A stretch of DNA of 64,000 nucleotides. It comes from Paramagnetospirillum magnetotacticum MS-1 (lineage in GTDB: Bacteria > Pseudomonadota > Alphaproteobacteria > Rhodospirillales > Magnetospirillaceae). A program made the position numbers and the translations under genes. Location of the stretch: NCBI RefSeq assembly GCF_000829825.1, contig NZ_JXSL01000027.1, forward strand, positions 1-64,000, in the 5' to 3' direction. Every line of letters begins with the position of its first letter. The first letter of the stretch is position 1. This document shows positions 1 to 64,000 of this stretch, one piece after another. Below the pieces are notes generated by a model that ran no database searches, was not told where the DNA came from, and saw only the letters and a program-made list of their open reading frames with translations.

Positions 1-579
1 ACGGGCGATACGGTCCGCTATCACCTGATGGACGCCAGCGGCAATCAGGTGGATAGCCTGACCACGGCCCACGGCACGGTCAGCATCAATACCGCCACCG
101 GCGATTACACCTTCACCCCCACCGGCGATTCCAGCCTGGGTGTCGGCCAGACCCTGGGCGACAGCTTCAAGGTGGTGGCCGTGGACAATCACGGCGCGGC
201 CTCGGCCCCCAGCACCGTGGCGGTGACCATCACCGGTTCCAATGACGGCCCGACCGTCAGCGTGGCCAACGTCACCACCGCCAACGACCATACCGCCATC
301 ACCGGCCATGCGAGTGGCGCGGATGTGGATACGGGCGATACGGTCCGCTATCACCTGATGGACGCCAGCGGCAATCAGGTGGATAGCCTGACCACGGCCC
401 ACGGCACGGTCAGCATCAATACCGCCACCGGCGATTACACCTTCACCCCCACCGGCGATTCCAGCCTGGGTGTCGGCCAGACCCTGGGCGACAGCTTCAA
501 GGTGGTGGCCGTGGACAATCACGGCGCGGCTTCGGCCCCCAGCACCGTGGCGGTGACCATCACCGGTTCCAATGACGGG
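1..579 (+). repeat. Near-identical 330-bp tandem repeat inside the adhesin gene
   Basis: The sequence from base 1 to about 249 recurs at 331 to about 579 with a 330-bp (110-codon) period. I see only one substitution before the copies diverge (cc/ct in the GAAS segment near 200 and 530). The 81 bp between them are the unique end of the repeat unit. Such identity at DNA level implies recent duplication or gene conversion, and further copies probably lie left of the window. Confidence 0.9.
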
Positions 580-3500
580 CCGGTGGTCGATCTGGTATCG
601 GGTGGTCACGGAACCGAGGACAACGCCATTCGCGGCGCGGTCAGCGCCCATGACGTGGATACGGGCGACAGGCTCAGCTACTCGCTGGTCGACAGCCATG
701 GCAACGCGGTCGCAAGCCTTGCCACCGACCACGGCACGGTCAGCATCAATCAGGCGACGGGTGAATATACCTTTACGCCCAATGCCAATTGGGCGGGCAA
801 CGATAGCTTCAATGTTCAGGTGTCGGACGGCCATGGCGGCACCTTGACCCAGGCGGTCAACGTGCATGCCGATGCCGTGGCCGATGCCCCGACGCTCAGC
901 CTGCAGTTGGGTGGCGGTTCGGCGGTGACCCTGCCCGGCGTGTCCGAGCATGTGACCATCGATACTTCCAACATGCATGCCACCAATAGCGGCTTTACCG
1001 TTTCCGCCCTGAATCTGGACGGCAGCGCGGGGAATCTTTCGACCCATAGCGGGCCGGCCGGGTTCGGCGTTACCGGAAACGCTTCGGGCGACCAGACGGA
1101 ATTGGGCCAGTCCGGCGGCCATTCCGAGAAGATCGTCGTCAATTTTGACAATGACGTTTCCTCGGCCAATGTCTCCTTCGCCTGGCTCAACAACCAGGAA
1201 CACGCCCATTACGACCTGTATCAGAACGGCGTGAAGGTGGGCGAGGGCACGGTCACCGGCATCACCGACAACGTCGATCCGGCCATCAGCCTGACCGCCG
1301 CCAATGGTGGCAGTTTCGACCAGATCGTCTTCTCGGCGCCCAGCGGCGGCGACAACGACTATCTGATCCACTCCATCAGCTACGACGTGGCCGAGCCGGG
1401 TGAGAGGGTGGTCAATTATCCTCTGAACGTATCGTCCGGCTTGACAGATACCGATGGTTCGGAGCGCTTGGCGGTGACCCTGAACGGTCTGCCCGAGGGC
1501 GCGGTCGTTATGGATGCGAACGGCACTGTGGTCGGCACCAATACCGGTAACGGGACCTGGTCGCTGCCCGGTGGTCATATCGATGGCCTGACCCTGCAGG
1601 TGCCAGCCGATTCCCACGCCTTCACCCTGGGGGCCGTGGCGACCTCCACCGAATCCGATCCCAACGCGGCTTTGGCCACGGCCAGTACCTCGGTCAGCGT
1701 CGCAGTGGCGGCTTTCGACCATGCGCCGGTGGCCGGAGACGACAGTCATATCGATAATATGGCTCAGGGACCGGCCCTGTCGGTCGCCATGGGAACCACC
1801 GTGGACGACGTGCATACCACCACGACCACCACCACCGTGGTGACCGGCAATCAGGTGAGCTGGGGCGGCCTGGACTCCATGTCCGACCCGACCACCGCCA
1901 CGCCGACCACCACCGTGTCCAACGACCTCAACACGGCCAATAACGGCACGGCCAATGCCGATGTGATCAGCGTCGGCCATGACAACAATGCCAGCATCAG
2001 CACCGGAGCCGGTGACGATCAGGTGACCATTGGCCACAGCGTCAATTCCAAGATCGACCTGGGCGCAGGGACCAATGCCCTGGACGTTGGCGCCGACGTC
2101 AACGCCTCGGTGGTTGGCGGAGCGGGCAACGACACCGTCCGGGTGGGTGGTGCGCTGAACAGCAATATCGATCTGGGTAACGGTGATAATCGCCTGCAGG
2201 TGGGGGGCGATGCCAGTGCCTCCATCAGCACCGGTTCGGGCAGCGACGACGTCAAGATCGTCGGTAGCCTCAACAGCAATGTCAGCCTGGGATCGGGCGA
2301 CGACGACCTTCAGATTGGCGGTTCCGCCAATGCCAGCATCGATGCGGGCGAAGGCAATGACCGGGTCCTGGTCGGCCGTGATCTTAGCTCCACGGCCAAT
2401 CTGGGCTCTGGTGACGATTATCTGGAGGTCAAGGGCAACGACTGGGCATCCATCAATGCTGGTGCTGGCAACGACACCGTCAAGATTGGCGGGGCCATCA
2501 GCGCCAATGTGGATATGGGTTCGGGTGACGACCACCTGACCATCACCGGCCAAAATCTGTGGGCGACGGTGAGCGGCGGGTCGGGCACCGACTCCATCGA
2601 ACTGACCGGCGTAACCAAGGCGCAGTGGGATGCCAACGTCAACGGCATCAAGGGCTACGTCAAGGACTTCGAGAACATCAAGTTCTCCGACGGGCAGGTG
2701 ATCGGCGACGCCACGGCCTTCCAGGCCACCACCACGGTGACCACCACCACCACGACCCATAGCTACGAGACGCCCATCACCGTTCAGGCGACTCTCAACG
2801 ACCGCGACGGCAGCGAGACGCTGTCGCCGGTGACCATCGCCAATATCCCGGCGGGCGGCCATCTGGAACTGAACGGTCAGGCTCTGACGCCGAATTCGGA
2901 CGGCAGTTATACGCTTAACGTGTCTTCGGGTTCGCCGGTGACGGTGACCCTGGTCACCGACGCGCCGGTGTCGGCCAATAGTCTGAACCTCACCACCACG
3001 GTGCATTCGACCGAGGCCCATGGCGGTGACGTTTCGGTCACCACCCTGGTGGGCGTGGGCAGCAATGCTGGCGAGACCGTGGTCGATGACCGCATCGCCA
3101 CCGGTACCGACCACAAGGTTGTGATCAACGCTTCCGACCTGCTGGCCAACGACACCGATGCCGATGGCGATGCCCTGAGCATTACCGCGGTCGGCGGCGC
3201 CCATCACGGTACGGTCAGCATGGATAATGCCGGTCACGTGACTTTCACCGCCGAAGCCGGTTTCAACGGAACCGCCACCTTCGACTACACGGTCAGCGAT
3301 GGCCACGGCGGCACCGATACCGCCACCGTTTCCGTGAATGTGGTCGATCCCAATCACGCGCCGGTGATCGACGCCGCCCATACCACGGCGACGCTGAACA
3401 TCGACGACGCCCATGCCAACACCACCAATATCGGCCAGGTGACCGCCACCGACGTGGACGGCGACACGCTGAGCTACTCGGTGCTGGCGGGCGGGACCCA

Positions 3501-4539
3501 TCACGGCAGTCTGGTTCTGGACGCCAATAGCGGCTCGTTCTTCTACAATGCCGACGATACCAGCTGGAGCGGCACCGATACCTTTACCGTCCAGGTCAAT
3601 GACGGCGAGGGCGGCACCGCCACCCAGAGCGTATCGGTTCATGTGACCGGCGGGTCCCAGGGCGGCAAGAGCGGCGGCGGAACCGGCAGCGGTCATGCCG
3701 TCGGCTGGGGCGATGGCGGCGGCCGCGATGAGAGCTGGGGCGCCAACGGATCCTGGTCCATCGATGCCATCTCCGGCGGCGGCTCCAATGGTGGGCATGT
3801 CGTCCATGCCAGCGACAACGGCACGGATTGGAGCAGCAGCTGGAGCGCCTTGGACGTCGGAAATGGCGGCCATGCGGGCACCGGCGACCGCTTCAGCATC
3901 GCGGGCGATAACCGCCATGACGAGTTCTATAACGGTCATAGCGGCGACACCCTGATCGGGGCGGCTGGCAACGACTACATGTCCCTGGAAGGCGCTGACG
4001 GCAAGCAGCATATCAGCGGCTACGACCACATCCAGATGGGCGATGGCGACAACGCCATCCTGGACATGACCACCAGCCACTACGATTACGGAAACCTGAC
4101 CGTGGCCGGTGGCACGGGCCACGACGTCATCTGGTCGGCCAGCGGCGACGATCTGCTGGTCGCGGGCAATGGCGGCGACACCATCCATGGCGGTGCCGGC
4201 AACGACACCATCGTGGCGGGCGCTGGCAGCGATAACCTGATGGGCCAGGATGGCAGCGACACCTTCATGTTCGACTTCGGCGCCGGTCACGACATCGTCA
4301 ATGGCGGTGCCGGGGCAACCTGGACCGACACTATCGACCTGTCCACCGACATGCATGACGGTGCCAGCATTACCATCACCACGGCCGACAACCATAGCTG
4401 GACCGTGGCGTCGGACGGCGATCATCACGCCGCAGGCGCCATCGAGCTTGGTCAGGACAAGGCGGGCACCATCACGGTGCACTCCAACCATGGTGATACG
4501 CAAATCGAGTTCACCAATATCGAGACCATCAAGTATTAA
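1..4539 (+). CDS. Giant RTX/VCBS adhesin, 3' part (5' end outside window)
   Basis: The reading frame is open from the first base, so the gene starts upstream; 1512 codons are visible. Order of parts by nucleotide: VCBS/cadherin-like repeats to about 870; a Gly/Ser-rich beta-sandwich-like segment about 880-1400; a segment like the T1SS-143 repeats of large adhesins about 1410-1720; a Thr-rich linker near 1807; eleven 19-residue repeats 1966-2595; a second Thr-rich linker near 2728; further Ig/cadherin-like domains to about 3650; a Gly/Ser linker to about 3890; classical RTX nonapeptides (GGAGNDT type) about 3900-4310; and a C-terminal tail typical of type I secretion signals. Known for the family: export by a TolC-type channel, Ca2+ binding, cell-surface adhesion or biofilm formation. 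The transporter is not in the window. The function as an adhesin is inferred from architecture. Confidence 0.9.
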   Translation, partial: TGDTVRYHLMDASGNQVDSLTTAHGTVSINTATGDYTFTPTGDSSLGVGQTLGDSFKVVAVDNHGAASAPSTVAVTITGSNDGPTVSVANVTTANDHTAITGHASGADVDTGDTVRYHLMDASGNQVDSLTTAHGTVSINTATGDYTFTPTGDSSLGVGQTLGDSFKVVAVDNHGAASAPSTVAVTITGSNDGPVVDLVSGGHGTEDNAIRGAVSAHDVDTGDRLSYSLVDSHGNAVASLATDHGTVSINQATGEYTFTPNANWAGNDSFNVQVSDGHGGTLTQAVNVHADAVADAPTLSLQLGGGSAVTLPGVSEHVTIDTSNMHATNSGFTVSALNLDGSAGNLSTHSGPAGFGVTGNASGDQTELGQSGGHSEKIVVNFDNDVSSANVSFAWLNNQEHAHYDLYQNGVKVGEGTVTGITDNVDPAISLTAANGGSFDQIVFSAPSGGDNDYLIHSISYDVAEPGERVVNYPLNVSSGLTDTDGSERLAVTLNGLPEGAVVMDANGTVVGTNTGNGTWSLPGGHIDGLTLQVPADSHAFTLGAVATSTESDPNAALATASTSVSVAVAAFDHAPVAGDDSHIDNMAQGPALSVAMGTTVDDVHTTTTTTTVVTGNQVSWGGLDSMSDPTTATPTTTVSNDLNTANNGTANADVISVGHDNNASISTGAGDDQVTIGHSVNSKIDLGAGTNALDVGADVNASVVGGAGNDTVRVGGALNSNIDLGNGDNRLQVGGDASASISTGSGSDDVKIVGSLNSNVSLGSGDDDLQIGGSANASIDAGEGNDRVLVGRDLSSTANLGSGDDYLEVKGNDWASINAGAGNDTVKIGGAISANVDMGSGDDHLTITGQNLWATVSGGSGTDSIELTGVTKAQWDANVNGIKGYVKDFENIKFSDGQVIGDATAFQATTTVTTTTTTHSYETPITVQATLNDRDGSETLSPVTIANIPAGGHLELNGQALTPNSDGSYTLNVSSGSPVTVTLVTDAPVSANSLNLTTTVHSTEAHGGDVSVTTLVGVGSNAGETVVDDRIATGTDHKVVINASDLLANDTDADGDALSITAVGGAHHGTVSMDNAGHVTFTAEAGFNGTATFDYTVSDGHGGTDTATVSVNVVDPNHAPVIDAAHTTATLNIDDAHANTTNIGQVTATDVDGDTLSYSVLAGGTHHGSLVLDANSGSFFYNADDTSWSGTDTFTVQVNDGEGGTATQSVSVHVTGGSQGGKSGGGTGSGHAVGWGDGGGRDESWGANGSWSIDAISGGGSNGGHVVHASDNGTDWSSSWSALDVGNGGHAGTGDRFSIAGDNRHDEFYNGHSGDTLIGAAGNDYMSLEGADGKQHISGYDHIQMGDGDNAILDMTTSHYDYGNLTVAGGTGHDVIWSASGDDLLVAGNGGDTIHGGAGNDTIVAGAGSDNLMGQDGSDTFMFDFGAGHDIVNGGAGATWTDTIDLSTDMHDGASITITTADNHSWTVASDGDHHAAGAIELGQDKAGTITVHSNHGDTQIEFTNIETIKY
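1966..2595 (+). repeat. Eleven 57-bp repeats coding 19-residue RTX-like units
   Basis: The translated unit is roughly hydrophobic-x-V-G-four variable residues-A/S-x-I/V-x-x-G-x-G-x-D-x, repeated eleven times without gaps except one added residue in the last unit. Odd units carry NAS-type and even units NSK/NSN-type residues at the turn, giving a 38-residue super-period for the first half. Canonical RTX units are nonapeptides (18 per coil), so 19 is unusual. DNA identity between units is low, so the array is old. Confidence 0.8.
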
Positions 4540-4560
4540 GGATGGGGTGAACGCGTTATC

Positions 4561-4599
4561 GGGCCTGCCCGCCTTGGCCAAGGCGGGCAGGCCCATTTT
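4561..4599 (+). terminator. Rho-independent terminator after the adhesin gene
   Basis: A perfect 34-bp palindrome (4561-4594, 17-bp half sites, very GC-rich) begins 21 bp after the adhesin stop codon and is followed by ATTTTC. It separates the adhesin from the kinase gene at 4620. Confidence 0.85.
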
Positions 4600-4619
4600 C
4601 GTGGGGGCGGGGAGGGGGA

Positions 4620-5522
4620 ATGGACGAGGATAGGGCATCGGGCGCGCCGCAGATCCGGGGATATCGGCTCCACCGATTGGTGGCGGTGACGGATTTTTCG
4701 GAGATCTGGCTGGCCGAGGATCTGGCGCTGCGCCGGGCCGTGGCGATCAAGGCCTTCACGCCCAAACCCGACGAGAACGGCATCATCGCGCCTTTTCCCA
4801 TCGCCGAGTGGCGGCGCCGCTTCTACCAGGAAGGCCGGTTGCAGGCCGGATTTGATCATCCCAATATCGTGCCGGTGATTCGCTTCGATCACGCCGAAGA
4901 TGGACGGCCGTGTCTGCTGATGCAGTATCTGCCCCAATCCCTTCGCGATGAAATCGGAGCCGATATCTTTGACGGGCGCCCGGTGGAGGATGGTGTTCCC
5001 GCCTGTTCCGCTTCGCCCGCCCGGACCAGGGAGGTTTTGCTGCAGGTGTTGGCGGGGCTGGTGGAGATCCACCGGCGTGGAGTGGTTCACCGCGATCTCA
5101 AGCCGCGAAACCTGCTGCTGATGGGCAGCGACGGCGCGCGGGTGAAGATCACCGATTTCGGCATGGCCAAGCCGCCGGACGAGCCCGATGCGCCGGGAAC
5201 GGAATGGTTCGGCACCCGCGAATATATCAGTCCAGAACAATACGCCAATGCCAGCCGGGCCACCGACCGCTCGGACATATTCTCGCTCGGCGTGATCGGC
5301 ATCCGTATGCTGACCGGCCATTTTCCAGACCGTCGGCGGCTGGCGGCGGTGGACGGAATCCCGTCGGACTTCGCCGATCTTCTGGCCCAGTGTCTGGAGT
5401 CCGATCCCGCTGGGCGGCCCGATGCGGGCCGAATGCTGGCCCGTCTGGCGGCGATCACCTTGCCTAATGCGCCATCTCGGGCGCATGATGGGTTGCTAAC
5501 CCAGGCGGCCGGATTGCCATGA
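4620..5522 (+). CDS. Hanks-type Ser/Thr protein kinase
   Basis: 300 residues, a single cytoplasmic kinase domain with no membrane segment. Visible motifs: VAIK (Lys44), a helix C glutamate near 71, HRDLKPRN with catalytic Asp159, DFG with Asp179, and GTREYISPEQ as activation segment end. The glycine-rich loop is abnormal: the segment before VAIK (VAVTDFSEIW) has no glycine. The start is supported by a GGGGAGGGGGA Shine-Dalgarno stretch directly before the ATG. The stop overlaps the start of the next gene by 4 bases (ATGA), so the two are probably translated together and the small rod-like protein is a candidate partner or substrate. Autophosphorylation and substrate are not known from sequence. 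Confidence 0.88.
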   Translation: MDEDRASGAPQIRGYRLHRLVAVTDFSEIWLAEDLALRRAVAIKAFTPKPDENGIIAPFPIAEWRRRFYQEGRLQAGFDHPNIVPVIRFDHAEDGRPCLLMQYLPQSLRDEIGADIFDGRPVEDGVPACSASPARTREVLLQVLAGLVEIHRRGVVHRDLKPRNLLLMGSDGARVKITDFGMAKPPDEPDAPGTEWFGTREYISPEQYANASRATDRSDIFSLGVIGIRMLTGHFPDRRRLAAVDGIPSDFADLLAQCLESDPAGRPDAGRMLARLAAITLPNAPSRAHDGLLTQAAGLP

Positions 5523-5821
5523 TTTCCTCCATAGCCTCGACGACACTGCTCAGTGGCCTTGCCACCCAGTCGCGGGTTGCCCAGACCGCCGCCGACAATA
5601 TCGCCAATGTCACCACGCCCGGCTATCAGGCCGAGAGGGGGCAGGTGGTGTCGGTCAGCCCGGCCGGGGCCTCCTATGTGCCGCTGCCGCCGGAGGGCGA
5701 GGTGGATCTTGCCCGCCAGGTGATCGACCTCGATCAGGCGAAGCAAGCATATGTCCTGGCCGCCCGGACCTTTTCCAGCATCGCCAAGACGGAGAAGGAC
5801 GCCCTGAACGTCCTGGCCTGA
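5519..5821 (+). CDS. Minimal flagellar basal-body rod-like protein
   Basis: 100 residues. The N-terminal 40 residues look like the Flg_bb_rod motif (ALSGLATQS-like helix, then NIANVTTPGYQ), and the C-terminal 40 (DLARQVIDLDQAKQAYVLAARTF) resemble the C-terminal helix of rod and hook proteins. The middle domain found in FlgB, FlgC, FlgF or FlgG is almost absent; FlgB and FlgC are usually 130-140 residues. No other flagellar gene is adjacent. It overlaps the kinase gene by 4 bases. It could be an accessory rod protein or a degenerate paralogue; membership of the axial family is well supported, the role is not. Confidence 0.75.
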   Translation: MISSIASTTLLSGLATQSRVAQTAADNIANVTTPGYQAERGQVVSVSPAGASYVPLPPEGEVDLARQVIDLDQAKQAYVLAARTFSSIAKTEKDALNVLA

Positions 5822-5853
5822 TCCCATTATCTGCCATACGGAATTTCTCCCCC

Positions 5854-6387
5854 ATGACCCATAAGCCCAAGGCCTATCTCGCCGGTCCGGCGGTGTTTCA
5901 TCCGGCGGCGAAGGCCCTGCTCGACTATCTGGCCGAGATGTGCGGCCAGCACGGTATGGAAGGCGTGGCGCCGTTCGAGCCCGAGGCGGAGCATTCAGCC
6001 CTGCCGCCAGCCGAACTGGCGGCCCTGATCCGCTCTGGCAATATGGCGCGGATCAAGGAATGCGATGTGGTCATCGCCTGCGTTTCGCCCTTTCGCGGGC
6101 CCGGGGCCTGTCCGGGAACCACCTGGGAGATGGGCTATGCCGAGGGGCTGGGCAAGCCGGTGGTGGCCTGGTCCGAGGATATGCGCCCCTACAAGGATCG
6201 GGTCCCCCACGACCAGGATGAGGATGGGCGTTCGTTCTGCCGCCAGCACGGGATGCTGGTCGAGGATTTCGGTCTGGCGGAGAATCTGATGTATGCGGCT
6301 GGGCCTTGCGTGGTTCAGCCGGATTTCGAGGCGGCGCTCAAGATTGCGGGGGAACTGGCAGGCTCTCATCGGCCAGCGGCAGGGTGA
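5854..6387 (+). CDS. Nucleoside 2-deoxyribosyltransferase family protein
   Basis: 177 residues. It begins KAYLAGPAVF, the typical first strand and glycine turn of the family, followed by DVVIACVSPFRGPGACPGTTWEMGYAEGLGKPV, in which the Asp, and the Glu of GTTWEMGYA, match the nucleoside-binding and catalytic positions of the family. Known reaction: exchange of bases on 2'-deoxyribonucleosides, used in salvage; some members only hydrolyse nucleotides. The 3' end overlaps the oppositely oriented histidine kinase gene by 50 bp, so the C-terminal tail is encoded antisense to the kinase tail. There is no obvious strong ribosome site before the ATG. Confidence 0.8.
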   Translation: MTHKPKAYLAGPAVFHPAAKALLDYLAEMCGQHGMEGVAPFEPEAEHSALPPAELAALIRSGNMARIKECDVVIACVSPFRGPGACPGTTWEMGYAEGLGKPVVAWSEDMRPYKDRVPHDQDEDGRSFCRQHGMLVEDFGLAENLMYAAGPCVVQPDFEAALKIAGELAGSHRPAAG

Positions 6388-7723
6388 AGCGGAAAACGCT
6401 TCCCGCGCCGGGATTCGATTCCACCCAGATATGACCGCCCAGGCGGGTGATGATCCGCTTGCAGATGGTCAGTCCCACACCGGTTCCGGCATAGCTGGAA
6501 TGGGGGTGAAGGCGGCGGAACAGCTCGAACACATCCTGCTCCTTGGGATCAAATCCGATGCCGTCGTCGCTGACCGAGAACAGCCACTGGCGGTCTTGGC
6601 GCACGGCCGCCACCTGGATGTGGGGGGCACAGCCCTCCTTGCGGTATTTGATGGCATTGCCGATCAGATTCTGGAAAACCTGGATCAGCATGACCGAATC
6701 GGCGGTGACGTTAGGCAGGGGGATGACCGTGATCTCCGCCCGGCTGGAATCGATGGCTTCGCGCAGATTGGTTAATGCGCTTTCACAGGCGGACATGGCG
6801 GAAATTTCCGCCATCCGCCCTTCGCTGCGGCTGATGCGCGAATAGGCCAGCAGATCGTTGATGAGCTGATTCATGCGGATGGCGCCGCCGGTGACCAAAT
6901 CCAGGTACTCCCGCCCGCGATCGTCAAGCCCCTCTCCGTAATCGCGCTCCACCAGTTGGGCGAAGCAGGCGATGGTGCGCAGCGGTTCTTGCAGATCGTG
7001 GGAGGCCACGAAGGCGAAGCGTTCCAGCTCGGCATTGGCCTCGGTGAGGGTTTCCACGGTCTTGGCCAGATTCTCCGCGTGCAGACGGCCGTTTTCCTCG
7101 GCCCGGACGCGATCGGTGACGTCGCGCACGATATGAAAGCCGCCGCAGGGGCGGCCATCGGCTCCGGCCAGGGAGCCATAGCTGGTCTCAAACCAGCCCG
7201 TATCGCCGTCCGCGCTCAGAGATTGCAACTGGACGAAGGACTCTCCGGCCAGGGTCCGGTCCCAGCATTCCGAGAACAGGCGAAGGCGGTCAGGGGCTTT
7301 GGCGAAAATCTCTTCGAGGGGCATGCCGATCTTGACGTCCGTCTGGAAGAAGCTCCAGCACACCGACTGATAACGGGGATTGAAGGCAGTCAGCCGTTTG
7401 TCCCTGTCCCAGGCGGCGATCAGATCCTGAGAGTCCCGCATGATGCCCGACAGACGGGCGTTGAGTTCGGAAAGATCGCGGTTGCTTTGTTCCAGCGCCC
7501 TGCCGCGCCGGTTCAACTCGCCCTCCCAACGGCGGAGCAGCACCAGCAGCATGACGGCCGTCACCAGAATAAAGGCGCAGCCCTTGGCCAGTTCCAGCAG
7601 GGAGGCCAGCCCAGGAGGCTCGCCCACGCTGATCCACACAGCCAAGGACGACAGGAAAATCCAGCTTAGTCCAACTGCGGCATAAATGCCGGTAATGCGC
7701 CAGGCAACTCGCACGGCGGGCAA
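6338..7723 (-). CDS. Membrane PAS-domain sensor histidine kinase
   Basis: 461 residues. Two membrane segments (about 8-33 and 44-64) with almost no periplasmic loop, a short coiled region, a PAS domain (about 93-208, ending GGFHIVRDVTDR), then HisKA with the phospho-acceptor His242 in ASHDLQEPLRT, and an ATPase domain with N box (QNLIGNAIKY), DDGIGFD and GTGVGLTI. The DLQEPLR form of the H box is typical of the phytochrome-like kinase group. No response regulator lies next to it, so the partner is unknown. The short loop suggests sensing in the membrane or by the PAS domain. It converges on and overlaps the preceding gene. Confidence 0.9.
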   Translation of the reverse strand: MPAVRVAWRITGIYAAVGLSWIFLSSLAVWISVGEPPGLASLLELAKGCAFILVTAVMLLVLLRRWEGELNRRGRALEQSNRDLSELNARLSGIMRDSQDLIAAWDRDKRLTAFNPRYQSVCWSFFQTDVKIGMPLEEIFAKAPDRLRLFSECWDRTLAGESFVQLQSLSADGDTGWFETSYGSLAGADGRPCGGFHIVRDVTDRVRAEENGRLHAENLAKTVETLTEANAELERFAFVASHDLQEPLRTIACFAQLVERDYGEGLDDRGREYLDLVTGGAIRMNQLINDLLAYSRISRSEGRMAEISAMSACESALTNLREAIDSSRAEITVIPLPNVTADSVMLIQVFQNLIGNAIKYRKEGCAPHIQVAAVRQDRQWLFSVSDDGIGFDPKEQDVFELFRRLHPHSSYAGTGVGLTICKRIITRLGGHIWVESNPGAGSVFRFTLPLADESLPVPPQS

Positions 7724-8013
7724 TCCTCTGGGAAAGGAGAGGAGCGGGAAGGACGATGCTACCAGAGTACGAAGATGACAGCACGGACGCGGAGTGTACG
7801 GGATTGGCCGACCTAAAAGAAGTAAGTAGTGTCACTGTATGGCAATGTACGTATATTCTTAAGTGTATTCAAAAATTCATCATATCATGCAAAACGAGCA
7901 TGCCTTATTGGATCTAACAAAGGTTGTGCCTGAGTGGTTTTGGTCGTCATGCTGCGTTCCTAGTTGGGGTGAACAACAGTTTGTTGTCTCAAATAGAACC
8001 GCAGGAGGACGCC
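7724..8013. other. Divergent intergenic region, kinase / chemoreceptor
   Basis: 290 bp between two divergent genes, unusually AT-rich around 7820-7920. It must hold both promoters. A short inverted repeat (CATGC at 7886-7890, GCATG at 7898-7902) is visible; I cannot assign clear -35/-10 boxes and see no open frame likely to be a gene. Confidence 0.4.
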
Positions 8014-9720
8014 GTGAGGCTCGCCAATATTGGGGTAACGTACAAAATCATGGTTCTGGTTGCCGTCATGGCGCTGATGACTGGGGTCGTCGGCTCTATC
8101 GGCTACAGCAATGTCGGCAAGCTCGGGGCGCTGACAAAGGATGTGGATATGCTGGGTGACCTTGCCCTCAAGGCGTCTCGGGTCAATCAGCTGGTTCTAA
8201 CCCTCAATCGTGCTGAATACCGATTGGGGATGGATCCCTCCGTTGAAACCATGAAAATCGTTCAAGATGCATCCGCCGGGTACAAGGCTCAGTTCGAAGC
8301 AGGTATTGCCGAATTGAAGGCCGATGCCTCCGATCAGGAAAAGGAACTGCTGCGCAAGGCCGAGGAGGATTACAAGGCTTATCTCGCCGAGTTGGAGGAC
8401 ACTTTTGCCAAGGTCCGCCAGCACGGCCGCGACGTTGATTCAAACGAGGCGCGCAGCGTCATCATCAGTTCCGTGACGTCGAGCCGGCCGGTTGCCGACC
8501 GGCTTCAAGCTTCCATGAGAGCCATAGGCGACCATTTCGACGCTAGGTCAACGGAGGGGGTGGCTAACGCCAACAAGGTCGCGGATTTCGCAAGAACCAT
8601 GACATTGCTGGTGGCGCTGATCGGCATCTCGCTTGGTGCGCTTTTCGGCTTTTTGATCGGGAATTTCGGCGTCAGCGCTCCTATCGGAAAAGGGGTCGAT
8701 TGCTTGCGTCAACTGGCCGAAGGAAATCTGGATATCACCATCTTTGGCGTTGGCCGCAAGGATGAGATCGGTGACATGGCCAATGCCGCCCAGGTGTTCA
8801 AGGATAACGCCATCCGCGTTGCCGCCTTGCGCAAGGAGCAAGAAGACGCCAAGGCGCGGGCCGAAAACGAGCGCCGGAGAGGCATGCTGGAAATGGCCGA
8901 TCAATTCGAGAATGCCGTGATGGGGCTCGTCAAAGGCGTTTCGGCCCAGGCGAGCCAGATGCAGGGAGCATCGCAGGGCTTGTCGTCCTCGGCGCAGCAG
9001 AGTCAGGCTCAGGCCACGACGGTTGCCGCCGCCGCCGAACAGGCTACCGCCAATGTCCAGACCGTGGCCAGTGCGGCCGAGGAATTGTCTTCCTCCATCA
9101 GCGAGATCAGCCGTCAGGTCGCCGAGGCGGCCAGGATTTCGCAAATGGCCTCAGAAGAGACCGACCGAACCAACCAAATGGTCCGGGGATTGGCCGAGGC
9201 CGCGGATAGGATCGGTCAGGTGGTCAGTCTGATCACCGATATCGCTTCCCAGACCAATCTTTTGGCATTGAACGCCACCATCGAGGCCGCGCGGGCGGGC
9301 GAGGCAGGAAAAGGCTTCGCCGTGGTCGCCAATGAGGTGAAGCACCTGGCTACGCAGACGGCACGGGCCACCGAGGAAATCAGCGCTCAGATCGGAACGG
9401 TGCAGGAGGAGACGCGCCGCGCCGTCGAGGCTATCCGCAGCATCGGTTCCGTGATCGAGCAGGTTCGTCAGATTTCTTCCGGCATTGCCTCGGCTGTCGA
9501 GGAGCAAGGCGCCGCCACCCAGGAAATTGCCCGCAATGTTCAGCAGGCAGCCCAGGGAACACAGGAGGTGTCCTCAAACATTATCGGCATCACCGAGGCC
9601 GCCAATGCCACAGGCGCGGCGTCACAACAGGTTCTGGCTGGAGCCGGAGAACTGGCTCGGAATTCCGAACATCTGCGCAGCGAGGTCGGCCGTTTCCTCG
9701 ACGGCGTCCGAGCCGCTTGA
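8014..9720 (+). CDS. Methyl-accepting chemotaxis protein
   Basis: 568 residues from a GTG start chosen because AGGAGGA (8003-8009) precedes it and the product then begins with a normal short N-terminus before the first membrane helix (about 11-28). An upstream ATG at 7924 is in frame but lacks such support. A periplasmic four-helix-type sensor region (about 30-190), second membrane helix (about 193-218), HAMP (about 219-275) and a full signalling domain follow, with the conserved hairpin tip (ASQTNLLALNATIEAARAGE) about 409-430. The C-terminus lacks a CheR-binding pentapeptide. Known role: relays ligand binding to CheA/CheW. The ligand is unknown. Confidence 0.93.
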   Translation: MRLANIGVTYKIMVLVAVMALMTGVVGSIGYSNVGKLGALTKDVDMLGDLALKASRVNQLVLTLNRAEYRLGMDPSVETMKIVQDASAGYKAQFEAGIAELKADASDQEKELLRKAEEDYKAYLAELEDTFAKVRQHGRDVDSNEARSVIISSVTSSRPVADRLQASMRAIGDHFDARSTEGVANANKVADFARTMTLLVALIGISLGALFGFLIGNFGVSAPIGKGVDCLRQLAEGNLDITIFGVGRKDEIGDMANAAQVFKDNAIRVAALRKEQEDAKARAENERRRGMLEMADQFENAVMGLVKGVSAQASQMQGASQGLSSSAQQSQAQATTVAAAAEQATANVQTVASAAEELSSSISEISRQVAEAARISQMASEETDRTNQMVRGLAEAADRIGQVVSLITDIASQTNLLALNATIEAARAGEAGKGFAVVANEVKHLATQTARATEEISAQIGTVQEETRRAVEAIRSIGSVIEQVRQISSGIASAVEEQGAATQEIARNVQQAAQGTQEVSSNIIGITEAANATGAASQQVLAGAGELARNSEHLRSEVGRFLDGVRAA

Positions 9721-9736
9721 TTTCCGATGGTTTCCC

Positions 9737-9773
9737 TATCCCGGCGAAGGCGAGGAAAGCCTTCGCCGGGATA
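9737..9773 (+). terminator. Hairpin after the chemoreceptor gene
   Basis: Perfect 15-bp arms (TATCCCGGCGAAGGC and its complement) with a 7-base loop, 16 bp after the stop codon. No T-run follows, so termination is likely but not proven. It marks the left edge of the arfB-fragment region. Confidence 0.6.
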
Positions 9774-9788
9774 TACGGTCCTTGGTTC

Positions 9789-9945
9789 AGTCCTGTGGGC
9801 GAGCGGCCGATCCCGTCGATATAAAACATGATGATCCAGATCACGCACCGCATCCAAATCGACGAGAAGGAAATCGAGGAGAGTTTCGTCCTCTCCTCGG
9901 GGCCGGGCGGGCAGAACGTCAATACGTTCAGGGGCTCATAGCTAG
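9789..9945 (+). pseudogene. Truncated 5' copy of arfB (copy 1)
   Basis: ATG at 9831 begins a 36-codon frame ending TAG at 9939-9941. Its first 31 codons match the intact arfB at 11190 (13 differences in 93 bases, mostly silent; codons 9 and 21 change residue) through the catalytic GGQ motif and stop matching just after GGQNVN. About 40 bp upstream also resemble the leader of the intact gene, including CCGTCGATATAAA at identical distance from the ATG. The break is followed by TCATAGCTAG (9936-9945). Lacking most of the domain and the basic tail it cannot act as ArfB. Confidence 0.85.
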
Positions 9946-9984
9946 GCCAAGGAGAAATCGCAAAAATATCTATTGAGAGGTGCA

Positions 9985-10008
9985 AACACATGGTATTCAC
10001 CGTGTGTT
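9985..10008. promoter_or_regulatory. Imperfect inverted repeat before the lipoprotein genes
   Basis: AACACA (9985-9990) and TGTGTT (10003-10008) bracket GGT/ACC-like inner bases, forming an imperfect 24-bp palindrome about 30 bp before the first lipoprotein start. Possible operator or short hairpin; no regulator is adjacent. Confidence 0.3.
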
Positions 10009-10039
10009 AGCTGCGGATACTGACACGAGGAAATATGTG

Positions 10040-10486
10040 ATGCGGCGCGTCACCTTAATGGTATTGGCAATGCTGTCGCTAACGGCATGCGATCCTGCCG
10101 TCAATCCGGTTATGGCGTTGGGTCAGAATGTCAATAGCGGCACCGTTCCGCTCCAAGAATATAAAGTATATTTCAAGGAGCCTGTGTCTGAAGTTTATAA
10201 GGCAACATTAGTTGCTGGAAATAGAAATGAGTTAAATGTTATTGATGATGGTGGCGGCAATTTTGTTGTCATTGTGCACTATGATTTCAGTATGGTGAAG
10301 AATGTTTGGGGAGGTCAATTCAGAGTTGGGCTTGATAGCATTGGTGGAAAAACAAGGCTAACGGCAAGCTTCTATGAGAAGAGTAAATATGTAACAAATT
10401 CCGTGTTAAATCCATTTGTTGAAGATATTAACTTCATTCTCTCATCTTCAGGTGTGGTGGGTGATCGAAAGTCGGGGGCGCGTTGA
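10040..10486 (+). CDS. Small predicted lipoprotein (unknown family)
   Basis: 148 residues from the ATG at 10040, which has GAGGA eight bases upstream. The N-terminus MRRVTLMVLAMLSLTAC is a lipoprotein signal with lipobox LTAC, so the mature protein starts at the Cys and is probably anchored in a membrane facing the periplasm. The rest is a beta-rich sequence of about 130 residues that I do not recognise. The gene is clearly more AT-rich than its surroundings (for example 10200-10260), with ATA, AAT and TTA codons rare elsewhere in the window, a sign of transfer. The next gene starts one base after its stop. It lies between two truncated arfB copies. Confidence 0.7.
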   Translation: MRRVTLMVLAMLSLTACDPAVNPVMALGQNVNSGTVPLQEYKVYFKEPVSEVYKATLVAGNRNELNVIDDGGGNFVVIVHYDFSMVKNVWGGQFRVGLDSIGGKTRLTASFYEKSKYVTNSVLNPFVEDINFILSSSGVVGDRKSGAR

Positions 10487-10487
10487 T

Positions 10488-10994
10488 ATGCTGCGGGCAG
10501 GCGCGCGGTGGGGGGCTGCCGTAGGAGTGATTGCGCTGTTTCTGGCGGGGTGCGTTGCGCCTGTGGCCAGGGGGAGTGCCGATGCGCCGCAGGCTATTGT
10601 GGTCGTGGCGCCGATCAAATCCAGTGATGGGGCTTATGTTTCCCCGATCAAGGCTGACGGTACTTTGGCGCAGTGGGTTGCCGAGGGTATAGGGCGTGTG
10701 GGCGAGTTCAAGCAATACGAGGACGGAAAGCGCGTCAGAGATTTCTTGATGCCGTCTGGCCCGAGTATAATCATCGGTGGTTACGCTGACAAGCGGGCGC
10801 AGGAACGAGTGGTGGAATCGTTTGGTGGTTGGGACTATATCAGGAAAACTTCTGATATATCTTTTAATACATTAGATGATCTTCGTGAATTTATTTCTTC
10901 ATTTAAAGAGCGCGGCGTATATCAATCCGCGCGGGTGGCTGCCTCGTGGCTTTATCCCGAATTTTCAGCCTGCGGTCGAAAAACGTCTTGCTGA
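10488..10994 (+). CDS. Second predicted lipoprotein (unknown family)
   Basis: 168 residues. The signal peptide ends LFLAGC, giving a lipobox LAGC. The mature part begins with a Val-rich strand and contains GWDYIRKTSDISFNTLDDLREFISSF; I do not recognise a family. The first two thirds have normal GC, the last third (about 10840-10925) is AT-rich. It starts one base after the stop of the preceding lipoprotein gene, so both are probably made from one transcript. An ATG upstream in frame (10416) would lie within the previous gene and would put the signal peptide internally, so 10488 was chosen. Confidence 0.68.
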   Translation: MLRAGARWGAAVGVIALFLAGCVAPVARGSADAPQAIVVVAPIKSSDGAYVSPIKADGTLAQWVAEGIGRVGEFKQYEDGKRVRDFLMPSGPSIIIGGYADKRAQERVVESFGGWDYIRKTSDISFNTLDDLREFISSFKERGVYQSARVAASWLYPEFSACGRKTSC

Positions 10995-11023
10995 AGTAGA
11001 TTCGTGTGTTTGATGCTGATCCC

Positions 11024-11138
11024 ATGATCCAGATCACGCACCGCATCAGCATCGACGAGAAGGAAATCGAGGAGAGCTTCGTCCGCTCCTCGGGGCCAGG
11101 CGGGCAGAACGTCAACACGCTTGCTACGTCATAGCTAG
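11024..11138 (+). pseudogene. Truncated 5' copy of arfB (copy 2)
   Basis: ATG at 11024 begins a 36-codon frame ending TAG at 11132-11134, the same length as copy 1. Over the first 31 codons it differs from the intact gene at 10 of 93 bases, and only codon 9 (Ser for Ala) changes the residue. After GGQNVN the match ends, and TCATAGCTAG follows at 11129-11138, exactly where copy 1 has it (105 bases after the ATG). The upstream leader shared by copy 1 and the intact gene is missing here. Not a working gene. Confidence 0.85.
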
Positions 11139-11189
11139 ACACATCACCAGCCAGTGGACGAACTCCCTGCGCCGTCGATATAAAGCCGG

Positions 11190-11609
11190 ATGATCCAGAT
11201 CACGCACCGCATCGCCATCGACGAGAAGGAAATCGAGGAGAGCTTCGTCCGTTCGTCCGGTCCAGGCGGCCAGAATGTAAATAAAGTCGAGACTGCGGTT
11301 CAGCTACGCTTCGACGCCCGCCGGTCACCGTCGCTGCCTGATGATGTGAGCGTGCGGCTTCAGAAGCTGGCGGGAAGCCGTCTGACCTTGGATGGCGTGA
11401 TCATCATCATCGCCCAGACCCACCGCAGCCAGGAGCGCAACCGGGCCGAGGCGCTGGAGCGGCTGGTGGAGATGATCCGCGAGGCCGCCAAGCCTCCACC
11501 GCCCAAGCGCCGCCCCACCAAGCCCACCAAGGGGTCGCAGGAACGTCGGCTGGAAAGCAAGGGGAAGCGCGCTGTCACCAAGCGGCTGCGCTCGGAACGG
11601 CCGGAATAG
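11190..11609 (+). CDS. arfB: Alternative ribosome-rescue factor / peptidyl-tRNA hydrolase ArfB
   Basis: 139 residues, the usual length of ArfB (YaeJ, ICT1-like). The catalytic GPGGQNVNK motif with GGQ at 26-28 hydrolyses peptidyl-tRNA on stalled ribosomes. The C-terminal third is a Lys/Arg-rich tail (after about residue 105), which in the family enters the empty mRNA channel. The leader carries CCGTCGATATAAA (11172-11184), shared with copy 1. Two truncated copies of its 5' end lie upstream at 9831 and 11024. The DUF1476-like gene follows after 11 bp, suggesting co-transcription. Confidence 0.92.
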   Translation: MIQITHRIAIDEKEIEESFVRSSGPGGQNVNKVETAVQLRFDARRSPSLPDDVSVRLQKLAGSRLTLDGVIIIIAQTHRSQERNRAEALERLVEMIREAAKPPPPKRRPTKPTKGSQERRLESKGKRAVTKRLRSERPE

Positions 11610-11620
11610 GGGGGGCTGGT

Positions 11621-11953
11621 TTGCCGATTCTCGATACCTTTTATGCCAAGGGCGCGACCAGCCAGGCGGCCTATCGCAGCAAGGACGAGGCGGCGTTCTG
11701 GGTCAGGGCGCGGCGCAACCGCCTGCTGGCCGGGTGGGTTTGCGATCTGACGGATGAAGACAGCCAGAATTACCATCGCCTGCTTCTCGATGCCGATTTC
11801 GCCAGGGTTTCCACCTCGGCGACCGAAGGATTCCTGATGCTGAAGATCCGCAACGACCTTATGGGCTTTGGGATCTTTCTGTCCCCGATCCAACTGCAGG
11901 ATGTCTGTCGCGGGTTCGAGCAACAGGCATTGCTGGACCTGGGATCGGTGTGA
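11621..11953 (+). CDS. DUF1476-like protein (ATPase zeta-inhibitor family, divergent)
   Basis: 110 residues from a TTG start just after a run of G that can serve as ribosome site. The segment FWVRARRNRLLAGWVCDLT followed by YHRLLLDADF and KIRNDL matches the pattern of DUF1476 proteins (ARRNKLLGLWAAE, ADF, VRKDL), which in alphaproteobacteria include the zeta inhibitor of F1-ATPase. Similarity is partial, so this may be a divergent paralogue. It lies 11 bp after arfB and ends before a strong hairpin. Confidence 0.6.
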   Translation: MPILDTFYAKGATSQAAYRSKDEAAFWVRARRNRLLAGWVCDLTDEDSQNYHRLLLDADFARVSTSATEGFLMLKIRNDLMGFGIFLSPIQLQDVCRGFEQQALLDLGSV

Positions 11954-11977
11954 GGGGTTGGTGCCTTCCATTCTTTT

Positions 11978-12013
11978 CGTCATCCCCGCCTGCGCGGGGA
12001 TGACGATCTTTTT
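11978..12013 (+). terminator. Hairpin terminator with REP-like CGTCATCCC arms
   Basis: Perfect 12-bp arms (CGTCATCCCCGC / GCGGGGATGACG) with a 4-base loop, followed by ATCTTTTT. Placed 24 bp after the DUF1476-like gene. The arms belong to the CGTCATCCC palindrome type seen also near 20491, 28264 and 53188. Confidence 0.75.
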
Positions 12014-12064
12014 GCGGGAATGCCCCCTTTATCCAATTGCCATTCAAACGCTCATCCCATCCGC

Positions 12065-12117
12065 TTGACTCTACAACCCCAGTAGTCTACAGATTAGTGG
12101 TGTTTAGAAAGAAACAC
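12065..12117 (+). promoter_or_regulatory. Probable promoter and operator of the sulfate operon
   Basis: TTGACT (12065-12070), 17-bp spacer, TACAGA (12088-12093) resembles a sigma70-type promoter. It contains two direct copies of a TCTACA(A/G) motif. A downstream inverted repeat GTGTTT-6-AAACAC (12100-12117) could bind a repressor or form a small stem. The assignment is by position before sbp. Confidence 0.45.
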
Positions 12118-12147
12118 ACGAAAGTCTGTGTGGAACTGGAGGGTGCG

Positions 12148-13191
12148 ATGATCGGATTTCATGAGGATGAGGCGCGGCGCTTGGCTCTGGCCACCCTGTT
12201 CGCGGTGGTGCTGGCCTTGGGGCTGGCGGCGATGATGCCCGGCGCCCAGGCCGCAGAAAGCCGTACCCTTCTCAACGTCTCCTACGATCCCACCCGTGAG
12301 CTGTACCAGGCGCTGAACGAATCCTTCGTGCGCCAGTGGAAGGCCAAGAGCGGTGAGGACCTCAAGATCAACCAGTCCCATGGCGGTTCGGGCAAGCAGG
12401 CCCGTTCGGTGATCGACGGGCTGGAAGCCGATGTGGTGACCCTGGCGCTGGCCTATGACATTGACGCCATCGCCGATAAGGCCAAGCTGCTGGATACGGG
12501 CTGGCAGAAGCGGCTGGCCTATAATTCAGCGCCTTACACCTCGACCATCGTCTTCCTGGTCAGAAAGGGTAACCCCAAGCAGATCAAGGATTGGGGCGAT
12601 CTGGTGAAGCCCGGCGTTTCGGTGATCACCCCCAATCCCAAGACTTCGGGCGGGGCGCGCTGGAACTATCTCGCCGCCTGGGGCTATGCGCTGGACCGCA
12701 ACAACGGCGACGCTGCCAAGGCCGAGGCCTTCGTGGCCGCCCTGTTCAAGAATGTGCCGGTGCTGGATTCGGGTGCGCGCGGCTCCACCGTCACTTTCGC
12801 TCAGCGCGGTCTGGGCGATGTGCTGCTGGCTTGGGAGAACGAGGCCCATCTGGCCTTAAAGGAGTTCGGATCGGGCTTCGAGATCGTCACGCCGTCGCTG
12901 TCCATCCTGGCCGAGCCGCCGGTGGCCGTGGTCGACAAGGTGGTGGACAAGCGCGGCACCCGCGCCGTGGCCCAGGCCTATCTCGAATACCTCTACACCA
13001 GTGAGGCCCAGGAGATCATCGCGCGCAACTTCTACCGCCCTCGCGACCCGGACGTGGTGAAGAAGACCCAGGGTACCTTCGCCCCCGTCAAGCTGTTCAC
13101 CATCGACGACGTGTTCGGCGGCTGGACCAAGGCCCAGACCACCCACTTCGCCGATGGCGGCGTGTTCGACCGCATCACCGCGAAGAAGTAG
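12148..13191 (+). CDS. sbp: Sulfate-binding periplasmic protein
   Basis: 347 residues from the ATG at 12148 (GGAGGG upstream); earlier in-frame starts would place the signal peptide internally. A signal peptide ends near AQAAES (about residue 37). The mature part begins with the family signature [20 protein letters not shown] and contains [12 protein letters not shown], which forms the anion-binding helix start, and later [15 protein letters not shown]. Known role: captures sulfate or thiosulfate for the CysTWA importer encoded immediately downstream. Sbp and CysP are close relatives and cannot be separated with certainty here. Confidence 0.92.
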
Positions 13192-13202
13192 GAGCAGGGC
13201 GC

Positions 13203-14057
13203 GTGGCCACCCTTGTCCTGAAGTTTTCCCTGCCGCGCAGAGCACCCAGCGTCATTCCAGGCTTCGGCCCGACGCTGGGTCTCACCTTGGCCTATCTGTC
13301 GCTGATCGTGCTGTTGCCGCTGGCGGCGCTGGTGATCAAGGCGGCAGGGACGACCTGGGCTCAGTGGGGTGTGATCTTAAGTGATTCCAGGGTGCTATCG
13401 GCGCTGAGCCTGTCTTTCGGTGCCGCCCTGGTTGCCGCGCTGATCAATGCGGTGTTCGGGCTGCTGGTGGCCTGGGTTCTGGTGCGCTATCCCTTTCCGG
13501 GGCGCCGTTTCGTCGATGCCGTTGTCGATCTGCCTTTCGCCCTGCCGACCGCCGTGGCTGGCATCGCGCTGACCGCCCTTTATGCGCCCAATGGCTGGCT
13601 GGGCAGTCTGCTCGAGCCCTTGGGGGTGAAGGTGGCCTTCACGCCCTTGGGCGTGGTGGTGGCCATGGTGTTCATCGGGTTGCCCTTCGTGGTGCGCACG
13701 GTGGAACCGGTGCTTCACGATGTGGACATGGAACTGGAGGAGGCGGCCGCTTCCCTGGGCGCAGACCGGTTGCAGACCTTCGTGAAGGTGATCCTTCCCT
13801 CCATTCTGCCCTCCCTGCTGACCGGTTTTTCCCTGGCCTTGGCGCGCGCGGTGGGCGAGTACGGCTCGGTGATCTTTATCGCGGGCAATCTGCCCGGCAT
13901 ATCCGAGATTGCGCCTTTGCTGATCGTCACCAGGCTGGAACAGTACGATTACGTGGGCGCCACCGCCATCGCCACCCTGATGCTGGGGATATCCTTCTCT
14001 TTACTGCTGGCGGTCAATCTGTTGCAGAAATGGCGCCGTGGGCGCATGGGGGGCTGA
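13203..14057 (+). CDS. cysT: Sulfate ABC transporter permease CysT
   Basis: 284 residues from a GTG start with AGGAG eight bases upstream, 11 bp after sbp. It has six to seven membrane helices and the permease loop EEAAASLGADRLQTFVKVILPSI, the EAA motif that docks to the ATPase. Conserved segments such as DLPFALPTAVAGIAL are typical of CysT/CysU. With CysW it forms the membrane channel of the sulfate importer. Confidence 0.93.
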   Translation: MATLVLKFSLPRRAPSVIPGFGPTLGLTLAYLSLIVLLPLAALVIKAAGTTWAQWGVILSDSRVLSALSLSFGAALVAALINAVFGLLVAWVLVRYPFPGRRFVDAVVDLPFALPTAVAGIALTALYAPNGWLGSLLEPLGVKVAFTPLGVVVAMVFIGLPFVVRTVEPVLHDVDMELEEAAASLGADRLQTFVKVILPSILPSLLTGFSLALARAVGEYGSVIFIAGNLPGISEIAPLLIVTRLEQYDYVGATAIATLMLGISFSLLLAVNLLQKWRRGRMGG

Positions 14058-14061
14058 GGCC

Positions 14062-14901
14062 ATGAGCATGAACGCGACCCGAGAGCCCGCATGGGTGCGG
14101 TGGTGTCTGACCCTGCTGGCCCTGGCGTTTCTGGCCCTGTTCCTGGCGGCCCCCCTGGCCGCCGTGCTGGCCGAGGCCTTCGCCAAGGGCTGGGGCGCCT
14201 ATCTGCGCGCGCTTTCCACCGACGATACTTGGTCGTCCATCCGCCTGACCTTGCTGGTGGCCGCCATCTCCGTGCCGCTCAATATCGCCTTCGGGCTGGC
14301 GGCCAGCTGGGCCATCGCCAAATTCGATTTCGGCGGCAAGAGTCTGCTGATTTCGCTCATCGAGCTGCCGTTTTCGGTGTCGCCGGTGATTTCGGGTCTG
14401 ATCTATGTGCTGCTGTTCGGGCTGCAAGGCCTGCTGGGGCCCTGGCTTCTGGATCACGATTTCAAGGTTATCTTCGCGGTGCCGGGCATCGTTCTGGCCA
14501 CAGTCTTCGTGACCTTTCCCTTCGTGGCGCGTGAGCTGATTCCCCTGATGGAAGAGCAAGGACGCGAAGAGGAAGAGGCGGCGCTTACCCTGGGTGCTTC
14601 GGGGCTTGCCACCTTCTGGCGGGTGACGCTTCCCAATGTCCGCTGGGGATTGCTGTACGGCGTCTTGCTGTGCAACGCGCGGGCCATGGGAGAGTTCGGT
14701 GCCGTCTCGGTGGTTTCCGGCCATATCCGCGGGCTGACCAACACCATGCCGCTGCACGTGGAGATCTTGTACAATGAATACGATTTCGTCGGCGCTTTCG
14801 CGGTCGCCTCTCTCCTTGCCGTTCTGGCCCTTGTCACGCTGGTGCTCAAAGCAGTACTCGAGTGGTGGCACCGGGACGAACTTGCCGCCATTGGCCATTG
14901 A
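14062..14901 (+). CDS. cysW: Sulfate ABC transporter permease CysW
   Basis: 279 residues, starting 4 bp after the cysT stop; another ATG two codons later is possible. Multiple membrane helices; the EAA loop reads [24 protein letters not shown]. Typical CysW features include [20 protein letters not shown] and a [12 protein letters not shown] segment. It pairs with CysT in the importer. The gene is 10 bp from cysA. Confidence 0.93.
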
Positions 14902-14911
14902 AGGGTCGGAC

Positions 14912-15955
14912 ATGATCGAGGTTGAAAATATTTCCAAGCGCTTCGGCAATTTCGCCGCGCTGGATCAGGTGTCGCTCAGGGTGGCTCAGGGCAAGCTGGT
15001 GGCGCTGCTGGGGCCGTCGGGCTCGGGCAAGACAACGCTTTTGCGCATTCTGGCCGGTCTGGAACAGCCCGATGACGGTCGTGTCCGATTGGGCGGCGTG
15101 GACGCCACGGGGCTGGGAACGCGGGACCGCAGGGTGGGCTTCGTCTTCCAGCACTACGCCCTGTTCCGTCATATGAGCGTGGCCGACAACATCGCCTTCG
15201 GCCTGCGGGTGCGGAAGGGTGCCGACCGCCCGTCCAAGGCCGCCATCACCGAGAAGGTCCACACCTTGCTGGAACTGGTGCAGTTGGAAGGCTTGGCCGG
15301 GCGCTATCCCAGCCAGCTTTCGGGCGGCCAGCGCCAACGCGTCGCCCTGGCCCGCGCCCTGGCGGTGGAGCCGCGCCTGCTGCTGCTGGACGAGCCCTTC
15401 GGTGCACTGGATGCCCAGGTGCGCAAGGATCTGCGCCGCTGGCTGCGTCATCTGCACGACGAGATGGGCCTGACCGGGGTTTTCGTCACTCACGATCAGG
15501 AAGAAGCCCTGGAAGTGGCCGACGAGGTGGTGGTCATGAACAAGGGCCGCATCGAGCAGATCGGCACGCCTTCGGAAATCTATGACAGCCCCGCCACGCC
15601 CTTCGTCTATCGCTTCCTGGGCAATGTCAACGCGTTGCCCTGCCGGGTGGCGGGTGGGCATGCCCAGTTGGGCGGCCTGCATGTGGGCGAAAGCCGGGCG
15701 GATGGCCCCGGCACCGCCTTCGTGCGTCCCCATGACGTGGAAGTGCTGGAACTCTCTCCCGACGCTCCCCAGGCTCGAATCCGTCAGGTGATGGTGCTGG
15801 GCCCGGTGGTGCGTGCCGAGCTGGAACTGCCCGACGGCACCATTCTGGAAGCCGAGGTTTCGCGCGACATCAAGGACAAGCTGGGCCTGCGCCGGGGCCT
15901 GGAGGTTTCGGTCTTCCTGCGCAAGGCGCGGGTTTTCGTGGGGGAGAACGTCTGA
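14912..15955 (+). CDS. cysA: Sulfate/thiosulfate ABC transporter ATPase CysA
   Basis: 347 residues. Walker [10 protein letters not shown] (about 34-42), Q loop in VFQHYALF, signature [15 protein letters not shown] (about 137-151), Walker [13 protein letters not shown] and switch His in VTHDQEEAL. The C-terminal 110 residues form the TOBE-type regulatory domain usual for CysA. It energises uptake through CysT/CysW and is the last gene of the operon. The ATG at 14912 gives the normal N-terminus [12 protein letters not shown]. Confidence 0.95.
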
Positions 15956-15976
15956 GGCGTTTCGGGGCCGTTCCGC

Positions 15977-16432
15977 CTACTTATAGAGCCCGATATAGGT
16001 GATGACGCCCTTGTCGGGGACGTTCTTCACATAGGTGATCTTGGGTTCGATGCGGTTGCTGGCCGGATTGAGCCAGTGGTATTCCACCCAGCCCTCGCCC
16101 TTGTCCCGGGCCACCTGGATGATTTCCTGGACCAGCAGCTTGCCGTTGCTGTCCTTGACGTTGAGGACGGACTTGCCCTCGTTCCGGGGATTGGGCGGAT
16201 AGATCAGCCAGGTGCCGTTGGCGTCGATGACGTTGACGTAGATCTCGCCGAAGCGGAACTCACCCTCGCGATGGAAAGCCTCTTTTGCCTTTTCGACGCC
16301 ATTGGCGGCGACCAGGGCGGCGGCCTTGATCGTCAGGGCCTGGATCTGATCCTGGGTGGGACGCTCGGCGGCCAGAGCGGACGCGGCGAATCCGAGGGCG
16401 AGGGGCAGGACAAGCAGAAGGCGGCGGCGCAT
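15977..16432 (-). CDS. Periplasmic single-Cache domain protein
   Basis: 151 residues. A signal peptide (1-22, ending ALAAE) is followed by a single sCache-type domain, recognisable by GEIYVNVIDANGTWLIYPPNP, then EGKSVLNVKDSNGKLLVQEI and GEGWVEYHWLNP. No membrane anchor or output domain follows, so it should be soluble in the periplasm. Such domains bind small organic acids. Its start overlaps the stop of the receiver gene by one base, and the sensor kinase lies upstream, so it may present a ligand to that kinase (inference). Confidence 0.8.
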   Translation of the reverse strand: MRRRLLLVLPLALGFAASALAAERPTQDQIQALTIKAAALVAANGVEKAKEAFHREGEFRFGEIYVNVIDANGTWLIYPPNPRNEGKSVLNVKDSNGKLLVQEIIQVARDKGEGWVEYHWLNPASNRIEPKITYVKNVPDKGVITYIGLYK

Positions 16433-16800
16433 CAGGAAAATCCCAGTTCGGTCAGGGTGGAGGTCAGGCGGTCGCGCGACATGGGTTTGAGCAAGACGCT
16501 GTCAAAGCCGCAATCCAGGAATTCCTGAACCTCCTCGGGCATGGCATGGGCGGTGTAGGCGGCGATCTTGACCCCTGGGCCGCCCAGGTTCTCCGCGCGG
16601 ATACGCTTGCAGACCTCCTGGCCGCTCATGGTGGGCATGCTGACGTCGAGCAAGATCAGCGACACGGTATTGCTACTCAGGAAGCTGAGCGCCGCCTCGC
16701 CGCAATCCACATCCGAAACCGTCCAGCCAGCCTTGGTCAGCAGGCGGGTGGCCAGGATGCGGTTGACGTCGTTGTCATCGACGACCAGGGCGTTTTTCAT
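16432..16800 (-). CDS. Single-domain response regulator (CheY-like)
   Basis: 122 residues, one receiver domain and no output domain. Phospho-acceptor Asp52 in LILLDVSMP, acidic pair Asp8/Asp9, a Thr in AAYTAHA and Lys in LLKPMSRD are all present. It overlaps the sensor kinase stop by 4 bases (ATGA) and the Cache gene start by one, so the three are one operon. It probably takes phosphate from the adjacent kinase; the readout is not visible in sequence. Confidence 0.92.
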   Translation of the reverse strand: MKNALVVDDNDVNRILATRLLTKAGWTVSDVDCGEAALSFLSSNTVSLILLDVSMPTMSGQEVCKRIRAENLGGPGVKIAAYTAHAMPEEVQEFLDCGFDSVLLKPMSRDRLTSTLTELGFS

Positions 16801-19343
16801 GAGGAGCTCTCGGGCTGGTGAAGGGGCAAGGTGAAGTGGAAGACGGTGCCCTTGCCGACGGTGGACTGGACGCCGATGGTGCCGCCCATTAATTCGACAA
16901 GGTGCCGTGCCAGGGTCAGTCCCAGGCCGGTTCCACTATGAGAGCGTGTGAGGAACGAATCAACCTGCCGGAATTTCTCGAAAATGGCATGGAGCATTCC
17001 CTCGGGGATACCGGCGCCGGTATCCGAAACGCGGAAGATCAGATGGCCGGGCTCCAACTCGACGCTCAACGAGACTTCGCCTTTTTCCGTGAATTTGACG
17101 GCATTGGACAACAGGTTGTGGATGATCTGGCGCAGCCGCAGAGGATCGGCCCGGATGGTTTCAGGGCAATTGTCGCTGACCTGGCTGGACAGCGTGATTC
17201 CCTTAGCCTGGGCGGCGGAGTGGTGAACCGAGGCGGCCTCGGCCACCAGGGGGGCCAGCTTCACGTCCTGTACCGCCAAGGTCATGGCGCCAGCCTCTAT
17301 CTTGGCGATGTCGAGGATGGAGTTGACCAGTTCCAGCAGATGACGGCTGCTCTTTTCGATGATATCGGCGTTTTCGCGGGTCTCGTCGTCGGCGGCTTCG
17401 TCGCGGATCAGCTCGGAAAAACCGATGATGCCGTTCAAGGGCGTGCGTAATTCATGGCTCATATTGGCCAGGAATTCGCTTTTCATGCGGCTGGCTTCCT
17501 CGGCCCTTTTGCGTGCCTCGTCCAGCCGGACGAAGGATTCGCCGATGCGGTCGGCCATCTGGTTGAAGGATATGGCCAGGCTGGCCATTTCGTCGTGGCC
17601 CTGGACCGGCAGCCGGTATTCGGTTTCCTGCTCGCTGAAGCGATGGATGCCGCCCACCACGGCGGTGATGCGCCGGGTCAGGAACGAGGCCATCCACACG
17701 GCGATGCCGACCACCAGGGCGATCATGATCACGGTGGAGATGGACAATTCCCGCGCCAGACTTTCCACCTGGGAGGTGATCAATGCCATCACCGCGTTGT
17801 ACTGGGCCTCCAGATCACGGTTGCGCAGCGCCAGGATCTGGTCGGTATGCTCCTTCTCCCTGGAGGCGGCGGCGTGGAAGTCGTCCACATTGGCACCGAT
17901 GGTGACGAAGCCGAAGCCGCGCTGCGACTTTCCATAGGGGCCGGTATAGTAGGGAATGGTCGCCGCCGTGGTCAGCTTCCACAACCCGCTCCACGAGATC
18001 TCGAACGATCCCGATCCGCCCTGGCTGGTGAGATCCATCCAGCCGGTGCACTGGGGCGCGTGGTTGAGGTAACGGCAGTCCAGGCCCAGCAGACCCTGCT
18101 TGACCAGTTCCGGGGCGCCCTTCTTCTTCAGGGATTGATCGAGGAAGGTTGGCGCGGTCTTGAGGAACTCGCCGATGGGCTTGCCGCTCTCCTTCCACTG
18201 GGCGTAGAGCCCGGTATCGAGCCACGGCACCGCCGGTTCGCCCGTCCGAGGATCGTATCCGGTGATGAAATAGTGGCGGGGATGAACCACCGAACGGCCC
18301 TTGTAGTCCCAGATGAAGGCGTAATTGCCAGACGCCGCGTCGGCGATGGGGGAATAGCGGTCATTGGTGGGCAGGATGTGGTCGGTGAATTCCATCAGGT
18401 GGTCGTGGTCAAGCGCCAGGCTGACCCAGCCCACAGTCTTGCCGCCGCGCACCACCGGGCTGACCCAACGCACCAATCCGCGAAAGCGGGTGCCGACGGG
18501 ATTCTCGGTACCGGCGAAGGCGGCCTTTTCCGGGGCGAATTCGATGTTCTTCGCCGCCGCCGCCTTGGGGGTGAAGGGGCCGATGATGGGGGACGGCACA
18601 TAGGCGCCGATCACGTCGGAGACGTAGATATTGTCAGGGCCCAGATCGCGAAGCGCGCTGAAATAGGTCTCGGCCTTGACGAAGGTGTTTTCACGCCGCG
18701 ATACGTCGCGAAGCTCCGGGCTGACCAGATCCGAGGTGGTGACCTTGACCTTCTCGCGGCCATCCAGGCCGATGAAGGTCATTTCGAGAAAGAGGGGCCG
18801 CTCCACCTTCTGGCCGCCTTCGGTGACCGGGCGGTAGTTGAAGTTGCGCCGGTTTTCCTCGATGGAGGACTGGATCGGAGGCGCGTCGTAATGGGGGACC
18901 GCCTCGGGGCCGGGCACCCATTTGGTGCCGTCCGGGGTGACGACCCAGGGATAATGGCGCTCGATCAGACGGCTGCGGCCCTGCAGGAAGCGGCGATAGG
19001 CTTCCTCGCTGGGCTCGATCAAGGCCGCCGAGCGGATGTCGCCGTCCCGGTCGTAGAGAAAGGTGGCCACATTGCGCGCGGTGTCGGTGGTCAGCCGTTC
19101 CAGGCTTTCCCTGGCCGCGTCGTCCAAGGCCTTGATGGCCGAGTTGGTGGTACTGCTGACCACCAGTTCGGTGGTCTCGCGCATGGCCCGAGTCATGCCG
19201 GTGACGTTCTCGGAGACCCGTTCCGCCAGCCATGCCTGCCCCCGCCAGGCGAAACCCGCCAGGACCAGAAGCGGGATCACCTTGATCAGGACGAAGATGA
19301 GGATGAGTTTGGCACGAATGCCGAAATGGACGAGAAGGGGCAT
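16797..19343 (-). CDS. Cache-type transmembrane sensor histidine kinase
   Basis: 848 residues from the ATG at 19343, chosen because a membrane helix (about 11-30) then follows directly; the frame stays open further upstream but over non-helical sequence. A very large periplasmic region (about 31-532) with Cache-like features (YAFIWDYKGRSVVHPRHYF, GFGFVTIGANVDDF) precedes the second helix (about 533-556), HAMP (about 557-605), HisKA with His630 in MSHELRTPLNG, and an ATPase domain with NLLSNAVKF, DTGAGIP and GTGLGL. It is first in an operon with a receiver and a periplasmic Cache protein. Likely senses an extracellular small molecule; the ligand is unknown. Confidence 0.9.
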   Translation of the reverse strand: MPLLVHFGIRAKLILIFVLIKVIPLLVLAGFAWRGQAWLAERVSENVTGMTRAMRETTELVVSSTTNSAIKALDDAARESLERLTTDTARNVATFLYDRDGDIRSAALIEPSEEAYRRFLQGRSRLIERHYPWVVTPDGTKWVPGPEAVPHYDAPPIQSSIEENRRNFNYRPVTEGGQKVERPLFLEMTFIGLDGREKVKVTTSDLVSPELRDVSRRENTFVKAETYFSALRDLGPDNIYVSDVIGAYVPSPIIGPFTPKAAAAKNIEFAPEKAAFAGTENPVGTRFRGLVRWVSPVVRGGKTVGWVSLALDHDHLMEFTDHILPTNDRYSPIADAASGNYAFIWDYKGRSVVHPRHYFITGYDPRTGEPAVPWLDTGLYAQWKESGKPIGEFLKTAPTFLDQSLKKKGAPELVKQGLLGLDCRYLNHAPQCTGWMDLTSQGGSGSFEISWSGLWKLTTAATIPYYTGPYGKSQRGFGFVTIGANVDDFHAAASREKEHTDQILALRNRDLEAQYNAVMALITSQVESLARELSISTVIMIALVVGIAVWMASFLTRRITAVVGGIHRFSEQETEYRLPVQGHDEMASLAISFNQMADRIGESFVRLDEARKRAEEASRMKSEFLANMSHELRTPLNGIIGFSELIRDEAADDETRENADIIEKSSRHLLELVNSILDIAKIEAGAMTLAVQDVKLAPLVAEAASVHHSAAQAKGITLSSQVSDNCPETIRADPLRLRQIIHNLLSNAVKFTEKGEVSLSVELEPGHLIFRVSDTGAGIPEGMLHAIFEKFRQVDSFLTRSHSGTGLGLTLARHLVELMGGTIGVQSTVGKGTVFHFTLPLHQPESSS

Positions 19344-19545
19344 GACGATCCGGTCGTTGCTGCGGTCTTGCCGGGAAAAGCCCCAAACCTTATCCCGAAT
19401 AGGCGAACTGTACAACTTAGGTATGTTGTTTTCCAGCCTGTTAATTGTATGAGCCCAAGGATGAAATTGGTGGTTGCCCGAAAACGCGGCTTCATTAGGA
19501 TGTGGCGCTTGGAAGGGCGACACAGTCTCTATTGAAGCAGGCGGC

Positions 19546-20478
19546 ATGAACCGACGGGTGGGGGAAATCGTAGGGCAGGTTCTGGCGCGTCTTCGCCCCA
19601 AGGCGAAGTCGCTGATCATTACCGTCTATGGCGATGCCATTTCGCATCATGGTGGCAGCGCCTGGCTGGGCAGCGTCATCAATCTGGTGGAGCCCTTGGG
19701 CCTGAATGAACGTATCGTGCGGACCTCGGTGTTCCGCCTGTCCAAGGAGGCATGGCTTTCCTCCATGCAGATCGGGCGGCGCAGCTATTACCGTCTGACC
19801 GAGATGGGGCGCCGCCGCTTCGAGGCCGCCCACAACCGCATCTATCACTATAACGGCAAGCCCTGGGACGGTCGCTGGACCCTGGCGGTGACCAATATCG
19901 ACGGCATGGATGCCGAACGCCGGGATTCCCTGCGCCGCGATCTCGGCTGGCTGGGTTTCGGCCAGCTCGCCAGCGGCGTCATGGTCCATCCCGATCCCGA
20001 TCAGAGTGCCGTGCGCCAAGCCCTGGCCGAGGCGGGGGTTCAGGACCGTGCCGTGATGATGACCGCCGCGGCCGAGGATTGGGTGACGCCAGAGGCGTTG
20101 CGCGACCTGATCCATACCTGCTGGGACCTGGAGCGGCTGGCCAGTGATTACAACGAGTTTCTCGATACCTTCCGTCCCTTGTGGCAGGTCCTGTCGGGTA
20201 ATGGCGATCTGGATCCCCAGATGTGCTTCGTGGTGCGCACGCTGTTGATGCACGGCTATCGCCGCGCCTTGCTGCGCGACCCCATGTTGCCCGACGAATT
20301 GCTGCCCGCCAATTGGCCGGGGACCTCGGCCCGTGTTCTGTGCCGCAATCTCTACCGTCTGGTCCAGGCGGCGGCCGAAACCCATGTCATGGGCATGCTG
20401 GAAACCGCCGAGGGCCCTGTGCCCGAGGCCCATCCCGCCTATTACACCCGCTTCGGCGGACTGCAATCGGCCGACTGA
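19546..20478 (+). CDS. paaX: PaaX-family transcriptional repressor
   Basis: 310 residues from the ATG at 19546. The N-terminal winged helix (SLIITVYGDAISHHGGSAWLGSVINLVEPLGLNERIVRTSVFRLSKEAW) is the PaaX DNA-binding domain, and RWTLAV and later segments match the effector and C-terminal parts. Known members repress phenylacetate (paa) genes and respond to phenylacetyl-CoA. No paa genes are visible here; the neighbours serve hydroxybenzoate and hydroxycinnamate metabolism, so the target could be a different aromatic operon. It is divergent from the sensor kinase, 202 bp apart. Confidence 0.88.
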   Translation: MNRRVGEIVGQVLARLRPKAKSLIITVYGDAISHHGGSAWLGSVINLVEPLGLNERIVRTSVFRLSKEAWLSSMQIGRRSYYRLTEMGRRRFEAAHNRIYHYNGKPWDGRWTLAVTNIDGMDAERRDSLRRDLGWLGFGQLASGVMVHPDPDQSAVRQALAEAGVQDRAVMMTAAAEDWVTPEALRDLIHTCWDLERLASDYNEFLDTFRPLWQVLSGNGDLDPQMCFVVRTLLMHGYRRALLRDPMLPDELLPANWPGTSARVLCRNLYRLVQAAAETHVMGMLETAEGPVPEAHPAYYTRFGGLQSAD

Positions 20479-20490
20479 ACTTTCTTGAGT

Positions 20491-20589
20491 GTCATCCCGA
20501 GCGAATGCGAGGGATCTCATTCTGGAACGGCTTTTCCATATGGGCGCCAGAGATCCAAGCGGAGATTCCTCGCTTTCGCTCGGAATGAC
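20491..20589. repeat. REP/MITE-like element with 28-bp imperfect inverted arms
   Basis: The arm beginning GTCATCCCGAGCGAATGCG (20491-20518) is repeated inverted at 20562-20589 with few mismatches; the spacer is about 43 bp. It sits between paaX and the MarR gene. The GTCATYCCGAGCGAAWGCGAG consensus is of a type often dispersed in genomes. It may also end paaX transcription. Confidence 0.7.
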
Positions 20590-20602
20590 ATATCGTGGAG
20601 AG

Positions 20603-20653
20603 ATTGTTTGCTAGGTAAACAATCTTGTTGCCAAAGTCGTTGACCTAGTCAAC
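20603..20653 (+). promoter_or_regulatory. Two palindromic operators before the MarR/hcr operon
   Basis: Site A: ATTGTTT (20603-20609) and AAACAAT (20617-20623) with a 7-bp centre. Site B: the perfect palindrome GTTGACCTAGTCAAC (20639-20653). Both lie just before the MarR start at 20684, the usual place for autoregulation. Site B has the same GTTG-7-CAAC form, with a CT centre, as the palindrome before livK at 35023. Confidence 0.6.
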
Positions 20654-20683
20654 AATGCCCGGAAATGGAATGAGGGTATCGCC

Positions 20684-21151
20684 ATGCCGGGGAGTCAGGC
20701 CAAGTCCATGGAGCGCGAGGAGGGGGCGGGAACCTCCTTCGGTCCCATGACCGAGGAACTGGGCTTTCATCTGCGCCGAGCCCAGGTGGCGGCGTTCAAG
20801 CATTTCGCCCAGAGCGTCACGGCGGCCGAAGGCATCACGCCGGGCCTTTACGGCATGCTCCAGGTGATCGCCAACAATTCCGGCCTGACCCAAAGCGCGC
20901 TGGCCGAGGTGATGGAGGTGGACCGCTCGTCCATCGTCAAGGTGGTCAATGCGCTGGAGGACAAGGGGCTGATCCGCCGCGACGCCGCCCCCAACGACCG
21001 CCGCTCCTACCATCTGCGCATGACCGCCGAGGGCAAGCTGGCCCTGGCCCGTATCGAGGCTGCGGTGGCGCGCCAGGACCGTGAATTCTCTGCCGGGCTG
21101 TCCGACGACGCCCGCGCCCTGCTGATCAGCCTGCTCAAGCGTTTGACCTGA
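20684..21151 (+). CDS. MarR-family transcriptional regulator
   Basis: 155 residues. The winged-helix core is clear: LTQSALAEVMEVDRSSIVKVVNALEDKGLIRRDAAPNDRRSYHLRMTAEGK, with the DRR of the wing. TGAGGG upstream supports the first ATG; another ATG eight codons later is possible. It lies 36 bp before hcrC, so it probably controls that operon. Related MarR proteins (for example CouR and HcaR types) repress hydroxycinnamate or hydroxybenzoate genes and release DNA on binding an aromatic CoA thioester; the ligand here is inferred from neighbours. Confidence 0.88.
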   Translation: MPGSQAKSMEREEGAGTSFGPMTEELGFHLRRAQVAAFKHFAQSVTAAEGITPGLYGMLQVIANNSGLTQSALAEVMEVDRSSIVKVVNALEDKGLIRRDAAPNDRRSYHLRMTAEGKLALARIEAAVARQDREFSAGLSDDARALLISLLKRLT

Positions 21152-21187
21152 TAACAAAAGACCAAAAGCTTCCGAGGGAGGAAGACC

Positions 21188-21669
<482 letters not shown>

Positions 21670-21673
<4 letters not shown>

Positions 21674-23979
21674 GCCCGAAATTCCCGAAGAACGGCACGG
21701 TCGGCGCCCGCACGCCTTTGGTCGATGGTGTCGAGAAGGTGACCGGCAAGGCCAAATACACCGCCGACATCGCCGCCAACGGCGCCCTGGTGGGGCGCAT
21801 CCTTCGGAGCCCCGTCGCCCATGCCCGTATCATCTCCATCGACACCTCGGCGGCCGAGGCGCTGGACGGCGTCCATGCCGTCTGCACGGGCGCTGAAACG
21901 CCGGTCCCCTATGGCGTGCTGCCCATCGCCGAGAACGAGTATCCGCTGGCCCGCGACAAGGTCCGCTATCGCGGCGATCCCGTGGCCGCCGTCGCGGCCG
22001 TTGATGAACTGACCGCCGAGAAGGCGATCAACCTCATCAAGGTCGAATACGAGGTTCTGCCCGCCTATATGACGCCCAAGGCGGCCATGAAGGAGGGGGC
22101 CGTCGCGCTCCACGACGACAAGCCCAACAACATCCTGCGCGAGGTCCATGCCGAGTTCGGCGATGTGGAGGCGGCCTTTGGCGAAGCCGATCTGATCCGC
22201 GAGAAGGTCTACACCTTCGCCGAGGTCAATCATGTCCACATGGAACTCAACGCCACCCTGGCGGAATACGATCCCGTCCGCGACATGCTGACGCTCAACA
22301 CCACCACCCAGGTGCCCTATTATGTGCATCTCAAGGTGGCGGCCTGCCTGCAGATGGACTCGGCCCGTATCCGGGTGATCAAGCCCTTCCTCGGCGGCGG
22401 ATTCGGCGCGCGTACCGAATGCCTGCATTTCGAGATCATCGCCGGTCTGCTGGCCCGCAAAGCCAAGGGTACGGTGAAGCTGGTCCAGACCCGCGAAGAG
22501 ACCTTCATCGCCCATCGCGGCCGTCCCTGGACGGAAGTGAAGATGAAGATCGGCCTCATGAAGGATGGCAAGATCGCCGCCCTGGCGCTCGAAGCCACCC
22601 AGGCGGGCGGCGCCTATGCGGGCTATGGCATCATCACCATCCTGTACACCGGTGCCTTGATGCACGGCCTCTATCACATCCCGGCCATCAAGCATGACGC
22701 CTGGCGCGTCTATACCAACACCCCGCCCTGTGGCGCCATGCGCGGCCACGGCACGGTGGATACGCGCGCCGCTTTCGAGGCCCTGCTCACCGAAATGGGC
22801 GAGGAACTGGGCATCGGTTCGCTGGAAATCCGCCAGATCAATCTGCTGCCCCAGATTCCCTATACGACCATGTATGCTCAAAAGGTCATGAGCTACGGCG
22901 TGCCGGAATGCCTGGAGAAGGTCAAGGAAGCCTCGGGCTGGGCGACCCGCAAGGGCAAGATGCCCAAGGGCCGGGGGTTGGGTATCGCCCTGTCCCACTT
23001 CGTCTCGGGCACCTCGACCCCAAAGCACTGGACCGGCGAGCCCCATGCCACCGTCAATCTGAAGCTCGACTTCGATGGCGGTATCACGCTCTTGACCGGG
23101 GCCGCCGATATCGGCCAGGGCTCCAACACCATGGCTACTCAAGTTGCGGCCGAGGTGCTGGGCGTGCGCATGAGCCGCATCCGGGTGATCTCCGCCGACT
23201 CTGCCCTGACCCCCAAGGATAACGGGTCGTACTCGTCGCGCGTCACCTTCATGGTGGGCAATGCCTCCATCTCGGCGGCGGAGGAGTTGAAATCCATCCT
23301 GGTCAAGGCGGCGGCCAAGAAGCTGGACGCCAGAGAGGAAGACATCGAGGTTATCGACGAAGTGTTCATGGTGGCGGGCAGCCAGGATCCCGGCCTGACC
23401 TTCCAAGAGGTGGTCAAGGCCGCCTTGATCGATACCGGCACCATCACGGTGAAGGGCACCTTCACCTGCCCCATCGAGTTCCAGGGCGACAAGAAGATCA
23501 GAGGCAGCGCCATCGGCGCCACCATGGGCTTTTGCTATGCCGCCCAGGTGGTCGAAGCCAGCGTCGATGAGATCACCGGCCGCGTCACCGCCCACAAGGT
23601 GTGGGTGGCCGTGGATGTGGGCAAGGCGCTCAATCCGCTCGCCGTCGAGGGCCAGACCCAGGGCGGCGTATGGATGGGCATGGGCCAGGCCCTGTCCGAG
23701 GAAACCCGCTGGGACGATGGCCGCATGATGCACGGCAACATCCTGGATTACCGAGTGCCGACCATGGCGGAAAGCCCCGATATCGAAGTGATCATCGTGG
23801 AAAGCCTGGACCCCAACGGGCCCTTCGGCGCCAAGGAGGCGTCCGAGGGCATGCTGGCCGGTTTCCTGCCCGCCGTCCACGAGGCGGTCTATGAGGCGGT
23901 GGGGGTGCGCTCTGTCAAATTCCCCTTAAGCCCAGAGACCATCACCGAACTGCTTGACGCAAGGGATGCTGCAGAATGA
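21670..23979 (+). CDS. hcrA: 4-hydroxybenzoyl-CoA reductase, molybdenum large subunit
   Basis: 769 residues from the ATG at 21670, overlapping hcrC by 4 bases. It begins [27 protein letters not shown], the N-terminal domain of xanthine-oxidase-type large subunits, and carries GGGFGAR and GAMRGHGT-type molybdopterin cytosine dinucleotide contacts, GQGSNT, and near the C-terminus [10 protein letters not shown] with the conserved active-site Glu. Known role: the molybdenum centre performs reductive dehydroxylation of 4-hydroxybenzoyl-CoA. It overlaps hcrB by 4 bases. Without the context of hcrB it could be read as a generic aldehyde or xanthine dehydrogenase. Confidence 0.88.
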
Positions 23980-24950
23980 ACATCCTTCCCGATTTCCGCA
24001 CAATTCGCCCCGCATCCCTGGCCGAAGCAGTGGCCGCCCTGGCCGCTCCGGGGGCCGAACCCTTGAGCGGCGGCACCGATCTTCTGCCCAATCTGCGCCG
24101 CGGTTTGGGCAAGCCCGAGACTCTGGTGGATCTCACCGGCATCACCGGATTCGCCGCCATCTCGGTGGGAGCCGACGGGTCCTTGCGTATCGGCGCGGGC
24201 GCCACGCTGGAAGACATCGCCGAGGATGCCCGCATCCTGGCTTCCTGGCCGGCCATCGCCCATGCCGCCAGTCTGGTGGCGGGGCCCAGCCACCGCGCCG
24301 CAGCGACCTTGGGCGGCAATCTGTGCCAGGACACGCGCTGCGTGTTCTATAACCAGTCCGAGTGGTGGCGGTCCGGCAATGGCTTCTGCCTCAAATACGA
24401 AGGCGACAAGTGCCATGTGGTGGTCAAGTCTGACCGCTGCTATGCCACCTATCACGGTGACGTGGCTCCGGCCCTGATGGTGCTGAACGCCACGGCCGAG
24501 ATCGTCGGCCCCAAGGGCCTGCGCCAACTGGCCATGGCCGATCTATTCAAGGAGAGCGGCGCCGAACACCTCGCGCTGGAATCGGGTGAAGTGTTGGCTG
24601 CCGTTTTGGTGCCGCCCGCTAGCGGTTGGGTCGCCGCCTATTCCAAGGTCCGCGTCCGGGACGCCATCGACTTTCCCCTGGCCGGGGTGGCCGTGGCGAT
24701 GAAGCGTGATGGCAACGCCATCGCGGGCTTGCGGGTCGCCATCACTGGCACCAATTCGGCGCCATTGATGGTTGCCACCGATGCCTTGTGGGGCCGTTCC
24801 TGGAACGACGAGACCGCCGAGGCTCTGGTCCAGGCGGTGCGCAAGGTCTCCAACGTCTTGAAGACAACGGTCGCCGGGGTCAAATACCGCCGCAGGGTCC
24901 TGCTGGCGGTGGCCCGCAAGCAGATGGACGATCTCTGGAACGGGAAATAG
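23976..24950 (+). CDS. hcrB: 4-hydroxybenzoyl-CoA reductase, FAD/[4Fe-4S] medium subunit
   Basis: 324 residues. The FAD-binding fold of CO dehydrogenase medium chains is present ([34 protein letters not shown]). An insertion of about 40 residues follows with Cys122, Cys138, Cys146 and Cys155. Ordinary family members lack it; in 4-hydroxybenzoyl-CoA reductase such an insertion binds an extra [4Fe-4S] cluster that inverts electron flow so that low-potential ferredoxin can drive ring reduction. This is the key evidence for naming the complex. The xdhC-like gene starts 4 bp downstream. Confidence 0.9.
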
Positions 24951-24954
24951 CCCC

Positions 24955-25998
24955 ATGTGCCTCGACGCCATCAAATGCGACCCCGCCGATATGGCCGCCG
25001 ATGATTGCGAGGTTCTGGCGACCGCTTTGAAGTGGATGGATGGGGGGCGCCGGGTGGTCATGGCCGTGGTCATGGCCACCTGGGGCTCGGCGCCTCGGTC
25101 CATCGGCTCCTATATGGCGGTGGACGCCGACGGCACCTTCGCCGGATCGGTCTCGGGAGGCTGCGTCGAATCCGCCGTCATCTCCGAGGCGCGCGATCTG
25201 GAGGAAGGTGAGGCTCCCCGGTTGCTGTCCTTTGGCGTGGAGGACGAAACCGCTTGGGCCGTCGGCTTGCCCTGCGGCGGCAATATCCGGGTGGCGGTGT
25301 TCCATCCCGAACGCGATCTCCTGGAAGAGGCGGTGCGGAGCCAAGCATCGCGCAGGCCCACCGCCCTGGTCCTTGACCTGAACAGCGGCGCTCAGGCGCT
25401 GGTCGGTGATGCGGGGGTGATCGGTCCGCTTTCCCTCGACGAGACACGGTTGGTGGCGGCCCAGATGCATCTGGGCCAAGGCACCTGCGGCGTGGTGGCC
25501 GACGAAGTCTTCGTGCGCACCCACGAGGCGCCCTGGACCCTGATCGTCGCGGGCGCCGTCCATATCACTCAGGTGCTGGCCGGGATGGCGCGTCAGGCAG
25601 GTTTTGCCGTCACCGTGGTCGATCCCCGCCGCGCCTTTGCCGACGAGGCGCGCTTTCCCGGCACGACCCTCATTTGTGGCGAGCCCGACGAGGTGCTGGC
25701 TAGTATCACGCTCGACCGCCGCAGCGCGGTGGTGAGCCTCACCCATGTGCCACGCCTGGACGACGCGGCGCTTAGGGCGGCATTGGGCTCGGAGGCCTTC
25801 TATATCGGCGCTCTGGGCAGTACGCGGACCCACGCCAAGCGCTGTCAGCGGCTGGAAGATCTGGGACCGGCGCTAAAGCGTATCGCCGCTCCGGTGGGCT
25901 TCGACATCGGCGCGCGCACTCCGGCCGAAATCGCGGTGTCCATCCTGGCCGAGCTGATCGCAGCGCGGCGCGGCAAGCCCATGCGGGTCCGGGGCTGA
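24955..25998 (+). CDS. XdhC/CoxI-family molybdenum cofactor maturation factor
   Basis: 347 residues. The N-terminal XdhC/CoxI domain has MATWGSAPRSIGSYMAV, GSVSGGCVES and GLPCGGNI; the C-terminal Rossmann domain has LIVAGAVHITQVLAGMA, VVDPRRAFA and YIGALGSTRTHAKR. Known members bind, sulfurate and deliver the molybdenum cofactor to xanthine-oxidase-type enzymes. It lies 4 bp after hcrB, so it probably matures the HcrCAB complex. In the nucleotide site the usual GAGHVG is GAVHIT. A bidirectional terminator follows. Confidence 0.85.
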   Translation: MCLDAIKCDPADMAADDCEVLATALKWMDGGRRVVMAVVMATWGSAPRSIGSYMAVDADGTFAGSVSGGCVESAVISEARDLEEGEAPRLLSFGVEDETAWAVGLPCGGNIRVAVFHPERDLLEEAVRSQASRRPTALVLDLNSGAQALVGDAGVIGPLSLDETRLVAAQMHLGQGTCGVVADEVFVRTHEAPWTLIVAGAVHITQVLAGMARQAGFAVTVVDPRRAFADEARFPGTTLICGEPDEVLASITLDRRSAVVSLTHVPRLDDAALRAALGSEAFYIGALGSTRTHAKRCQRLEDLGPALKRIAAPVGFDIGARTPAEIAVSILAELIAARRGKPMRVRG

Positions 25999-26018
25999 TA
26001 TTCATTCGCGAAAACCAA

Positions 26019-26046
26019 AAGGCCCCCGGATTTCTCCGGGGGCCTT
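26019..26046. terminator. Bidirectional terminator between hcr operon and HU gene
   Basis: Perfect 11-bp arms (AAGGCCCCCGG / CCGGGGGCCTT), loop ATTTCT. On the minus strand the stem is followed by TTTTGGTTTT, a good T-tract for the HU gene; on the plus strand it ends the hcr operon. Confidence 0.85.
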
Positions 26047-26072
26047 GGCATTTTCACCCTTAGGCGAAGGAA

Positions 26073-26348
26073 TTAGCCGTTGACGGCATCCTTCAGACCC
26101 TTACCGGCGGTGAACTTCGGGGCCTTGGAGGCCGCGATCTTGATGGTGGCGCCAGTGCGGGGATTGCGGCCTTCCTTGGCGGCGCGCTGAGTCACCGAGA
26201 AGGAACCGAAACCGACCAGGCGGACATCGTCGCCGGCCTTGAGCGCCGAGGTAATGGCAGCAAAGGTCGCGTCGATCACATTGTCGGCGGCAGCCTTGGA
26301 CAGACCGCTGAGCTCGGCAACCTTGTTCACCAGATCCTGCTTGTTCAT
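26073..26348 (-). CDS. hup: HU-family DNA-binding protein
   Basis: 91 residues beginning MNKQDLVNKVAELSGLSKAAADNVIDA, with GFGSF and the arm signature RNPRTGATIKI, and PKFTAGKGLKDAV at the end: a canonical HU subunit. A GGGGGT ribosome site precedes the ATG; the frame is open further upstream but over promoter sequence. Known role: histone-like dimer that bends DNA. It is monocistronic, bounded by a terminator. Confidence 0.95.
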   Translation of the reverse strand: MNKQDLVNKVAELSGLSKAAADNVIDATFAAITSALKAGDDVRLVGFGSFSVTQRAAKEGRNPRTGATIKIAASKAPKFTAGKGLKDAVNG

Positions 26349-26379
26349 GAGACCCCCAATGGAATTGTCGTTAGCGGTT

Positions 26380-26408
26380 GAAAATGACACGGCCATGGCG
26401 AACGTCAA
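26380..26408 (-). promoter_or_regulatory. Possible promoter of the HU gene
   Basis: Minus strand TTGACG (26403-26408), 17-bp spacer, ATTTTC (26380-26385). The -35 box is good, the -10 box poor; about 30 bp upstream of the HU start. Confidence 0.35.
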
Positions 26409-26570
26409 CAATTCTGTTGCATGCCGACGCCTCGGCCGAAACCCGAACCCCAGGCGGAGGGCCCACTTCATGGGGGCTTCCGGCCAACGGGGAGTTAAGC
26501 AATGTGTCCGTTTTTGCGCAACAATACAACCGTCCTGTCCCGAATTGCTGGGGGTTTTCCCCAGGATTTA

Positions 26571-28235
26571 TCAGGCGCCGAACACTTCATCAGGTATGGA
26601 CCCTAGCTCCGAGGCATTCTTGCATAGGTCGGCCAGATGCCTGGATTCGGGCAGCATCCAGTCGCGCACGAATTCGGCCACGGCGCGGATGCGGGCGGGA
26701 TGGGCGGCATGCTCGGCCTTGGCTTCCAGCCGCGCCCAGGCAGAGCCGAAGGCCAGCAAGCCGGTGAGCCGCAGATAGGACGTGGCGGTCAGGCCGATAT
26801 CCTTGCGCGACTGCATGACGGTTCCGGCGTCCATCCAGGCGGACAATGCCTTGTCCAGGGCACCCGCGAAGGCCGGGGAGGCGAGGCGCATGGCGTCTTC
26901 CACCTCGGCCTTGAACTCGGCCAGAGCCCGGCCATTGTCCAGGCGGATGACCCGTCCGGCCACTGTGGCGGCCTGAATGCCGTTGGTGCCTTCGTAGATG
27001 CGGGTGATGCGGCCATCGCGAAGGATCTGTTCCACCCGGTATTCGCGCAGGAAGCCATAGCCGCCATGCACCTGGATGGCGTGGTCGGCGGCTTCCATGG
27101 CGGCTTCGGTGGCGAAGGCCTTGCAAACCGGGGTCATCAGTTCCATCAGGGCGGGCTTCTCGCCCAGTTCCAGGTCCACCAGGGTGCGCATCACCATGGC
27201 GCGGCAGCCCATGGCCAGCGCCATCTGGGTCAGCAGCATGCGGCGCACGTCACCATGCTTGGCGATGAAATCGGGACCGGCATCCTTGCCCGCACGGCCC
27301 TGTTTGCGTTCATTGGCATAGGCGAGCGAGCGTTGCAGCGCCACTTCGGCCAGACCGACGCCTTGCACGGCAACGTCAAGGCGCTCGGCATTCATCATGG
27401 TGAACATGCGGGCCAGCCCTTCGCCGGGCGCCCCGATGATCTCGGCCTTGGCCCCGTCGAAGGCCACCTGGCAGGTGGGCGAGGCATGCATGCCCATCTT
27501 CTCTTCTAAGCGAACCACCTGAATGGCATTGCGCGTGCCATCGTCAAGGTGGGAGGGGCAGAGAAACAGGGACAGGCCCTTGACGCCCGCGGGCGCATCC
27601 GGGGTACGGGCCAGGACCAGATGCATGATCTTGCCGCCCGTGAGGTTCTGGTCGCCGCCTGAAATGAAGATCTTGCCGCCCGAAATGCTCCATGAGCCAT
27701 CGGCCTGGGGGCTGGCCATGGTGCGCACCAGGCCGAGGTCGGAGCCCGCCTGGGCCTCGGTCAGGCACATGGTCGCCAGAACCTCACCGGCGGCGAGGCG
27801 GGGAATCCATGCGGCGCGTTGCGCCTCGGAGCCGCTGGCCGCCAGGGTCCGCATGGCGCCATGGGCCAGCGACAGCACCATCTGATAGGTGATGCAGGCC
27901 CCCGACAGCATCTCGGACAGGGCCGAGGCCAGGATATGGGGCAGACCCTGGCCGCCGTCCTCCTCCGGCACGGCGAGGCCCTGCCAGCCGTCGCCCGCGA
28001 ATTGGCGATAGGCCTCCACGAAGGGCTGGGGCATGACCACGCGGCCATCCACCAGCTTTGTCCCTTCGGTGTCGCCCAGCGGGTCCAGCGGCGCGATGAC
28101 CTCATCGACCATGGCGGCCGCGTGGGTCAGTACGGTCTCGGCCGTCTCGTCATCCCAATGGGGCAGGCGGGACGCCTCGGCCCCGTGACGCAGAGCGAAC
28201 AGCAGGTCGGGAAGGGGGGTGCGGTAATCGATCAT
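26571..28235 (-). CDS. Acyl-CoA dehydrogenase
   Basis: 554 residues, the long (FadE/DmdC-like) type. FAD and substrate motifs are visible: MCLTEAQAGSDLG (about 156-168), ISGGKIFISGGDQ (about 184-196), and the catalytic base Glu415 in RIYEGTNGIQ. The middle part has GYGFLREYRVEQILRDGRI. The reaction is alpha,beta-oxidation of an acyl-CoA. It lies downstream of the feruloyl-CoA synthetase-like gene and the Liv importer, so an aryl-propanoyl-CoA is a likely substrate, for example in saturated phenylpropanoid side-chain shortening; similar dehydrogenases accompany ferulate genes in Pseudomonas. Substrate is inferred. Confidence 0.85.
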   Translation of the reverse strand: MIDYRTPLPDLLFALRHGAEASRLPHWDDETAETVLTHAAAMVDEVIAPLDPLGDTEGTKLVDGRVVMPQPFVEAYRQFAGDGWQGLAVPEEDGGQGLPHILASALSEMLSGACITYQMVLSLAHGAMRTLAASGSEAQRAAWIPRLAAGEVLATMCLTEAQAGSDLGLVRTMASPQADGSWSISGGKIFISGGDQNLTGGKIMHLVLARTPDAPAGVKGLSLFLCPSHLDDGTRNAIQVVRLEEKMGMHASPTCQVAFDGAKAEIIGAPGEGLARMFTMMNAERLDVAVQGVGLAEVALQRSLAYANERKQGRAGKDAGPDFIAKHGDVRRMLLTQMALAMGCRAMVMRTLVDLELGEKPALMELMTPVCKAFATEAAMEAADHAIQVHGGYGFLREYRVEQILRDGRITRIYEGTNGIQAATVAGRVIRLDNGRALAEFKAEVEDAMRLASPAFAGALDKALSAWMDAGTVMQSRKDIGLTATSYLRLTGLLAFGSAWARLEAKAEHAAHPARIRAVAEFVRDWMLPESRHLADLCKNASELGSIPDEVFGA

Positions 28236-28263
28236 GGGTGTCTTGTCCCTGGGCTTTCTCTCC

Positions 28264-28343
28264 CGTCATCCCGGCCTTGAGCCGGGATCCAGGGGGAGCG
28301 GCTCCTGGATCCCGGATAGCGCTGGCGCGCTTCCGGGACGACG
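28264..28343. repeat. Dispersed palindromic element (family shared with 53188)
   Basis: Outer arms CGTCATCCCGG (28264-28274) and CCGGGACGACG (28333-28343) enclose a second inverted repeat centred on GGATCC. The right half, 28306-28343, matches 53245-53282 at about 32 of 38 positions. It sits between two genes of one operon. Confidence 0.65.
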
Positions 28344-28374
28344 AATTTCATATGAACCGGGGTGATGCTTAAAC

Positions 28375-30213
28375 CTACCCCATCCGGATCACATCGGGGT
28401 CGTCCCCCGGGGCGTAGAGCTTTTCCACCAGATGGGCGCGATTGGTCAACACGGCCCGCTGGTTGATATAGCCCTTGTCGGTGATCTCGTTGGCGTCGAT
28501 GGAGGGCGGGGCATCCATCAGCAAGGCGCGGGTGATGCGGTGCGAGGTTCCCTTGCCCTCGGCGGCCAGGGCCTTCATGGCGGCCAGCACCTTTTCGCGG
28601 ACTTCCGGGCGCTTCATCAAATCCTTGAGTGGCGTGTCGGGGGCCGCGTCGGGGCACAGGCGCAAACATCCGGGCAGACTGGCGAAACCCAGAAGTCCCA
28701 CCGATTCACGGTCGTGACCGGTGATTACCGCGTCCTGAAGAACCGGCGCGGCGGCGTCGATGGCCGACAGGCGCAGCGCTCCCACATGCACCCAGGTGCC
28801 CGAGGTCAGCTTGAAATCCTCGGCCACCCGGCCGTCAAAGACGATGCCCTTGGACGGATCATCGGGATCGGCCAGCTTGCCGGCATCGCCGATCATGTAC
28901 CAGCCGTCCTCGTCGAAGGCCTTGGCGGTCAGGTCGGTGCGCTTGAAATAGCCCGGCGTGATGTTGGGGCCCTTGATACGCATCTCCAGCTTGCCGCCAT
29001 TGGGGATCATCTTGATCTCGCAGCCAGCGGCGGGCAGGCCGATGATACCGGCCCTGGGAATGTCGAAATGAACGGTGGTGATCATGGGCGAGGTCTCTGT
29101 GGACCCCCAGGACGACACCATGCGCACCTTGTGCCCCAGCGTGCGGATGGAGAGCTGCTCCATCTTTTCCCAAAGATTCTGGGGTAGCGCCGCACCGGCA
29201 TAGAAGATGATCTTCAGGTTCTTGAAGAAGCTGTTCCTGAGTTCGTCATCCTTCTCCAGCATGGGGATCAGCATGTCGAAGCCGCGCGGCACGTTAAAAT
29301 ACAGCGTCGGCGAAACCTCCTTGAGATTGGCCGCCGTCTTCTCCACCAGACCGGGCATGGGCTTGCCCTCGTCGATATAGAGCGTGCCGCCGTGGCGCAG
29401 CATCATGTTGAAGTTATGATTGCCGCCGAAGGTGTGATTCCAAGGCAGCCAGTCCACCAGCACCGGATGGCTTTCCAGCAGGAAGGGCCAGGCCTGACGG
29501 ATGGCCTGCTGATTGGAGCACAGCATTTTCTGGGTATTGATCACGCCCTTGGGCATGTCGGTGGAGCCCGAGGTGAACAGGATCTTGGCCACGGTGGTGG
29601 GCCGCACATTGGCGAAGGCGTTCTCGACCTCCGGGCCGGGCGTGGCGGCCAGCAGCGTGTCGAAGGTTACGCCGCAGGCGATGGGATTGACGCTGGTCAC
29701 CACCTCGACGCGGGCCAGTTCGGGGATCACCAGGGCATCGGCGAAGCGGGCGCCGTCCGCGGCATAGACCAGGCCGGGCTTCAGCAAATCGGCGATGTAG
29801 CGCAGCTTGGAGTGGTCCTGGGAGATCAGCGAATAGGCGGGCGAGATGGGCGCCACCGGCACGCCCACATGCATGGCGGCCAGCGCCAGAAGAGCGTGGT
29901 CGATGCTGTTGTCCGACAGGATCATCACCGGCCGGTTCTTGTTGAGGCCCCGGTCCAGCAGGGATTGGGCGATGGCTTCGACCTTCTTCAGGGTCTCGCC
30001 CCAGCTGACCTTGCGCCAGCCATCGGCAGCCCTTTGGGCCAGGAAGGTCTGGTTGGGGATGCGCTCGGCCCAATGGACCAGCAGGTCGCCAAGGCAGCGC
30101 GAATAGGGCTTCAGGCTGTCAGGCGAGCGGATGATGAATGCGCCGTCTTCCAGCTTTTCCACTTCCACCCGCGCGGGTGCGAAATTGATGGGTGCCCAGG
30201 CAACCGAATTCAT
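28375..30213 (-). CDS. Feruloyl-CoA synthetase-like aryl-CoA ligase
   Basis: 612 residues, an AMP-forming acyl-CoA synthetase. The P-loop motif ILFTSGSTDMPKG lies at about 211-223; SSWGSTETSP, DGWYMIGDAGKL and the C-terminal swing domain follow. The length and the N-terminal LKPYSRCLGDLLVHWAERIPNQTFLAQR match feruloyl/coumaroyl-CoA synthetases (Fcs, CouB type). Known reaction: ATP, CoA and a hydroxycinnamate give the CoA thioester. Position between the aromatic-type importer genes and the acyl-CoA dehydrogenase supports it. A benzoate-type substrate cannot be excluded. Confidence 0.82.
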   Translation of the reverse strand: MNSVAWAPINFAPARVEVEKLEDGAFIIRSPDSLKPYSRCLGDLLVHWAERIPNQTFLAQRAADGWRKVSWGETLKKVEAIAQSLLDRGLNKNRPVMILSDNSIDHALLALAAMHVGVPVAPISPAYSLISQDHSKLRYIADLLKPGLVYAADGARFADALVIPELARVEVVTSVNPIACGVTFDTLLAATPGPEVENAFANVRPTTVAKILFTSGSTDMPKGVINTQKMLCSNQQAIRQAWPFLLESHPVLVDWLPWNHTFGGNHNFNMMLRHGGTLYIDEGKPMPGLVEKTAANLKEVSPTLYFNVPRGFDMLIPMLEKDDELRNSFFKNLKIIFYAGAALPQNLWEKMEQLSIRTLGHKVRMVSSWGSTETSPMITTVHFDIPRAGIIGLPAAGCEIKMIPNGGKLEMRIKGPNITPGYFKRTDLTAKAFDEDGWYMIGDAGKLADPDDPSKGIVFDGRVAEDFKLTSGTWVHVGALRLSAIDAAAPVLQDAVITGHDRESVGLLGFASLPGCLRLCPDAAPDTPLKDLMKRPEVREKVLAAMKALAAEGKGTSHRITRALLMDAPPSIDANEITDKGYINQRAVLTNRAHLVEKLYAPGDDPDVIRMG

Positions 30214-30272
30214 GAGAAACCTCCCTAGCCGCCTTTAAAGGACCGCTCTTCTTGTCTTCCCTGCGGGGTCTT

Positions 30273-30980
30273 CTACAGGCCGAGATAGGCCTGACGGACT
30301 CCGTCATCGTTCAAAAGGCCGCTGCCGGTGCCCGAAAGCACCACGCGGCCGTTTTCCAGCACATAGCCTCGGTCGGCCAGCTTCAGCGAGGCTGATACGT
30401 TCTGTTCCACCAGGATGACCGTCATGCCCTCGGCGTGCAGGGTCTTGATGATCTTGAACATCTCGCTGACCACGGCGGGCGCCAGGCCCAGCGAGGGTTC
30501 GTCGAACATCATCAGGCGGGGTTGGCCCATCAGGCAGCGGCCGATGGCCAGCATCTGCTGTTCGCCGCCCGACAGCGTTCCGGCGGCCTGATCCGAGCGC
30601 ACCTTGAGCTTTGGGAACATCTCGTAGCAGCGTTCCAGCGTCTCCTTGCGCTTGGCCTTGGCGCGCGGCAGAACGGCGCCCATGTCCAGGTTTTCGCGCA
30701 CGCTCATACTGGGGAAGATCTGGCGGCCTTCGGCCACCTGGGCCACGCCCAGATCGCAGATGATGGAACTGGCCCGGCCGGTGATGTTCTGGCCCTCGAA
30801 GGAGATGGTGCCGCGCGACGGTCTCTTCATGCCAGCGATGGCGCGGATCAGCGAGGTCTTGCCCGCGCCATTGGCGCCGATGATGGCCACCACCTCGCCC
30901 TCGGCCACGTCGAGGGACACGCCGTCCAGGGCCTGGGCGTCGCCGTAATGGAGGTCGAGATCACGGACTTCCAGCATCAT
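30273..30980 (-). CDS. livF: Liv-type ABC importer ATPase LivF
   Basis: 235 residues from the first of two adjacent ATGs; the start overlaps the livG stop by 4 bases. Walker A GANGAGKT (about 35-42), LSGGEQQMLAIGRCL signature, Walker B LMMFDEPSLGLAP. Standard LivF length. It is the last importer gene, 59 bp before the CoA ligase. Known role: one of two ATPases of branched-chain amino acid/amide-type importers, a family that also carries aromatic acids in aromatic-degrading bacteria. Confidence 0.92.
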   Translation of the reverse strand: MMLEVRDLDLHYGDAQALDGVSLDVAEGEVVAIIGANGAGKTSLIRAIAGMKRPSRGTISFEGQNITGRASSIICDLGVAQVAEGRQIFPSMSVRENLDMGAVLPRAKAKRKETLERCYEMFPKLKVRSDQAAGTLSGGEQQMLAIGRCLMGQPRLMMFDEPSLGLAPAVVSEMFKIIKTLHAEGMTVILVEQNVSASLKLADRGYVLENGRVVLSGTGSGLLNDDGVRQAYLGL

Positions 30981-31717
30981 TCGTGATCCTCTCCCAGATA
31001 GCATTCCAGCACCTTGGGATGGCTGGTGACTTCGGCCGGAGTTCCCTCGGCGATTTTCTCGCCGTGATGGAGCACCACCACATGGTCGGACAGCGCCATG
31101 ACGGCGCGCATGACATGTTCGATGAGCAGAATGGTCAGCCCGGTTTCCTTGTTGAGGCCGGTGAGGATGGCCACCATGCGGTCGCATTCCACCGGACGCA
31201 AACCCGCCATCACTTCGTCGAGCAGCAAGAGCTTGGGCCGTGTGGCAAGGGCCTTGGCCACTTCCAGGCGCTTGCGGTCGGGCAGGGTCAGGGTCTGGGC
31301 CGGGTCCTTGGCCCGATCACCAAGTTCGAGCAGATCGAGGATGGCGCGCGACGCGGCGCGAGCCTTTTCCACATCGCCATTGTCGTGGCGCAGCGCGCCC
31401 ACCATGACGTTCTCTTCCACGGAGAGGCCAGCGAAGGGCTTGACGATCTGGAAGGTGCGGCCCACTCCGGCGCGGCAGATGGCCGCCTGGCCCAGCCCGG
31501 TGATGTCGTGGCCATCCAGCACCACCTTGCCGTCGCTGGGCGGAAGGGCGCCCGCGATCAGGTTGAAGGTGGTGGTCTTGCCCGCGCCGTTGGGGCCGAT
31601 CAGGGCGACGATGTCGCCACGGGGCACGGTGAACTCGACCTGATTGACGGCCCGCAGACCGCGGAAGCTCTTGCCCAAATTCTCGACACTGAGCATGGGA
31701 GTGGCGGCGGTATTCAT
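30977..31717 (-). CDS. livG: Liv-type ABC importer ATPase LivG
   Basis: 246 residues. Walker A GPNGAGKTT (41-49), switch and FQIVKPFAGLSVEENVMVG as in LivG. The usual LSGGQ signature is replaced by LTLPDRKRLEVAKAL and Walker B is LLLLDEVMAGL, variants common in the non-classical LivG subgroup. Start overlaps the livM stop by 4 bases, so the genes are translationally coupled. Confidence 0.92.
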   Translation of the reverse strand: MNTAATPMLSVENLGKSFRGLRAVNQVEFTVPRGDIVALIGPNGAGKTTTFNLIAGALPPSDGKVVLDGHDITGLGQAAICRAGVGRTFQIVKPFAGLSVEENVMVGALRHDNGDVEKARAASRAILDLLELGDRAKDPAQTLTLPDRKRLEVAKALATRPKLLLLDEVMAGLRPVECDRMVAILTGLNKETGLTILLIEHVMRAVMALSDHVVVLHHGEKIAEGTPAEVTSHPKVLECYLGEDHE

Positions 31718-32703
31718 CGTCCGTCTCCCTCCAGGCGCAGAGCCTTGCGCAGCCACGGCCACAGCCCGCCCGGCTTCAAGACCAGGATCAGCATCAGACA
31801 AATGCCGTAGGCGATCTGCTTGACGCCGTCGATACCGATATGGGCGCCCAGGATGGTCAGGCCCTCGCCCAGAGCGGTCAGCACCACGGCGCCCAGGATC
31901 GGCCCGAACAGGGTGCCGATGCCGCCGATGATGGTCCCCAACATCAGCTCGATGGAGCGATGCATGGAGAAGATGCTCTCGGGATAGAGATTGTTGTTGA
32001 AGAAGGCCAGGAACATGCCGCCCAGGCTGGTCATGGCCGCCGAGATCAGCACGGCGATCATCTTGTTCTTGAAGACATCGATGCCCAACGCGTCGGCGGC
32101 GTCCTGATCCTCGCGGATGGCCTGCCAGTAATAGCCGATGCGGCGCATCAGCAGCGTCCGGCAGAACCAGAAGGCCGCCGCCGTCATCCCTAAGATCACG
32201 TAGTAGAACATGGTGGTCGAGCCGCGCAGCAGCCACAGATTGTTCGGGCTGTTGTTGGGGGCGGGCGGCAGGAACAGGCCCGAGGAAGCTCCCACCCAGC
32301 CCCAATGGTCGAACAGAACACGGGTGAACTCGGCGAAGGCTATGGTCAGCAGGGCGAAATAGACGCCCATCACCTTGAAGCGGAAGCCCAGCGTACCGAT
32401 CACCGCGCCCACAGCGGCCGAGACCGCCATTCCGGCGAAGGCGCCGATCCAGGGCGGCGTGCCGTAATGGACGAACAGCGCTCCCCCGGCATAGGCCCCC
32501 AGGCCCACATAAAGGGCGTGGCCCAGGGAGAACTGCCCGGCGAAACCCATCATCACGTTCCAGCTCATGCCCAGATAGGCCTGGAGCAGGACGGTGATCA
32601 GGATCGACAGCACGTAATCGCCCGCCGTGAGCGGCGCCAGGGCGAGAATGGCCAGCAGCCCGAGGAGCAGGACCGCGCGGCGGTCTTGGAAAAGGGCGCT
32701 CAT
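31714..32703 (-). CDS. livM: Liv-type ABC importer permease LivM
   Basis: 329 residues with about nine membrane helices. Typical segments: SWNVMMGFAGQFSLGHALYVGLGAYAG and IGGIGTLFGPILGAV near the C-terminus. The ATG at 32703 overlaps the livH stop by 4 bases. An insertion of aromatic and Asn-rich residues (LPPAPNNSPNNLWLLRGS) lies in a periplasmic loop. It forms the channel with LivH. Confidence 0.92.
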   Translation of the reverse strand: MSALFQDRRAVLLLGLLAILALAPLTAGDYVLSILITVLLQAYLGMSWNVMMGFAGQFSLGHALYVGLGAYAGGALFVHYGTPPWIGAFAGMAVSAAVGAVIGTLGFRFKVMGVYFALLTIAFAEFTRVLFDHWGWVGASSGLFLPPAPNNSPNNLWLLRGSTTMFYYVILGMTAAAFWFCRTLLMRRIGYYWQAIREDQDAADALGIDVFKNKMIAVLISAAMTSLGGMFLAFFNNNLYPESIFSMHRSIELMLGTIIGGIGTLFGPILGAVVLTALGEGLTILGAHIGIDGVKQIAYGICLMLILVLKPGGLWPWLRKALRLEGDGR

Positions 32704-33569
32704 GGCTTCTTCCCCAGGATGCCTTGCGGACGCAGCAAGAGGACCAGGATCAAAAGGCCGAAGCTGAACATGCTTTTCAAGGAGGGCGCGATCAGCACGC
32801 CCGACAGGGCCTCGGACAGGCCCACCAGAATGCCGCCCAGCAGGGCGCCGCCCAGGCTGCCCAGGCCTCCCAGGATGACAATGATAAAGCCCAGCAAGGT
32901 GTAGTCGGATGATAGATGGGGATGCACGTCCACCAGCAGCAGAAGCAGGCAACCGGCGGCGCCGACGCAAGCGGTGCCGATGCCAAACGTGATGGCGTAA
33001 AGCTTCTCAACGTTAAGGCCCACCACGCGGGCGCCCACCGGATTGTCGGCACAGGCGCGGATGGCGGTTCCCGTGGTGGTGTACTTAAAGAAGGCCCAAA
33101 GCAGGGCGGCCACGCCGCCCGCGGTGAAGGCGGCGGTGACACGCACCTTGTCCAGCACCAGCGGCCCCAGCGAGTAGCTCTCGAAGCTGGCGTCAAGCTG
33201 GATGTTGCGGGCATCGGGGCCGAACACCATGAGGACGATATTGGTGATGATCATGGCCACCGAGAGCAGCAGCAGGAACTGGATATGCTCGGTGACGCCC
33301 AGGAAGTGGTTGATCAAAAAGCGCTGCAGCAGATAGCCGACCACGAACAGCAAACCGGCCACCAGCGGCAGGGCTGGCACCGGTTCGATTCCCATCTTGG
33401 TGTAAAGCAGGAAGGCGGCATACATGGCCACCACCATCATGTCGCCATGGGCAAAATTGACCACGCGCATAACGCCGAAAATTACCGACAGCCCCAGGGC
33501 CATCAGGCCGTAGACCAGACCGGTCAACAGACCGGCGCTGATCACGTTCATGAAGAAAGTGGCGTCCAT
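32700..33569 (-). CDS. livH: Liv-type ABC importer permease LivH
   Basis: 289 residues from the ATG at 33569, which has AGGAG upstream. Hydrophobic throughout, about eight helices, with the family segments GLVYGLMALGLSVIFGVMRVVNFAHGDMM and VILGGLGSLGGALLGGI. Partner of LivM. The gap to livK is 85 bp, so it belongs to the same operon. Confidence 0.92.
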   Translation of the reverse strand: MDATFFMNVISAGLLTGLVYGLMALGLSVIFGVMRVVNFAHGDMMVVAMYAAFLLYTKMGIEPVPALPLVAGLLFVVGYLLQRFLINHFLGVTEHIQFLLLLSVAMIITNIVLMVFGPDARNIQLDASFESYSLGPLVLDKVRVTAAFTAGGVAALLWAFFKYTTTGTAIRACADNPVGARVVGLNVEKLYAITFGIGTACVGAAGCLLLLLVDVHPHLSSDYTLLGFIIVILGGLGSLGGALLGGILVGLSEALSGVLIAPSLKSMFSFGLLILVLLLRPQGILGKKP

Positions 33570-33654
33570 CCCGGCTCCTGCCCAAGCGATTTCCCGTGAG
33601 CCCTGAATTCCGGGCGAATGAAGAAGGTTCATCCGCCCGGAACGTTCAGAGGTC

Positions 33655-34908
33655 CTAGCCGCGTCCCTTGAAGGGCGGCATGGGGAAGATGGGCTTGGCT
33701 TCGGCCGAAGCGGCGGGCAAAGTCACCGTCGGCTTGCCGCCCAGATTCTGCACCGCCGCCGAGATCAGGTTCATGTTCTGGCCATTGGCCTCGAACTTGA
33801 TGGCGCCGCCCAGCATGACGCGCTGGCTGAGATTGGTGGTGCGCAGTGCCTCGGTCAGCGCCTGCGGATCGTTGGAACCGGCCCGCTTATGGGCGTCGGC
33901 GGCGATCAGCACGGCCTCGAAGGTGAAGCCGACATTGAGGTCGCAGCTTTCCTCGGGGAAGGCCTTCTCGAAGGTCTTTTCCAGAGACTTGGCCATTTCC
34001 TGCTTGGGGTCGAACCACGGCACATTGGTGGTGCAGTATTCGGCGTATTTGCCCAAGGCCTTGAAGAACTGCTTGTCGTACATGCCGGGAGCGCCGGGGC
34101 TGATGATGCCCATGGTCTCCACCTGCTGCTTGACCATTTCGCGGACCAGCAAGATGGCGTCGTTGAGGCGCGTCACCGTCATGATGAAGTCGGCCTTGGC
34201 CGCCTTGGCCTTGGACACCTCGATGGACAGGTCACGGGCCTTGGGATCGTAGGCGATGGTCTCGACGATGGTGAACGGCATGTCGAGCTTGGGCATCAGG
34301 GCATTGATGCCGCCCAGCATGGCCATGCCGAAACTGTCGTTGATATGCAGCAGGACGGCGGTCTTGGGGGTCACGCCGGTGGCGGCGAAGATGTCCTTGT
34401 AGAGCAGCAGTCCGCCCTTGCCCAGCATGCCGGCCGAGGGAAAATTGCGGAATACATACTTGAAACCCTGCTCGGTCAGCTTGGGCTCGGAGGCGATGTT
34501 GACCACGAAAGGCACGCCCTTGGCCTCGGCCACGCCAGCCACCGCCAGGGTGGTGGCGGAATCGAAACAGCCCATCAGCATGTTGGCGCCTTCGCGGATC
34601 AGCTTTTCCGCCTGGGTGCGCCCCACATCCGGGTTGGACTCGGTGTCGGCATTCATCAATTCGACCGAATAACCCATGTCCTTCAGCATGGGCAGGCCGA
34701 TCTCGGCGCCGCGCTGGCAGGCCTGGCCGATCAGGGCAAGGTGGCCGGAGCGGGGCAGCAGAACGCCCAACTTCAGCGGCGTGGCGGCCCTGGCAGAGCG
34801 CAGCGGCAATCCGGTGCTGGTGACCAAGGCACCGGCCGCCGCGGCCGTGGTGAACTGGCGGCGGGTAATGGTCCGTGACGCGGACAGACTCGTGGTGTTG
34901 TCAGACAT
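33655..34908 (-). CDS. livK: Liv-type substrate-binding protein with Tat-like signal
   Basis: 417 residues from the ATG at 34908; upstream frame is not protein-like. The N-terminus has twin arginines (SRTITRRQFTTAAAAGAL, Arg16-Arg17) and a hydrophobic stretch ending SARAATPL, so Tat export is likely. The mature part is a type I periplasmic binding fold (LKLGVLLPRSGHLALIGQACQRGAEIG, NADTESNPDVGRTQAEKLI). First gene of livKHMGF, followed by CoA ligase and acyl-CoA dehydrogenase, which makes an aromatic acid a better guess for the ligand than an amino acid (inference). Confidence 0.88.
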   Translation of the reverse strand: MSDNTTSLSASRTITRRQFTTAAAAGALVTSTGLPLRSARAATPLKLGVLLPRSGHLALIGQACQRGAEIGLPMLKDMGYSVELMNADTESNPDVGRTQAEKLIREGANMLMGCFDSATTLAVAGVAEAKGVPFVVNIASEPKLTEQGFKYVFRNFPSAGMLGKGGLLLYKDIFAATGVTPKTAVLLHINDSFGMAMLGGINALMPKLDMPFTIVETIAYDPKARDLSIEVSKAKAAKADFIMTVTRLNDAILLVREMVKQQVETMGIISPGAPGMYDKQFFKALGKYAEYCTTNVPWFDPKQEMAKSLEKTFEKAFPEESCDLNVGFTFEAVLIAADAHKRAGSNDPQALTEALRTTNLSQRVMLGGAIKFEANGQNMNLISAAVQNLGGKPTVTLPAASAEAKPIFPMPPFKGRG

Positions 34909-35022
34909 TGGGACGTCCCTTTCGCAGTCGAAAGCCTCCTGGGTCGCTCTTTGGCGACTTTGATGCATATGACTGTGAGGCAGTCGCCAGCATTCGTCAA
35001 GGGCATTGTTGGGAACAAAAAC

Positions 35023-35039
35023 TGTTGTGCTGCACAACA
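35023..35039. promoter_or_regulatory. Palindromic operator upstream of livK
   Basis: TGTTGTGCTGCACAACA, a perfect 17-bp palindrome with one central base, in the 225-bp gap between livK (minus) and purC (plus). Its inner GTTG-7-CAAC spacing with a CT centre equals site B before the MarR gene at 20639, which suggests the same regulator. Confidence 0.55.
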
Positions 35040-35133
35040 ATATAATCGAGACTCTTTCCAAACTAGGCCGCTCCCTTGCCCGCAGCCCTCGGGAATGCGA
35101 TAAAGGCAGCCCATTTTTCTTGGATGTCTGGAC

Positions 35134-36111
35134 ATGCTCTTAGCCGCCGCGATCCGCGCCGCCATCCCCGGCGTGCTTACCGAAGCCGAGTTCCCCGAAC
35201 TGCCCAACTACTATCGTGGCAAGGTGCGCGAGAACTATGACCTGCCCGACGGGCGGCGCATCCTGATTTCCACAGATCGCCAGAGCGCCTTTGATCAGGT
35301 GCTGGCGGCGGTGCCGTTCAAGGGGCAGGTCCTGACTCAGACGGCACGCTTTTGGTTCGAGGCGACCAAGGATATCTGCCCCAACCATGTGATCGAATAT
35401 CCCGACCCCAATGTGGTGGTGGGCAAGCGTCTGGACATGCTGCCCATCGAGATGGTGGTGCGCGACTATCTGACGGGCTCCACCGACACCTCCATCTGGT
35501 CCATGTACAAGGCGGGGCGGCGGAATATGTACGGCCTCGACTTCGCCGACGGCATGGTGAAGAACGACAAACTGCCTTTGACCATCCTGACGCCCACCAC
35601 CAAGGCCGATGTTGGCGGCCATGACGCCCCCATTTCGCCCGCCGATGTGGTGGCGCGCGGGCTTCTCACCCAGGCTCAGTGGGACGAACTGGCGCGCCTG
35701 TCCCTGGCCCTGTTTGCCCGTGGGCGCGAGATCGCGGCAAAGCACGGGCTGATCCTGGTGGACACCAAGTTCGAGTTCGGGGTGGACGGGCAGGGGCGCA
35801 TTACGCTGGCCGACGAGATCCTGACCCCTGATTCCAGCCGCTATTGGAAGGCCGACAGCTATGCCGGGCGCCATGCTCGGGCTGAGGAGCCGGAAAGCCT
35901 GGACAAGGAATTCCTGCGCATCTGGATCGCCGCGCGTTGCGATCCCTATACCCAGCCCATTCCGGTCATTCCCGACGACACCCTGGTGGAGTTTTCCGCC
36001 AAGTACATCTCGCTGTTCGAGACGGTGACTGGCTTGCCCTTTGAGGCGCCGTCATCAGCAGAGACGGTCAAGGATCGCATCCGCCGCAATCTGGCGCGCT
36101 ATCTGCCCTGA
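35134..36111 (+). CDS. purC: SAICAR synthase (purine synthesis)
   Basis: 325 residues, of the longer type common in alphaproteobacteria and eukaryotes. Begins with YYRGKVRENYDLPDGRRILISTDRQSAFD, the ATP-binding start of the family; PIEMVVRDYLTGST, LILVDTKFEFG and LADEILTPDSSRYW are catalytic-domain signatures. Reaction: CAIR plus aspartate and ATP to SAICAR. Monocistronic with a terminator directly after. Confidence 0.95.
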   Translation: MLLAAAIRAAIPGVLTEAEFPELPNYYRGKVRENYDLPDGRRILISTDRQSAFDQVLAAVPFKGQVLTQTARFWFEATKDICPNHVIEYPDPNVVVGKRLDMLPIEMVVRDYLTGSTDTSIWSMYKAGRRNMYGLDFADGMVKNDKLPLTILTPTTKADVGGHDAPISPADVVARGLLTQAQWDELARLSLALFARGREIAAKHGLILVDTKFEFGVDGQGRITLADEILTPDSSRYWKADSYAGRHARAEEPESLDKEFLRIWIAARCDPYTQPIPVIPDDTLVEFSAKYISLFETVTGLPFEAPSSAETVKDRIRRNLARYLP

Positions 36112-36116
36112 CGAAA

Positions 36117-36148
36117 AAAGCCCCTCTCCCGCCAAGGAGAGGGGCTTT
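36117..36148. terminator. Bidirectional terminator between purC and the CBS gene
   Basis: Perfect 13-bp arms (AAAGCCCCTCTCC / GGAGAGGGGCTTT), loop CGCCAA. A-rich on the left and T on the right, so it can serve purC and the convergent CBS gene. Confidence 0.85.
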
Positions 36149-36170
36149 CCCCTTGTGGCAATTGTCTGCG

Positions 36171-36602
36171 TCAGCCCGCGGTGACGTAGGCTCGCATGGC
36201 TTCGGCCTCGAATTCGGCGCGTTCTAGGCTGTTGGACACCAGATCGCGGATGGAGACGATGCCCTTCATCTGGCCATTATCCATGACTGGCATGTGGCGG
36301 AAGTGATGGGTGGACATGGTGCTCATCACCGAGGCCACCGTGTCGCTTCCCTGGCAGGTCAGCGGATTGCGGGTCATGTGATCGCCGACCGGTTCCGCCA
36401 GGACGGGGGCGCCGTGGGCGGCCAGACAGCGGGTGACGTCGCGCTCGGTGAAGATTCCCAGGGTATTGTCCTTCTCGTCCACCACCAGAACCGCGCCCAC
36501 CTTGAAGGCCGCCATCCCCTGGACGGCGTCGATCATGGCCTTGGAAGGCAGGATCTTGAAAATCTTATTGCCCTTCTTGGCAAGGATATCGGAAACCAGC
36601 AT
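36171..36602 (-). CDS. Two-CBS-domain protein
   Basis: 143 residues made of a tandem CBS pair. First: KIFKILPSKAMIDAVQGMAAFKVGAVLVVDEKDNTLGIFTERDVTR-type strand order; second: VASVMSTMSTHHFRHMPVMDNGQMKGIVSIRDLV. Such stand-alone Bateman modules bind adenine nucleotides and regulate other proteins. GGGGGAACG lies before the ATG. Partner unknown; neighbours (purC, radC) give no hint. Confidence 0.9.
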   Translation of the reverse strand: MLVSDILAKKGNKIFKILPSKAMIDAVQGMAAFKVGAVLVVDEKDNTLGIFTERDVTRCLAAHGAPVLAEPVGDHMTRNPLTCQGSDTVASVMSTMSTHHFRHMPVMDNGQMKGIVSIRDLVSNSLERAEFEAEAMRAYVTAG

Positions 36603-36706
36603 CGACGTTCCCCCGTGACTGCATCAGATGCGGTCAGGATAACCTGAACGGGCGATACCACAAGCGGGGATAAAGGGTAATGCCCTCCCGGGAAGGGGCG
36701 AGAGGG

Positions 36707-37414
36707 CTATAGCAGCCCCATGGCCTTGAAGCTTGAATGGCCCTTGCGTCCGACCACCACATGGTCGTGAAGCGCGATACCCACGGCGGCCAGGGCGTCC
36801 TTGACGGCGCGGGTCATCTCCATGTCGGCCCGCGACGGCTTGGGGTCGCCGCTCGGGTGATTATGAACCATCACTATGGCGCTGGCGTGAAGAGCCAGGG
36901 CGCGTTTAACAACCTCGCGCGGGTAGAGCGGGGTATGATCCACGGTTCCGGTCTGCTGGACCTCGTCGGCGATCAGGGTGTTCTTGCGGTCGAGAAAGAG
37001 CAGGCGGAACTGTTCCGTGGGCAAGGTGTTCATGGCGGTGCGGCAGTAATCGAGCAGCACGTCCCAACTGGAGATCACCGAATTATTGAGCACCGGGGCG
37101 CGGGCCAGCCGGATGGCGGCTTCGCGCACTACTTTCAGAACAGCGGCGGCCACGTCCTTGATGCCGTCGATGGTCTTGAGGTCTTCCACATCGGCGGTGA
37201 TCACGTCGGCGAAACTGCCAAAGCGTTTGATCAGCGCCTTGGCCAGCGGTTTGGTGTCCCTCTGCGGAATGGCGGCGCCCAGCAGAAGTTCCAGCAATTC
37301 ATAGTCGGGCAGGGCCTCGGGGGCATCGAGAAAGCGGGAGCGCAGCCTTTCCCGGTGGCCCTTGTGCTCCGCCGTCTGACCCGTCGAGGGGGATGCCCCG
37401 GCGAGTTTCGTCAT
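36707..37414 (-). CDS. radC: RadC/YicR family JAMM-domain protein
   Basis: 235 residues from the ATG at 37414 (GGGAGA upstream); an in-frame TTG five codons earlier is less likely. N-terminal helix-hairpin-helix part (YELLELLLGAAIPQRDTKPLAKAL, IDGIKDVAA) and C-terminal JAMM metal site VMVHNHPSGDPKPSRAD with the two His and the Asp. Despite its name, a DNA repair role for RadC is doubtful in the literature. Confidence 0.92.
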   Translation of the reverse strand: MTKLAGASPSTGQTAEHKGHRERLRSRFLDAPEALPDYELLELLLGAAIPQRDTKPLAKALIKRFGSFADVITADVEDLKTIDGIKDVAAAVLKVVREAAIRLARAPVLNNSVISSWDVLLDYCRTAMNTLPTEQFRLLFLDRKNTLIADEVQQTGTVDHTPLYPREVVKRALALHASAIVMVHNHPSGDPKPSRADMEMTRAVKDALAAVGIALHDHVVVGRKGHSSFKAMGLL

Positions 37415-37546
37415 GCTGCGTTCTCCCAACTCTCAGCTGTCCTCAACGAATATCCATAAAGCGACGGATGCACAAGCCGATCCCGTGCAGGGACGGGTGT
37501 TGACGGCCATTCCTGGAACTGGTGTGTTGCAAGATCAACCCTCTGA

Positions 37547-38644
37547 ATGCCGGGGACGGCCGCATTGCCCAATTATGCCATCGTAGAAAGACCTGGATTT
37601 TCGGTGCTTCTGGATCATGTGCGATGGCTTTCGGCTTTCGCAGTCCTGTGCGGCCATTCCCGCAACGCGCTGTTCCTGCCCTATGTCCAGTTTCCCGATC
37701 TGGGACTGGCCGGAAAGGTTTTTTACGCCCTGACCAATCTGCAGAACGAGGCGGTCATCTGCTTTTTCGTCATCAGCGGTCTTCTGGTCGGCGGTAAATT
37801 GCTGGACTATGCCGGGCGTTCCGAATTTCCCCTGCGGGCCTATGTCATCGATCGGCTGTCGCGGCTTTACGTCGTGCTGATTCCGGCCCTGGCCTTGAGT
37901 TATGGCGTGGCGGCGCTTGGCTACTGCCAAGGTGATGGGGTCTCGGAATGGCTGGGGGCGGTGTTCTACCTCCAGCATATCCTGGTGCGCAATACGGCCT
38001 GCAACATGCCTTTGTGGAGTCTGGCCAACGAGTTCTGGTACTACGCCCTGGGGTTGGCGGCGGTGCTGGCTTGGCGGGGAAGCCGCCTTGCCTTGGGAGC
38101 CGGAATCGCCGTGGCGGCGCTGTTGCTGCTTGCCGATTCATGGAACAGCCAGAACGTCCTGCTCTATCTGCCCTTTTGGGCGGCGGGGATGATGGTGTTC
38201 TGGTTGCCGCGCCCCGTGACCGGGCGATGGGCGGCTCTGGCTCTGTTTGGGGCGGCTTTGCTTGTGTCGCGTAGTCACATTCTGGACGGCATTTTCTGGC
38301 TGCGCGATGCCTTGATCGCCATGGCTCTGGTTCTCTTCCTGGCGACGGCGGCCCATAAACCGTCTTCGGGCCATCCAGGTCGTTCGGCCGATTGGGGGCG
38401 GCGGTTGGCCGGATTTTCCTTTACCCTCTACCTGACCCATTGGCCGGTGCTGCTGCTTTATACTGGCTGGGTGGAGGCCAATTACGACGCGCTTTATCCG
38501 CTGGACCCCAGGCGGATAGGGTCCTACGCCACATGGTTTGGAGCGGTTTTGGTGTGTGTGGCGTTCGCGGCATCGGCGGCGCTGGTTACCGAGGCGAAAA
38601 CCGCCCATGTCAGGGCATTCGTCCGCACCAAGCTTGGGGCCTAG
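37547..38644 (+). CDS. Membrane acyltransferase (acyltransferase-3 family)
   Basis: 365 residues, about ten membrane helices. The N-terminal signature LDHVRWLSAFAVLCGHSRN carries the Arg and the catalytic-type His, and FFVISGLLVGGKL and FSFTLYLTHWPVLLLY are typical of OafA/YrhL acyltransferases that O-acetylate polysaccharides or lipids. No glycan gene cluster is adjacent, so the substrate is unknown. The start lacks a strong ribosome site. The stop overlaps the convergent PadR-like gene by 4 bp. Confidence 0.83.
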   Translation: MPGTAALPNYAIVERPGFSVLLDHVRWLSAFAVLCGHSRNALFLPYVQFPDLGLAGKVFYALTNLQNEAVICFFVISGLLVGGKLLDYAGRSEFPLRAYVIDRLSRLYVVLIPALALSYGVAALGYCQGDGVSEWLGAVFYLQHILVRNTACNMPLWSLANEFWYYALGLAAVLAWRGSRLALGAGIAVAALLLLADSWNSQNVLLYLPFWAAGMMVFWLPRPVTGRWAALALFGAALLVSRSHILDGIFWLRDALIAMALVLFLATAAHKPSSGHPGRSADWGRRLAGFSFTLYLTHWPVLLLYTGWVEANYDALYPLDPRRIGSYATWFGAVLVCVAFAASAALVTEAKTAHVRAFVRTKLGA

Positions 38645-39180
38645 AGGCGGGCGCGGAAGTCTTCCAGCCAGGCCAGACGGCTTTCCAGCAGGGCCATGTC
38701 ATGGTCCAGCCATGCCGCCAGGGCGCTGCCACCCTCGCCATCGCTGCCGCGCAGATCGGCAAGGCGGGCCAGTTCGCTGTCGACGCCTTCGATCAGCAGG
38801 TCGATCTGGTGGGCGCGTTCCTCCGCCTCCATCAGGCCGAGGAAGCGCATCTTCAACGCCACCACCAGCTTGGACAGGTCCGAGCCGGGGCGAAGCCGGG
38901 CGGTCAGCAGGCTGTGCAATTCGCGCCGCCCGGCCGCCGAGATGGCAAGCATGGCATCGTCTTCCATGCCCTGGCCGTCGTCCACGGCCTCGACCAGCCC
39001 TTCATAGCGCAGCAATTCGATGGAGATGCCCATCAATTCCAGGCTGGGGCCCATGATCCGGCTGGTGAAGTGCCGCACCGACCCGGCCAGTTCGCTGTAG
39101 CGCATGGGCTGGGACGCGATGGTTCCCAGCGCGCACAGGCGCACGGCTTCCTTGGGGGTCAATGTGTTGTCGGCGAACAT
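38641..39180 (-). CDS. PadR-like transcriptional regulator
   Basis: 179 residues from the ATG at 39180. The first 75 residues form a winged helix (TPKEAVRLCALGTIASQPMRYSELAG), and the C-terminal 100 residues are two long helices (KLVVALKMRFLGLMEAEERAHQIDLLIEGVDSELARL; WLDHDMALLESRLAWLEDF) like the PadR C-terminal dimer region. PadR proteins often sense phenolic compounds. Overlaps the acyltransferase gene tail to tail. Target unknown. Confidence 0.65.
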   Translation of the reverse strand: MFADNTLTPKEAVRLCALGTIASQPMRYSELAGSVRHFTSRIMGPSLELMGISIELLRYEGLVEAVDDGQGMEDDAMLAISAAGRRELHSLLTARLRPGSDLSKLVVALKMRFLGLMEAEERAHQIDLLIEGVDSELARLADLRGSDGEGGSALAAWLDHDMALLESRLAWLEDFRARL

Positions 39181-39293
39181 GGCTTGTTCCGCTTCACGAA
39201 AGGTCCTTCCAAATATAGGGGGTAAACGCTCTCGCGTCCACAAATACGACGGGAGGGCTTGCAAAGCCCGGCCATTTCGCCGAGCTTGTCGCC

Positions 39294-40274
39294 ATGACTT
39301 CAGGGATGACCGACGCAGCCGAAATCTGGGTGCTGGCCGATGATCGGGCTGGCAATGTGGCCCAATGCCTGGGGGTGGCCGAGGCGCTGGGGCGGAGCTT
39401 CGCGGTAAAGACACTGCGCTATGACCGGCTGGCGCGCCTGCCCAATCTTTTGCGCGGAGCCGGGCTGACCGGTGTGACGGATGAGAGCCGGGCCGGTCTC
39501 GCCGCCCCCTGGCCGCGTCTGGTGATCGCCGCCGGGCGGCGTACCGCGCCCGTGGCGCGCTGGATCAAGCGGCAATGCGGGGCCCGGCTGGTGCAGATCA
39601 TGGATCCCGGCTTTCCCGGGCGGGGAGATTTCGACCTGATCGTCTCTCCCGCCCATGATGGCCGCAAGGCTGGCGGCAATGTGATGGCGGTGCTGGGGGC
39701 GCCCCATCGGGTGACGCCCCAGCGTCTGGCCGCCGAGGCGGAAAAGTGGGCTCCGGCATTCGCCCATCTGCCGCGCCCCTGGGTGGCGGTGATCGTGGGC
39801 GGCGCCACCAAGAACCGGCCCTTTCCGGCAGAGATGGCCGAAACCTTGGGCCGCAGCGTCGCCCGGCTGGCCGCCAAGGCGGGTGGTTCGGTCCTGCTCA
39901 CCACCAGCCGCCGCACCGGCGCCAATCAGGAAACGGCCCTGGCGGCGGCATTGCCCGAGCCGCGCTGGCTGCACCTGTATTCCCAAGGCGGCGAGAATCC
40001 TTATTTCGGCTTCCTGGCCCTGGCCGATGCAATCATCGTCACGGGTGATTCCGTCTCCATGTGCTGCGAGGCCTGCGCGGCGGATGCCCCCGTCTTTCTC
40101 TGGGCGCCCGAGGGCTGGGTGGCGGCCAAGCATGCCCGCCTGCATGCCCAGCTTTATCAGGCCGGTCTGGCCCGGCCGTTGGATGGGGCGGCATCCCTGG
40201 AGGGGTGGGAACGTCCCCGTCTCAATGCCGCCCAGGAGGTCGCCCGGGTGATCCGCGAGCGTTTGTTGCCATGA
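39294..40274 (+). CDS. ELM1/GtrOC1-family nucleoside-diphosphate-sugar epimerase-like protein
   Basis: 326 residues. Segments IWVLADDRAGNVAQCLGVAEALG, VIAAGRRTAPVARWIK, IMDPGFPGRGDFDLIVSPAHD, VIVGGATKNRPF and ITGDSVSMCCEAC match the DUF1022/ELM1 family, which resembles GT-B glycosyltransferases and whose plant member acts in mitochondrial fission. The bacterial function is not established. It overlaps the serine protease gene by 4 bases, a pairing suggesting co-expression. A second ATG four codons later is possible. Confidence 0.82.
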   Translation: MTSGMTDAAEIWVLADDRAGNVAQCLGVAEALGRSFAVKTLRYDRLARLPNLLRGAGLTGVTDESRAGLAAPWPRLVIAAGRRTAPVARWIKRQCGARLVQIMDPGFPGRGDFDLIVSPAHDGRKAGGNVMAVLGAPHRVTPQRLAAEAEKWAPAFAHLPRPWVAVIVGGATKNRPFPAEMAETLGRSVARLAAKAGGSVLLTTSRRTGANQETALAAALPEPRWLHLYSQGGENPYFGFLALADAIIVTGDSVSMCCEACAADAPVFLWAPEGWVAAKHARLHAQLYQAGLARPLDGAASLEGWERPRLNAAQEVARVIRERLLP

Positions 40275-41071
40275 GGGGGCTGGTCGCCCTGTTGCTGGTA
40301 CTGCTGCTCGCCATGCCTGCCGGGGCCGAGACGCGGCAATTGCACGGCATCAAGGGCGATGAGGACCAGCGGGTCCGCATGGCGGCGCAGGAATTCCCCT
40401 GGAGCGCCATGGGGCGGCTCAATTTCTTCAGTGGCCATTGCAGCGCCAGCCTGATCGGGCCGCGCCTGATCGCCACCGCCGCCCATTGCCTGTGGAACAG
40501 CCGGACCCAAAAGCCCTTTCCCGTTTCGTCATTCACCTTCGTGGCGGGATGGGACCGGGGGGAATATCTGCGTGTCTCCAAGGTCGCGGCCATCCATGCC
40601 GCCCCCAACTGGGTGCTGGACGGTGAATCCCGTGGCTTGGCCAGCCGGGCCGACGACTGGGCGCTGATGGAGCTTGAAGAGCCCCTGGGCGATGAGATCG
40701 GCTGGATCGCGCTGGGCGCGCCCCAGGCGGGCATGAAGGTGGCGGTGGCGGGCTATGGCCGCGACAAGGCCCAGGTGCCGCTGGCCCATCTGGGCTGTCA
40801 TCTGACCCGTCAGGCGCTGCCCGGCGTCTTCATCCATGACTGCGATGCGGTCCAGGGCGAGTCGGGCGGCCCGGTCCTGGGCTGGAGCGAGGGCGAACTG
40901 CGTCTGGTGGCGGTCAATGTGGCGGTGATCCCCTCCCAGGGTGAAGCCGGAGTGGCCACCGGGATCGATGCCCTGCGCCCGTTGGCGGTCCGCCTGGGCG
41001 CCGCCAAATCCACCCGGGCGGGACCGGTCTCGCGCCCGGCAAGCCTGGATGTGGGAACGGCGTTGCGGTAG
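40271..41071 (+). CDS. Secreted trypsin-like serine protease
   Basis: 267 residues. Signal peptide (1-19, ending GAE). Catalytic triad visible: His72 in TAAHC, Asp129 in DDWALMEL, Ser198 in GESGGP. Cys57-Cys73 and Cys176-Cys191 could form disulfides, as expected in the periplasm. Chymotrypsin fold without PDZ domain, so not a DegP type. The ATG lies in the 4-base overlap with the ELM1-like gene. Confidence 0.88.
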   Translation: MRGLVALLLVLLLAMPAGAETRQLHGIKGDEDQRVRMAAQEFPWSAMGRLNFFSGHCSASLIGPRLIATAAHCLWNSRTQKPFPVSSFTFVAGWDRGEYLRVSKVAAIHAAPNWVLDGESRGLASRADDWALMELEEPLGDEIGWIALGAPQAGMKVAVAGYGRDKAQVPLAHLGCHLTRQALPGVFIHDCDAVQGESGGPVLGWSEGELRLVAVNVAVIPSQGEAGVATGIDALRPLAVRLGAAKSTRAGPVSRPASLDVGTALR

Positions 41072-41177
41072 CGGGCTTGCGACAAAGTCCCGCTTGGCGG
41101 TCGGGCTGCCGCCCGCACCGGCCTGGGACCAAGCCCCAGACCCCCTTTTCTTTCCATCAATAAATTAACTGGGGTTT

Positions 41178-41194
41178 CAGGGGCTGAGCCCCTG
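41178..41194. terminator. Short GC-rich hairpin between convergent genes
   Basis: CAGGGGC-TGA-GCCCCTG. It lies in the 168-bp gap between the protease gene and the convergent 441-residue unknown gene, which also holds a second GC-rich GGGGCTG/CCCCGA segment. No T-run, so termination is only likely. Confidence 0.4.
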
Positions 41195-41239
41195 ATCGGG
41201 TCGGGGCGGAAAGCCCCGTCACGCAGTGATCTGGAGCCG

Positions 41240-42565
41240 TCAGTCGCTCAGCTGCAGCACGAATTCGGTGAGGAAGGGGGCGTTGCGCCGCCGTTCGGAA
41301 TCGGTGCGGCCGAAATTGGCCAGCAGCCTGCGCATCCAGGTGCCGTCCAGGCGTTCGAATTCGAAATGGGCCCTCATGGCCAAATGCTCGCCCACGTAAT
41401 CGGGCAGCTTGGAAGTCCATTTCATCAGGCCGTCGCGGAAGGCACCCTCGCGGGCCTGATCCATGCGGCCCGAGGGAGCGAATTCCTGGGTGTAAAGCTG
41501 GCTCAGTTCCCGCCAGCACTTGGCCATGACATCGGCTTCGAAGCGGATCAGATCCTGCAGCAGGATCAGGTTGTCCTCATTGGGCGGCTCGTAATTGCTG
41601 CGCGTCGCATCCTCGCGGAACAGCGGCCAGGGATTGTCCTCGGGCTTTTGCGGCGGGGCCTTCTTGCCTTTGGGCGCCTTGGCCCCGCGGAACGAGGCCC
41701 AGCGGGCATCCCAATTGTGCAAGATGGGATTGTTGACCTCGCTGCCCTGCATGATCTCGATGATCTTCTCGCCGCCGACTTCGGCCCAGTTGTAGCTGTG
41801 GGCCAGGGTCTGCATGTGCCGGGTCTGGCGCATCTGCGGCAAAACAAACTTGTTCAGAACCTCGCGGTAGGCCACGCCGAATTCGGGAGCCAGCAGGAAA
41901 GGCAGGCGCAGTCCCCGCGACGGCTGGCTGATGCGGAAAATGCTGAGAATCTTCTCGGTATAAGCGCAGATGGTGTCGTCGAACAGGGTGGGGAAATCGG
42001 TGAAGGGCTTGTCCGGTTCGTTAGCACCGCTGGTCGGCGCGCCGGGCAGCGGGGCCTGGAACTTGGGCATCATCTTGCCCATGCGGTCTCCGGGGGAACC
42101 CAACTGGGCGGCGAACAGGGGCGGGGGCTCGCGCACCGGGGCCTGCGAGCGGACGGTGCGGGTGGGCGCGGCGATGGCGCCACGCGCCAGCAGCGCCTGG
42201 AAGCCCGCCTGGGCGCTTTCCGCCTCGGTCATCTGGGGCGGCCCCAGCAATTGCATGGCGATGTCGGCCAGGACGCGCAGATCCTCCTCGCGGCCATCGC
42301 CGGGGGGCAGCAGGGACTGGAAGTTACGCTCGCGCGCTTCCTTGAGCTTGCCCAAACCGTAGCGTTCGATGGATTTGGTGAGAATCACCGAGAAGACCAC
42401 ACTGAGTTGCTTCTCATTGGCCCATTTGCGCGCCTCGGGGTCCTTCAGCGTCATACGGCGCAGCATCAGGATATGGGGGATTTCCAGGTGGCGCGTGGCC
42501 GCAATAAGGCTGGCAACCTTCGTCTCAAAGGTTTTTGCCCCCTCTCGCGGATCGGAACCCGTCAT
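41240..42565 (-). CDS. Hypothetical protein, 441 residues
   Basis: Not recognised. No signal peptide or membrane helix, so probably cytoplasmic. Residues about 1-130 are helical and charged (SVVFSVILTKSIERYGLGKLKEARERN), about 135-195 are Pro/Gly/Ala-rich and probably flexible, and about 195-441 are helical with many Trp and Tyr residues (LAHSYNWAEVGGEKIIEIMQGSEV, DNLILLQDLIRFEADVMAKCWREL). Codon use and GC match the neighbours, so it is not a recent arrival. An AGGAC site precedes the ATG. It lies downstream of purF and the SDR gene, after an inverted repeat. Confidence 0.75.
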   Translation of the reverse strand: MTGSDPREGAKTFETKVASLIAATRHLEIPHILMLRRMTLKDPEARKWANEKQLSVVFSVILTKSIERYGLGKLKEARERNFQSLLPPGDGREEDLRVLADIAMQLLGPPQMTEAESAQAGFQALLARGAIAAPTRTVRSQAPVREPPPLFAAQLGSPGDRMGKMMPKFQAPLPGAPTSGANEPDKPFTDFPTLFDDTICAYTEKILSIFRISQPSRGLRLPFLLAPEFGVAYREVLNKFVLPQMRQTRHMQTLAHSYNWAEVGGEKIIEIMQGSEVNNPILHNWDARWASFRGAKAPKGKKAPPQKPEDNPWPLFREDATRSNYEPPNEDNLILLQDLIRFEADVMAKCWRELSQLYTQEFAPSGRMDQAREGAFRDGLMKWTSKLPDYVGEHLAMRAHFEFERLDGTWMRRLLANFGRTDSERRRNAPFLTEFVLQLSD

Positions 42566-42693
42566 GCGCGTCCTGTCGGCCTTGGTGGCCGCTCCTTCCC
42601 AGAAACCGTGACCGGATCACCCCCCAGGTGATCTCGTAACGCCCCCCAATCCCAATGGGGATAGCTCATGATCGGGGCAGGGCGCAAGCCTGT

Positions 42694-42722
42694 TCCGTCA
42701 CGCCGTGACTGATTGTGACGGA
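42694..42722 (-). terminator. Inverted repeat after the purF-SDR operon
   Basis: TCCGTCAC (42694-42701) and GTGACGGA (42715-42722) with a 13-base centre that itself contains GTCAC-3-GTGAC overlap. Placed 28 bp after the SDR stop codon; could end that transcript or act as an operator for the next gene. Confidence 0.4.
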
Positions 42723-42749
42723 GCTTGGGAAAACCCTAGGGGATAAACC

Positions 42750-43469
42750 TTACGGACTAGTTCGGATGACCTCACCATGGCGGGTGCAGCCCGGCAGGCA
42801 AAGCTCGAGAAAAGCGCCAGCCACGTCGTCCGGTTGTGCCAGTTTCGACGGATCTTCGCCGGGAAAGGCGATGGAGCGCAGCCGGGTGGCCACCACGCCG
42901 GGGTCGAGCAGGTTGGCCTTGACCGCAGTCACCTTGGCGATCTCGGCGGCCCAGGTGCGGACCATGGTTTCCAGAGCCGCCTGACTGGCGGCATAGGCTC
43001 CCCAGAACGGCTCGGCGCCCTGAGCCGCGCCCGATGTGGTGAAGACCGCGCGTCCCAGGGGCGCCATGCGCAGCAAGGGGTCACAGGCGCGGATCAGCCG
43101 CCAGTTGGCGGTGACGTTGACGGCGAAGGCCTCTTCCCAATCATCGGGAGAGTGCTGAGCGACGGGGGTAAGTCCGCCGCCGATGGCGCCCGCATTGCCC
43201 ACCAGGATATCCAGGCGGCCAAAGCGCTGAAAGATGGCGGCGGCGACCTGTTCGATGAGGCCGGGCTTGCGCAGATCCTCGGGCACCAGGACCAGCGGCT
43301 TGCCGCCCATTGACCGGATCTGGTCGTCCAGTTCCTCCAGCGCCCCTTGCGTGCGGGCGATGGCGACGATTTCGGCCCCCTCGGCGGCCAGACGTCTTGC
43401 CACGGCCGCGCCAATCCCGCGCGAGGCGCCGGTCACCAGCGCCACGCGGCCCTCGAGAGGCCCGGTCAT
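42750..43469 (-). CDS. Short-chain dehydrogenase/reductase with altered active site
   Basis: 239 residues. Cofactor motif TGASRGIG (13-20), NAG at 92-94, Ser in FTTSGAAQ, and Tyr159. The catalytic YxxxK is YAASQ here: Gln163 replaces the Lys that positions the nicotinamide ribose and lowers the Tyr pKa. Otherwise it resembles classical SDRs. It starts one base into the purF stop codon (TGATG), so it is co-translated with purF, a pairing seen in other alphaproteobacteria. Activity may be changed or lost. Confidence 0.85.
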   Translation of the reverse strand: MTGPLEGRVALVTGASRGIGAAVARRLAAEGAEIVAIARTQGALEELDDQIRSMGGKPLVLVPEDLRKPGLIEQVAAAIFQRFGRLDILVGNAGAIGGGLTPVAQHSPDDWEEAFAVNVTANWRLIRACDPLLRMAPLGRAVFTTSGAAQGAEPFWGAYAASQAALETMVRTWAAEIAKVTAVKANLLDPGVVATRLRSIAFPGEDPSKLAQPDDVAGAFLELCLPGCTRHGEVIRTSP

Positions 43470-44929
43470 CAGTGGCTGTCCTCGGCCAGCAGGGAAAGCT
43501 GCTTGGTGTCGGTCTTGGCGTTGATGTAGTCGGTGGGCTCCACCGGATAGTCGCCGGTGAAGCAGGCGTCACAGAACTGCGGCTCGGCCGAATTGCGGCC
43601 CGGTTCGCCCACCGCGCGGTACAGGCCGTCGATGGAGATGAAGGCCAGCGAATCCACGCCGATCAATTTGGCCATGCCGTCCACGTCGTAGCGCGCCGCC
43701 AGCAGCTTCTCGCGCTCGGGCGTGTCGATGCCGAAATAGCAGGAATAGGTGGTCGGCGGGCTGGAGATGCGCATGTGCACCTCGGTGGCACCAGCCTGGC
43801 GCACCATTTCGACGATCTTGCGGCTGGTGGTGCCGCGCACGATGGAATCATCGACCAGGATGACGCGCTTGCCCGCCAGGGTCGCCCGGTTGGCGTTATG
43901 CTTCATCTTGACGCCGGTATGACGCACGCTGTCGGTGGGCTGAATGAAGGTGCGGCCCACATAATGGTTGCGGATGATGCCCAGTTCGAAGGGAATCCCG
44001 GCCTCGGCGGCAAAGCCGATGGCCGCGGGCACGCCGGAATCGGGAACCGGCACCACCACGTCGGCATCCACCTGGCTTTCGCGGGCCAGTTCCGAGCCGA
44101 TGCGCTTTCTGGCCTCGTAGACGCTGGTGCCTTCCACCACGGAATCGGGCCGGGCGAAGTAGATGTATTCGAAGATGCACAGGCGTGACGGACGCTTGGT
44201 GAAGGGCTTGACCGAACGGATGCCCTCGGCCGACAACACCACGATCTCGCCCGGTTCTACATCGCGGACGAACTCGGCGCCGATGATGTCGAGCGCGCAG
44301 GATTCAGACGCCAGAATCCAGGCCTTATCCAACCGGCCCAGACAGAGCGGACGGATGCCCAACGGATCGCGCACGCCGAACACCGCGTCGGTGGTGGCCG
44401 CCACCAGGGAATAGGCGCCCTCGATCTGGCGCAGCGCGTCGATCAGGCGGTCCTCGACGGTGGAATACAGGCTGATGGCGATGAGGTGGATGATCACCTC
44501 GGTATCGGTGGTGGATTGGAACAGGCAGCCGCGCCGCACCAACTGGCGGCGCAGCGCCATGGCATTGGTGAGATTGCCGTTATGGCCCAGCGCCAGACCG
44601 CCGAATTCCATCTCGGCGAAAAGCGGCTGCACATTGCGCAGCAGGGTCTCGCCCGTGGTGGAATAGCGCACATGGCCCACCGCCATGGAACCCTTCAGCT
44701 TGCGGATGACCGATTCGGACCCGAAATTATCCTCCACATGGCCAAGGCCACGGTGGTTGTGAAAAGTCGTGCCGTCATAGGAGACGATGCCCGCCGCTTC
44801 CTGGCCGCGATGCTGAAGGGCGTGAAGCCCCAGCGCCACATGGGCCGCCGCTTCCGGATGGCCGAAAATGCCGAACACGCCGCATTCCTCGCGGAGATGG
44901 TCGTCGTCGAAGGGGTGGGTGGTCAGCAT
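43469..44929 (-). CDS. purF: Amidophosphoribosyltransferase
   Basis: 486 residues. A 15-residue propeptide is followed by the N-terminal nucleophile Cys16 in EECGVFGIFG; glutamine-site residues HVRYSTTG and HNGNLTN follow. The phosphoribosyltransferase domain has the PRPP loop VILVDDSIVRGTTSRK. Late Cys residues (CDACFTGDYPV) may bind an Fe-S cluster as in Bacillus-type enzymes. Reaction: first committed step of purine synthesis. Downstream of cvpA, as in many proteobacteria. Confidence 0.95.
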   Translation of the reverse strand: MLTTHPFDDDHLREECGVFGIFGHPEAAAHVALGLHALQHRGQEAAGIVSYDGTTFHNHRGLGHVEDNFGSESVIRKLKGSMAVGHVRYSTTGETLLRNVQPLFAEMEFGGLALGHNGNLTNAMALRRQLVRRGCLFQSTTDTEVIIHLIAISLYSTVEDRLIDALRQIEGAYSLVAATTDAVFGVRDPLGIRPLCLGRLDKAWILASESCALDIIGAEFVRDVEPGEIVVLSAEGIRSVKPFTKRPSRLCIFEYIYFARPDSVVEGTSVYEARKRIGSELARESQVDADVVVPVPDSGVPAAIGFAAEAGIPFELGIIRNHYVGRTFIQPTDSVRHTGVKMKHNANRATLAGKRVILVDDSIVRGTTSRKIVEMVRQAGATEVHMRISSPPTTYSCYFGIDTPEREKLLAARYDVDGMAKLIGVDSLAFISIDGLYRAVGEPGRNSAEPQFCDACFTGDYPVEPTDYINAKTDTKQLSLLAEDSH

Positions 44930-44982
44930 GGGATTTAGGTCCTGGTTTCGCTGCGGGGGGGGGCTTCGGTTCGGGCGGAAGG

Positions 44983-45708
44983 TTATTGCTGGGTGCGGAT
45001 CAGCCGTTCCATCTGGGTCCGGCTTTCATTGTCATAGGTCTGATCGGGTTTTGCGGCGGGTTTGCCCGGCGCCTTGCCATCAGCGGCCGGATGGGCGTTG
45101 GCTGCGGCGGGCTGGGGCGAAATGAATTTCTGGAAGGTCTTTTCGGCTTCCATCAACTGGCGGGCTTCGGAAGAGGCCTCCTTGGCCTTGCCCTCGGCCT
45201 TGCCCTCGGCCTTGCCCAGACCTTCGGGGGCGAGGCTCTGAAGGGTGGCGGCACCGCGCATCAGCCAGGGACGCGAGCGGCTCTGGGCCAGCCAGTCGGG
45301 CTGCTGCTCGGGGCTGTCGAACAGCCAGGCCGCCGACATATAGGCCAGCGACACCAGCACCGCGCCGCGCGCCAGGCCGAAGACGAAGCCCAGGGACGAA
45401 TCCACCGAGTTCAGCGCGCTTCGCTTCACCGTGTCCGAGACCCGCTTGGTTAACAGCGACAGTATCAGCAAGGTGACCAGGAACAGACAGGCCCCGGCGG
45501 CAATATCGGCCACGATGGTGCTGCCGATATGGGAGCGGAAGAAGGGCTGGGCATGGGGAAAGCCATACAGGGCGGCGAAGACAGCGCCCACCCAGGAGGT
45601 GATGGACAGCACTTCCTGGACAAAGCCGCGCAGGAAGGCAAAGCCCGCCGAGCCGAGCAGCACCACGGCGACCACAATGTCGACAGCGGTGGTGTTGAGG
45701 TTCCCCAT
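44983..45708 (-). CDS. cvpA: CvpA family membrane protein
   Basis: 241 residues. Four membrane helices in the first 125 residues (TAVDIVVAVVLLGSAGFAFLRGFVQEVLS...), the CvpA domain, then a soluble Ala/Glu/Lys-rich tail ending near RTQMERLIRTQQ that is longer than in E. coli CvpA. Linked with purF (53 bp upstream of it). CvpA is needed for colicin V production and envelope stress tolerance in enterobacteria; its function is not settled. Confidence 0.88.
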   Translation of the reverse strand: MGNLNTTAVDIVVAVVLLGSAGFAFLRGFVQEVLSITSWVGAVFAALYGFPHAQPFFRSHIGSTIVADIAAGACLFLVTLLILSLLTKRVSDTVKRSALNSVDSSLGFVFGLARGAVLVSLAYMSAAWLFDSPEQQPDWLAQSRSRPWLMRGAATLQSLAPEGLGKAEGKAEGKAKEASSEARQLMEAEKTFQKFISPQPAAANAHPAADGKAPGKPAAKPDQTYDNESRTQMERLIRTQQ

Positions 45709-45726
45709 GGCCTCTTCCTGTTATAC

Positions 45727-45750
45727 GGCAGGCTGCTCTTGCAGCCTGCC
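45727..45750 (-). terminator. Hairpin between radA and cvpA
   Basis: Perfect 10-bp arms (GGCAGGCTGC / GCAGCCTGCC), loop TCTT. The 207-bp gap 45709-45915 holds further GC-rich palindromes (near 45768-45790 and 45848-45868) and no open frame that looks like a gene. Confidence 0.5.
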
Positions 45751-45915
45751 TGGTGTCCCTCAGGCGCCGGGCGCGCGCCTTAAGCGCGCTTGGCTCCCGC
45801 GCCCCGCACGCGCAGGCGTGCGATCGCAAAATTTGCCAGCGAAGCCGGCTGGCGCGCCGGCCTTTGGCCGCAACTCCTCGCTGGGCAAGAAGCCCAACTC
45901 GTCGGCTTAATCCGG

Positions 45916-47298
45916 TCACTCGTGCCGGAACAGCCCCAGCACGTCCTGCAAATGGCCTATGGAGCGGATGGCGAGAGGCGACGCCGCGCCCGCTGCTCCT
46001 CCGCCCTTGTCCTTGCGCGGCCGGGCCGGTACCAGCGCCTGATCGAAGCCCAGCTTGGCGGCTTCCTTCAGGCGGGTATCGGCCTGGGCCACCGCCCGGA
46101 CCTCGCCAGACAGCCCGATCTCGCCGAACACGACCATGTCGGCGGGAACGGGCACATCGGACGCGGACGACACCAGCGCCGCGGCGACCGCAAGGTCGGC
46201 GGCAGGCTCGGCGATCCGCAATCCTCCGGCGACGTTCAAATAAACGTCATTTCCCGACAAAGCAAGCCCACAGCGGGCATCAAGCACCGCCAGCACCATG
46301 GACAAACGGTTAGTGTCCCAGCCTACCACGGCGCGCCGGGGCGAGGACAGCGAGCTTGGCGCCACCAGGGCCTGGATTTCCACCAGCATGGGGCGCGTGC
46401 CCTCCATGCCCGCGAAGACGCAAGACCCCGACACATTGCCGCGCCGCTCGGCCAGGAACAGGGCAGACGGATTGGCCACCTCCGACAGCCCGCCTTCGGT
46501 CATCTCGAACACCCCGATCTCGTCTGTGGCGCCAAAGCGGTTCTTGACCGCACGCAGGATGCGGAACTGATGGCCCCGGTCGCCCTCGAAATAAAGGACG
46601 GTGTCGACCATGTGTTCCAGCACGCGGGGCCCGGCGATGGTGCCTTCCTTGGTGACATGGCCCACCAGGAACAGCACGAAGCCCCGGCGCTTGGCCAGCC
46701 GGATCAGTTCGGCGGCGCAGGCGCGGACCTGACTGACCGTGCCGGGCGCCGATTCGATGTTGTCGGCATAGACGGTCTGGATGGAATCGATGACCACCAC
46801 CTGGGGGGCGTCGGGCTGATCCAGGGAGGCGATGATGTCGCGCAAGGACCCGGCCGAGGCCAGTGCCACATTGGCCTTGGCATAGCCCAAACGGGCGGCG
46901 CGCATGCGCACCTGATCCACCGCTTCTTCGCCCGAGATATAGGCGACGGAAACCTGGGCGGAAAGCCGTGCCGTGGCCTGAAGCAAAAGGGTGGACTTGC
47001 CGATACCGGGATCGCCGCCCACCAACAGGCAGGACCCAGGCACCAGCCCGCCGCCGCACACCCTGTCAAGCTCACCGATGCCGGTCAGCCAGCGCGACAG
47101 CGGCGCGGATGAGCCCTCCAGCCCAACGAACTCGATGCGCTTGCCCTTGCCCGCCGTCAGGCCCTTGGGCACTTCTTCGCGCGCCGCTTCCTCGGTGATG
47201 GAGTTCCAGGCGCCGCACGATTCGCACTTGCCCGCCCATTTGCGGGTGACGGCACCGCAATCCTGGCAGACGAATTGGGAGGAGGGGGCTTTGGCCAA
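45916..47298 (-). CDS. radA: DNA repair/recombination protein RadA (Sms)
   Basis: 460 residues from a TTG start at 47298, which gives the family N-terminus MAKAPSSQFVCQDCG; GAGGAA lies ten bases upstream. An ATG 17 codons earlier (47349) is in frame but lacks a ribosome site. Zinc finger Cys11, 14, 25, 28; Walker A GGDPGIGKST; RadA motif KNRFG; C-terminal Lon-like domain with SGNDVYLNVAGG and FGEIGLSGEVR. Known role: branch migration in homologous recombination. Confidence 0.93.
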   Translation of the reverse strand: MAKAPSSQFVCQDCGAVTRKWAGKCESCGAWNSITEEAAREEVPKGLTAGKGKRIEFVGLEGSSAPLSRWLTGIGELDRVCGGGLVPGSCLLVGGDPGIGKSTLLLQATARLSAQVSVAYISGEEAVDQVRMRAARLGYAKANVALASAGSLRDIIASLDQPDAPQVVVIDSIQTVYADNIESAPGTVSQVRACAAELIRLAKRRGFVLFLVGHVTKEGTIAGPRVLEHMVDTVLYFEGDRGHQFRILRAVKNRFGATDEIGVFEMTEGGLSEVANPSALFLAERRGNVSGSCVFAGMEGTRPMLVEIQALVAPSSLSSPRRAVVGWDTNRLSMVLAVLDARCGLALSGNDVYLNVAGGLRIAEPAADLAVAAALVSSASDVPVPADMVVFGEIGLSGEVRAVAQADTRLKEAAKLGFDQALVPARPRKDKGGGAAGAASPLAIRSIGHLQDVLGLFRHE

Positions 47299-47456
47299 GA
47301 GAGCTGTTTTCCTCGCCGAGACGCGATTCCGGTAAAAGGACAGTAACATGGGAACATTGGGGCAACAAATGAAAAGCCCGCAATGCCATTTCAAAGTTTT
47401 GGGGCTGGACATCCATTTGCCTTCCGGGGATGATTCTCCGATTGGAAGGGGGGGAT

Positions 47457-48251
47457 ATGGGTATCCGTCAAGTGTGGCGCTGCCTATTGGTGTTCGCGAT
47501 GACTGGTCTGATCACCCGGGGCGTGATCGCGCAAGAGGTGTCTGTACCTGCCGTGACCATCGGCGCCTATGACTACCCTCCATTCGGTTTTGCTGAAAAT
47601 TCCCAACAGACTGGCTACAGCCTGGACATCCTTAAAGAGGCCGTGCGCCGGGCTGGCTTGTCCTTTTCCATCGAGGATTTTCCGGTTGTCCGCGCGACGG
47701 AATTGCTGCACGGAACCCCGAATTTCATCATTGCGGGCACCTTGACCCCGGAAGCGGTGGTCCGCTACGGATCCTCCCATTGGCCCTTCTGCTTTGAAAC
47801 GGCATCCCACGCCCTGCTCGTCAAGGCCGACAGTCCCTATAACCGCCTGGAGGACATTCCGCGATCCGCCAGTATCGGCGCCTTTTTGGGATACACCTTG
47901 AAGAAGCACTTCACCGAACTGGGATATGATCTCCAGCTTGCCAGCGAAAATTGGCAGGTGGCGGAAATGTTGGTGCGCGGGCGGGTCGAGGCTTGGGCCA
48001 CCTTCGAATCTTCCGCCTACTATCTGATGGAGGCCAAGAATATCCCCCTGAACTCGGTCAGGAGCATCCCCATCAAGCAATTTCCCTTTTGCGCCATCGC
48101 CAGCCGCGGAACCAATCCGGAGGTCTTGACCCGTTTGCGGGCGGCTTATCTCTCCATGGAAGCCGATGGCACCCGCAAGGCGATCCGCAGCCGTTATGCC
48201 CGGTTCCTGGGGGCGGACAATCCCTATTCCGCCATTCCTAAATTGCCCTAA
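47457..48251 (+). CDS. Periplasmic solute-binding protein (SBP family 3)
   Basis: 264 residues from the ATG at 47457 (GGAAGGGGGGG upstream). Signal peptide ends near GVIAQE (about 26). The mature part begins VTIGAYDYPPFGFAENSQQTGYSLDILKEAVRRAG, the normal start of family 3 binding proteins; IGAFLGYTLKKHF and VEAWATFESSAYYLM follow. No permease or ATPase is nearby, so it may serve a distant transporter or a sensor. Convergent with the MlaF-like gene, overlapping it by 4 bp. Confidence 0.82.
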   Translation: MGIRQVWRCLLVFAMTGLITRGVIAQEVSVPAVTIGAYDYPPFGFAENSQQTGYSLDILKEAVRRAGLSFSIEDFPVVRATELLHGTPNFIIAGTLTPEAVVRYGSSHWPFCFETASHALLVKADSPYNRLEDIPRSASIGAFLGYTLKKHFTELGYDLQLASENWQVAEMLVRGRVEAWATFESSAYYLMEAKNIPLNSVRSIPIKQFPFCAIASRGTNPEVLTRLRAAYLSMEADGTRKAIRSRYARFLGADNPYSAIPKLP

Positions 48252-49024
48252 GCCCTGAGTTCCATGGTGATCGGCCCCACGGCGCGACCGTGGATGAACT
48301 GGTCGACGAACTCGTTGCCGGAATGGTCGATGTCACGCGCGGCGCCGACCCAGATCAGCTTGCCCTTATAAAGCATGGCGATGCGGTCGGAGATCTTGCG
48401 GGCCGAGGCCATGTCGTGGGTGATGGACAGCGCCGTGGCGCCCACTTCCTTGCAGCACTTGACGATCAGGTCGTTGATCACGTCGGCCATGATGGGGTCC
48501 AGCCCGGTGGTGGGCTCGTCGAAGAAGATGATTTCCGGGTTGGTGGCGATGGCGCGCGCCAGGGAGACGCGCTTTTGCATGCCGCCCGACAGTTCCGACG
48601 GCGACAATTCGCCGGTGGAGGCGGCAAGACCCACCTGGGCCAGCTTCTCGATGGCGATGTCGCGGGCCTTGGCCCGCTCCATCTTCTGGCCCTGGATCAG
48701 GCCGAAGGCCACGTTCTCCCAGACCTTCAGCGAGTCGAACAGGGCACCGCCCTGAAACAGCATGCCGAACTTCTTCATGATGCGGTCGCGGTCCTTGGCC
48801 CCCATGCCGACGACCTCTTCGCCATCGATCCTGATGGAGCCGGTCTCGGGGCGCAGCAGGCCCAGGATGCATTTCAGCATCACCGACTTACCGGTGCCCG
48901 AGCCGCCGATCACCACCACGGACTCGCCCTTGGCAACACTGAGGTCTATGCCATCCAGCACCACTTTGGGGCCAAAGGCCTTGTGGACACCGGTAAGCTC
49001 GATCTTCGGAGGCTGAGTGCTCAT
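48248..49024 (-). CDS. mlaF: Lipid-transport ABC ATPase, MlaF type
   Basis: 258 residues. Walker A GGSGTGKSV, signature LSGGMQKRVSLARAI, Walker B IIFFDEPTTGLDPI, and the MlaF/Ttg2A-specific FGMLFQGGALFDSLKVWENVAFGL. Three bases after the mlaE stop. Known role: ATPase for phospholipid transport between inner and outer membrane. The usual mlaD gene does not follow; the operon ends here. Confidence 0.9.
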   Translation of the reverse strand: MSTQPPKIELTGVHKAFGPKVVLDGIDLSVAKGESVVVIGGSGTGKSVMLKCILGLLRPETGSIRIDGEEVVGMGAKDRDRIMKKFGMLFQGGALFDSLKVWENVAFGLIQGQKMERAKARDIAIEKLAQVGLAASTGELSPSELSGGMQKRVSLARAIATNPEIIFFDEPTTGLDPIMADVINDLIVKCCKEVGATALSITHDMASARKISDRIAMLYKGKLIWVGAARDIDHSGNEFVDQFIHGRAVGPITMELRA

Positions 49025-49027
49025 GGC

Positions 49028-49804
49028 TTATTTCCCGAAGAACATGGCGGTGATGATGTAGTTGAACACCAGGATCATGATGGCCGCGGACACCACCGCA
49101 TTGGTGGTGGCCGCGCCCACGCCCTGGGCGCCGCCCTTGGAGTAATAGCCGTTATAGCAGCCCATCAGCGTGATCAAGAAGCCGAACACGGCGGCCTTGG
49201 TCAGGCCCGAGATCACGTCCAGCGGCTCGAGGAATTCCCAGGTACGCGCGATATAGGTGGCCGAGTTGAAGCCCAGCTTGTAGACACCGACGATATAGCC
49301 GCCGAACACGCCGATGATGTCGGCGATCAGCACCAGGAAGGGCAGCATCAGGGTCCCGGCCAGGATGCGCGGCGCCACCAGATACTTGAAGGGATTGGTC
49401 GATAGCGTGGTCAGGGCGTCGATCTGCTCGGTGACGCGCATGGTGCCGATTTCGGCGGCCATGGAGGCGCCGATGCGCCCCGCCACCATCAGACCGGCCA
49501 GGACGGGCGCCAGTTCGCGGGTCACCGAGAGGACCACCACGGTGGCCACGGCGCCCTCGGCGGCAAAGCGCGAGAAGCCCGAATAGGATTGCAGCGCCAG
49601 CACCATGCCGGTGAACACGGCGGTCAGGCCGACCACGGGCAGCGAGAAATAACCGATCTCGACGAATTCGCGCAGGATCAGGCGAGGATAGAAGGGCGGG
49701 CGGACCGTGTGCGACACCGCCATGGCGGTGAAGGCCGACAGCCGCCCCACATGGGCCAGGAATGCCAGGAAGACCCGGCCGATGGTGGCCAAGAATGAGG
49801 TCAT
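49028..49804 (-). CDS. mlaE: Lipid-transport ABC permease, MlaE type
   Basis: 258 residues, five to six membrane helices, with REFVEIGYFSLPVVGLTAVFTGMVLALQSY and VTRELAPVLAGLMVAGRIGASMAAEIGTMRVTEQIDAL, the hallmark MlaE segments. Start overlaps the alr stop by 4 bases. Works with MlaF; the periplasmic MlaD ring protein must be encoded elsewhere. Confidence 0.9.
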   Translation of the reverse strand: MTSFLATIGRVFLAFLAHVGRLSAFTAMAVSHTVRPPFYPRLILREFVEIGYFSLPVVGLTAVFTGMVLALQSYSGFSRFAAEGAVATVVVLSVTRELAPVLAGLMVAGRIGASMAAEIGTMRVTEQIDALTTLSTNPFKYLVAPRILAGTLMLPFLVLIADIIGVFGGYIVGVYKLGFNSATYIARTWEFLEPLDVISGLTKAAVFGFLITLMGCYNGYYSKGGAQGVGAATTNAVVSAAIMILVFNYIITAMFFGK

Positions 49805-50916
49805 GATTTTGCCGTCTCCGTGCCGGTCCAGCGGCGATGATGGCGGCGCCCCAGGGAGGTGAGGATCTCGTAGCCGATGGTACCGGCTTCGTCCGCGACA
49901 CGATCCGGGCTGAGATCCGGGCCGATCAACTCGATCCAGGCGCCGGGATGGGCATGCTCCGCCGGGACGTCGGTGACGTCGAAGGTGGTCAAATCCATGG
50001 AAATCCGTCCGGCCACCGGCACCTTCATTCCCCCGATCATGCCATGTCCGCGATTGGAGAGGGACCGGAACCAGCCATCGGCATAACCGACCGCCACGAC
50101 CGCCAGCTTTCGCTTCCCCTCGACACGGTGGGTGGCACCATAGCCAACGGTCTGGGGGCTGTCAACGTCACGGACCTGGACGATTTTTCCTTGCAGTTTA
50201 ACCACTTGGCTCATGGGATTGGGGCGGCCCGGCATGGGGTTCAGCCCATAGAGGGCGGCGCCAGGGCGCACCAACCCTAAGTGAAAGCCGCGGCCCAGGA
50301 AGATGCCCGACGAGGCGGCGATGGATTGGGGCAGGGCGGGAAGATGGGATGCCAGCCGCCGCAGCGTCGTCAGCTGCCGGGCATTCATGGGCGAATCGGC
50401 GTCATCGGCGCAGGCCAGGTGGCTCATGACCAGAATGGGGCGGATGGCGGCGGTGATTTCCGGCTTGGCGGCCAGGCGTTCCAACTCGGTCTCGGATAAG
50501 CCGAGGCGGTTCATGCCGGTGTCGATATGGATGGCCGCCGCCGGTGCGCCGCTGCCCTTCTTGGCAAAACCGGCCCAGCCGGTGATCTGGGCCAGGGAGT
50601 TCAGGACCGGGATCAGATTATGGGCGGCGAACTCGCCCTCATCGCCGCCCAAAGGTCCGCTCAGCACATGGATCACCGCGGCGGGCAGGATCCGGCGAAG
50701 GGCGATGCCTTCATTGACGCAGGCCACGAAGAAGGACTGGCATCCAGCGGCGGAGAGGGCCGGTGCAATGTGTTCCATACCCAGCCCATAGCAATCCGCC
50801 TTGACCACGGCGGAAGCCTCGGCGGGGGCAACCAGGGCGGAAAGCCGCTTCCAGTTGGCGACGATGGCCGCCACATCGATGGTCAGCAGGGCGGTGGCGC
50901 GGGCAAGGTCGGTCAT
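49801..50916 (-). CDS. alr: Alanine racemase
   Basis: 371 residues from the ATG at 50916. Pyridoxal phosphate Lys39 in AVVKADCYGLG, and the second-base region VGYGATHRVEG with GYADGWFRSLSNRG. PVAGRISMDLTTFDVTD is typical. Reaction: L- to D-alanine for peptidoglycan. Gene order dnaB-unknown-alr is common in alphaproteobacteria. Coupled to mlaE by a 4-base overlap. Confidence 0.94.
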   Translation of the reverse strand: MTDLARATALLTIDVAAIVANWKRLSALVAPAEASAVVKADCYGLGMEHIAPALSAAGCQSFFVACVNEGIALRRILPAAVIHVLSGPLGGDEGEFAAHNLIPVLNSLAQITGWAGFAKKGSGAPAAAIHIDTGMNRLGLSETELERLAAKPEITAAIRPILVMSHLACADDADSPMNARQLTTLRRLASHLPALPQSIAASSGIFLGRGFHLGLVRPGAALYGLNPMPGRPNPMSQVVKLQGKIVQVRDVDSPQTVGYGATHRVEGKRKLAVVAVGYADGWFRSLSNRGHGMIGGMKVPVAGRISMDLTTFDVTDVPAEHAHPGAWIELIGPDLSPDRVADEAGTIGYEILTSLGRRHHRRWTGTETAKS

Positions 50917-50980
50917 GGTCTGTCCAGGCAAAACGGAGTGCGCACCATCCCTCTCTTCGCACGCGAAGACAAGTCTCTGT

Positions 50981-51547
50981 TCAGCGCTGCCGCAGGTAAC
51001 GGCGAAGTTGCCACAGTCCCACACCGGTGACGGCCATTCCGGCCAGGGCAAAGAAGCCGAGGATGGCGCCCAGGAAAAGGTTGAGCGCGACATCCGCCGA
51101 TCGGGAACCGGTGGCATCCAATCCGATGGCAAAGGCATTAAGAACCAATTGCGCCGCTGGCAGGCCAGCAATCACCATGGTGGGCAGGCCGATAGCCAAG
51201 AGGATGACGGCGGCAGCCAGCCGCAGATGTGGAGAGGACTTGGATGTCTGGCGCATGGCAAGACTGCGGCGCAGGCCATAGCGGAATTTCCAACTGCCTG
51301 AAAAGGCGGGCAGGGTCGGGTGATGCCGGAGCAGGGCGGCGATGGCCTGTTCGGGAAGATCGGGCGCCCGGCGGATGGCGGCGATCAACTCGGCATCGGC
51401 CGTGCCGGGCCGGGCTGTCCTGAGATCCGCAAGCAGGCTTTCCATAGCGGCTTGGGCCAAGGGGCCCCGCAAGCTCCTGTCCACGAGATATGCGCCCAGG
51501 GTCGCCAGAGCCAGGATTGCAGCAATCACGATATAAGGGGCGGTCAT
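50981..51547 (-). CDS. Small membrane protein of unknown function
   Basis: 188 residues from the ATG at 51547. Membrane helices at about 3-22, then a soluble charged region about 25-105 (LRGPLAQAAMESLLADLRTARPG, LLRHHPTLPAF), then two more helices (about 110-135 and 155-180). I recognise no family. It lies 20 bp after dnaB and 64 bp before alr, so it is probably in that operon; no functional link is evident. Confidence 0.65.
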   Translation of the reverse strand: MTAPYIVIAAILALATLGAYLVDRSLRGPLAQAAMESLLADLRTARPGTADAELIAAIRRAPDLPEQAIAALLRHHPTLPAFSGSWKFRYGLRRSLAMRQTSKSSPHLRLAAAVILLAIGLPTMVIAGLPAAQLVLNAFAIGLDATGSRSADVALNLFLGAILGFFALAGMAVTGVGLWQLRRYLRQR

Positions 51548-51567
51548 GAAAGTCTGGTCCAGCAAGC

Positions 51568-53088
51568 TCAGTACCCCGGTGGCTCTTCGTAATGGTCGCT
51601 GGCGGCCAGATTGCCGAATTTGGTGTATTCGCCCTGGAAAGCGAGGCGCACGGTGCCCACGGGGCCGTGACGCTGCTTGGCGATGATCACTTCGGCGGTG
51701 TTGTGGACCTCTTCGCAGCGCTGCATCCACTTGGCATGGCGCTCGTTGAATTTTTCCTGGGCCTCTTCCGGGCGCTGGCCCGGCTCGGCGCGTTCTAGAT
51801 AGTATTGTTCGCGGAAGACGAACATCACCACGTCGGCGTCTTGCTCGATGGAGCCCGATTCGCGCAGATCGGCCAGTTGGGGCCGCTTGTCCTCGCGCTG
51901 TTCGACGGCGCGCGACAACTGGGAGAGCGCGATCACCGGCACCGACAATTCCTTGGCCAGGGCCTTCAGGCCGCGGGTGATCTCGGACACTTCCTGCACG
52001 CGGTTCTCGGAATTGGAGGACGAGCCCCGCAGCAATTGCAGATAATCGATAACGATCAGGCCCAGACCGTGCTGACGCTGCAAGCGCCGCGAACGGGTCC
52101 GTACCGCCGAGATGGTCAGCGCAGGAGTATCGTCGATGAACAGCGGCAGGCGATGCAGGTTCTGGGCGGCCACCACCAGGCGCTCGAACTCCTCGTTGGA
52201 CATCTCGCCCTGGCGGATCTTGTGGCTGTTGATCTCGGCCTGCTCGGCCAGGATACGGGCCGCCAACTGTTCCGACGACATTTCCAGGGAGAAGAAGGCG
52301 GTGATGGCGCCATCGACGCCCTTCTTGCGGCCGAGCGCGTCCACCTCTTCCTTATAGGCATAGGCGGCGTTGAAGGCGATGTTGGTGGCCAGCGCGGTCT
52401 TGCCCATGGAGGGGCGTCCGGCCAGGATGATCAAGTCGGAATCGTGCAGGCCGCCCAGCTTGGCATCCATGTCGATCAGCCCGGTGGGCACGCCCGACAG
52501 CTTTCCCTGGCGTTTGTGGGCGGCCTCGGCATTGGCGATGGCGCCCACCAGGACGGTCTTGAAATCCTCGAACCCGCCCTCGGTTTGGCCTGTGGTGGCC
52601 AGATCATAGAGCTTGGCCTCGGCCCTGCCGATCTGATCGATGGCCGGCACGTCCAGATCGGGGGCGAAGGCGTCGTTGACCATGTCCTCGCCCATGCCGA
52701 TCAGCGAGCGGCGCAGATGCAGGTCGAAGACCAGCTTGCCGTAATCCTCGGCATTGATCACCGAGACCACGGCATTGGCCAACTGCGCCAGATAATTGGT
52801 TCCGCCGATCTCGGCCAGCCCGCCATCATTCTCGAAATAGGTCTTCAGCGTCACCGGATTGGCCATCTGGCCGCGCTCGATCAGCTTGCCGCAGGTGGCG
52901 AAGATGCGCCCATGCACCGGGTCGGCGAAGTGTTCGGCCTTCAGGAATTCCGAGACGCGTTCATAGGCGCGGTTGGACAGCAAGATGGCGCCCAGCAGGG
53001 CCTGCTCCGCCTCATAGTTGTGAGGGGGCACGCGAAAGCCGAGTCCCTCGGTGGGGGCGGCGGGATGGTCTGGCTGGAAAGCGGTCAT
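51568..53088 (-). CDS. dnaB: Replicative DNA helicase
   Basis: 506 residues. The N-terminal domain starts VPPHNYEAEQALLGAILL; the RecA-type domain has Walker A GRPSMGKTALA, then FSLEMSSEQLAARILAE, IDDTPALTIS, VIDYLQLL and the arginine-finger region AKELSVPVIALSQLSRAVEQR. A standard DnaB hexameric helicase; no intein insertion in the Walker or H4 regions. Follows the S6-S18-L9 operon. Confidence 0.95.
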   Translation of the reverse strand: MTAFQPDHPAAPTEGLGFRVPPHNYEAEQALLGAILLSNRAYERVSEFLKAEHFADPVHGRIFATCGKLIERGQMANPVTLKTYFENDGGLAEIGGTNYLAQLANAVVSVINAEDYGKLVFDLHLRRSLIGMGEDMVNDAFAPDLDVPAIDQIGRAEAKLYDLATTGQTEGGFEDFKTVLVGAIANAEAAHKRQGKLSGVPTGLIDMDAKLGGLHDSDLIILAGRPSMGKTALATNIAFNAAYAYKEEVDALGRKKGVDGAITAFFSLEMSSEQLAARILAEQAEINSHKIRQGEMSNEEFERLVVAAQNLHRLPLFIDDTPALTISAVRTRSRRLQRQHGLGLIVIDYLQLLRGSSSNSENRVQEVSEITRGLKALAKELSVPVIALSQLSRAVEQREDKRPQLADLRESGSIEQDADVVMFVFREQYYLERAEPGQRPEEAQEKFNERHAKWMQRCEEVHNTAEVIIAKQRHGPVGTVRLAFQGEYTKFGNLAASDHYEEPPGY

Positions 53089-53187
53089 GACCCGTGCATG
53101 TTAGCAGAAGCGGCGCCGTAGCGATGCGGCATCCATCTTATTTCGGCCTGTGGATAACGGGGATATCGGGGGCAACCATTTATTTTT

Positions 53188-53282
53188 CGTCATCTCTGAC
53201 GAGGCATCGCCGAGATCCGGGATCCATGGTGCCGTTTCCCGGTATGGATCCCGGATAAGCCTGGCGGGTTTCCGGGATGACG
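53188..53282. repeat. Dispersed palindromic element (family shared with 28264)
   Basis: Begins CGTCATC (53188) and ends GGGATGACG (53282), with an inner inverted repeat around GGATCC. The right half 53245-53282 matches 28306-28343 at about 32 of 38 positions. It lies in the 270-bp gap between rplI and dnaB, which otherwise holds only the rplI terminator. Confidence 0.65.
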
Positions 53283-53306
53283 TATTCTTGTGACGCAAAA
53301 GAAAAC

Positions 53307-53334
53307 GGCGGCCGGACCGAAAAGTCCGACCGCC
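53307..53334 (-). terminator. Terminator of the rpsF-rpsR-rplI operon
   Basis: Arms GGCGGCCGGAC / GTCCGACCGCC (one G-T type mismatch), loop of six. On the minus strand GTTTTCTTTT follows. It is 24 bp after the rplI stop. Confidence 0.85.
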
Positions 53335-53358
53335 GCATCCTTTGAAAGATGTCGAGGC

Positions 53359-53922
53359 TTAGGCCTCGGCGGCTTCCTCGGTGACTTCATCGGCCACGTC
53401 TTCCTCGGCCGGAGCCTCCTCGGCTTCCTCAACCTCGGTCGCGGCGGCTGCGGCGGCGGCAGCGCGCTCGGCTTCCTCGGCGGAGCGGGCGACATTGATG
53501 GTCACCACAACCGACACTTCCGGGTGGAGCGAAACGCGCACGCCGTAGGAGCCCAGGGTCTTGATCGGCTGGTCCAGGTTGACCATGCGACGCTCGATGG
53601 TGTAGCCCGAGGCCTTGACCGCATCGGCCACGTCCTTGCCCGACACCGAGCCGTAGAGCTGGCCGCTCTCGCCCGCCTGACGGACCATCAGCACCGACAG
53701 ACCAGCCATCTTGTCGGCCACGGCCTGAGCCTCGTCACGACGCTTGAGGTTCAGGGCCTCGAGCTGGACGCGCTGCTTTTCGAAGAAGGCCAGATTGGCC
53801 TTGGAGGCGCGCAGCGCCTTCTTCTGGGGCAGCAGAAAATTGCGGGCAAAGCCGGGCTTGACGTTGACCACGTCGCCCATCTGGCCCAGCTTCTCGATCC
53901 TCTCGAGCAGGATGACTTCCAT
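53359..53922 (-). CDS. rplI: 50S ribosomal protein L9
   Basis: 187 residues. The N-terminal L9 domain ([36 protein letters not shown]) and connecting helix are canonical, and the C-terminal domain follows. The last 40 residues are an Ala/Glu-rich acidic tail beyond the usual length of about 150. Such acidic tails occur in alphaproteobacterial L9. Last gene of the operon, 1 bp after the DUF2232 gene. Confidence 0.95.
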
Positions 53923-53923
53923 C

Positions 53924-54877
53924 TTATTCCTCCTTGCCGCCGCCGCTTGATCCGGCGCGGCGGAATCTCGTCATGAACCTCACCAGCCCCAGGCCGGCCA
54001 CGGGAATGAACACCCAGGCCGAGGCCAGGAACAGACCTCCGTATAAGCCCGCAAGGATCAACCTTGCGTTAGACCGGCCAGCGGCCCATCCGTGTACCGC
54101 CGCCAGCCCCAGAAGGCCGAACGGCATCAGCGTCACCAGAACCGCGCTGCGGGCCACGTAACCGAGGTCGCCCTCGGCTGTGGCCCCGGTGGCCATCGCG
54201 GCTGCCAGCACCACACCCAGCCACAGCGGAAGCTCGAGCTCCCGATAGGATGGAGTGGGCCGCCGGTTTCTGCCGAGTCGGACCAGGAAGCCCTGGGCCG
54301 TCACGGCATTCACCACCGCCATCGCCAACCACGAGCCAGCGACCATGGCCGGGAAGAACGGAACCCACCACTCAGAGGCAGACTTACGCTGCCCGGGGGT
54401 GAGATCGGGAGCCATCATGTCCAGGGTGCGTCCGATGGTATCGGCCACCCAGGCCTGAAGGCCTCCATTCTCCACGCCGTCCGGTCGGTCCGGGATTAGC
54501 AGCGCGCCGATTGCGATCAGCGCCAAACCAATTCCGGTCAGCCAGCTCAGCACCAGACCCGGCGGATACCACTCGACATTGTTGTCGGCATTCGCACGCC
54601 ACAACAACGCCTGACGGACCACCACCAGGCTTGGCAGCAAGACCACCACGGCGAAGGGCAAGGGGGCAAAACCTCCTGCCGTCAACGCCACGGCGGCCGC
54701 TGCGGCCAGACCCGCCAACAGAACCGCTCCATTGCCCCGGTAAAGCCCCACCATCATCAAAGGCAGAGGCGCCAGGTAAGAGAGCAGCATTCCGGCGGCA
54801 AAGCCTTTTGCCAGCGACAGGAACAGGAGAGACGATACCAATCCTGCCGCCAGCGGAACGCCAAACGACCTGGTCAC
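53924..54877 (-). CDS. DUF2232 membrane protein
   Basis: 317 residues with about eight membrane helices, rich in Leu, Ala and Gly; [24 protein letters not shown] near the N-terminus is typical of DUF2232 (YybS-like). It sits between rpsR and rplI, its usual place in alphaproteobacteria. Function unknown. Confidence 0.82.
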
Positions 54878-54899
54878 GGTGACCCGGCCGAACCTGAAC

Positions 54900-55184
54900 T
54901 CACTTCACCACATAGGGCAGCAGACCCAGGAAGCGGGCGCGCTTGATGGCCTGGGCCAGTTCACGCTGCTTCTTGGCAGACACCGCGGTGATGCGAGACG
55001 GCACGATCTTGCCACGCTCGGAGATGAACCGAGACAGCAGCTTGATGTCCTTGTAATCGATCTTCGGCGCACCCTCGCCCGAGAACGGGCAGGTCTTGCG
55101 GCGGCGGAAGAACGGACGACGCTGGGCTCCGCCTGCAGCGGCGGCGGCGGCGGGGCGGGGACGCTCGGTCTTGACCTCGGTCAT
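54900..55184 (-). CDS. rpsR: 30S ribosomal protein S18
   Basis: 94 residues. [69 protein letters not shown] is the complete S18 core, with an Ala/Arg-rich N-terminal extension of about 20 residues. The Cys of RKTCPF is kept, but the second Zn-type cysteines are not. Start touches the rpsF stop. Confidence 0.96.
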
Positions 55185-55618
55185 TATTCGCCTCCTTCCA
55201 TACGGCGGGGTTCACGGTCGCGGCGCGGACGATCCTCGCGGTCGCCACGCGGGGGACGGTCATCGCCCTCGCCACGGCGGGGACGGTCGTCGCGGGACTT
55301 GGACTGCATCATGGCCGACGGACCCTCTTCGAGTTCCTCGACGCGGATGGTCAGGGTGCGCAGCACGTCTTCGTTAATGGACATCTGGCGCTCCATCTCC
55401 TTGACGGCGGCGGACGGCGCATCGATGTTCAGAAGGACGTAGTGGCCCTTGCGATTCTTCTTCACCCGGTAGGCGATGTTGCGCAGGCCCCAGTACTCCT
55501 TCTTGGAGACCGAGCCGCCGCCCTGGGCGATGATGTTGGAGAGTTCGTCGGTCAGGGCTTCCACCTGGGGGGTGGAGATATCCTGGCGCGCGATGAACAC
55601 GCATTCGTACAAAGACAT
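55184..55618 (-). CDS. rpsF: 30S ribosomal protein S6
   Basis: 144 residues from the ATG at 55618. The S6 domain ([22 protein letters not shown] ... [19 protein letters not shown]) spans about 1-95. The C-terminal 40 residues are a low-complexity Arg/Asp/Pro/Gly tail ([19 protein letters not shown]). Longer than most S6 proteins. First gene of the ribosomal operon, divergent from fabD. Confidence 0.95.
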
Positions 55619-55721
55619 TCGAAAACCCCTTATGGCTTTTCTCTTCCCATATCGTCCCCAATGGACGAACAGGCATAGCCGTAACCCCCTTTCGGGAGCC
55701 GGCAAGGGTTGGAAGCCGCGC

Positions 55722-55749
55722 ACTATACACAAATCGAATCGGGATGCAA
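55722..55749 (-). promoter_or_regulatory. Promoter of the ribosomal protein operon
   Basis: Minus strand TTGCAT (55744-55749), 16-bp spacer, TATAGT (55722-55727), about 100 bp upstream of rpsF. The long leader could hold autoregulatory S6/S18 structure; I see a GGGTTGG/CCCCCT pairing but no proven motif. Confidence 0.6.
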
Positions 55750-55777
55750 GCGGATGCGGCGCGGGGCCAAGGATTGC

Positions 55778-55806
55778 TTGACAGGCGGCGGTGCTTTCTC
55801 CTTTCT
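55778..55806 (+). promoter_or_regulatory. Possible promoter of fabD
   Basis: Perfect -35 box TTGACA (55778-55783), 17-bp spacer, weak -10 CTTTCT (55801-55806). fabD starts at 55841. Confidence 0.4.
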
Positions 55807-55840
55807 TCTCGCCCACCAATCGTTTCGAGGGGAGTTTTCC

Positions 55841-56782
55841 ATGACCCGCGCGTTCGTCTTTCCCGGCCAGGGATCCCAGGCTGTCGGCATGGGCCGCGAA
55901 TTGGCCGAGGCCTTTGCCCCCGCCCGCCAGCTGTTCCAGGAAGTGGACGACGCCCTGTCGCAGAAGCTCTCCACCCTGATGTTCGAGGGTCCCGAGGACC
56001 AGTTGACGCTGACCGAGAACGCCCAGCCCGCCCTGATGGCGGTGTCCATGGCCGTGGTCCGGGTGCTGGAGGCCGAGGGCGGGTTCGATCTGGCCAAGGC
56101 CGCCACTTTCGTGGCAGGTCATTCGCTCGGCGAGTACTCCGCTCTGGCCGCTGCCGGGACGTTCAGCGTGGCCGATACGGCGCGCCTGTTGAAGATCCGC
56201 GGTCAGGCCATGCAGAAGGCCGTGCCCGTCGGCATGGGCGCCATGGCCGCTCTGCTGGGCTCGGAATTGGAGCAGGCGCGTGAAATTGCCGCCCTGGCCG
56301 CCGAGGGCGAGGTCTGCGAGGCCGCCAATGATAATGGCGGCTCCCAGGTTGTGCTGTCCGGCCATAAGAGCGCCGTGGACCGCGCCATCAAGATCGCCGC
56401 CGAGAAGGGGATCAAGCGGGCCATTCCGCTGCCAGTGTCCGCCCCCTTCCATTGCGCCCTGATGCAGCCCGCCGCCGATGCCATGGCCGAGGCCCTGGCC
56501 AAGGTGGAGATGAAGGCGCCCCGCATTCCCCTGGTGGCCAATGTCACCGCCGCCCGCGTCACCGATCCGGCCGCCATCCGCGACCTGCTGGTCCGTCAGG
56601 TCACCGGCACTGTGCGCTGGCGCGAAAGCGTGCTGTTCATGAAGGCCGAGGGCGTGACCTCGCTGGTGGAACTGGGCGCGGGCAAGGTGCTGGGCGGTCT
56701 GGCCAAGCGCATCGACAAGGAACTGACCGGCTCTTCGGTGGGCGCCCCCGCCGATATCGAAGCCTTCCTCGCGTCTCTTTAA
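55841..56782 (+). CDS. fabD: Malonyl-CoA-acyl carrier protein transacylase
   Basis: 313 residues from the ATG at 55841, preceded by [17 protein letters not shown] start, active Ser95 in [10 protein letters not shown], His in [10 protein letters not shown], and Gln in NAQPAL. Reaction: malonyl-CoA to malonyl-ACP. It heads a fabD-fabG-acpP-fabF-mltG run. Divergent from rpsF. Confidence 0.96.
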
Positions 56783-56796
56783 GTTAGGGGGAACCC

Positions 56797-57534
56797 ATGT
56801 TCGATCTTACCGGCAAGACCGCCCTGGTGACCGGCGCTTCGGGCGGCATCGGCGGCGCCATCGCCAAAGCCCTGCATGCCCAGGGGGCCACTGTCGGCCT
56901 GCACGGCACCCGGCGCGAGGCTCTTGACGCCCTGGCCGCCGAACTGGGCGAGCGCGTCCATGTGCTGCCCGCCAATCTGTCCGACGGGGCGGCTGTCGAG
57001 CAACTTGCCAAGGATGCCGAGGCCGCCTTGGGCTCCATCGACATCCTGGTCAACAACGCGGGCCTGACCAAGGACGGTCTGGTGCTGCGCATGAAGGACG
57101 AGGACTGGCAGACGGTGCTGGACGTCAATCTCACCGCCGCCTTCCGCCTGTCGCGCGCCGCCGTGAAAGGCCAGATGAAGCGCCGCTGGGGCCGCATCAT
57201 CAACATCACCTCCATCGTGGGCGTCACCGGCAATCCGGGGCAGGTCAACTATGCCGCTTCCAAGGCGGGCATGATCGGCATGAGCAAGGCCCTGGCCCAG
57301 GAAGTGGCCAGCCGCAACATCACGGTGAATTGCGTGGCGCCGGGCTTCATCAGTTCGGCCATGACCGACGTGCTGTCCGATGACCAGAAGACCAAGCTGA
57401 ACGCGGGCATTCCCGCCGGGCGGATGGGTACGGCCGAGGAGATTGCCGCCTCGGTGGTCTATCTCGCCAGCGCCGAGGCCGCCTATGTGACGGGGCAGAC
57501 GCTCCACGTCAACGGCGGCATGGCAATGATCTAA
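56797..57534 (+). CDS. fabG: 3-oxoacyl-[acyl-carrier-protein] reductase
   Basis: 245 residues, preceded by [16 protein letters not shown] cofactor loop, NNAG, Ser in INITSIVG, and a normal YAASK with catalytic Tyr and Lys, in contrast to the SDR at 42750. C-terminal [13 protein letters not shown] is the FabG ending. Reaction: NADPH reduction of 3-oxoacyl-ACP. A perfect hairpin follows immediately. Confidence 0.96.
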
Positions 57535-57561
57535 CCAAGATGCCGTCTTGGCATCTTGGTT
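57533..57561 (+). terminator. Perfect hairpin after fabG
   Basis: 12-bp arms (AACCAAGATGCC / GGCATCTTGGTT), loop GTCTT, overlapping the fabG stop codon. No T-run, so it may attenuate rather than end transcription. The remaining 57562-57776 has an A-rich stretch (CCAAAAAAAG near 57671) and probably the acpP promoter, but I cannot fix its boxes. Confidence 0.55.
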
Positions 57562-57776
57562 GGGCCCAAGGGGCCGCGCACCTTAATGCGGCGGGGGGAC
57601 AAGGATGTCCGCCCGCCGGTTGAGGGCGATCTAAAAGGTGTCAAAAATAAGGCTGCCGATGCTGGCAATGCCAAAAAAAGTATGGTACAGACGGGCACTT
57701 TCCGCCTGTTGGGGCACGCACCGGACCGGCGCATTAAACAGTTTTCCCTTTGACGAGACTTTTCGAGGATTCGCAA

Positions 57777-58010
57777 ATGAGTGACGTGGCTGAACGGGTT
57801 AAGAAGATCGTCGTCGAGCATCTGGGCGTTGAAGAGGCCAAGGTGACCGAGAACGCCTCCTTCATCGATGACCTGGGCGCCGACAGCCTCGACACCGTCG
57901 AGCTGGTGATGGCCTTCGAAGAAGAATTCTCCGTTGAGATCCCCGATGACGCCGCCGAGAAGATCCTCACGGTCAAGGACGCCATCGATTTCATCACGGC
58001 GAATTCCTAA
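57777..58010 (+). CDS. acpP: Acyl carrier protein
   Basis: 77 residues. Phosphopantetheine Ser37 in [21 protein letters not shown]. Acidic throughout as usual. Carries growing acyl chains for FabD, FabG and FabF encoded around it. Confidence 0.97.
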
Positions 58011-58094
58011 ACGGATTTGCGGACGCCGGGCCGCCCATGGCGGGTCCGGCGTTCTTATCCTTTGTCCCAGACACTTTCCGAAAGCCAGGGTTCC

Positions 58095-59348
58095 ATGAGA
58101 CGTGTCGTCGTCACCGGCCTCGGCCTGACCACTCCGCTCGGTAACGGTGTTAACACCAACTGGGAGCGTCTGATCGCCGCCCAGTCCGGTATCCGTCGTA
58201 TCGACGCCTTTGATGTTTCAGACCTCGCCGCCCAAATCGCCGGTGTCGTGCCGCGCGGAACCAATCCGGGCGAGCTTGATCTCGATGCCGTCGCTCCCGC
58301 CAAGGACCGCCGCCGCATGGACGATTTCATCGTCTATGGCTTGGCCGCAGCTTCCGAGGCCGTGGAGGATTCCGGTTGGATGCCCACCGATTCCGAATCG
58401 CTGGAACGGACCGGCGTGATGATCGGGTCGGGTATCGGTGGTCTTCCCAATATCGCCGACGGCGCCATCACGCTGGAGAAATCCGGTCCGCGCCGCATCA
58501 GCCCCTTCTTCATTCCCGCCGCCCTGATCAATCTGGTCTCGGGCCATGTTTCCATCCGCTACGGCTTTAAGGGGCCGAATCATGCGGTGGTCACGGCCTG
58601 CGCCACGGGTGCCCACGCCATCGGCGATGCCGCCCGTCTGATCATGTTCGACGATGCCGACGTGATGGTCGCTGGCGGTACCGAGGCGGCCGTTCACCGT
58701 CTTGGCATTGCGGGCTTCGCCGCCGCCAAGGCGCTGTGCACCAGCTATAACGATCGTCCCACCGAGGCCTCGCGCCCCTGGGACAAGGATCGTGACGGCT
58801 TTGTCATGGGCGAGGGCGCCGGTATCGTGGTGCTCGAGGAACTCGAGCATGCCAAGAAGCGCGGCGCCAAGATCTATGGCGAGGTGATCGGCTACGGCAT
58901 GTCCGGTGACGCCCATCACATCACCGCTCCCGCCGAGGACGGCAACGGCGCCGTGCGCGCCATGCGGGCCGCCATCAAGCGGGCCGGGGTGTCGCTGGAC
59001 GAGATCGACTACGTCAATGCTCACGGCACCGCCACCATGGGCGATACCATTGAGCTGGGCGCGGTCAAGCAGGTGTTCGGCGATCACGCCTACAAGCTCT
59101 CCATGTCGTCTACCAAGTCGGCCATCGGCCATCTGTTGGGCGCGGCGGGCGCGGTGGAAGCCATCTACTCTTTGCTGGCCATCCGTGATCAGGTCGCGCC
59201 GCCGACCCTCAATCTGCACAATCCGGATGAGGGCTGCGATATCGATCTGGTTCCGCTGAAGGCCAAGCAGCGCAAGATCAAGGTGGCGCTGTCCAACTCG
59301 TTCGGGTTCGGCGGCACCAACGCCTCGTTGGTGTTGCGCGGCTACTGA
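58095..59348 (+). CDS. fabF: 3-oxoacyl-ACP synthase II
   Basis: 417 residues from the ATG at 58095. Active Cys169 in VVTACATGAHAIG, His in NAHGTATMGD, Lys and His in KSAIGHLLGAAGAVE, and GFGGTNASLV at the end. Reaction: chain elongation by condensation with malonyl-ACP. 84 bp after acpP. A strong terminator follows. Confidence 0.96.
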   Translation: MRRVVVTGLGLTTPLGNGVNTNWERLIAAQSGIRRIDAFDVSDLAAQIAGVVPRGTNPGELDLDAVAPAKDRRRMDDFIVYGLAAASEAVEDSGWMPTDSESLERTGVMIGSGIGGLPNIADGAITLEKSGPRRISPFFIPAALINLVSGHVSIRYGFKGPNHAVVTACATGAHAIGDAARLIMFDDADVMVAGGTEAAVHRLGIAGFAAAKALCTSYNDRPTEASRPWDKDRDGFVMGEGAGIVVLEELEHAKKRGAKIYGEVIGYGMSGDAHHITAPAEDGNGAVRAMRAAIKRAGVSLDEIDYVNAHGTATMGDTIELGAVKQVFGDHAYKLSMSSTKSAIGHLLGAAGAVEAIYSLLAIRDQVAPPTLNLHNPDEGCDIDLVPLKAKQRKIKVALSNSFGFGGTNASLVLRGY

Positions 59349-59373
59349 GCGTTTTGACGCTGTATGTTCAGGC

Positions 59374-59399
59374 AAGGCCCCCGATCATCCGGGGGCCTT
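59374..59399 (+). terminator. Terminator after fabF
   Basis: Perfect 10-bp arms (AAGGCCCCCG / CGGGGGCCTT), loop ATCATC, then TGTCTTGTC. Sits between fabF and mltG. Confidence 0.8.
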
Positions 59400-59421
59400 T
59401 GTCTTGTCTGGAGGATGAGCA

Positions 59422-60396
59422 ATGAAGCCGTGGATGAAGATCGTCGCCGGTGTCCTGGCCATCATCCTGATCGGGCTCGGCTGGGCCGCCTGGGAAGGCC
59501 ATCGCCGTTTCACCGCGCCGGGACCGTCGCCTAAGCCGGTGATCGTGATCATCCCCAAGGGGTCGGGCACCGAGCTTATCGCCCACTCCCTGGAAGGGGC
59601 CGGGGTGATCTCGTCGCGCTACGTCTTTGCCGCAGGCGTGAAATTGCGCCGCGTCACCCTCAAGGCCGGTGAATACGCCTTTCCCGCCCAGGTCTCGCCG
59701 GAAGAGGCCATGCGCATCATCGCCGACGGCAAGGTGGTGATTCACAAGCTGACCGTGGCCGAGGGACTGACCACGCGTCAGGTGCTGGATATGGTCAGCG
59801 AGGCCGATTTCCTGGCCGGTCCCATCACCCGCAAAGTGTCCGAGGGCCACCTGCTGCCCGAGACCTGGCACATGGTCCGCGACGAGTTGCGCGACGACGT
59901 CATCGCCCGCATGGAAAAGGCCATGACCCAGACGCTCGACGTGCTGTGGGTGGCCCGTGCCCCCGGTCTGCCGCTCAAAAGCAAGGAGGAGGCGCTGATC
60001 TTGGCCTCCATGGTCGAGCGCGAGACCGGCACCGAATCCGAACGCCCCCGCGTCGCCGCCGTGTTCTACAACCGTCTGGCCCGCAATATGCGGCTTCAGT
60101 CGGACCCGACAGTGATCTACGGCGTCTCGGACGGCCTGGGCGAACTGGACCACCCCCTGACGCGGGCCGAACTTCAGACCAATCACCCCTGGAATACCTA
60201 TACCATCGACGGTCTCCCCAAGACCCCCATCGCCAATCCCGGCCGCGCTTCCCTGGAAGCCGTACTGCACCCGGCCAAAAGCGACGAACTCTACTTCGTC
60301 GCCAACGGCACCGGCGGCCACACCTTCGCCCGCACGCTCGACGAACACAACGCCAACGTGGCCAAGTGGCGTCAGATCGAGAAAGCGGGGAAGTAG
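59422..60396 (+). CDS. mltG: Endolytic murein transglycosylase MltG
   Basis: 324 residues. N-terminal membrane helix (about 5-25), a LysM-like stretch, then the YceG catalytic domain with the conserved Glu in LILASMVERETGTESERPRVAAVFYNRL and RLQSDPTVIYG. C-terminal TYTIDGLPKTPIANPGRASLEAVLHPA is typical. Cleaves nascent glycan strands. Commonly linked to fab genes. Confidence 0.95.
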   Translation: MKPWMKIVAGVLAIILIGLGWAAWEGHRRFTAPGPSPKPVIVIIPKGSGTELIAHSLEGAGVISSRYVFAAGVKLRRVTLKAGEYAFPAQVSPEEAMRIIADGKVVIHKLTVAEGLTTRQVLDMVSEADFLAGPITRKVSEGHLLPETWHMVRDELRDDVIARMEKAMTQTLDVLWVARAPGLPLKSKEEALILASMVERETGTESERPRVAAVFYNRLARNMRLQSDPTVIYGVSDGLGELDHPLTRAELQTNHPWNTYTIDGLPKTPIANPGRASLEAVLHPAKSDELYFVANGTGGHTFARTLDEHNANVAKWRQIEKAGK

Positions 60397-60478
60397 GGGG
60401 CCGGTCTCCGCCCGCCCCCGCCATAAGGCAAGGCCTTTTGGAAACCCAGGGCAATAAATATTCGCCGAACCTGGGTCA

Positions 60479-60499
60479 TTGCGGCGGAAGGCGCCGCAA
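60479..60499 (-). terminator. Hairpin downstream of pyruvate kinase gene
   Basis: TTGCGGCG / CGCCGCAA with a 5-base loop, 17 bp beyond the pyruvate kinase stop. A second inverted pair ACCCAGG/CCTGGGT lies at about 60454-60475. Weak T-content, so uncertain. Confidence 0.4.
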
Positions 60500-60515
60500 A
60501 TTCCAAAGCTGTTGG

Positions 60516-61943
60516 TCAGAGCGAAGTTCTGGGCACGCGCACGATGCGCAGCAGGTTGGTTGACCCGGCGGTTCCAAATGGCATGCCCGCGATGATCACC
60601 AGTGGCTTGCCGTCCTCGGTGAAACCCTCTCGGGTCGCGATCCCTGACGCCTTGGCGACCATGTCCTCCACATTGGCGGCATCTTCAGTGTGGACGGAAT
60701 GGACGCCCCAAGCCAAGGCAACGTGGCGGGCCGTGGCGGCGTTGGGGGTTAAGCTGAGGATGGGCGATGCCGGGCGTTCACGAGCGATCCGTAAGGTGGT
60801 GAAGCCCGAAGTGGTGTAGGCGACGATGGCGGCGACCGACACAATGCCGGTCACCTGGCAGACGGCGGCGCTGATGGCGTCGGCGTCGTTGGCCTCGGGC
60901 TTGGCGCAACCGCTGCCCAACCCGTCGAGATAATTGGGATCGCTTTCGGCCCGGCTGATGATGCGGCTCATCATGGTGACGGCCTCGACCGGATAACGGC
61001 CCGAGGCGGATTCCGCCGACAGCATCACCGCATCAGCTCCGGCAAAGACGGCGGTGGCCACGTCGGACGCCTCGGCCCGCGTCGGGGTGGGCGCCTCGAT
61101 CATGGATTCCAGCATCTGGGTGGCGACGACCACCGGCTTACCGGCAGCGCGACACGAGCGGATGATGCGCTTTTGCAGGCCGGGCACATCCTCGGGCGGC
61201 AATTCGACGCCCAGATCGCCGCGAGCCACCATCACCGCGTCGGACAAGGCGACGATCTCGTCGAGGCGGTCGATGGCCGAAGGCTTTTCCAGCTTGGACA
61301 GGATGCGGGCGCGCTCGCCAATCAGGGCGCGGGCCTCTTCCACATCCTCGGGCCGCTGCACGAAGGACAGCGCGATCCAGTCGATACCCAGTTCCAGGGC
61401 GAAGGCAAGGTCGTGCCGGTCCTTCTCGGTCAAGGCCGACAGGGGAATCACCGCATCGGGGACGTTGACGCCCTTGCGGTCGGACAAGGGACCGGCCACC
61501 ACCACCACCGTCTCGGCGAAGTCCGAACCGCAAGCCTCGACCCGCAGCCGGACCTTGCCGTCATCTAGCAAAAGCTCCGAGCCGGGGGTCAGGGCCGACA
61601 GGATTTCCGGGTGCGGCAGCGGGGCGCGGGTGGTGTCGCCCGGCTCTGGCGACAGATCGAGGCGGAAGGTCTGGCCCGGCTTCAGGACCACCTTGCCCGC
61701 TTTGAAGACGCCAAGCCGCAGCTTCGGCCCTTGAAGGTCGGCGAGGATGGCGATGGGGCGACCCAGTTCGGCCTCCAGGCGGCGGATTTCCTTGAACCGC
61801 TCCAGGTGGTCGTCATGGCTGCCATGGCTGAAATTGAGACGAAAGACATCGGCGCCAGCCTCCCACAGCGTGCGGATCATTTCCGGGCGGGAACTGGCTG
61901 GCCCTAAGGTGGCGACGATACGGGTATTGCGCTTCTGTCTCAT
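60516..61943 (-). CDS. pyk: Pyruvate kinase (third gene of tartrate-type operon)
   Basis: 475 residues from the ATG at 61943, which overlaps the glycerate kinase stop by 4 bases. RKTRIVATLGPAS-type start, DVFRLNFSHG, ILADLQGPKLRLG, and the active-site segment VMVARGDLGVELP with the catalytic Lys in SKLEKPSAI; ATQMLESM follows. Reaction: PEP plus ADP to pyruvate. In the Agrobacterium tartrate operon ttuE encodes a pyruvate kinase after glycerate kinase, the same arrangement as here. Confidence 0.93.
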   Translation of the reverse strand: MRQKRNTRIVATLGPASSRPEMIRTLWEAGADVFRLNFSHGSHDDHLERFKEIRRLEAELGRPIAILADLQGPKLRLGVFKAGKVVLKPGQTFRLDLSPEPGDTTRAPLPHPEILSALTPGSELLLDDGKVRLRVEACGSDFAETVVVVAGPLSDRKGVNVPDAVIPLSALTEKDRHDLAFALELGIDWIALSFVQRPEDVEEARALIGERARILSKLEKPSAIDRLDEIVALSDAVMVARGDLGVELPPEDVPGLQKRIIRSCRAAGKPVVVATQMLESMIEAPTPTRAEASDVATAVFAGADAVMLSAESASGRYPVEAVTMMSRIISRAESDPNYLDGLGSGCAKPEANDADAISAAVCQVTGIVSVAAIVAYTTSGFTTLRIARERPASPILSLTPNAATARHVALAWGVHSVHTEDAANVEDMVAKASGIATREGFTEDGKPLVIIAGMPFGTAGSTNLLRIVRVPRTSL

Positions 61944-63220
61944 GGGGAGCTGTCCTTGTCGGCGATCAGAATCGCCCGGAAATCGTTGACATTGGTGAGT
62001 GTCGGGCCGGTTACCACACAATCGCCCAAGGCCTGGAAGAAGCGGTGGGCGTCGTTGGCCGCCAGACTGTCCTTGGGCTTGATCCCCATGACCCAGGCGC
62101 GCGATAGGGTGTTGGGCGTGATGATGGCGCCTGCGATATCCTCCATGCCATCGACGCCATCCGTATCTCCGGCGATGGCATGAATTCCCGGCTGTCCGTT
62201 CAAGGCGACGGCCAGGGACAGCAGGAATTCCACGTTAGGGCCGCCGCGCCCTTGGCCCCGGACGGTCACCGTGGCCTCGCCGCCCGATAGCAGCACGCAG
62301 GGTGGCGTGAAGGGCTGGCCGCGCTTGGCCACCTGAAGCGCTACGTTGGCCATGACCGTGCCCACATCCTTGGCCTCGCCCTCGATGCTGTCGCCCAGGA
62401 TATGGGCGGCGAATCCGGCGTCTTGCGCCAGTCTGGCCGCGGCTTCCAGTGCTATCTGAGGTGCGGCGATGATGCGCGTCTCGGTCTTGGCCAATCTGGG
62501 GTCGCCCGGCTTGATGCTTTCGCCCAGTCCGCCCTCAAGAATGTCGAGAACCTTGTCGGAAACCACGATGCCATAGCGCCGGATGATGGCCAGGGCATCG
62601 GCGCAAGTGGTGGGATCGGCCACTGTCGGCCCCGAAGCGATATCCATGGGATTGTCGCCGGGGACATCGGAAATCAGCAGCGTCACCACCCGGGCCGGGT
62701 GGCAGGCCGCCGCCAGACGGCCGCCCTTGACGGCCGACAGATGGCGACGGACGCAGTTCATTTCGCTGATGGTCGCGCCGGATTTGAGCAGGGCGCGGCT
62801 GACGTCCTGCTTATCTTCCAGCGTCAGGCCATCCAGCGGCAAAGGCAACAACGCCGAACCACCACCCGAGATCAGACACAACACCAGATCGTCGGCGGAT
62901 AACCCTGACACCAGATCCATCATTCTCCGAGCGGCATTCAGCCCGGCTGCATCGGGAACGGGATGAGCCGCCTCGACAATGGTGACGCGGGCGCACGCAA
63001 CATTATAGCCGTAGCGGGTGACCACCAGCCCGGACAACTCGCCCGACCAGTTGTCCTCGACCGCTCGGGCCATGGCTGCAGATGCCTTTCCGGCTCCGAT
63101 GACGATCAGGCGCCCCTTGGGGGCGGCGGGCAGGTGCGCCGGAACGCAATGGGCCGGCTGGGCGGCAGCGACGGCCGCATCGAACATCCGTCGCAGCAGA
63201 TCCCTGGGGGATTGGGTCAT
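61940..63220 (-). CDS. ttuD: Glycerate 2-kinase (MOFRL family)
   Basis: 426 residues. GRLIVIGAGKASAAMARAVE near the start, CLISGGGSALLPLPLDGLTLEDKQ, and the C-terminal MOFRL domain with LLSGGEATVTVRGQGRGGPNVEFLLSLA and AGDTDGVDG. Older annotations call such genes hydroxypyruvate reductase. Reaction: glycerate to 2-phosphoglycerate with ATP. Lies between the tartrate dehydrogenase-like gene and pyruvate kinase, so the operon forms a path from tartrate to pyruvate. Confidence 0.9.
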   Translation of the reverse strand: MTQSPRDLLRRMFDAAVAAAQPAHCVPAHLPAAPKGRLIVIGAGKASAAMARAVEDNWSGELSGLVVTRYGYNVACARVTIVEAAHPVPDAAGLNAARRMMDLVSGLSADDLVLCLISGGGSALLPLPLDGLTLEDKQDVSRALLKSGATISEMNCVRRHLSAVKGGRLAAACHPARVVTLLISDVPGDNPMDIASGPTVADPTTCADALAIIRRYGIVVSDKVLDILEGGLGESIKPGDPRLAKTETRIIAAPQIALEAAARLAQDAGFAAHILGDSIEGEAKDVGTVMANVALQVAKRGQPFTPPCVLLSGGEATVTVRGQGRGGPNVEFLLSLAVALNGQPGIHAIAGDTDGVDGMEDIAGAIITPNTLSRAWVMGIKPKDSLAANDAHRFFQALGDCVVTGPTLTNVNDFRAILIADKDSSP

Positions 63221-63255
63221 GATCGATCCATCCGTGGCTTGGGTGAAAGGCCAAC

Positions 63256-63282
63256 GGGGCGAAGGTCTTCCTCCTTCGCCCC
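63256..63282. other. Intercistronic hairpin between ttuC and glycerate kinase genes
   Basis: Perfect 10-bp arms (GGGGCGAAGG / CCTTCGCCCC), loop of seven, in the 75-bp gap. It could stabilise or attenuate the operon transcript. Confidence 0.5.
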
Positions 63283-63295
63283 CCTGTCGTCGGGC

Positions 63296-64000
63296 CTATT
63301 CGTTATCGGCCTTGATTGCCGCGATTACGGCATCGGTGACGATCCGCGTGGTCGCCTTGCCGCCGAGGTCTGGCGTGTGCAGCGCCGGATCGGCGGTGAC
63401 CCGCTCGATGGCCCGCATCAGTCGGGCCGAGGCCGCCGTCTCGCCCAGATGGTCCAGCATCATGCAGGCGGTCCAGAAGGTGCCGATGGGGTTGGCAATA
63501 CCTTTGCCGGTGATGTCGAAGGCGGACCCATGGATCGGCTCGAACATGGACGGGAACTTGCGCTCCGGATTGAGGTTGGCGGTGGGCGCGATGCCAAGCG
63601 AGCCAGCCAGCGCCGCCGCCAGATCGGACAGGATGTCGGCGTGGAGATTGGTCGCCACGATGGTGTCCAGGGTTTCCGGCTTCAAGGTCATGCGCATGGT
63701 CATGGCATCGACCAGCATCTTGTCCCAGGTAACGTCAGGAAACTCGGCGGCCACCTCGGCGGCGATCTCGTCCCACATCACCATACCGTGGCGCTGGGCG
63801 TTGGACTTGGTGACCACGGTCAGCAGCTTGCGGGGACGCGACTGGGCCAGTTTGAAGGCGAAGCGCATGATCCGCGTCACCCCGGCGCGGGTGAAGATGG
63901 TCACTTCGGTGGCGACCTCCTCGGGGAAGCCGCGATGGGAGCGGCCGCCTTGGCCCGCGTATTCACCCTCGGAATTCTCGCGGACGATGACCCAATCCAG
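63296..64000 (-). CDS. ttuC: Tartrate dehydrogenase/decarboxylase-like (5' end outside window)
   Basis: 235 C-terminal residues are visible; the frame stays open to the right edge. LDWVIVRENSEGEY then GFPEEVATEVTIFTRAGVTRIMRFAF matches tartrate/D-malate dehydrogenases of the isopropylmalate dehydrogenase superfamily, with the metal Asp in LVDAM and the NAD-loop region EPIHGSAFDITGKGIANP. Known reactions: oxidation of tartrate with decarboxylation to D-glycerate, or of D-malate to pyruvate. The downstream glycerate kinase and pyruvate kinase favour tartrate. It is the first visible gene of the operon. Confidence 0.88.
   Translation of the reverse strand: MDWVIVRENSEGEYAGQGGRSHRGFPEEVATEVTIFTRAGVTRIMRFAFKLAQSRPRKLLTVVTKSNAQRHGMVMWDEIAAEVAAEFPDVTWDKMLVDAMTMRMTLKPETLDTIVATNLHADILSDLAAALAGSLGIAPTANLNPERKFPSMFEPIHGSAFDITGKGIANPIGTFWTACMMLDHLGETAASARLMRAIERVTADPALHTPDLGGKATTRIVTDAVIAAIKADNE

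Follow-up and report, generated by a model that had tools for sequence, protein, structure and literature searches.

arfB as a putative site-specific integration hotspot: signs of successive insertions in Paramagnetospirillum magnetotacticum MS-1 and related genomes

Two arfB 5' fragments precede an intact arfB gene

We analyzed a stretch of 64,000 nt from Paramagnetospirillum magnetotacticum MS-1 (NZ_JXSL01000027.1, positions 1-64,000, forward strand), which is referred to throughout as the window; its genome is G000 among the numbered genomes compared below. The window contains an intact arfB gene with an ATPase-inhibitor zeta gene on its 3' side, and two successive 5' fragments of arfB upstream. 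The features of this locus are as follows:

9831..9941, + strand: arfB 5' fragment 1 (arfB codons 1-31 plus 5 foreign codons, closed by a TAG in frame)
9901..9950, + strand: attL-like junction 1 (arfB side to GTCAA, then element side TACGTTCAGGGGCTCATAGCTAG)
10040..10486, + strand: cargo ORF A, 148 aa, GC 0.43, lipoprotein-like by its N-terminus
10488..10994, + strand: cargo ORF B, 168 aa, GC 0.55, lipoprotein-like by its N-terminus
11024..11134, + strand: arfB 5' fragment 2 (codons 1-31 plus 5 foreign codons, closed by a TAG in frame)
11094..11143, + strand: attL-like junction 2 (arfB side to GTCAA, then CACGCTTGCTACGTCATAGCTAGA)
11139..11189, + strand: element left-end block and promoter region (CCAGTGGACG...GTCGATATAAAGCCGG), immediately 5' of the intact arfB
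11190..11609, + strand: intact arfB of the element type, 139 aa (Pfam RF-1, E 6.7e-25)
11274..11285, + strand: recoded integration-site core AATGTAAATAAA (N V N K), for which the commonest reading elsewhere is AACGTCAACAAG

Each fragment has 36 codons. Both follow arfB to GTCAA (codons 30-31), continue with 13 foreign bases and then carry TCATAGCTAG, which starts 105 bases past the ATG (9936-9945 and 11129-11138) and whose TAG forms a stop codon in frame within the foreign part. Relative to the intact gene, fragment 1 shows 13 differences in 93 bases (two residue changes; 10 of the 13 at third positions) and fragment 2 shows 10 in 93 (one residue change; 8 of the 10 at third positions); the two fragments differ from each other at 7/93. 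Every coordinate, length, motif offset and difference count that an initial annotation had given for the fragments was reproduced on the window's own bases.

The register of junction 1 is identical to that of 7 other attL sites. Junction 2 leads into the left-end block, which is present at the equivalent position after attL in both G042 and G028; the promoter part of this block was also found in G020 and G003, where no attL was seen. Fragment 1 is probably the old 5' end of the resident arfB. Among 38 upstream regions compared, its own (-50 to -1) was most similar to the one before the uninterrupted G044 arfB (70%), and none of the compared arfB promoters matched the 50 bases upstream of fragment 2 by more than 44%.

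The initial annotation described the DNA between the fragments as a foreign lipoprotein cassette. The GC contents of the two ORFs are low (0.43 and 0.55, versus 0.64 for the window). Their description as lipoproteins is a reading of the N-termini to which family searches add no name, as neither ORF had a Pfam match over the cut-off or a PHROG match at 0.01. ORF A also had no homologue at E 0.001 among the 54 other family genomes.

Downstream, and over part of the upstream side, the locus is syntenic with those of G034 and G039, as determined with markers after leaving out matches that covered less than 30% of the marker. The window has an MCP gene at 7924-9720, where G034 and G039 have a histidine kinase gene and approximately 1.3-1.5 kb before arfB. 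An even earlier insertion may have delivered this MCP gene as cargo; no older arfB piece was detected on its upstream side.

Fragments with a common breakpoint occur in seven family genomes

A search for ArfB gave a match in 50 of the 55 family genomes. Eight arfB 5' fragments were found upstream of an intact arfB in seven of the 55, two of them in G000. Those of G042, G046, G048, G028 and G029 end at residue 33-36, upstream of the intact gene, and a degenerate ArfB match in G026 was a further 5' fragment. All eight are cut at one spot, GGQNV/N. When aligned from the ATG, they read as arfB to GTCA(A/C), with a fixed 14-base spacer to CATAGC(T/G)AG. Searching 317 genomes of the order for the pattern GTCAA-N14-CATAGCTAG yielded seven perfect matches. 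Each of them lies at an arfB 5' fragment, and the junction pattern is thus not due to chance; the one-mismatch matches listed were no commoner than those of a reversed control pattern. The junction of G029 deviates from the pattern at two bases, so the motif expected at each break was present exactly at seven and with this deviation at the eighth.

A scan of 84,980 species returned three loci, which were those of G046, G026 and G028. Three of the seven fragment-bearing genomes correspond to MAG records, and misassembly at single sites among the seven is possible. Viral contigs contained three matches to the attL pattern, none with arfB and all judged to be due to chance, and a search of them with the attP pattern gave nothing useful. 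Searches for arfB found short or distant relatives in viral contigs and phages, and 66 records, the best at 63%, in plasmids.

These comparisons indicate that the arfB locus is a site-specific integration hotspot, and the breakpoint and foreign motif shared by seven genomes support the proposal, made in the initial annotation, of serial site-specific insertion at the GGQ-coding segment. Several same-orientation copies of one gene in a row could also be produced if arfB had been duplicated in tandem long ago and its upstream copies had since decayed, with insertions arising by chance. We regard this origin as extremely improbable, because it does not account for an identical breakpoint and foreign motif in seven genomes of two genera, nor for the different cargo, the empty sites in relatives and the copies of different ancestry at one locus that are described below. 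The foreign junctions and the mixed ancestry of the copies uphold the earlier view that the fragments did not arise by in-place decay of a duplication.

Relatives provide empty sites and different cargo

We compared the flanks of interrupted and uninterrupted arfB genes after leaving out same-genome matches and, in one comparison (G027/G026 and G034/G046), other-strand matches. G027 represents the empty site for G026: 2.9 kb of upstream sequence aligned at 87% to the last base before the ATG, and 0.5 kb downstream aligned at 88% from the stop codon. For G046, the empty site is that of G034, where the alignment extended to within 87 bases upstream. G023 serves as the empty site for G028. The left flank, at 88%, ends 86 bases before arfB and is followed in G028 by approximately 500 unmatched bases before the fragment; the right flank, at 86%, begins directly after arfB.

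The cargo varies by site. G000 has two lipoprotein-like ORFs, G048 another lipoprotein-like ORF, G029 a calcineurin-like phosphoesterase and G043 a nucleotidyltransferase gene. Thus, relatives with an uninterrupted arfB (G027, G034 and G023) and relatives with other cargo at arfB (e.g. G048, G029 and G043), both of which the initial annotation had proposed to look for, exist. The 3.3 kb that follow the complete arfB of G028 match none of the fetched arfB loci, and the cargo of G028 (L069:6738-10000) includes a superinfection-immunity-like protein (Imm_superinfect 2e-15).

G042 has, in addition to its 5' fragment, an older and decayed arfB 5' piece at approximately L060:6386-6441, near the expected start of G043's own arfB. 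Seven probes gave local scores of 40-78 for this piece versus 23-35 for shuffles, and a chemoreceptor gene (an MCP different from that of the window) separates it from the next fragment. Serial insertion is therefore not unique to the window.

Complete foreign arfB genes accompany the native pieces in G042 and G028

The order of features in G042 is native 5' arfB, attL, complete foreign arfB (L060:9609-10028), other genes, the C-terminal part of a large serine recombinase, attR and native 3' arfB. On the 3' side of the complete arfB are a truncated Mrr/ResIII-type gene, an ORF for an HTH-like protein and the recombinase remnant, which covers 255 C-terminal residues, and the inverted motif is followed directly by the 3' arfB piece (codons 29-139). 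The 5' piece was nearest to G043 (89%), and the 3' piece grouped with G043 (100/100) in a tree of 3' parts from which G004, G010, G011 and G018 were excluded. The complete copy is 96% identical to the window's arfB in codons 1-31 and 90% in codons 36-105, and it joined G000 (90/72) inside a 13-member clade (98/96) that does not include G043. Because the flanking pieces resemble G043 and the complete copy resembles the window's gene, we conclude that the resident arfB of G042 was split and a whole foreign gene gained.

The same set of sequences, two native pieces plus a full foreign arfB, is found in G028, where a contig gap intervenes. Its 5' piece was nearest to G023 (88%), its 3' piece (201 bases, at the start of another contig) grouped with G023/G024 (100/99), and its complete arfB grouped with G020 (100/100). 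In G043, an attR with one mismatch and a 3' piece follow the intact arfB and the nucleotidyltransferase gene.

At least in G042 and G028, the element carries a whole arfB and not the 5' end alone. The initial annotation had proposed that each element brings its own 5' end and leaves the old one behind; the old 5' end is indeed left behind, but in these two genomes the gain was a complete foreign gene. Its suggestion that the fragments derive from alleles of different lineages is borne out by copies of different ancestry at one locus.

Attachment sites and a serine recombinase remnant

In G042, attL and attR each consist of one attB half and one attP half; in the window, attL alone was seen. 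We saw attR in two genomes, G042, where the inverted motif precedes the 3' arfB piece, and G043. The attP arms of G042 match as inverted repeats at 21 of 27 positions, as did 0 of 20,000 single-base shuffles in a test run after the symmetry had been seen. The attP sites of serine integrases are approximately 50 bp long with imperfect inverted repeats, and a long, symmetric attP suits this class of enzyme.

The search for a recombinase that the initial annotation had recommended led to the remnant beside one attachment site of G042 (Zn_ribbon_recom 5e-11; PHROG integrase 2.5e-17). The remnant comprises the zinc-ribbon and C-terminal part, the N-terminal half being missing, and is the sole such recombinase seen at arfB. 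Its stop codon falls inside the attR arm. The element of G028 holds a different recombinase-domain stretch at the contig end (Pfam Recombinase 8.9e-6).

The nearest kin of the G042 recombinase are in G034 and G039 (47-48%), and that of G034 has all three serine-recombinase domains. These genes (L087:8749-10497 in G034 and L086:9236-10870 in G039) end near the junction with an interrupted gene, which we take to be comM-like; no second comM-like copy was noticed within 19 kb around each locus. One recombinase family is thus found at two different conserved targets, arfB and the comM-like gene. Among 317 genomes of the order, kin of the recombinase were present in G034, G039 and G042 only, and no closer relative was found in 385 genomes of the class (a set without a positive control) or in 50,697 phage records or viral contigs. 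The window's genome has other serine recombinases and no kin of the G042 enzyme at E 0.001.

A tyrosine-recombinase or transposase reading of the inverted ends was tried and rejected: on visual inspection, the sequence did not agree with flush ends and a target duplication, and the remnant of a serine recombinase at attR offered a better fit. More generally, a recombinase of another class might have made the same insertions, with the G042 remnant being cargo. The known remnant is single and incomplete and G028 has its different recombinase-domain stretch, as this reading would allow; nevertheless, we consider it highly unlikely, because the attR arm contains the stop codon of the remnant, the kin in G034 and G039 also end near a gene junction, and the long, symmetric attP is of the kind that suits serine integrases. 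A large serine recombinase would most likely have moved the element.

The integration-site core is recoded in one group of arfB genes

We compared 37 intact arfB genes, i.e., those of the fetched loci with an intact gene, from the 50 family genomes with a match. Codons 29-31 read AACGTCAAC in 24, AACGTCAAT in 6, AATGTAAAT in 4 (G000, G042, G020 and G003), and AATGTGAAT (G028), AATGTGAAC (G022) and CATGTCAAC (G043) in 1 each. In G043, which also has an attR and a 3' piece, the intact arfB (L061:9901-10317, minus strand) encodes GGQHVN where GGQNVN is usual, so that the integration core differs by one residue. Changes at both asparagine codons occur in five of the 37 genes. Exactly these five, from three genera, have a TATAAAG[CT]CGG promoter; this overlap (hypergeometric 2e-6, uncorrected for shared descent) looks like one element lineage. 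G020 (L032) and G003 (L043) have the element-type promoter and the recoded arfB; their fetched upstream sequence showed neither attL nor a 5' fragment. The promoter box CGATATAA was rejected as an element marker, as it also occurs at the fragment-less arfB genes of G034, G039 and G044; the TATAAAG[CT]CGG form alone accompanies element-type arfB. The case for recoding is built on the comparison of homologues, because codon rarity proved a weak test inside the window, where by this measure 931 of 15605 four-codon stretches were equally rare.

The synonymously recoded core of the carried arfB perhaps protects it from re-insertion in one element lineage. None of the eight arfB genes that were hit (0/8) had the GTA core, which is consistent with protection but does not prove it. 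However, the intact copies in G046, G048, G029 and G026 have the ordinary core, so protection would not be general or would have disappeared when native sequence was exchanged in. The same pattern could also arise by drift within a single lineage. We therefore propose only tentatively, and with more doubt than confidence, that this is a natural bacterial "disrupt and rescue" element. Its recombinase would break a conserved gene at codons whose protein reading hardly varies, and its complete arfB would be silently recoded against a second hit, such that insertion would be harmless to the host and later elements would be excluded until the target was restored by recombination with native sequence.

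A model for the formation of the locus

We consider it probable that a site-specific mobile element, carrying an arfB gene and moved by a large serine recombinase, inserted at least twice in succession at the arfB codons for GGQNVN, and that the window holds the resulting scar. The circular form of this element would contain an attP of approximately 54 bp with two near-inverted arms, the recombinase gene ending inside one arm. On the other side of attP would be a promoter and a complete arfB, preceded by the cargo in some elements. Recombination between attP and the GTC-AA codons of arfB would split the resident gene, placing its 5' piece at attL and its 3' piece after attR; the element would supply an in-frame stop at attL, and the carried arfB would take over. 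Homologous recombination between the 3' ends of the carried and resident genes would subsequently delete the recombinase gene and attR, leaving the form seen in the window: 5' fragment, attL, cargo and intact arfB. A surviving arfB with an ordinary core could be hit again, which would generate serial fragments. As attR was present in two genomes only, we infer the 3' deletion step for G000, G046, G048, G029 and G026.

Mosaic arfB genes fit this deletion step. The arfB genes of G000 and G020 are 89.2% identical in codons 1-31 and 70.5% in codons 36-105, whereas 11 other genomes of G020's genus gave means of 72.8% and 73.8%, respectively. The same shape would also fit a replacement of the 5' end, in which the element brings only a promoter and a 5' end that is fused in frame to the resident 3' end. 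Such a replacement would explain why G000 and G020 share 5' modules and not 3' parts, with the switch near the core, and why no 3' piece is found downstream in G000, G046, G048, G029 and G026. Nevertheless, we judge it to be unlikely as the general explanation: in G042 and G043, attR adjoins a 3' piece that lacks a 5' module to its left, G042 and G028 hold an entire foreign arfB in addition to the two native pieces, and recoded bases occur on both sides of the crossover, so that the shared 5' module extends past it. It may have operated at the sites without attR.

Several observations do not sit easily with insertion of an arfB-carrying element. No intact element was found at arfB in the genomes searched, the 3' piece of G028 is on a separate contig, G043 has attR and no attL within one mismatch, and the nearest kin of the recombinase are in a comM-like gene rather than arfB. 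In G048, the 13 bases that precede CCATAGCTAG on the element side of attL (L066:9462-9489) read as arfB. The model in its simple form does not predict these bases, which look as though native sequence had entered the arm by gene conversion or through a different attP.

Implications and relationship to known systems

In the literature covered, from which subscription journals were mostly absent, we found no report of arfB as an integration site. A paper with both arfB and integration terms names, in the part of its text covered, ssrA and tRNA genes as integration sites and not arfB (PMC4131195), and the covered portion of a survey of large serine recombinases names no arfB target, "release factor" occurring 0 times in its main text (PMC10083194).

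A tmRNA match was obtained in 8 of 9 genomes tested, including that of the window, with a miss in G027 and a partial match in G026; ArfB is therefore probably a backup rescue factor here. An element of the proposed kind would allow alleles of a translation-rescue gene to be replaced, so that a conserved gene could be exchanged between species together with cargo. It would account for arrays of gene fragments that might otherwise pass as decayed duplications, and would provide a natural test of whether silent recoding confers immunity to a site-specific recombinase.

SXT supplies a new 5' end of prfC, such that attR fuses the 5' end from the element to the resident 3' end of the gene. Integration of SXT at the prfC 5' end is described, in the section consulted, as mediated by a tyrosine recombinase (PMC2791158). 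As far as the consulted sections go, ICEs of the SXT/R391 family resemble the arfB element in that they integrate site-specifically, near the 5' end of a conserved translation-termination gene (PMC2791158, PMC3715440). In contrast to SXT, the enzyme of the arfB element is likely a serine recombinase, the site is internal (codon 31), and a complete gene copy is carried.

IMEs that integrate in tRNA genes or gene ends are described, in the excerpt at hand, as keeping their target whole because the flanking repeat includes one end, while site-specific IMEs with serine recombinases disrupt genes that are dispensable for the host (PMC5704250). Within the scope of the same excerpt and of the survey cited above, the latter share with the arfB element a fixed intragenic site and, probably, a large serine recombinase (PMC5704250, PMC10083194). 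The arfB element differs from them in breaking a highly conserved internal site and bringing a full replacement for the gene.

Mobile ORFs of fungal mitochondria carry, according to the portion of the source consulted, a foreign C-terminal part of atp6, atp9, cox2 or nad3 (PMC3630166). Judged by that portion, they are like the arfB element in that a conserved gene is broken, a replacement of foreign ancestry is provided and the native end is left as a fragment. They are mitochondrial, encode a homing endonuclease and carry only a C-terminal part, whereas the arfB element is bacterial and carries a whole gene.

Cleave-and-Rescue (ClvR) elements, which are engineered, nuclease-based and used in animals, break a target gene and supply a copy recoded against targeting. 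In the complete copy of the target gene that is carried in G042 and G028, the arfB element resembles ClvR elements (for which see PMC7951863).
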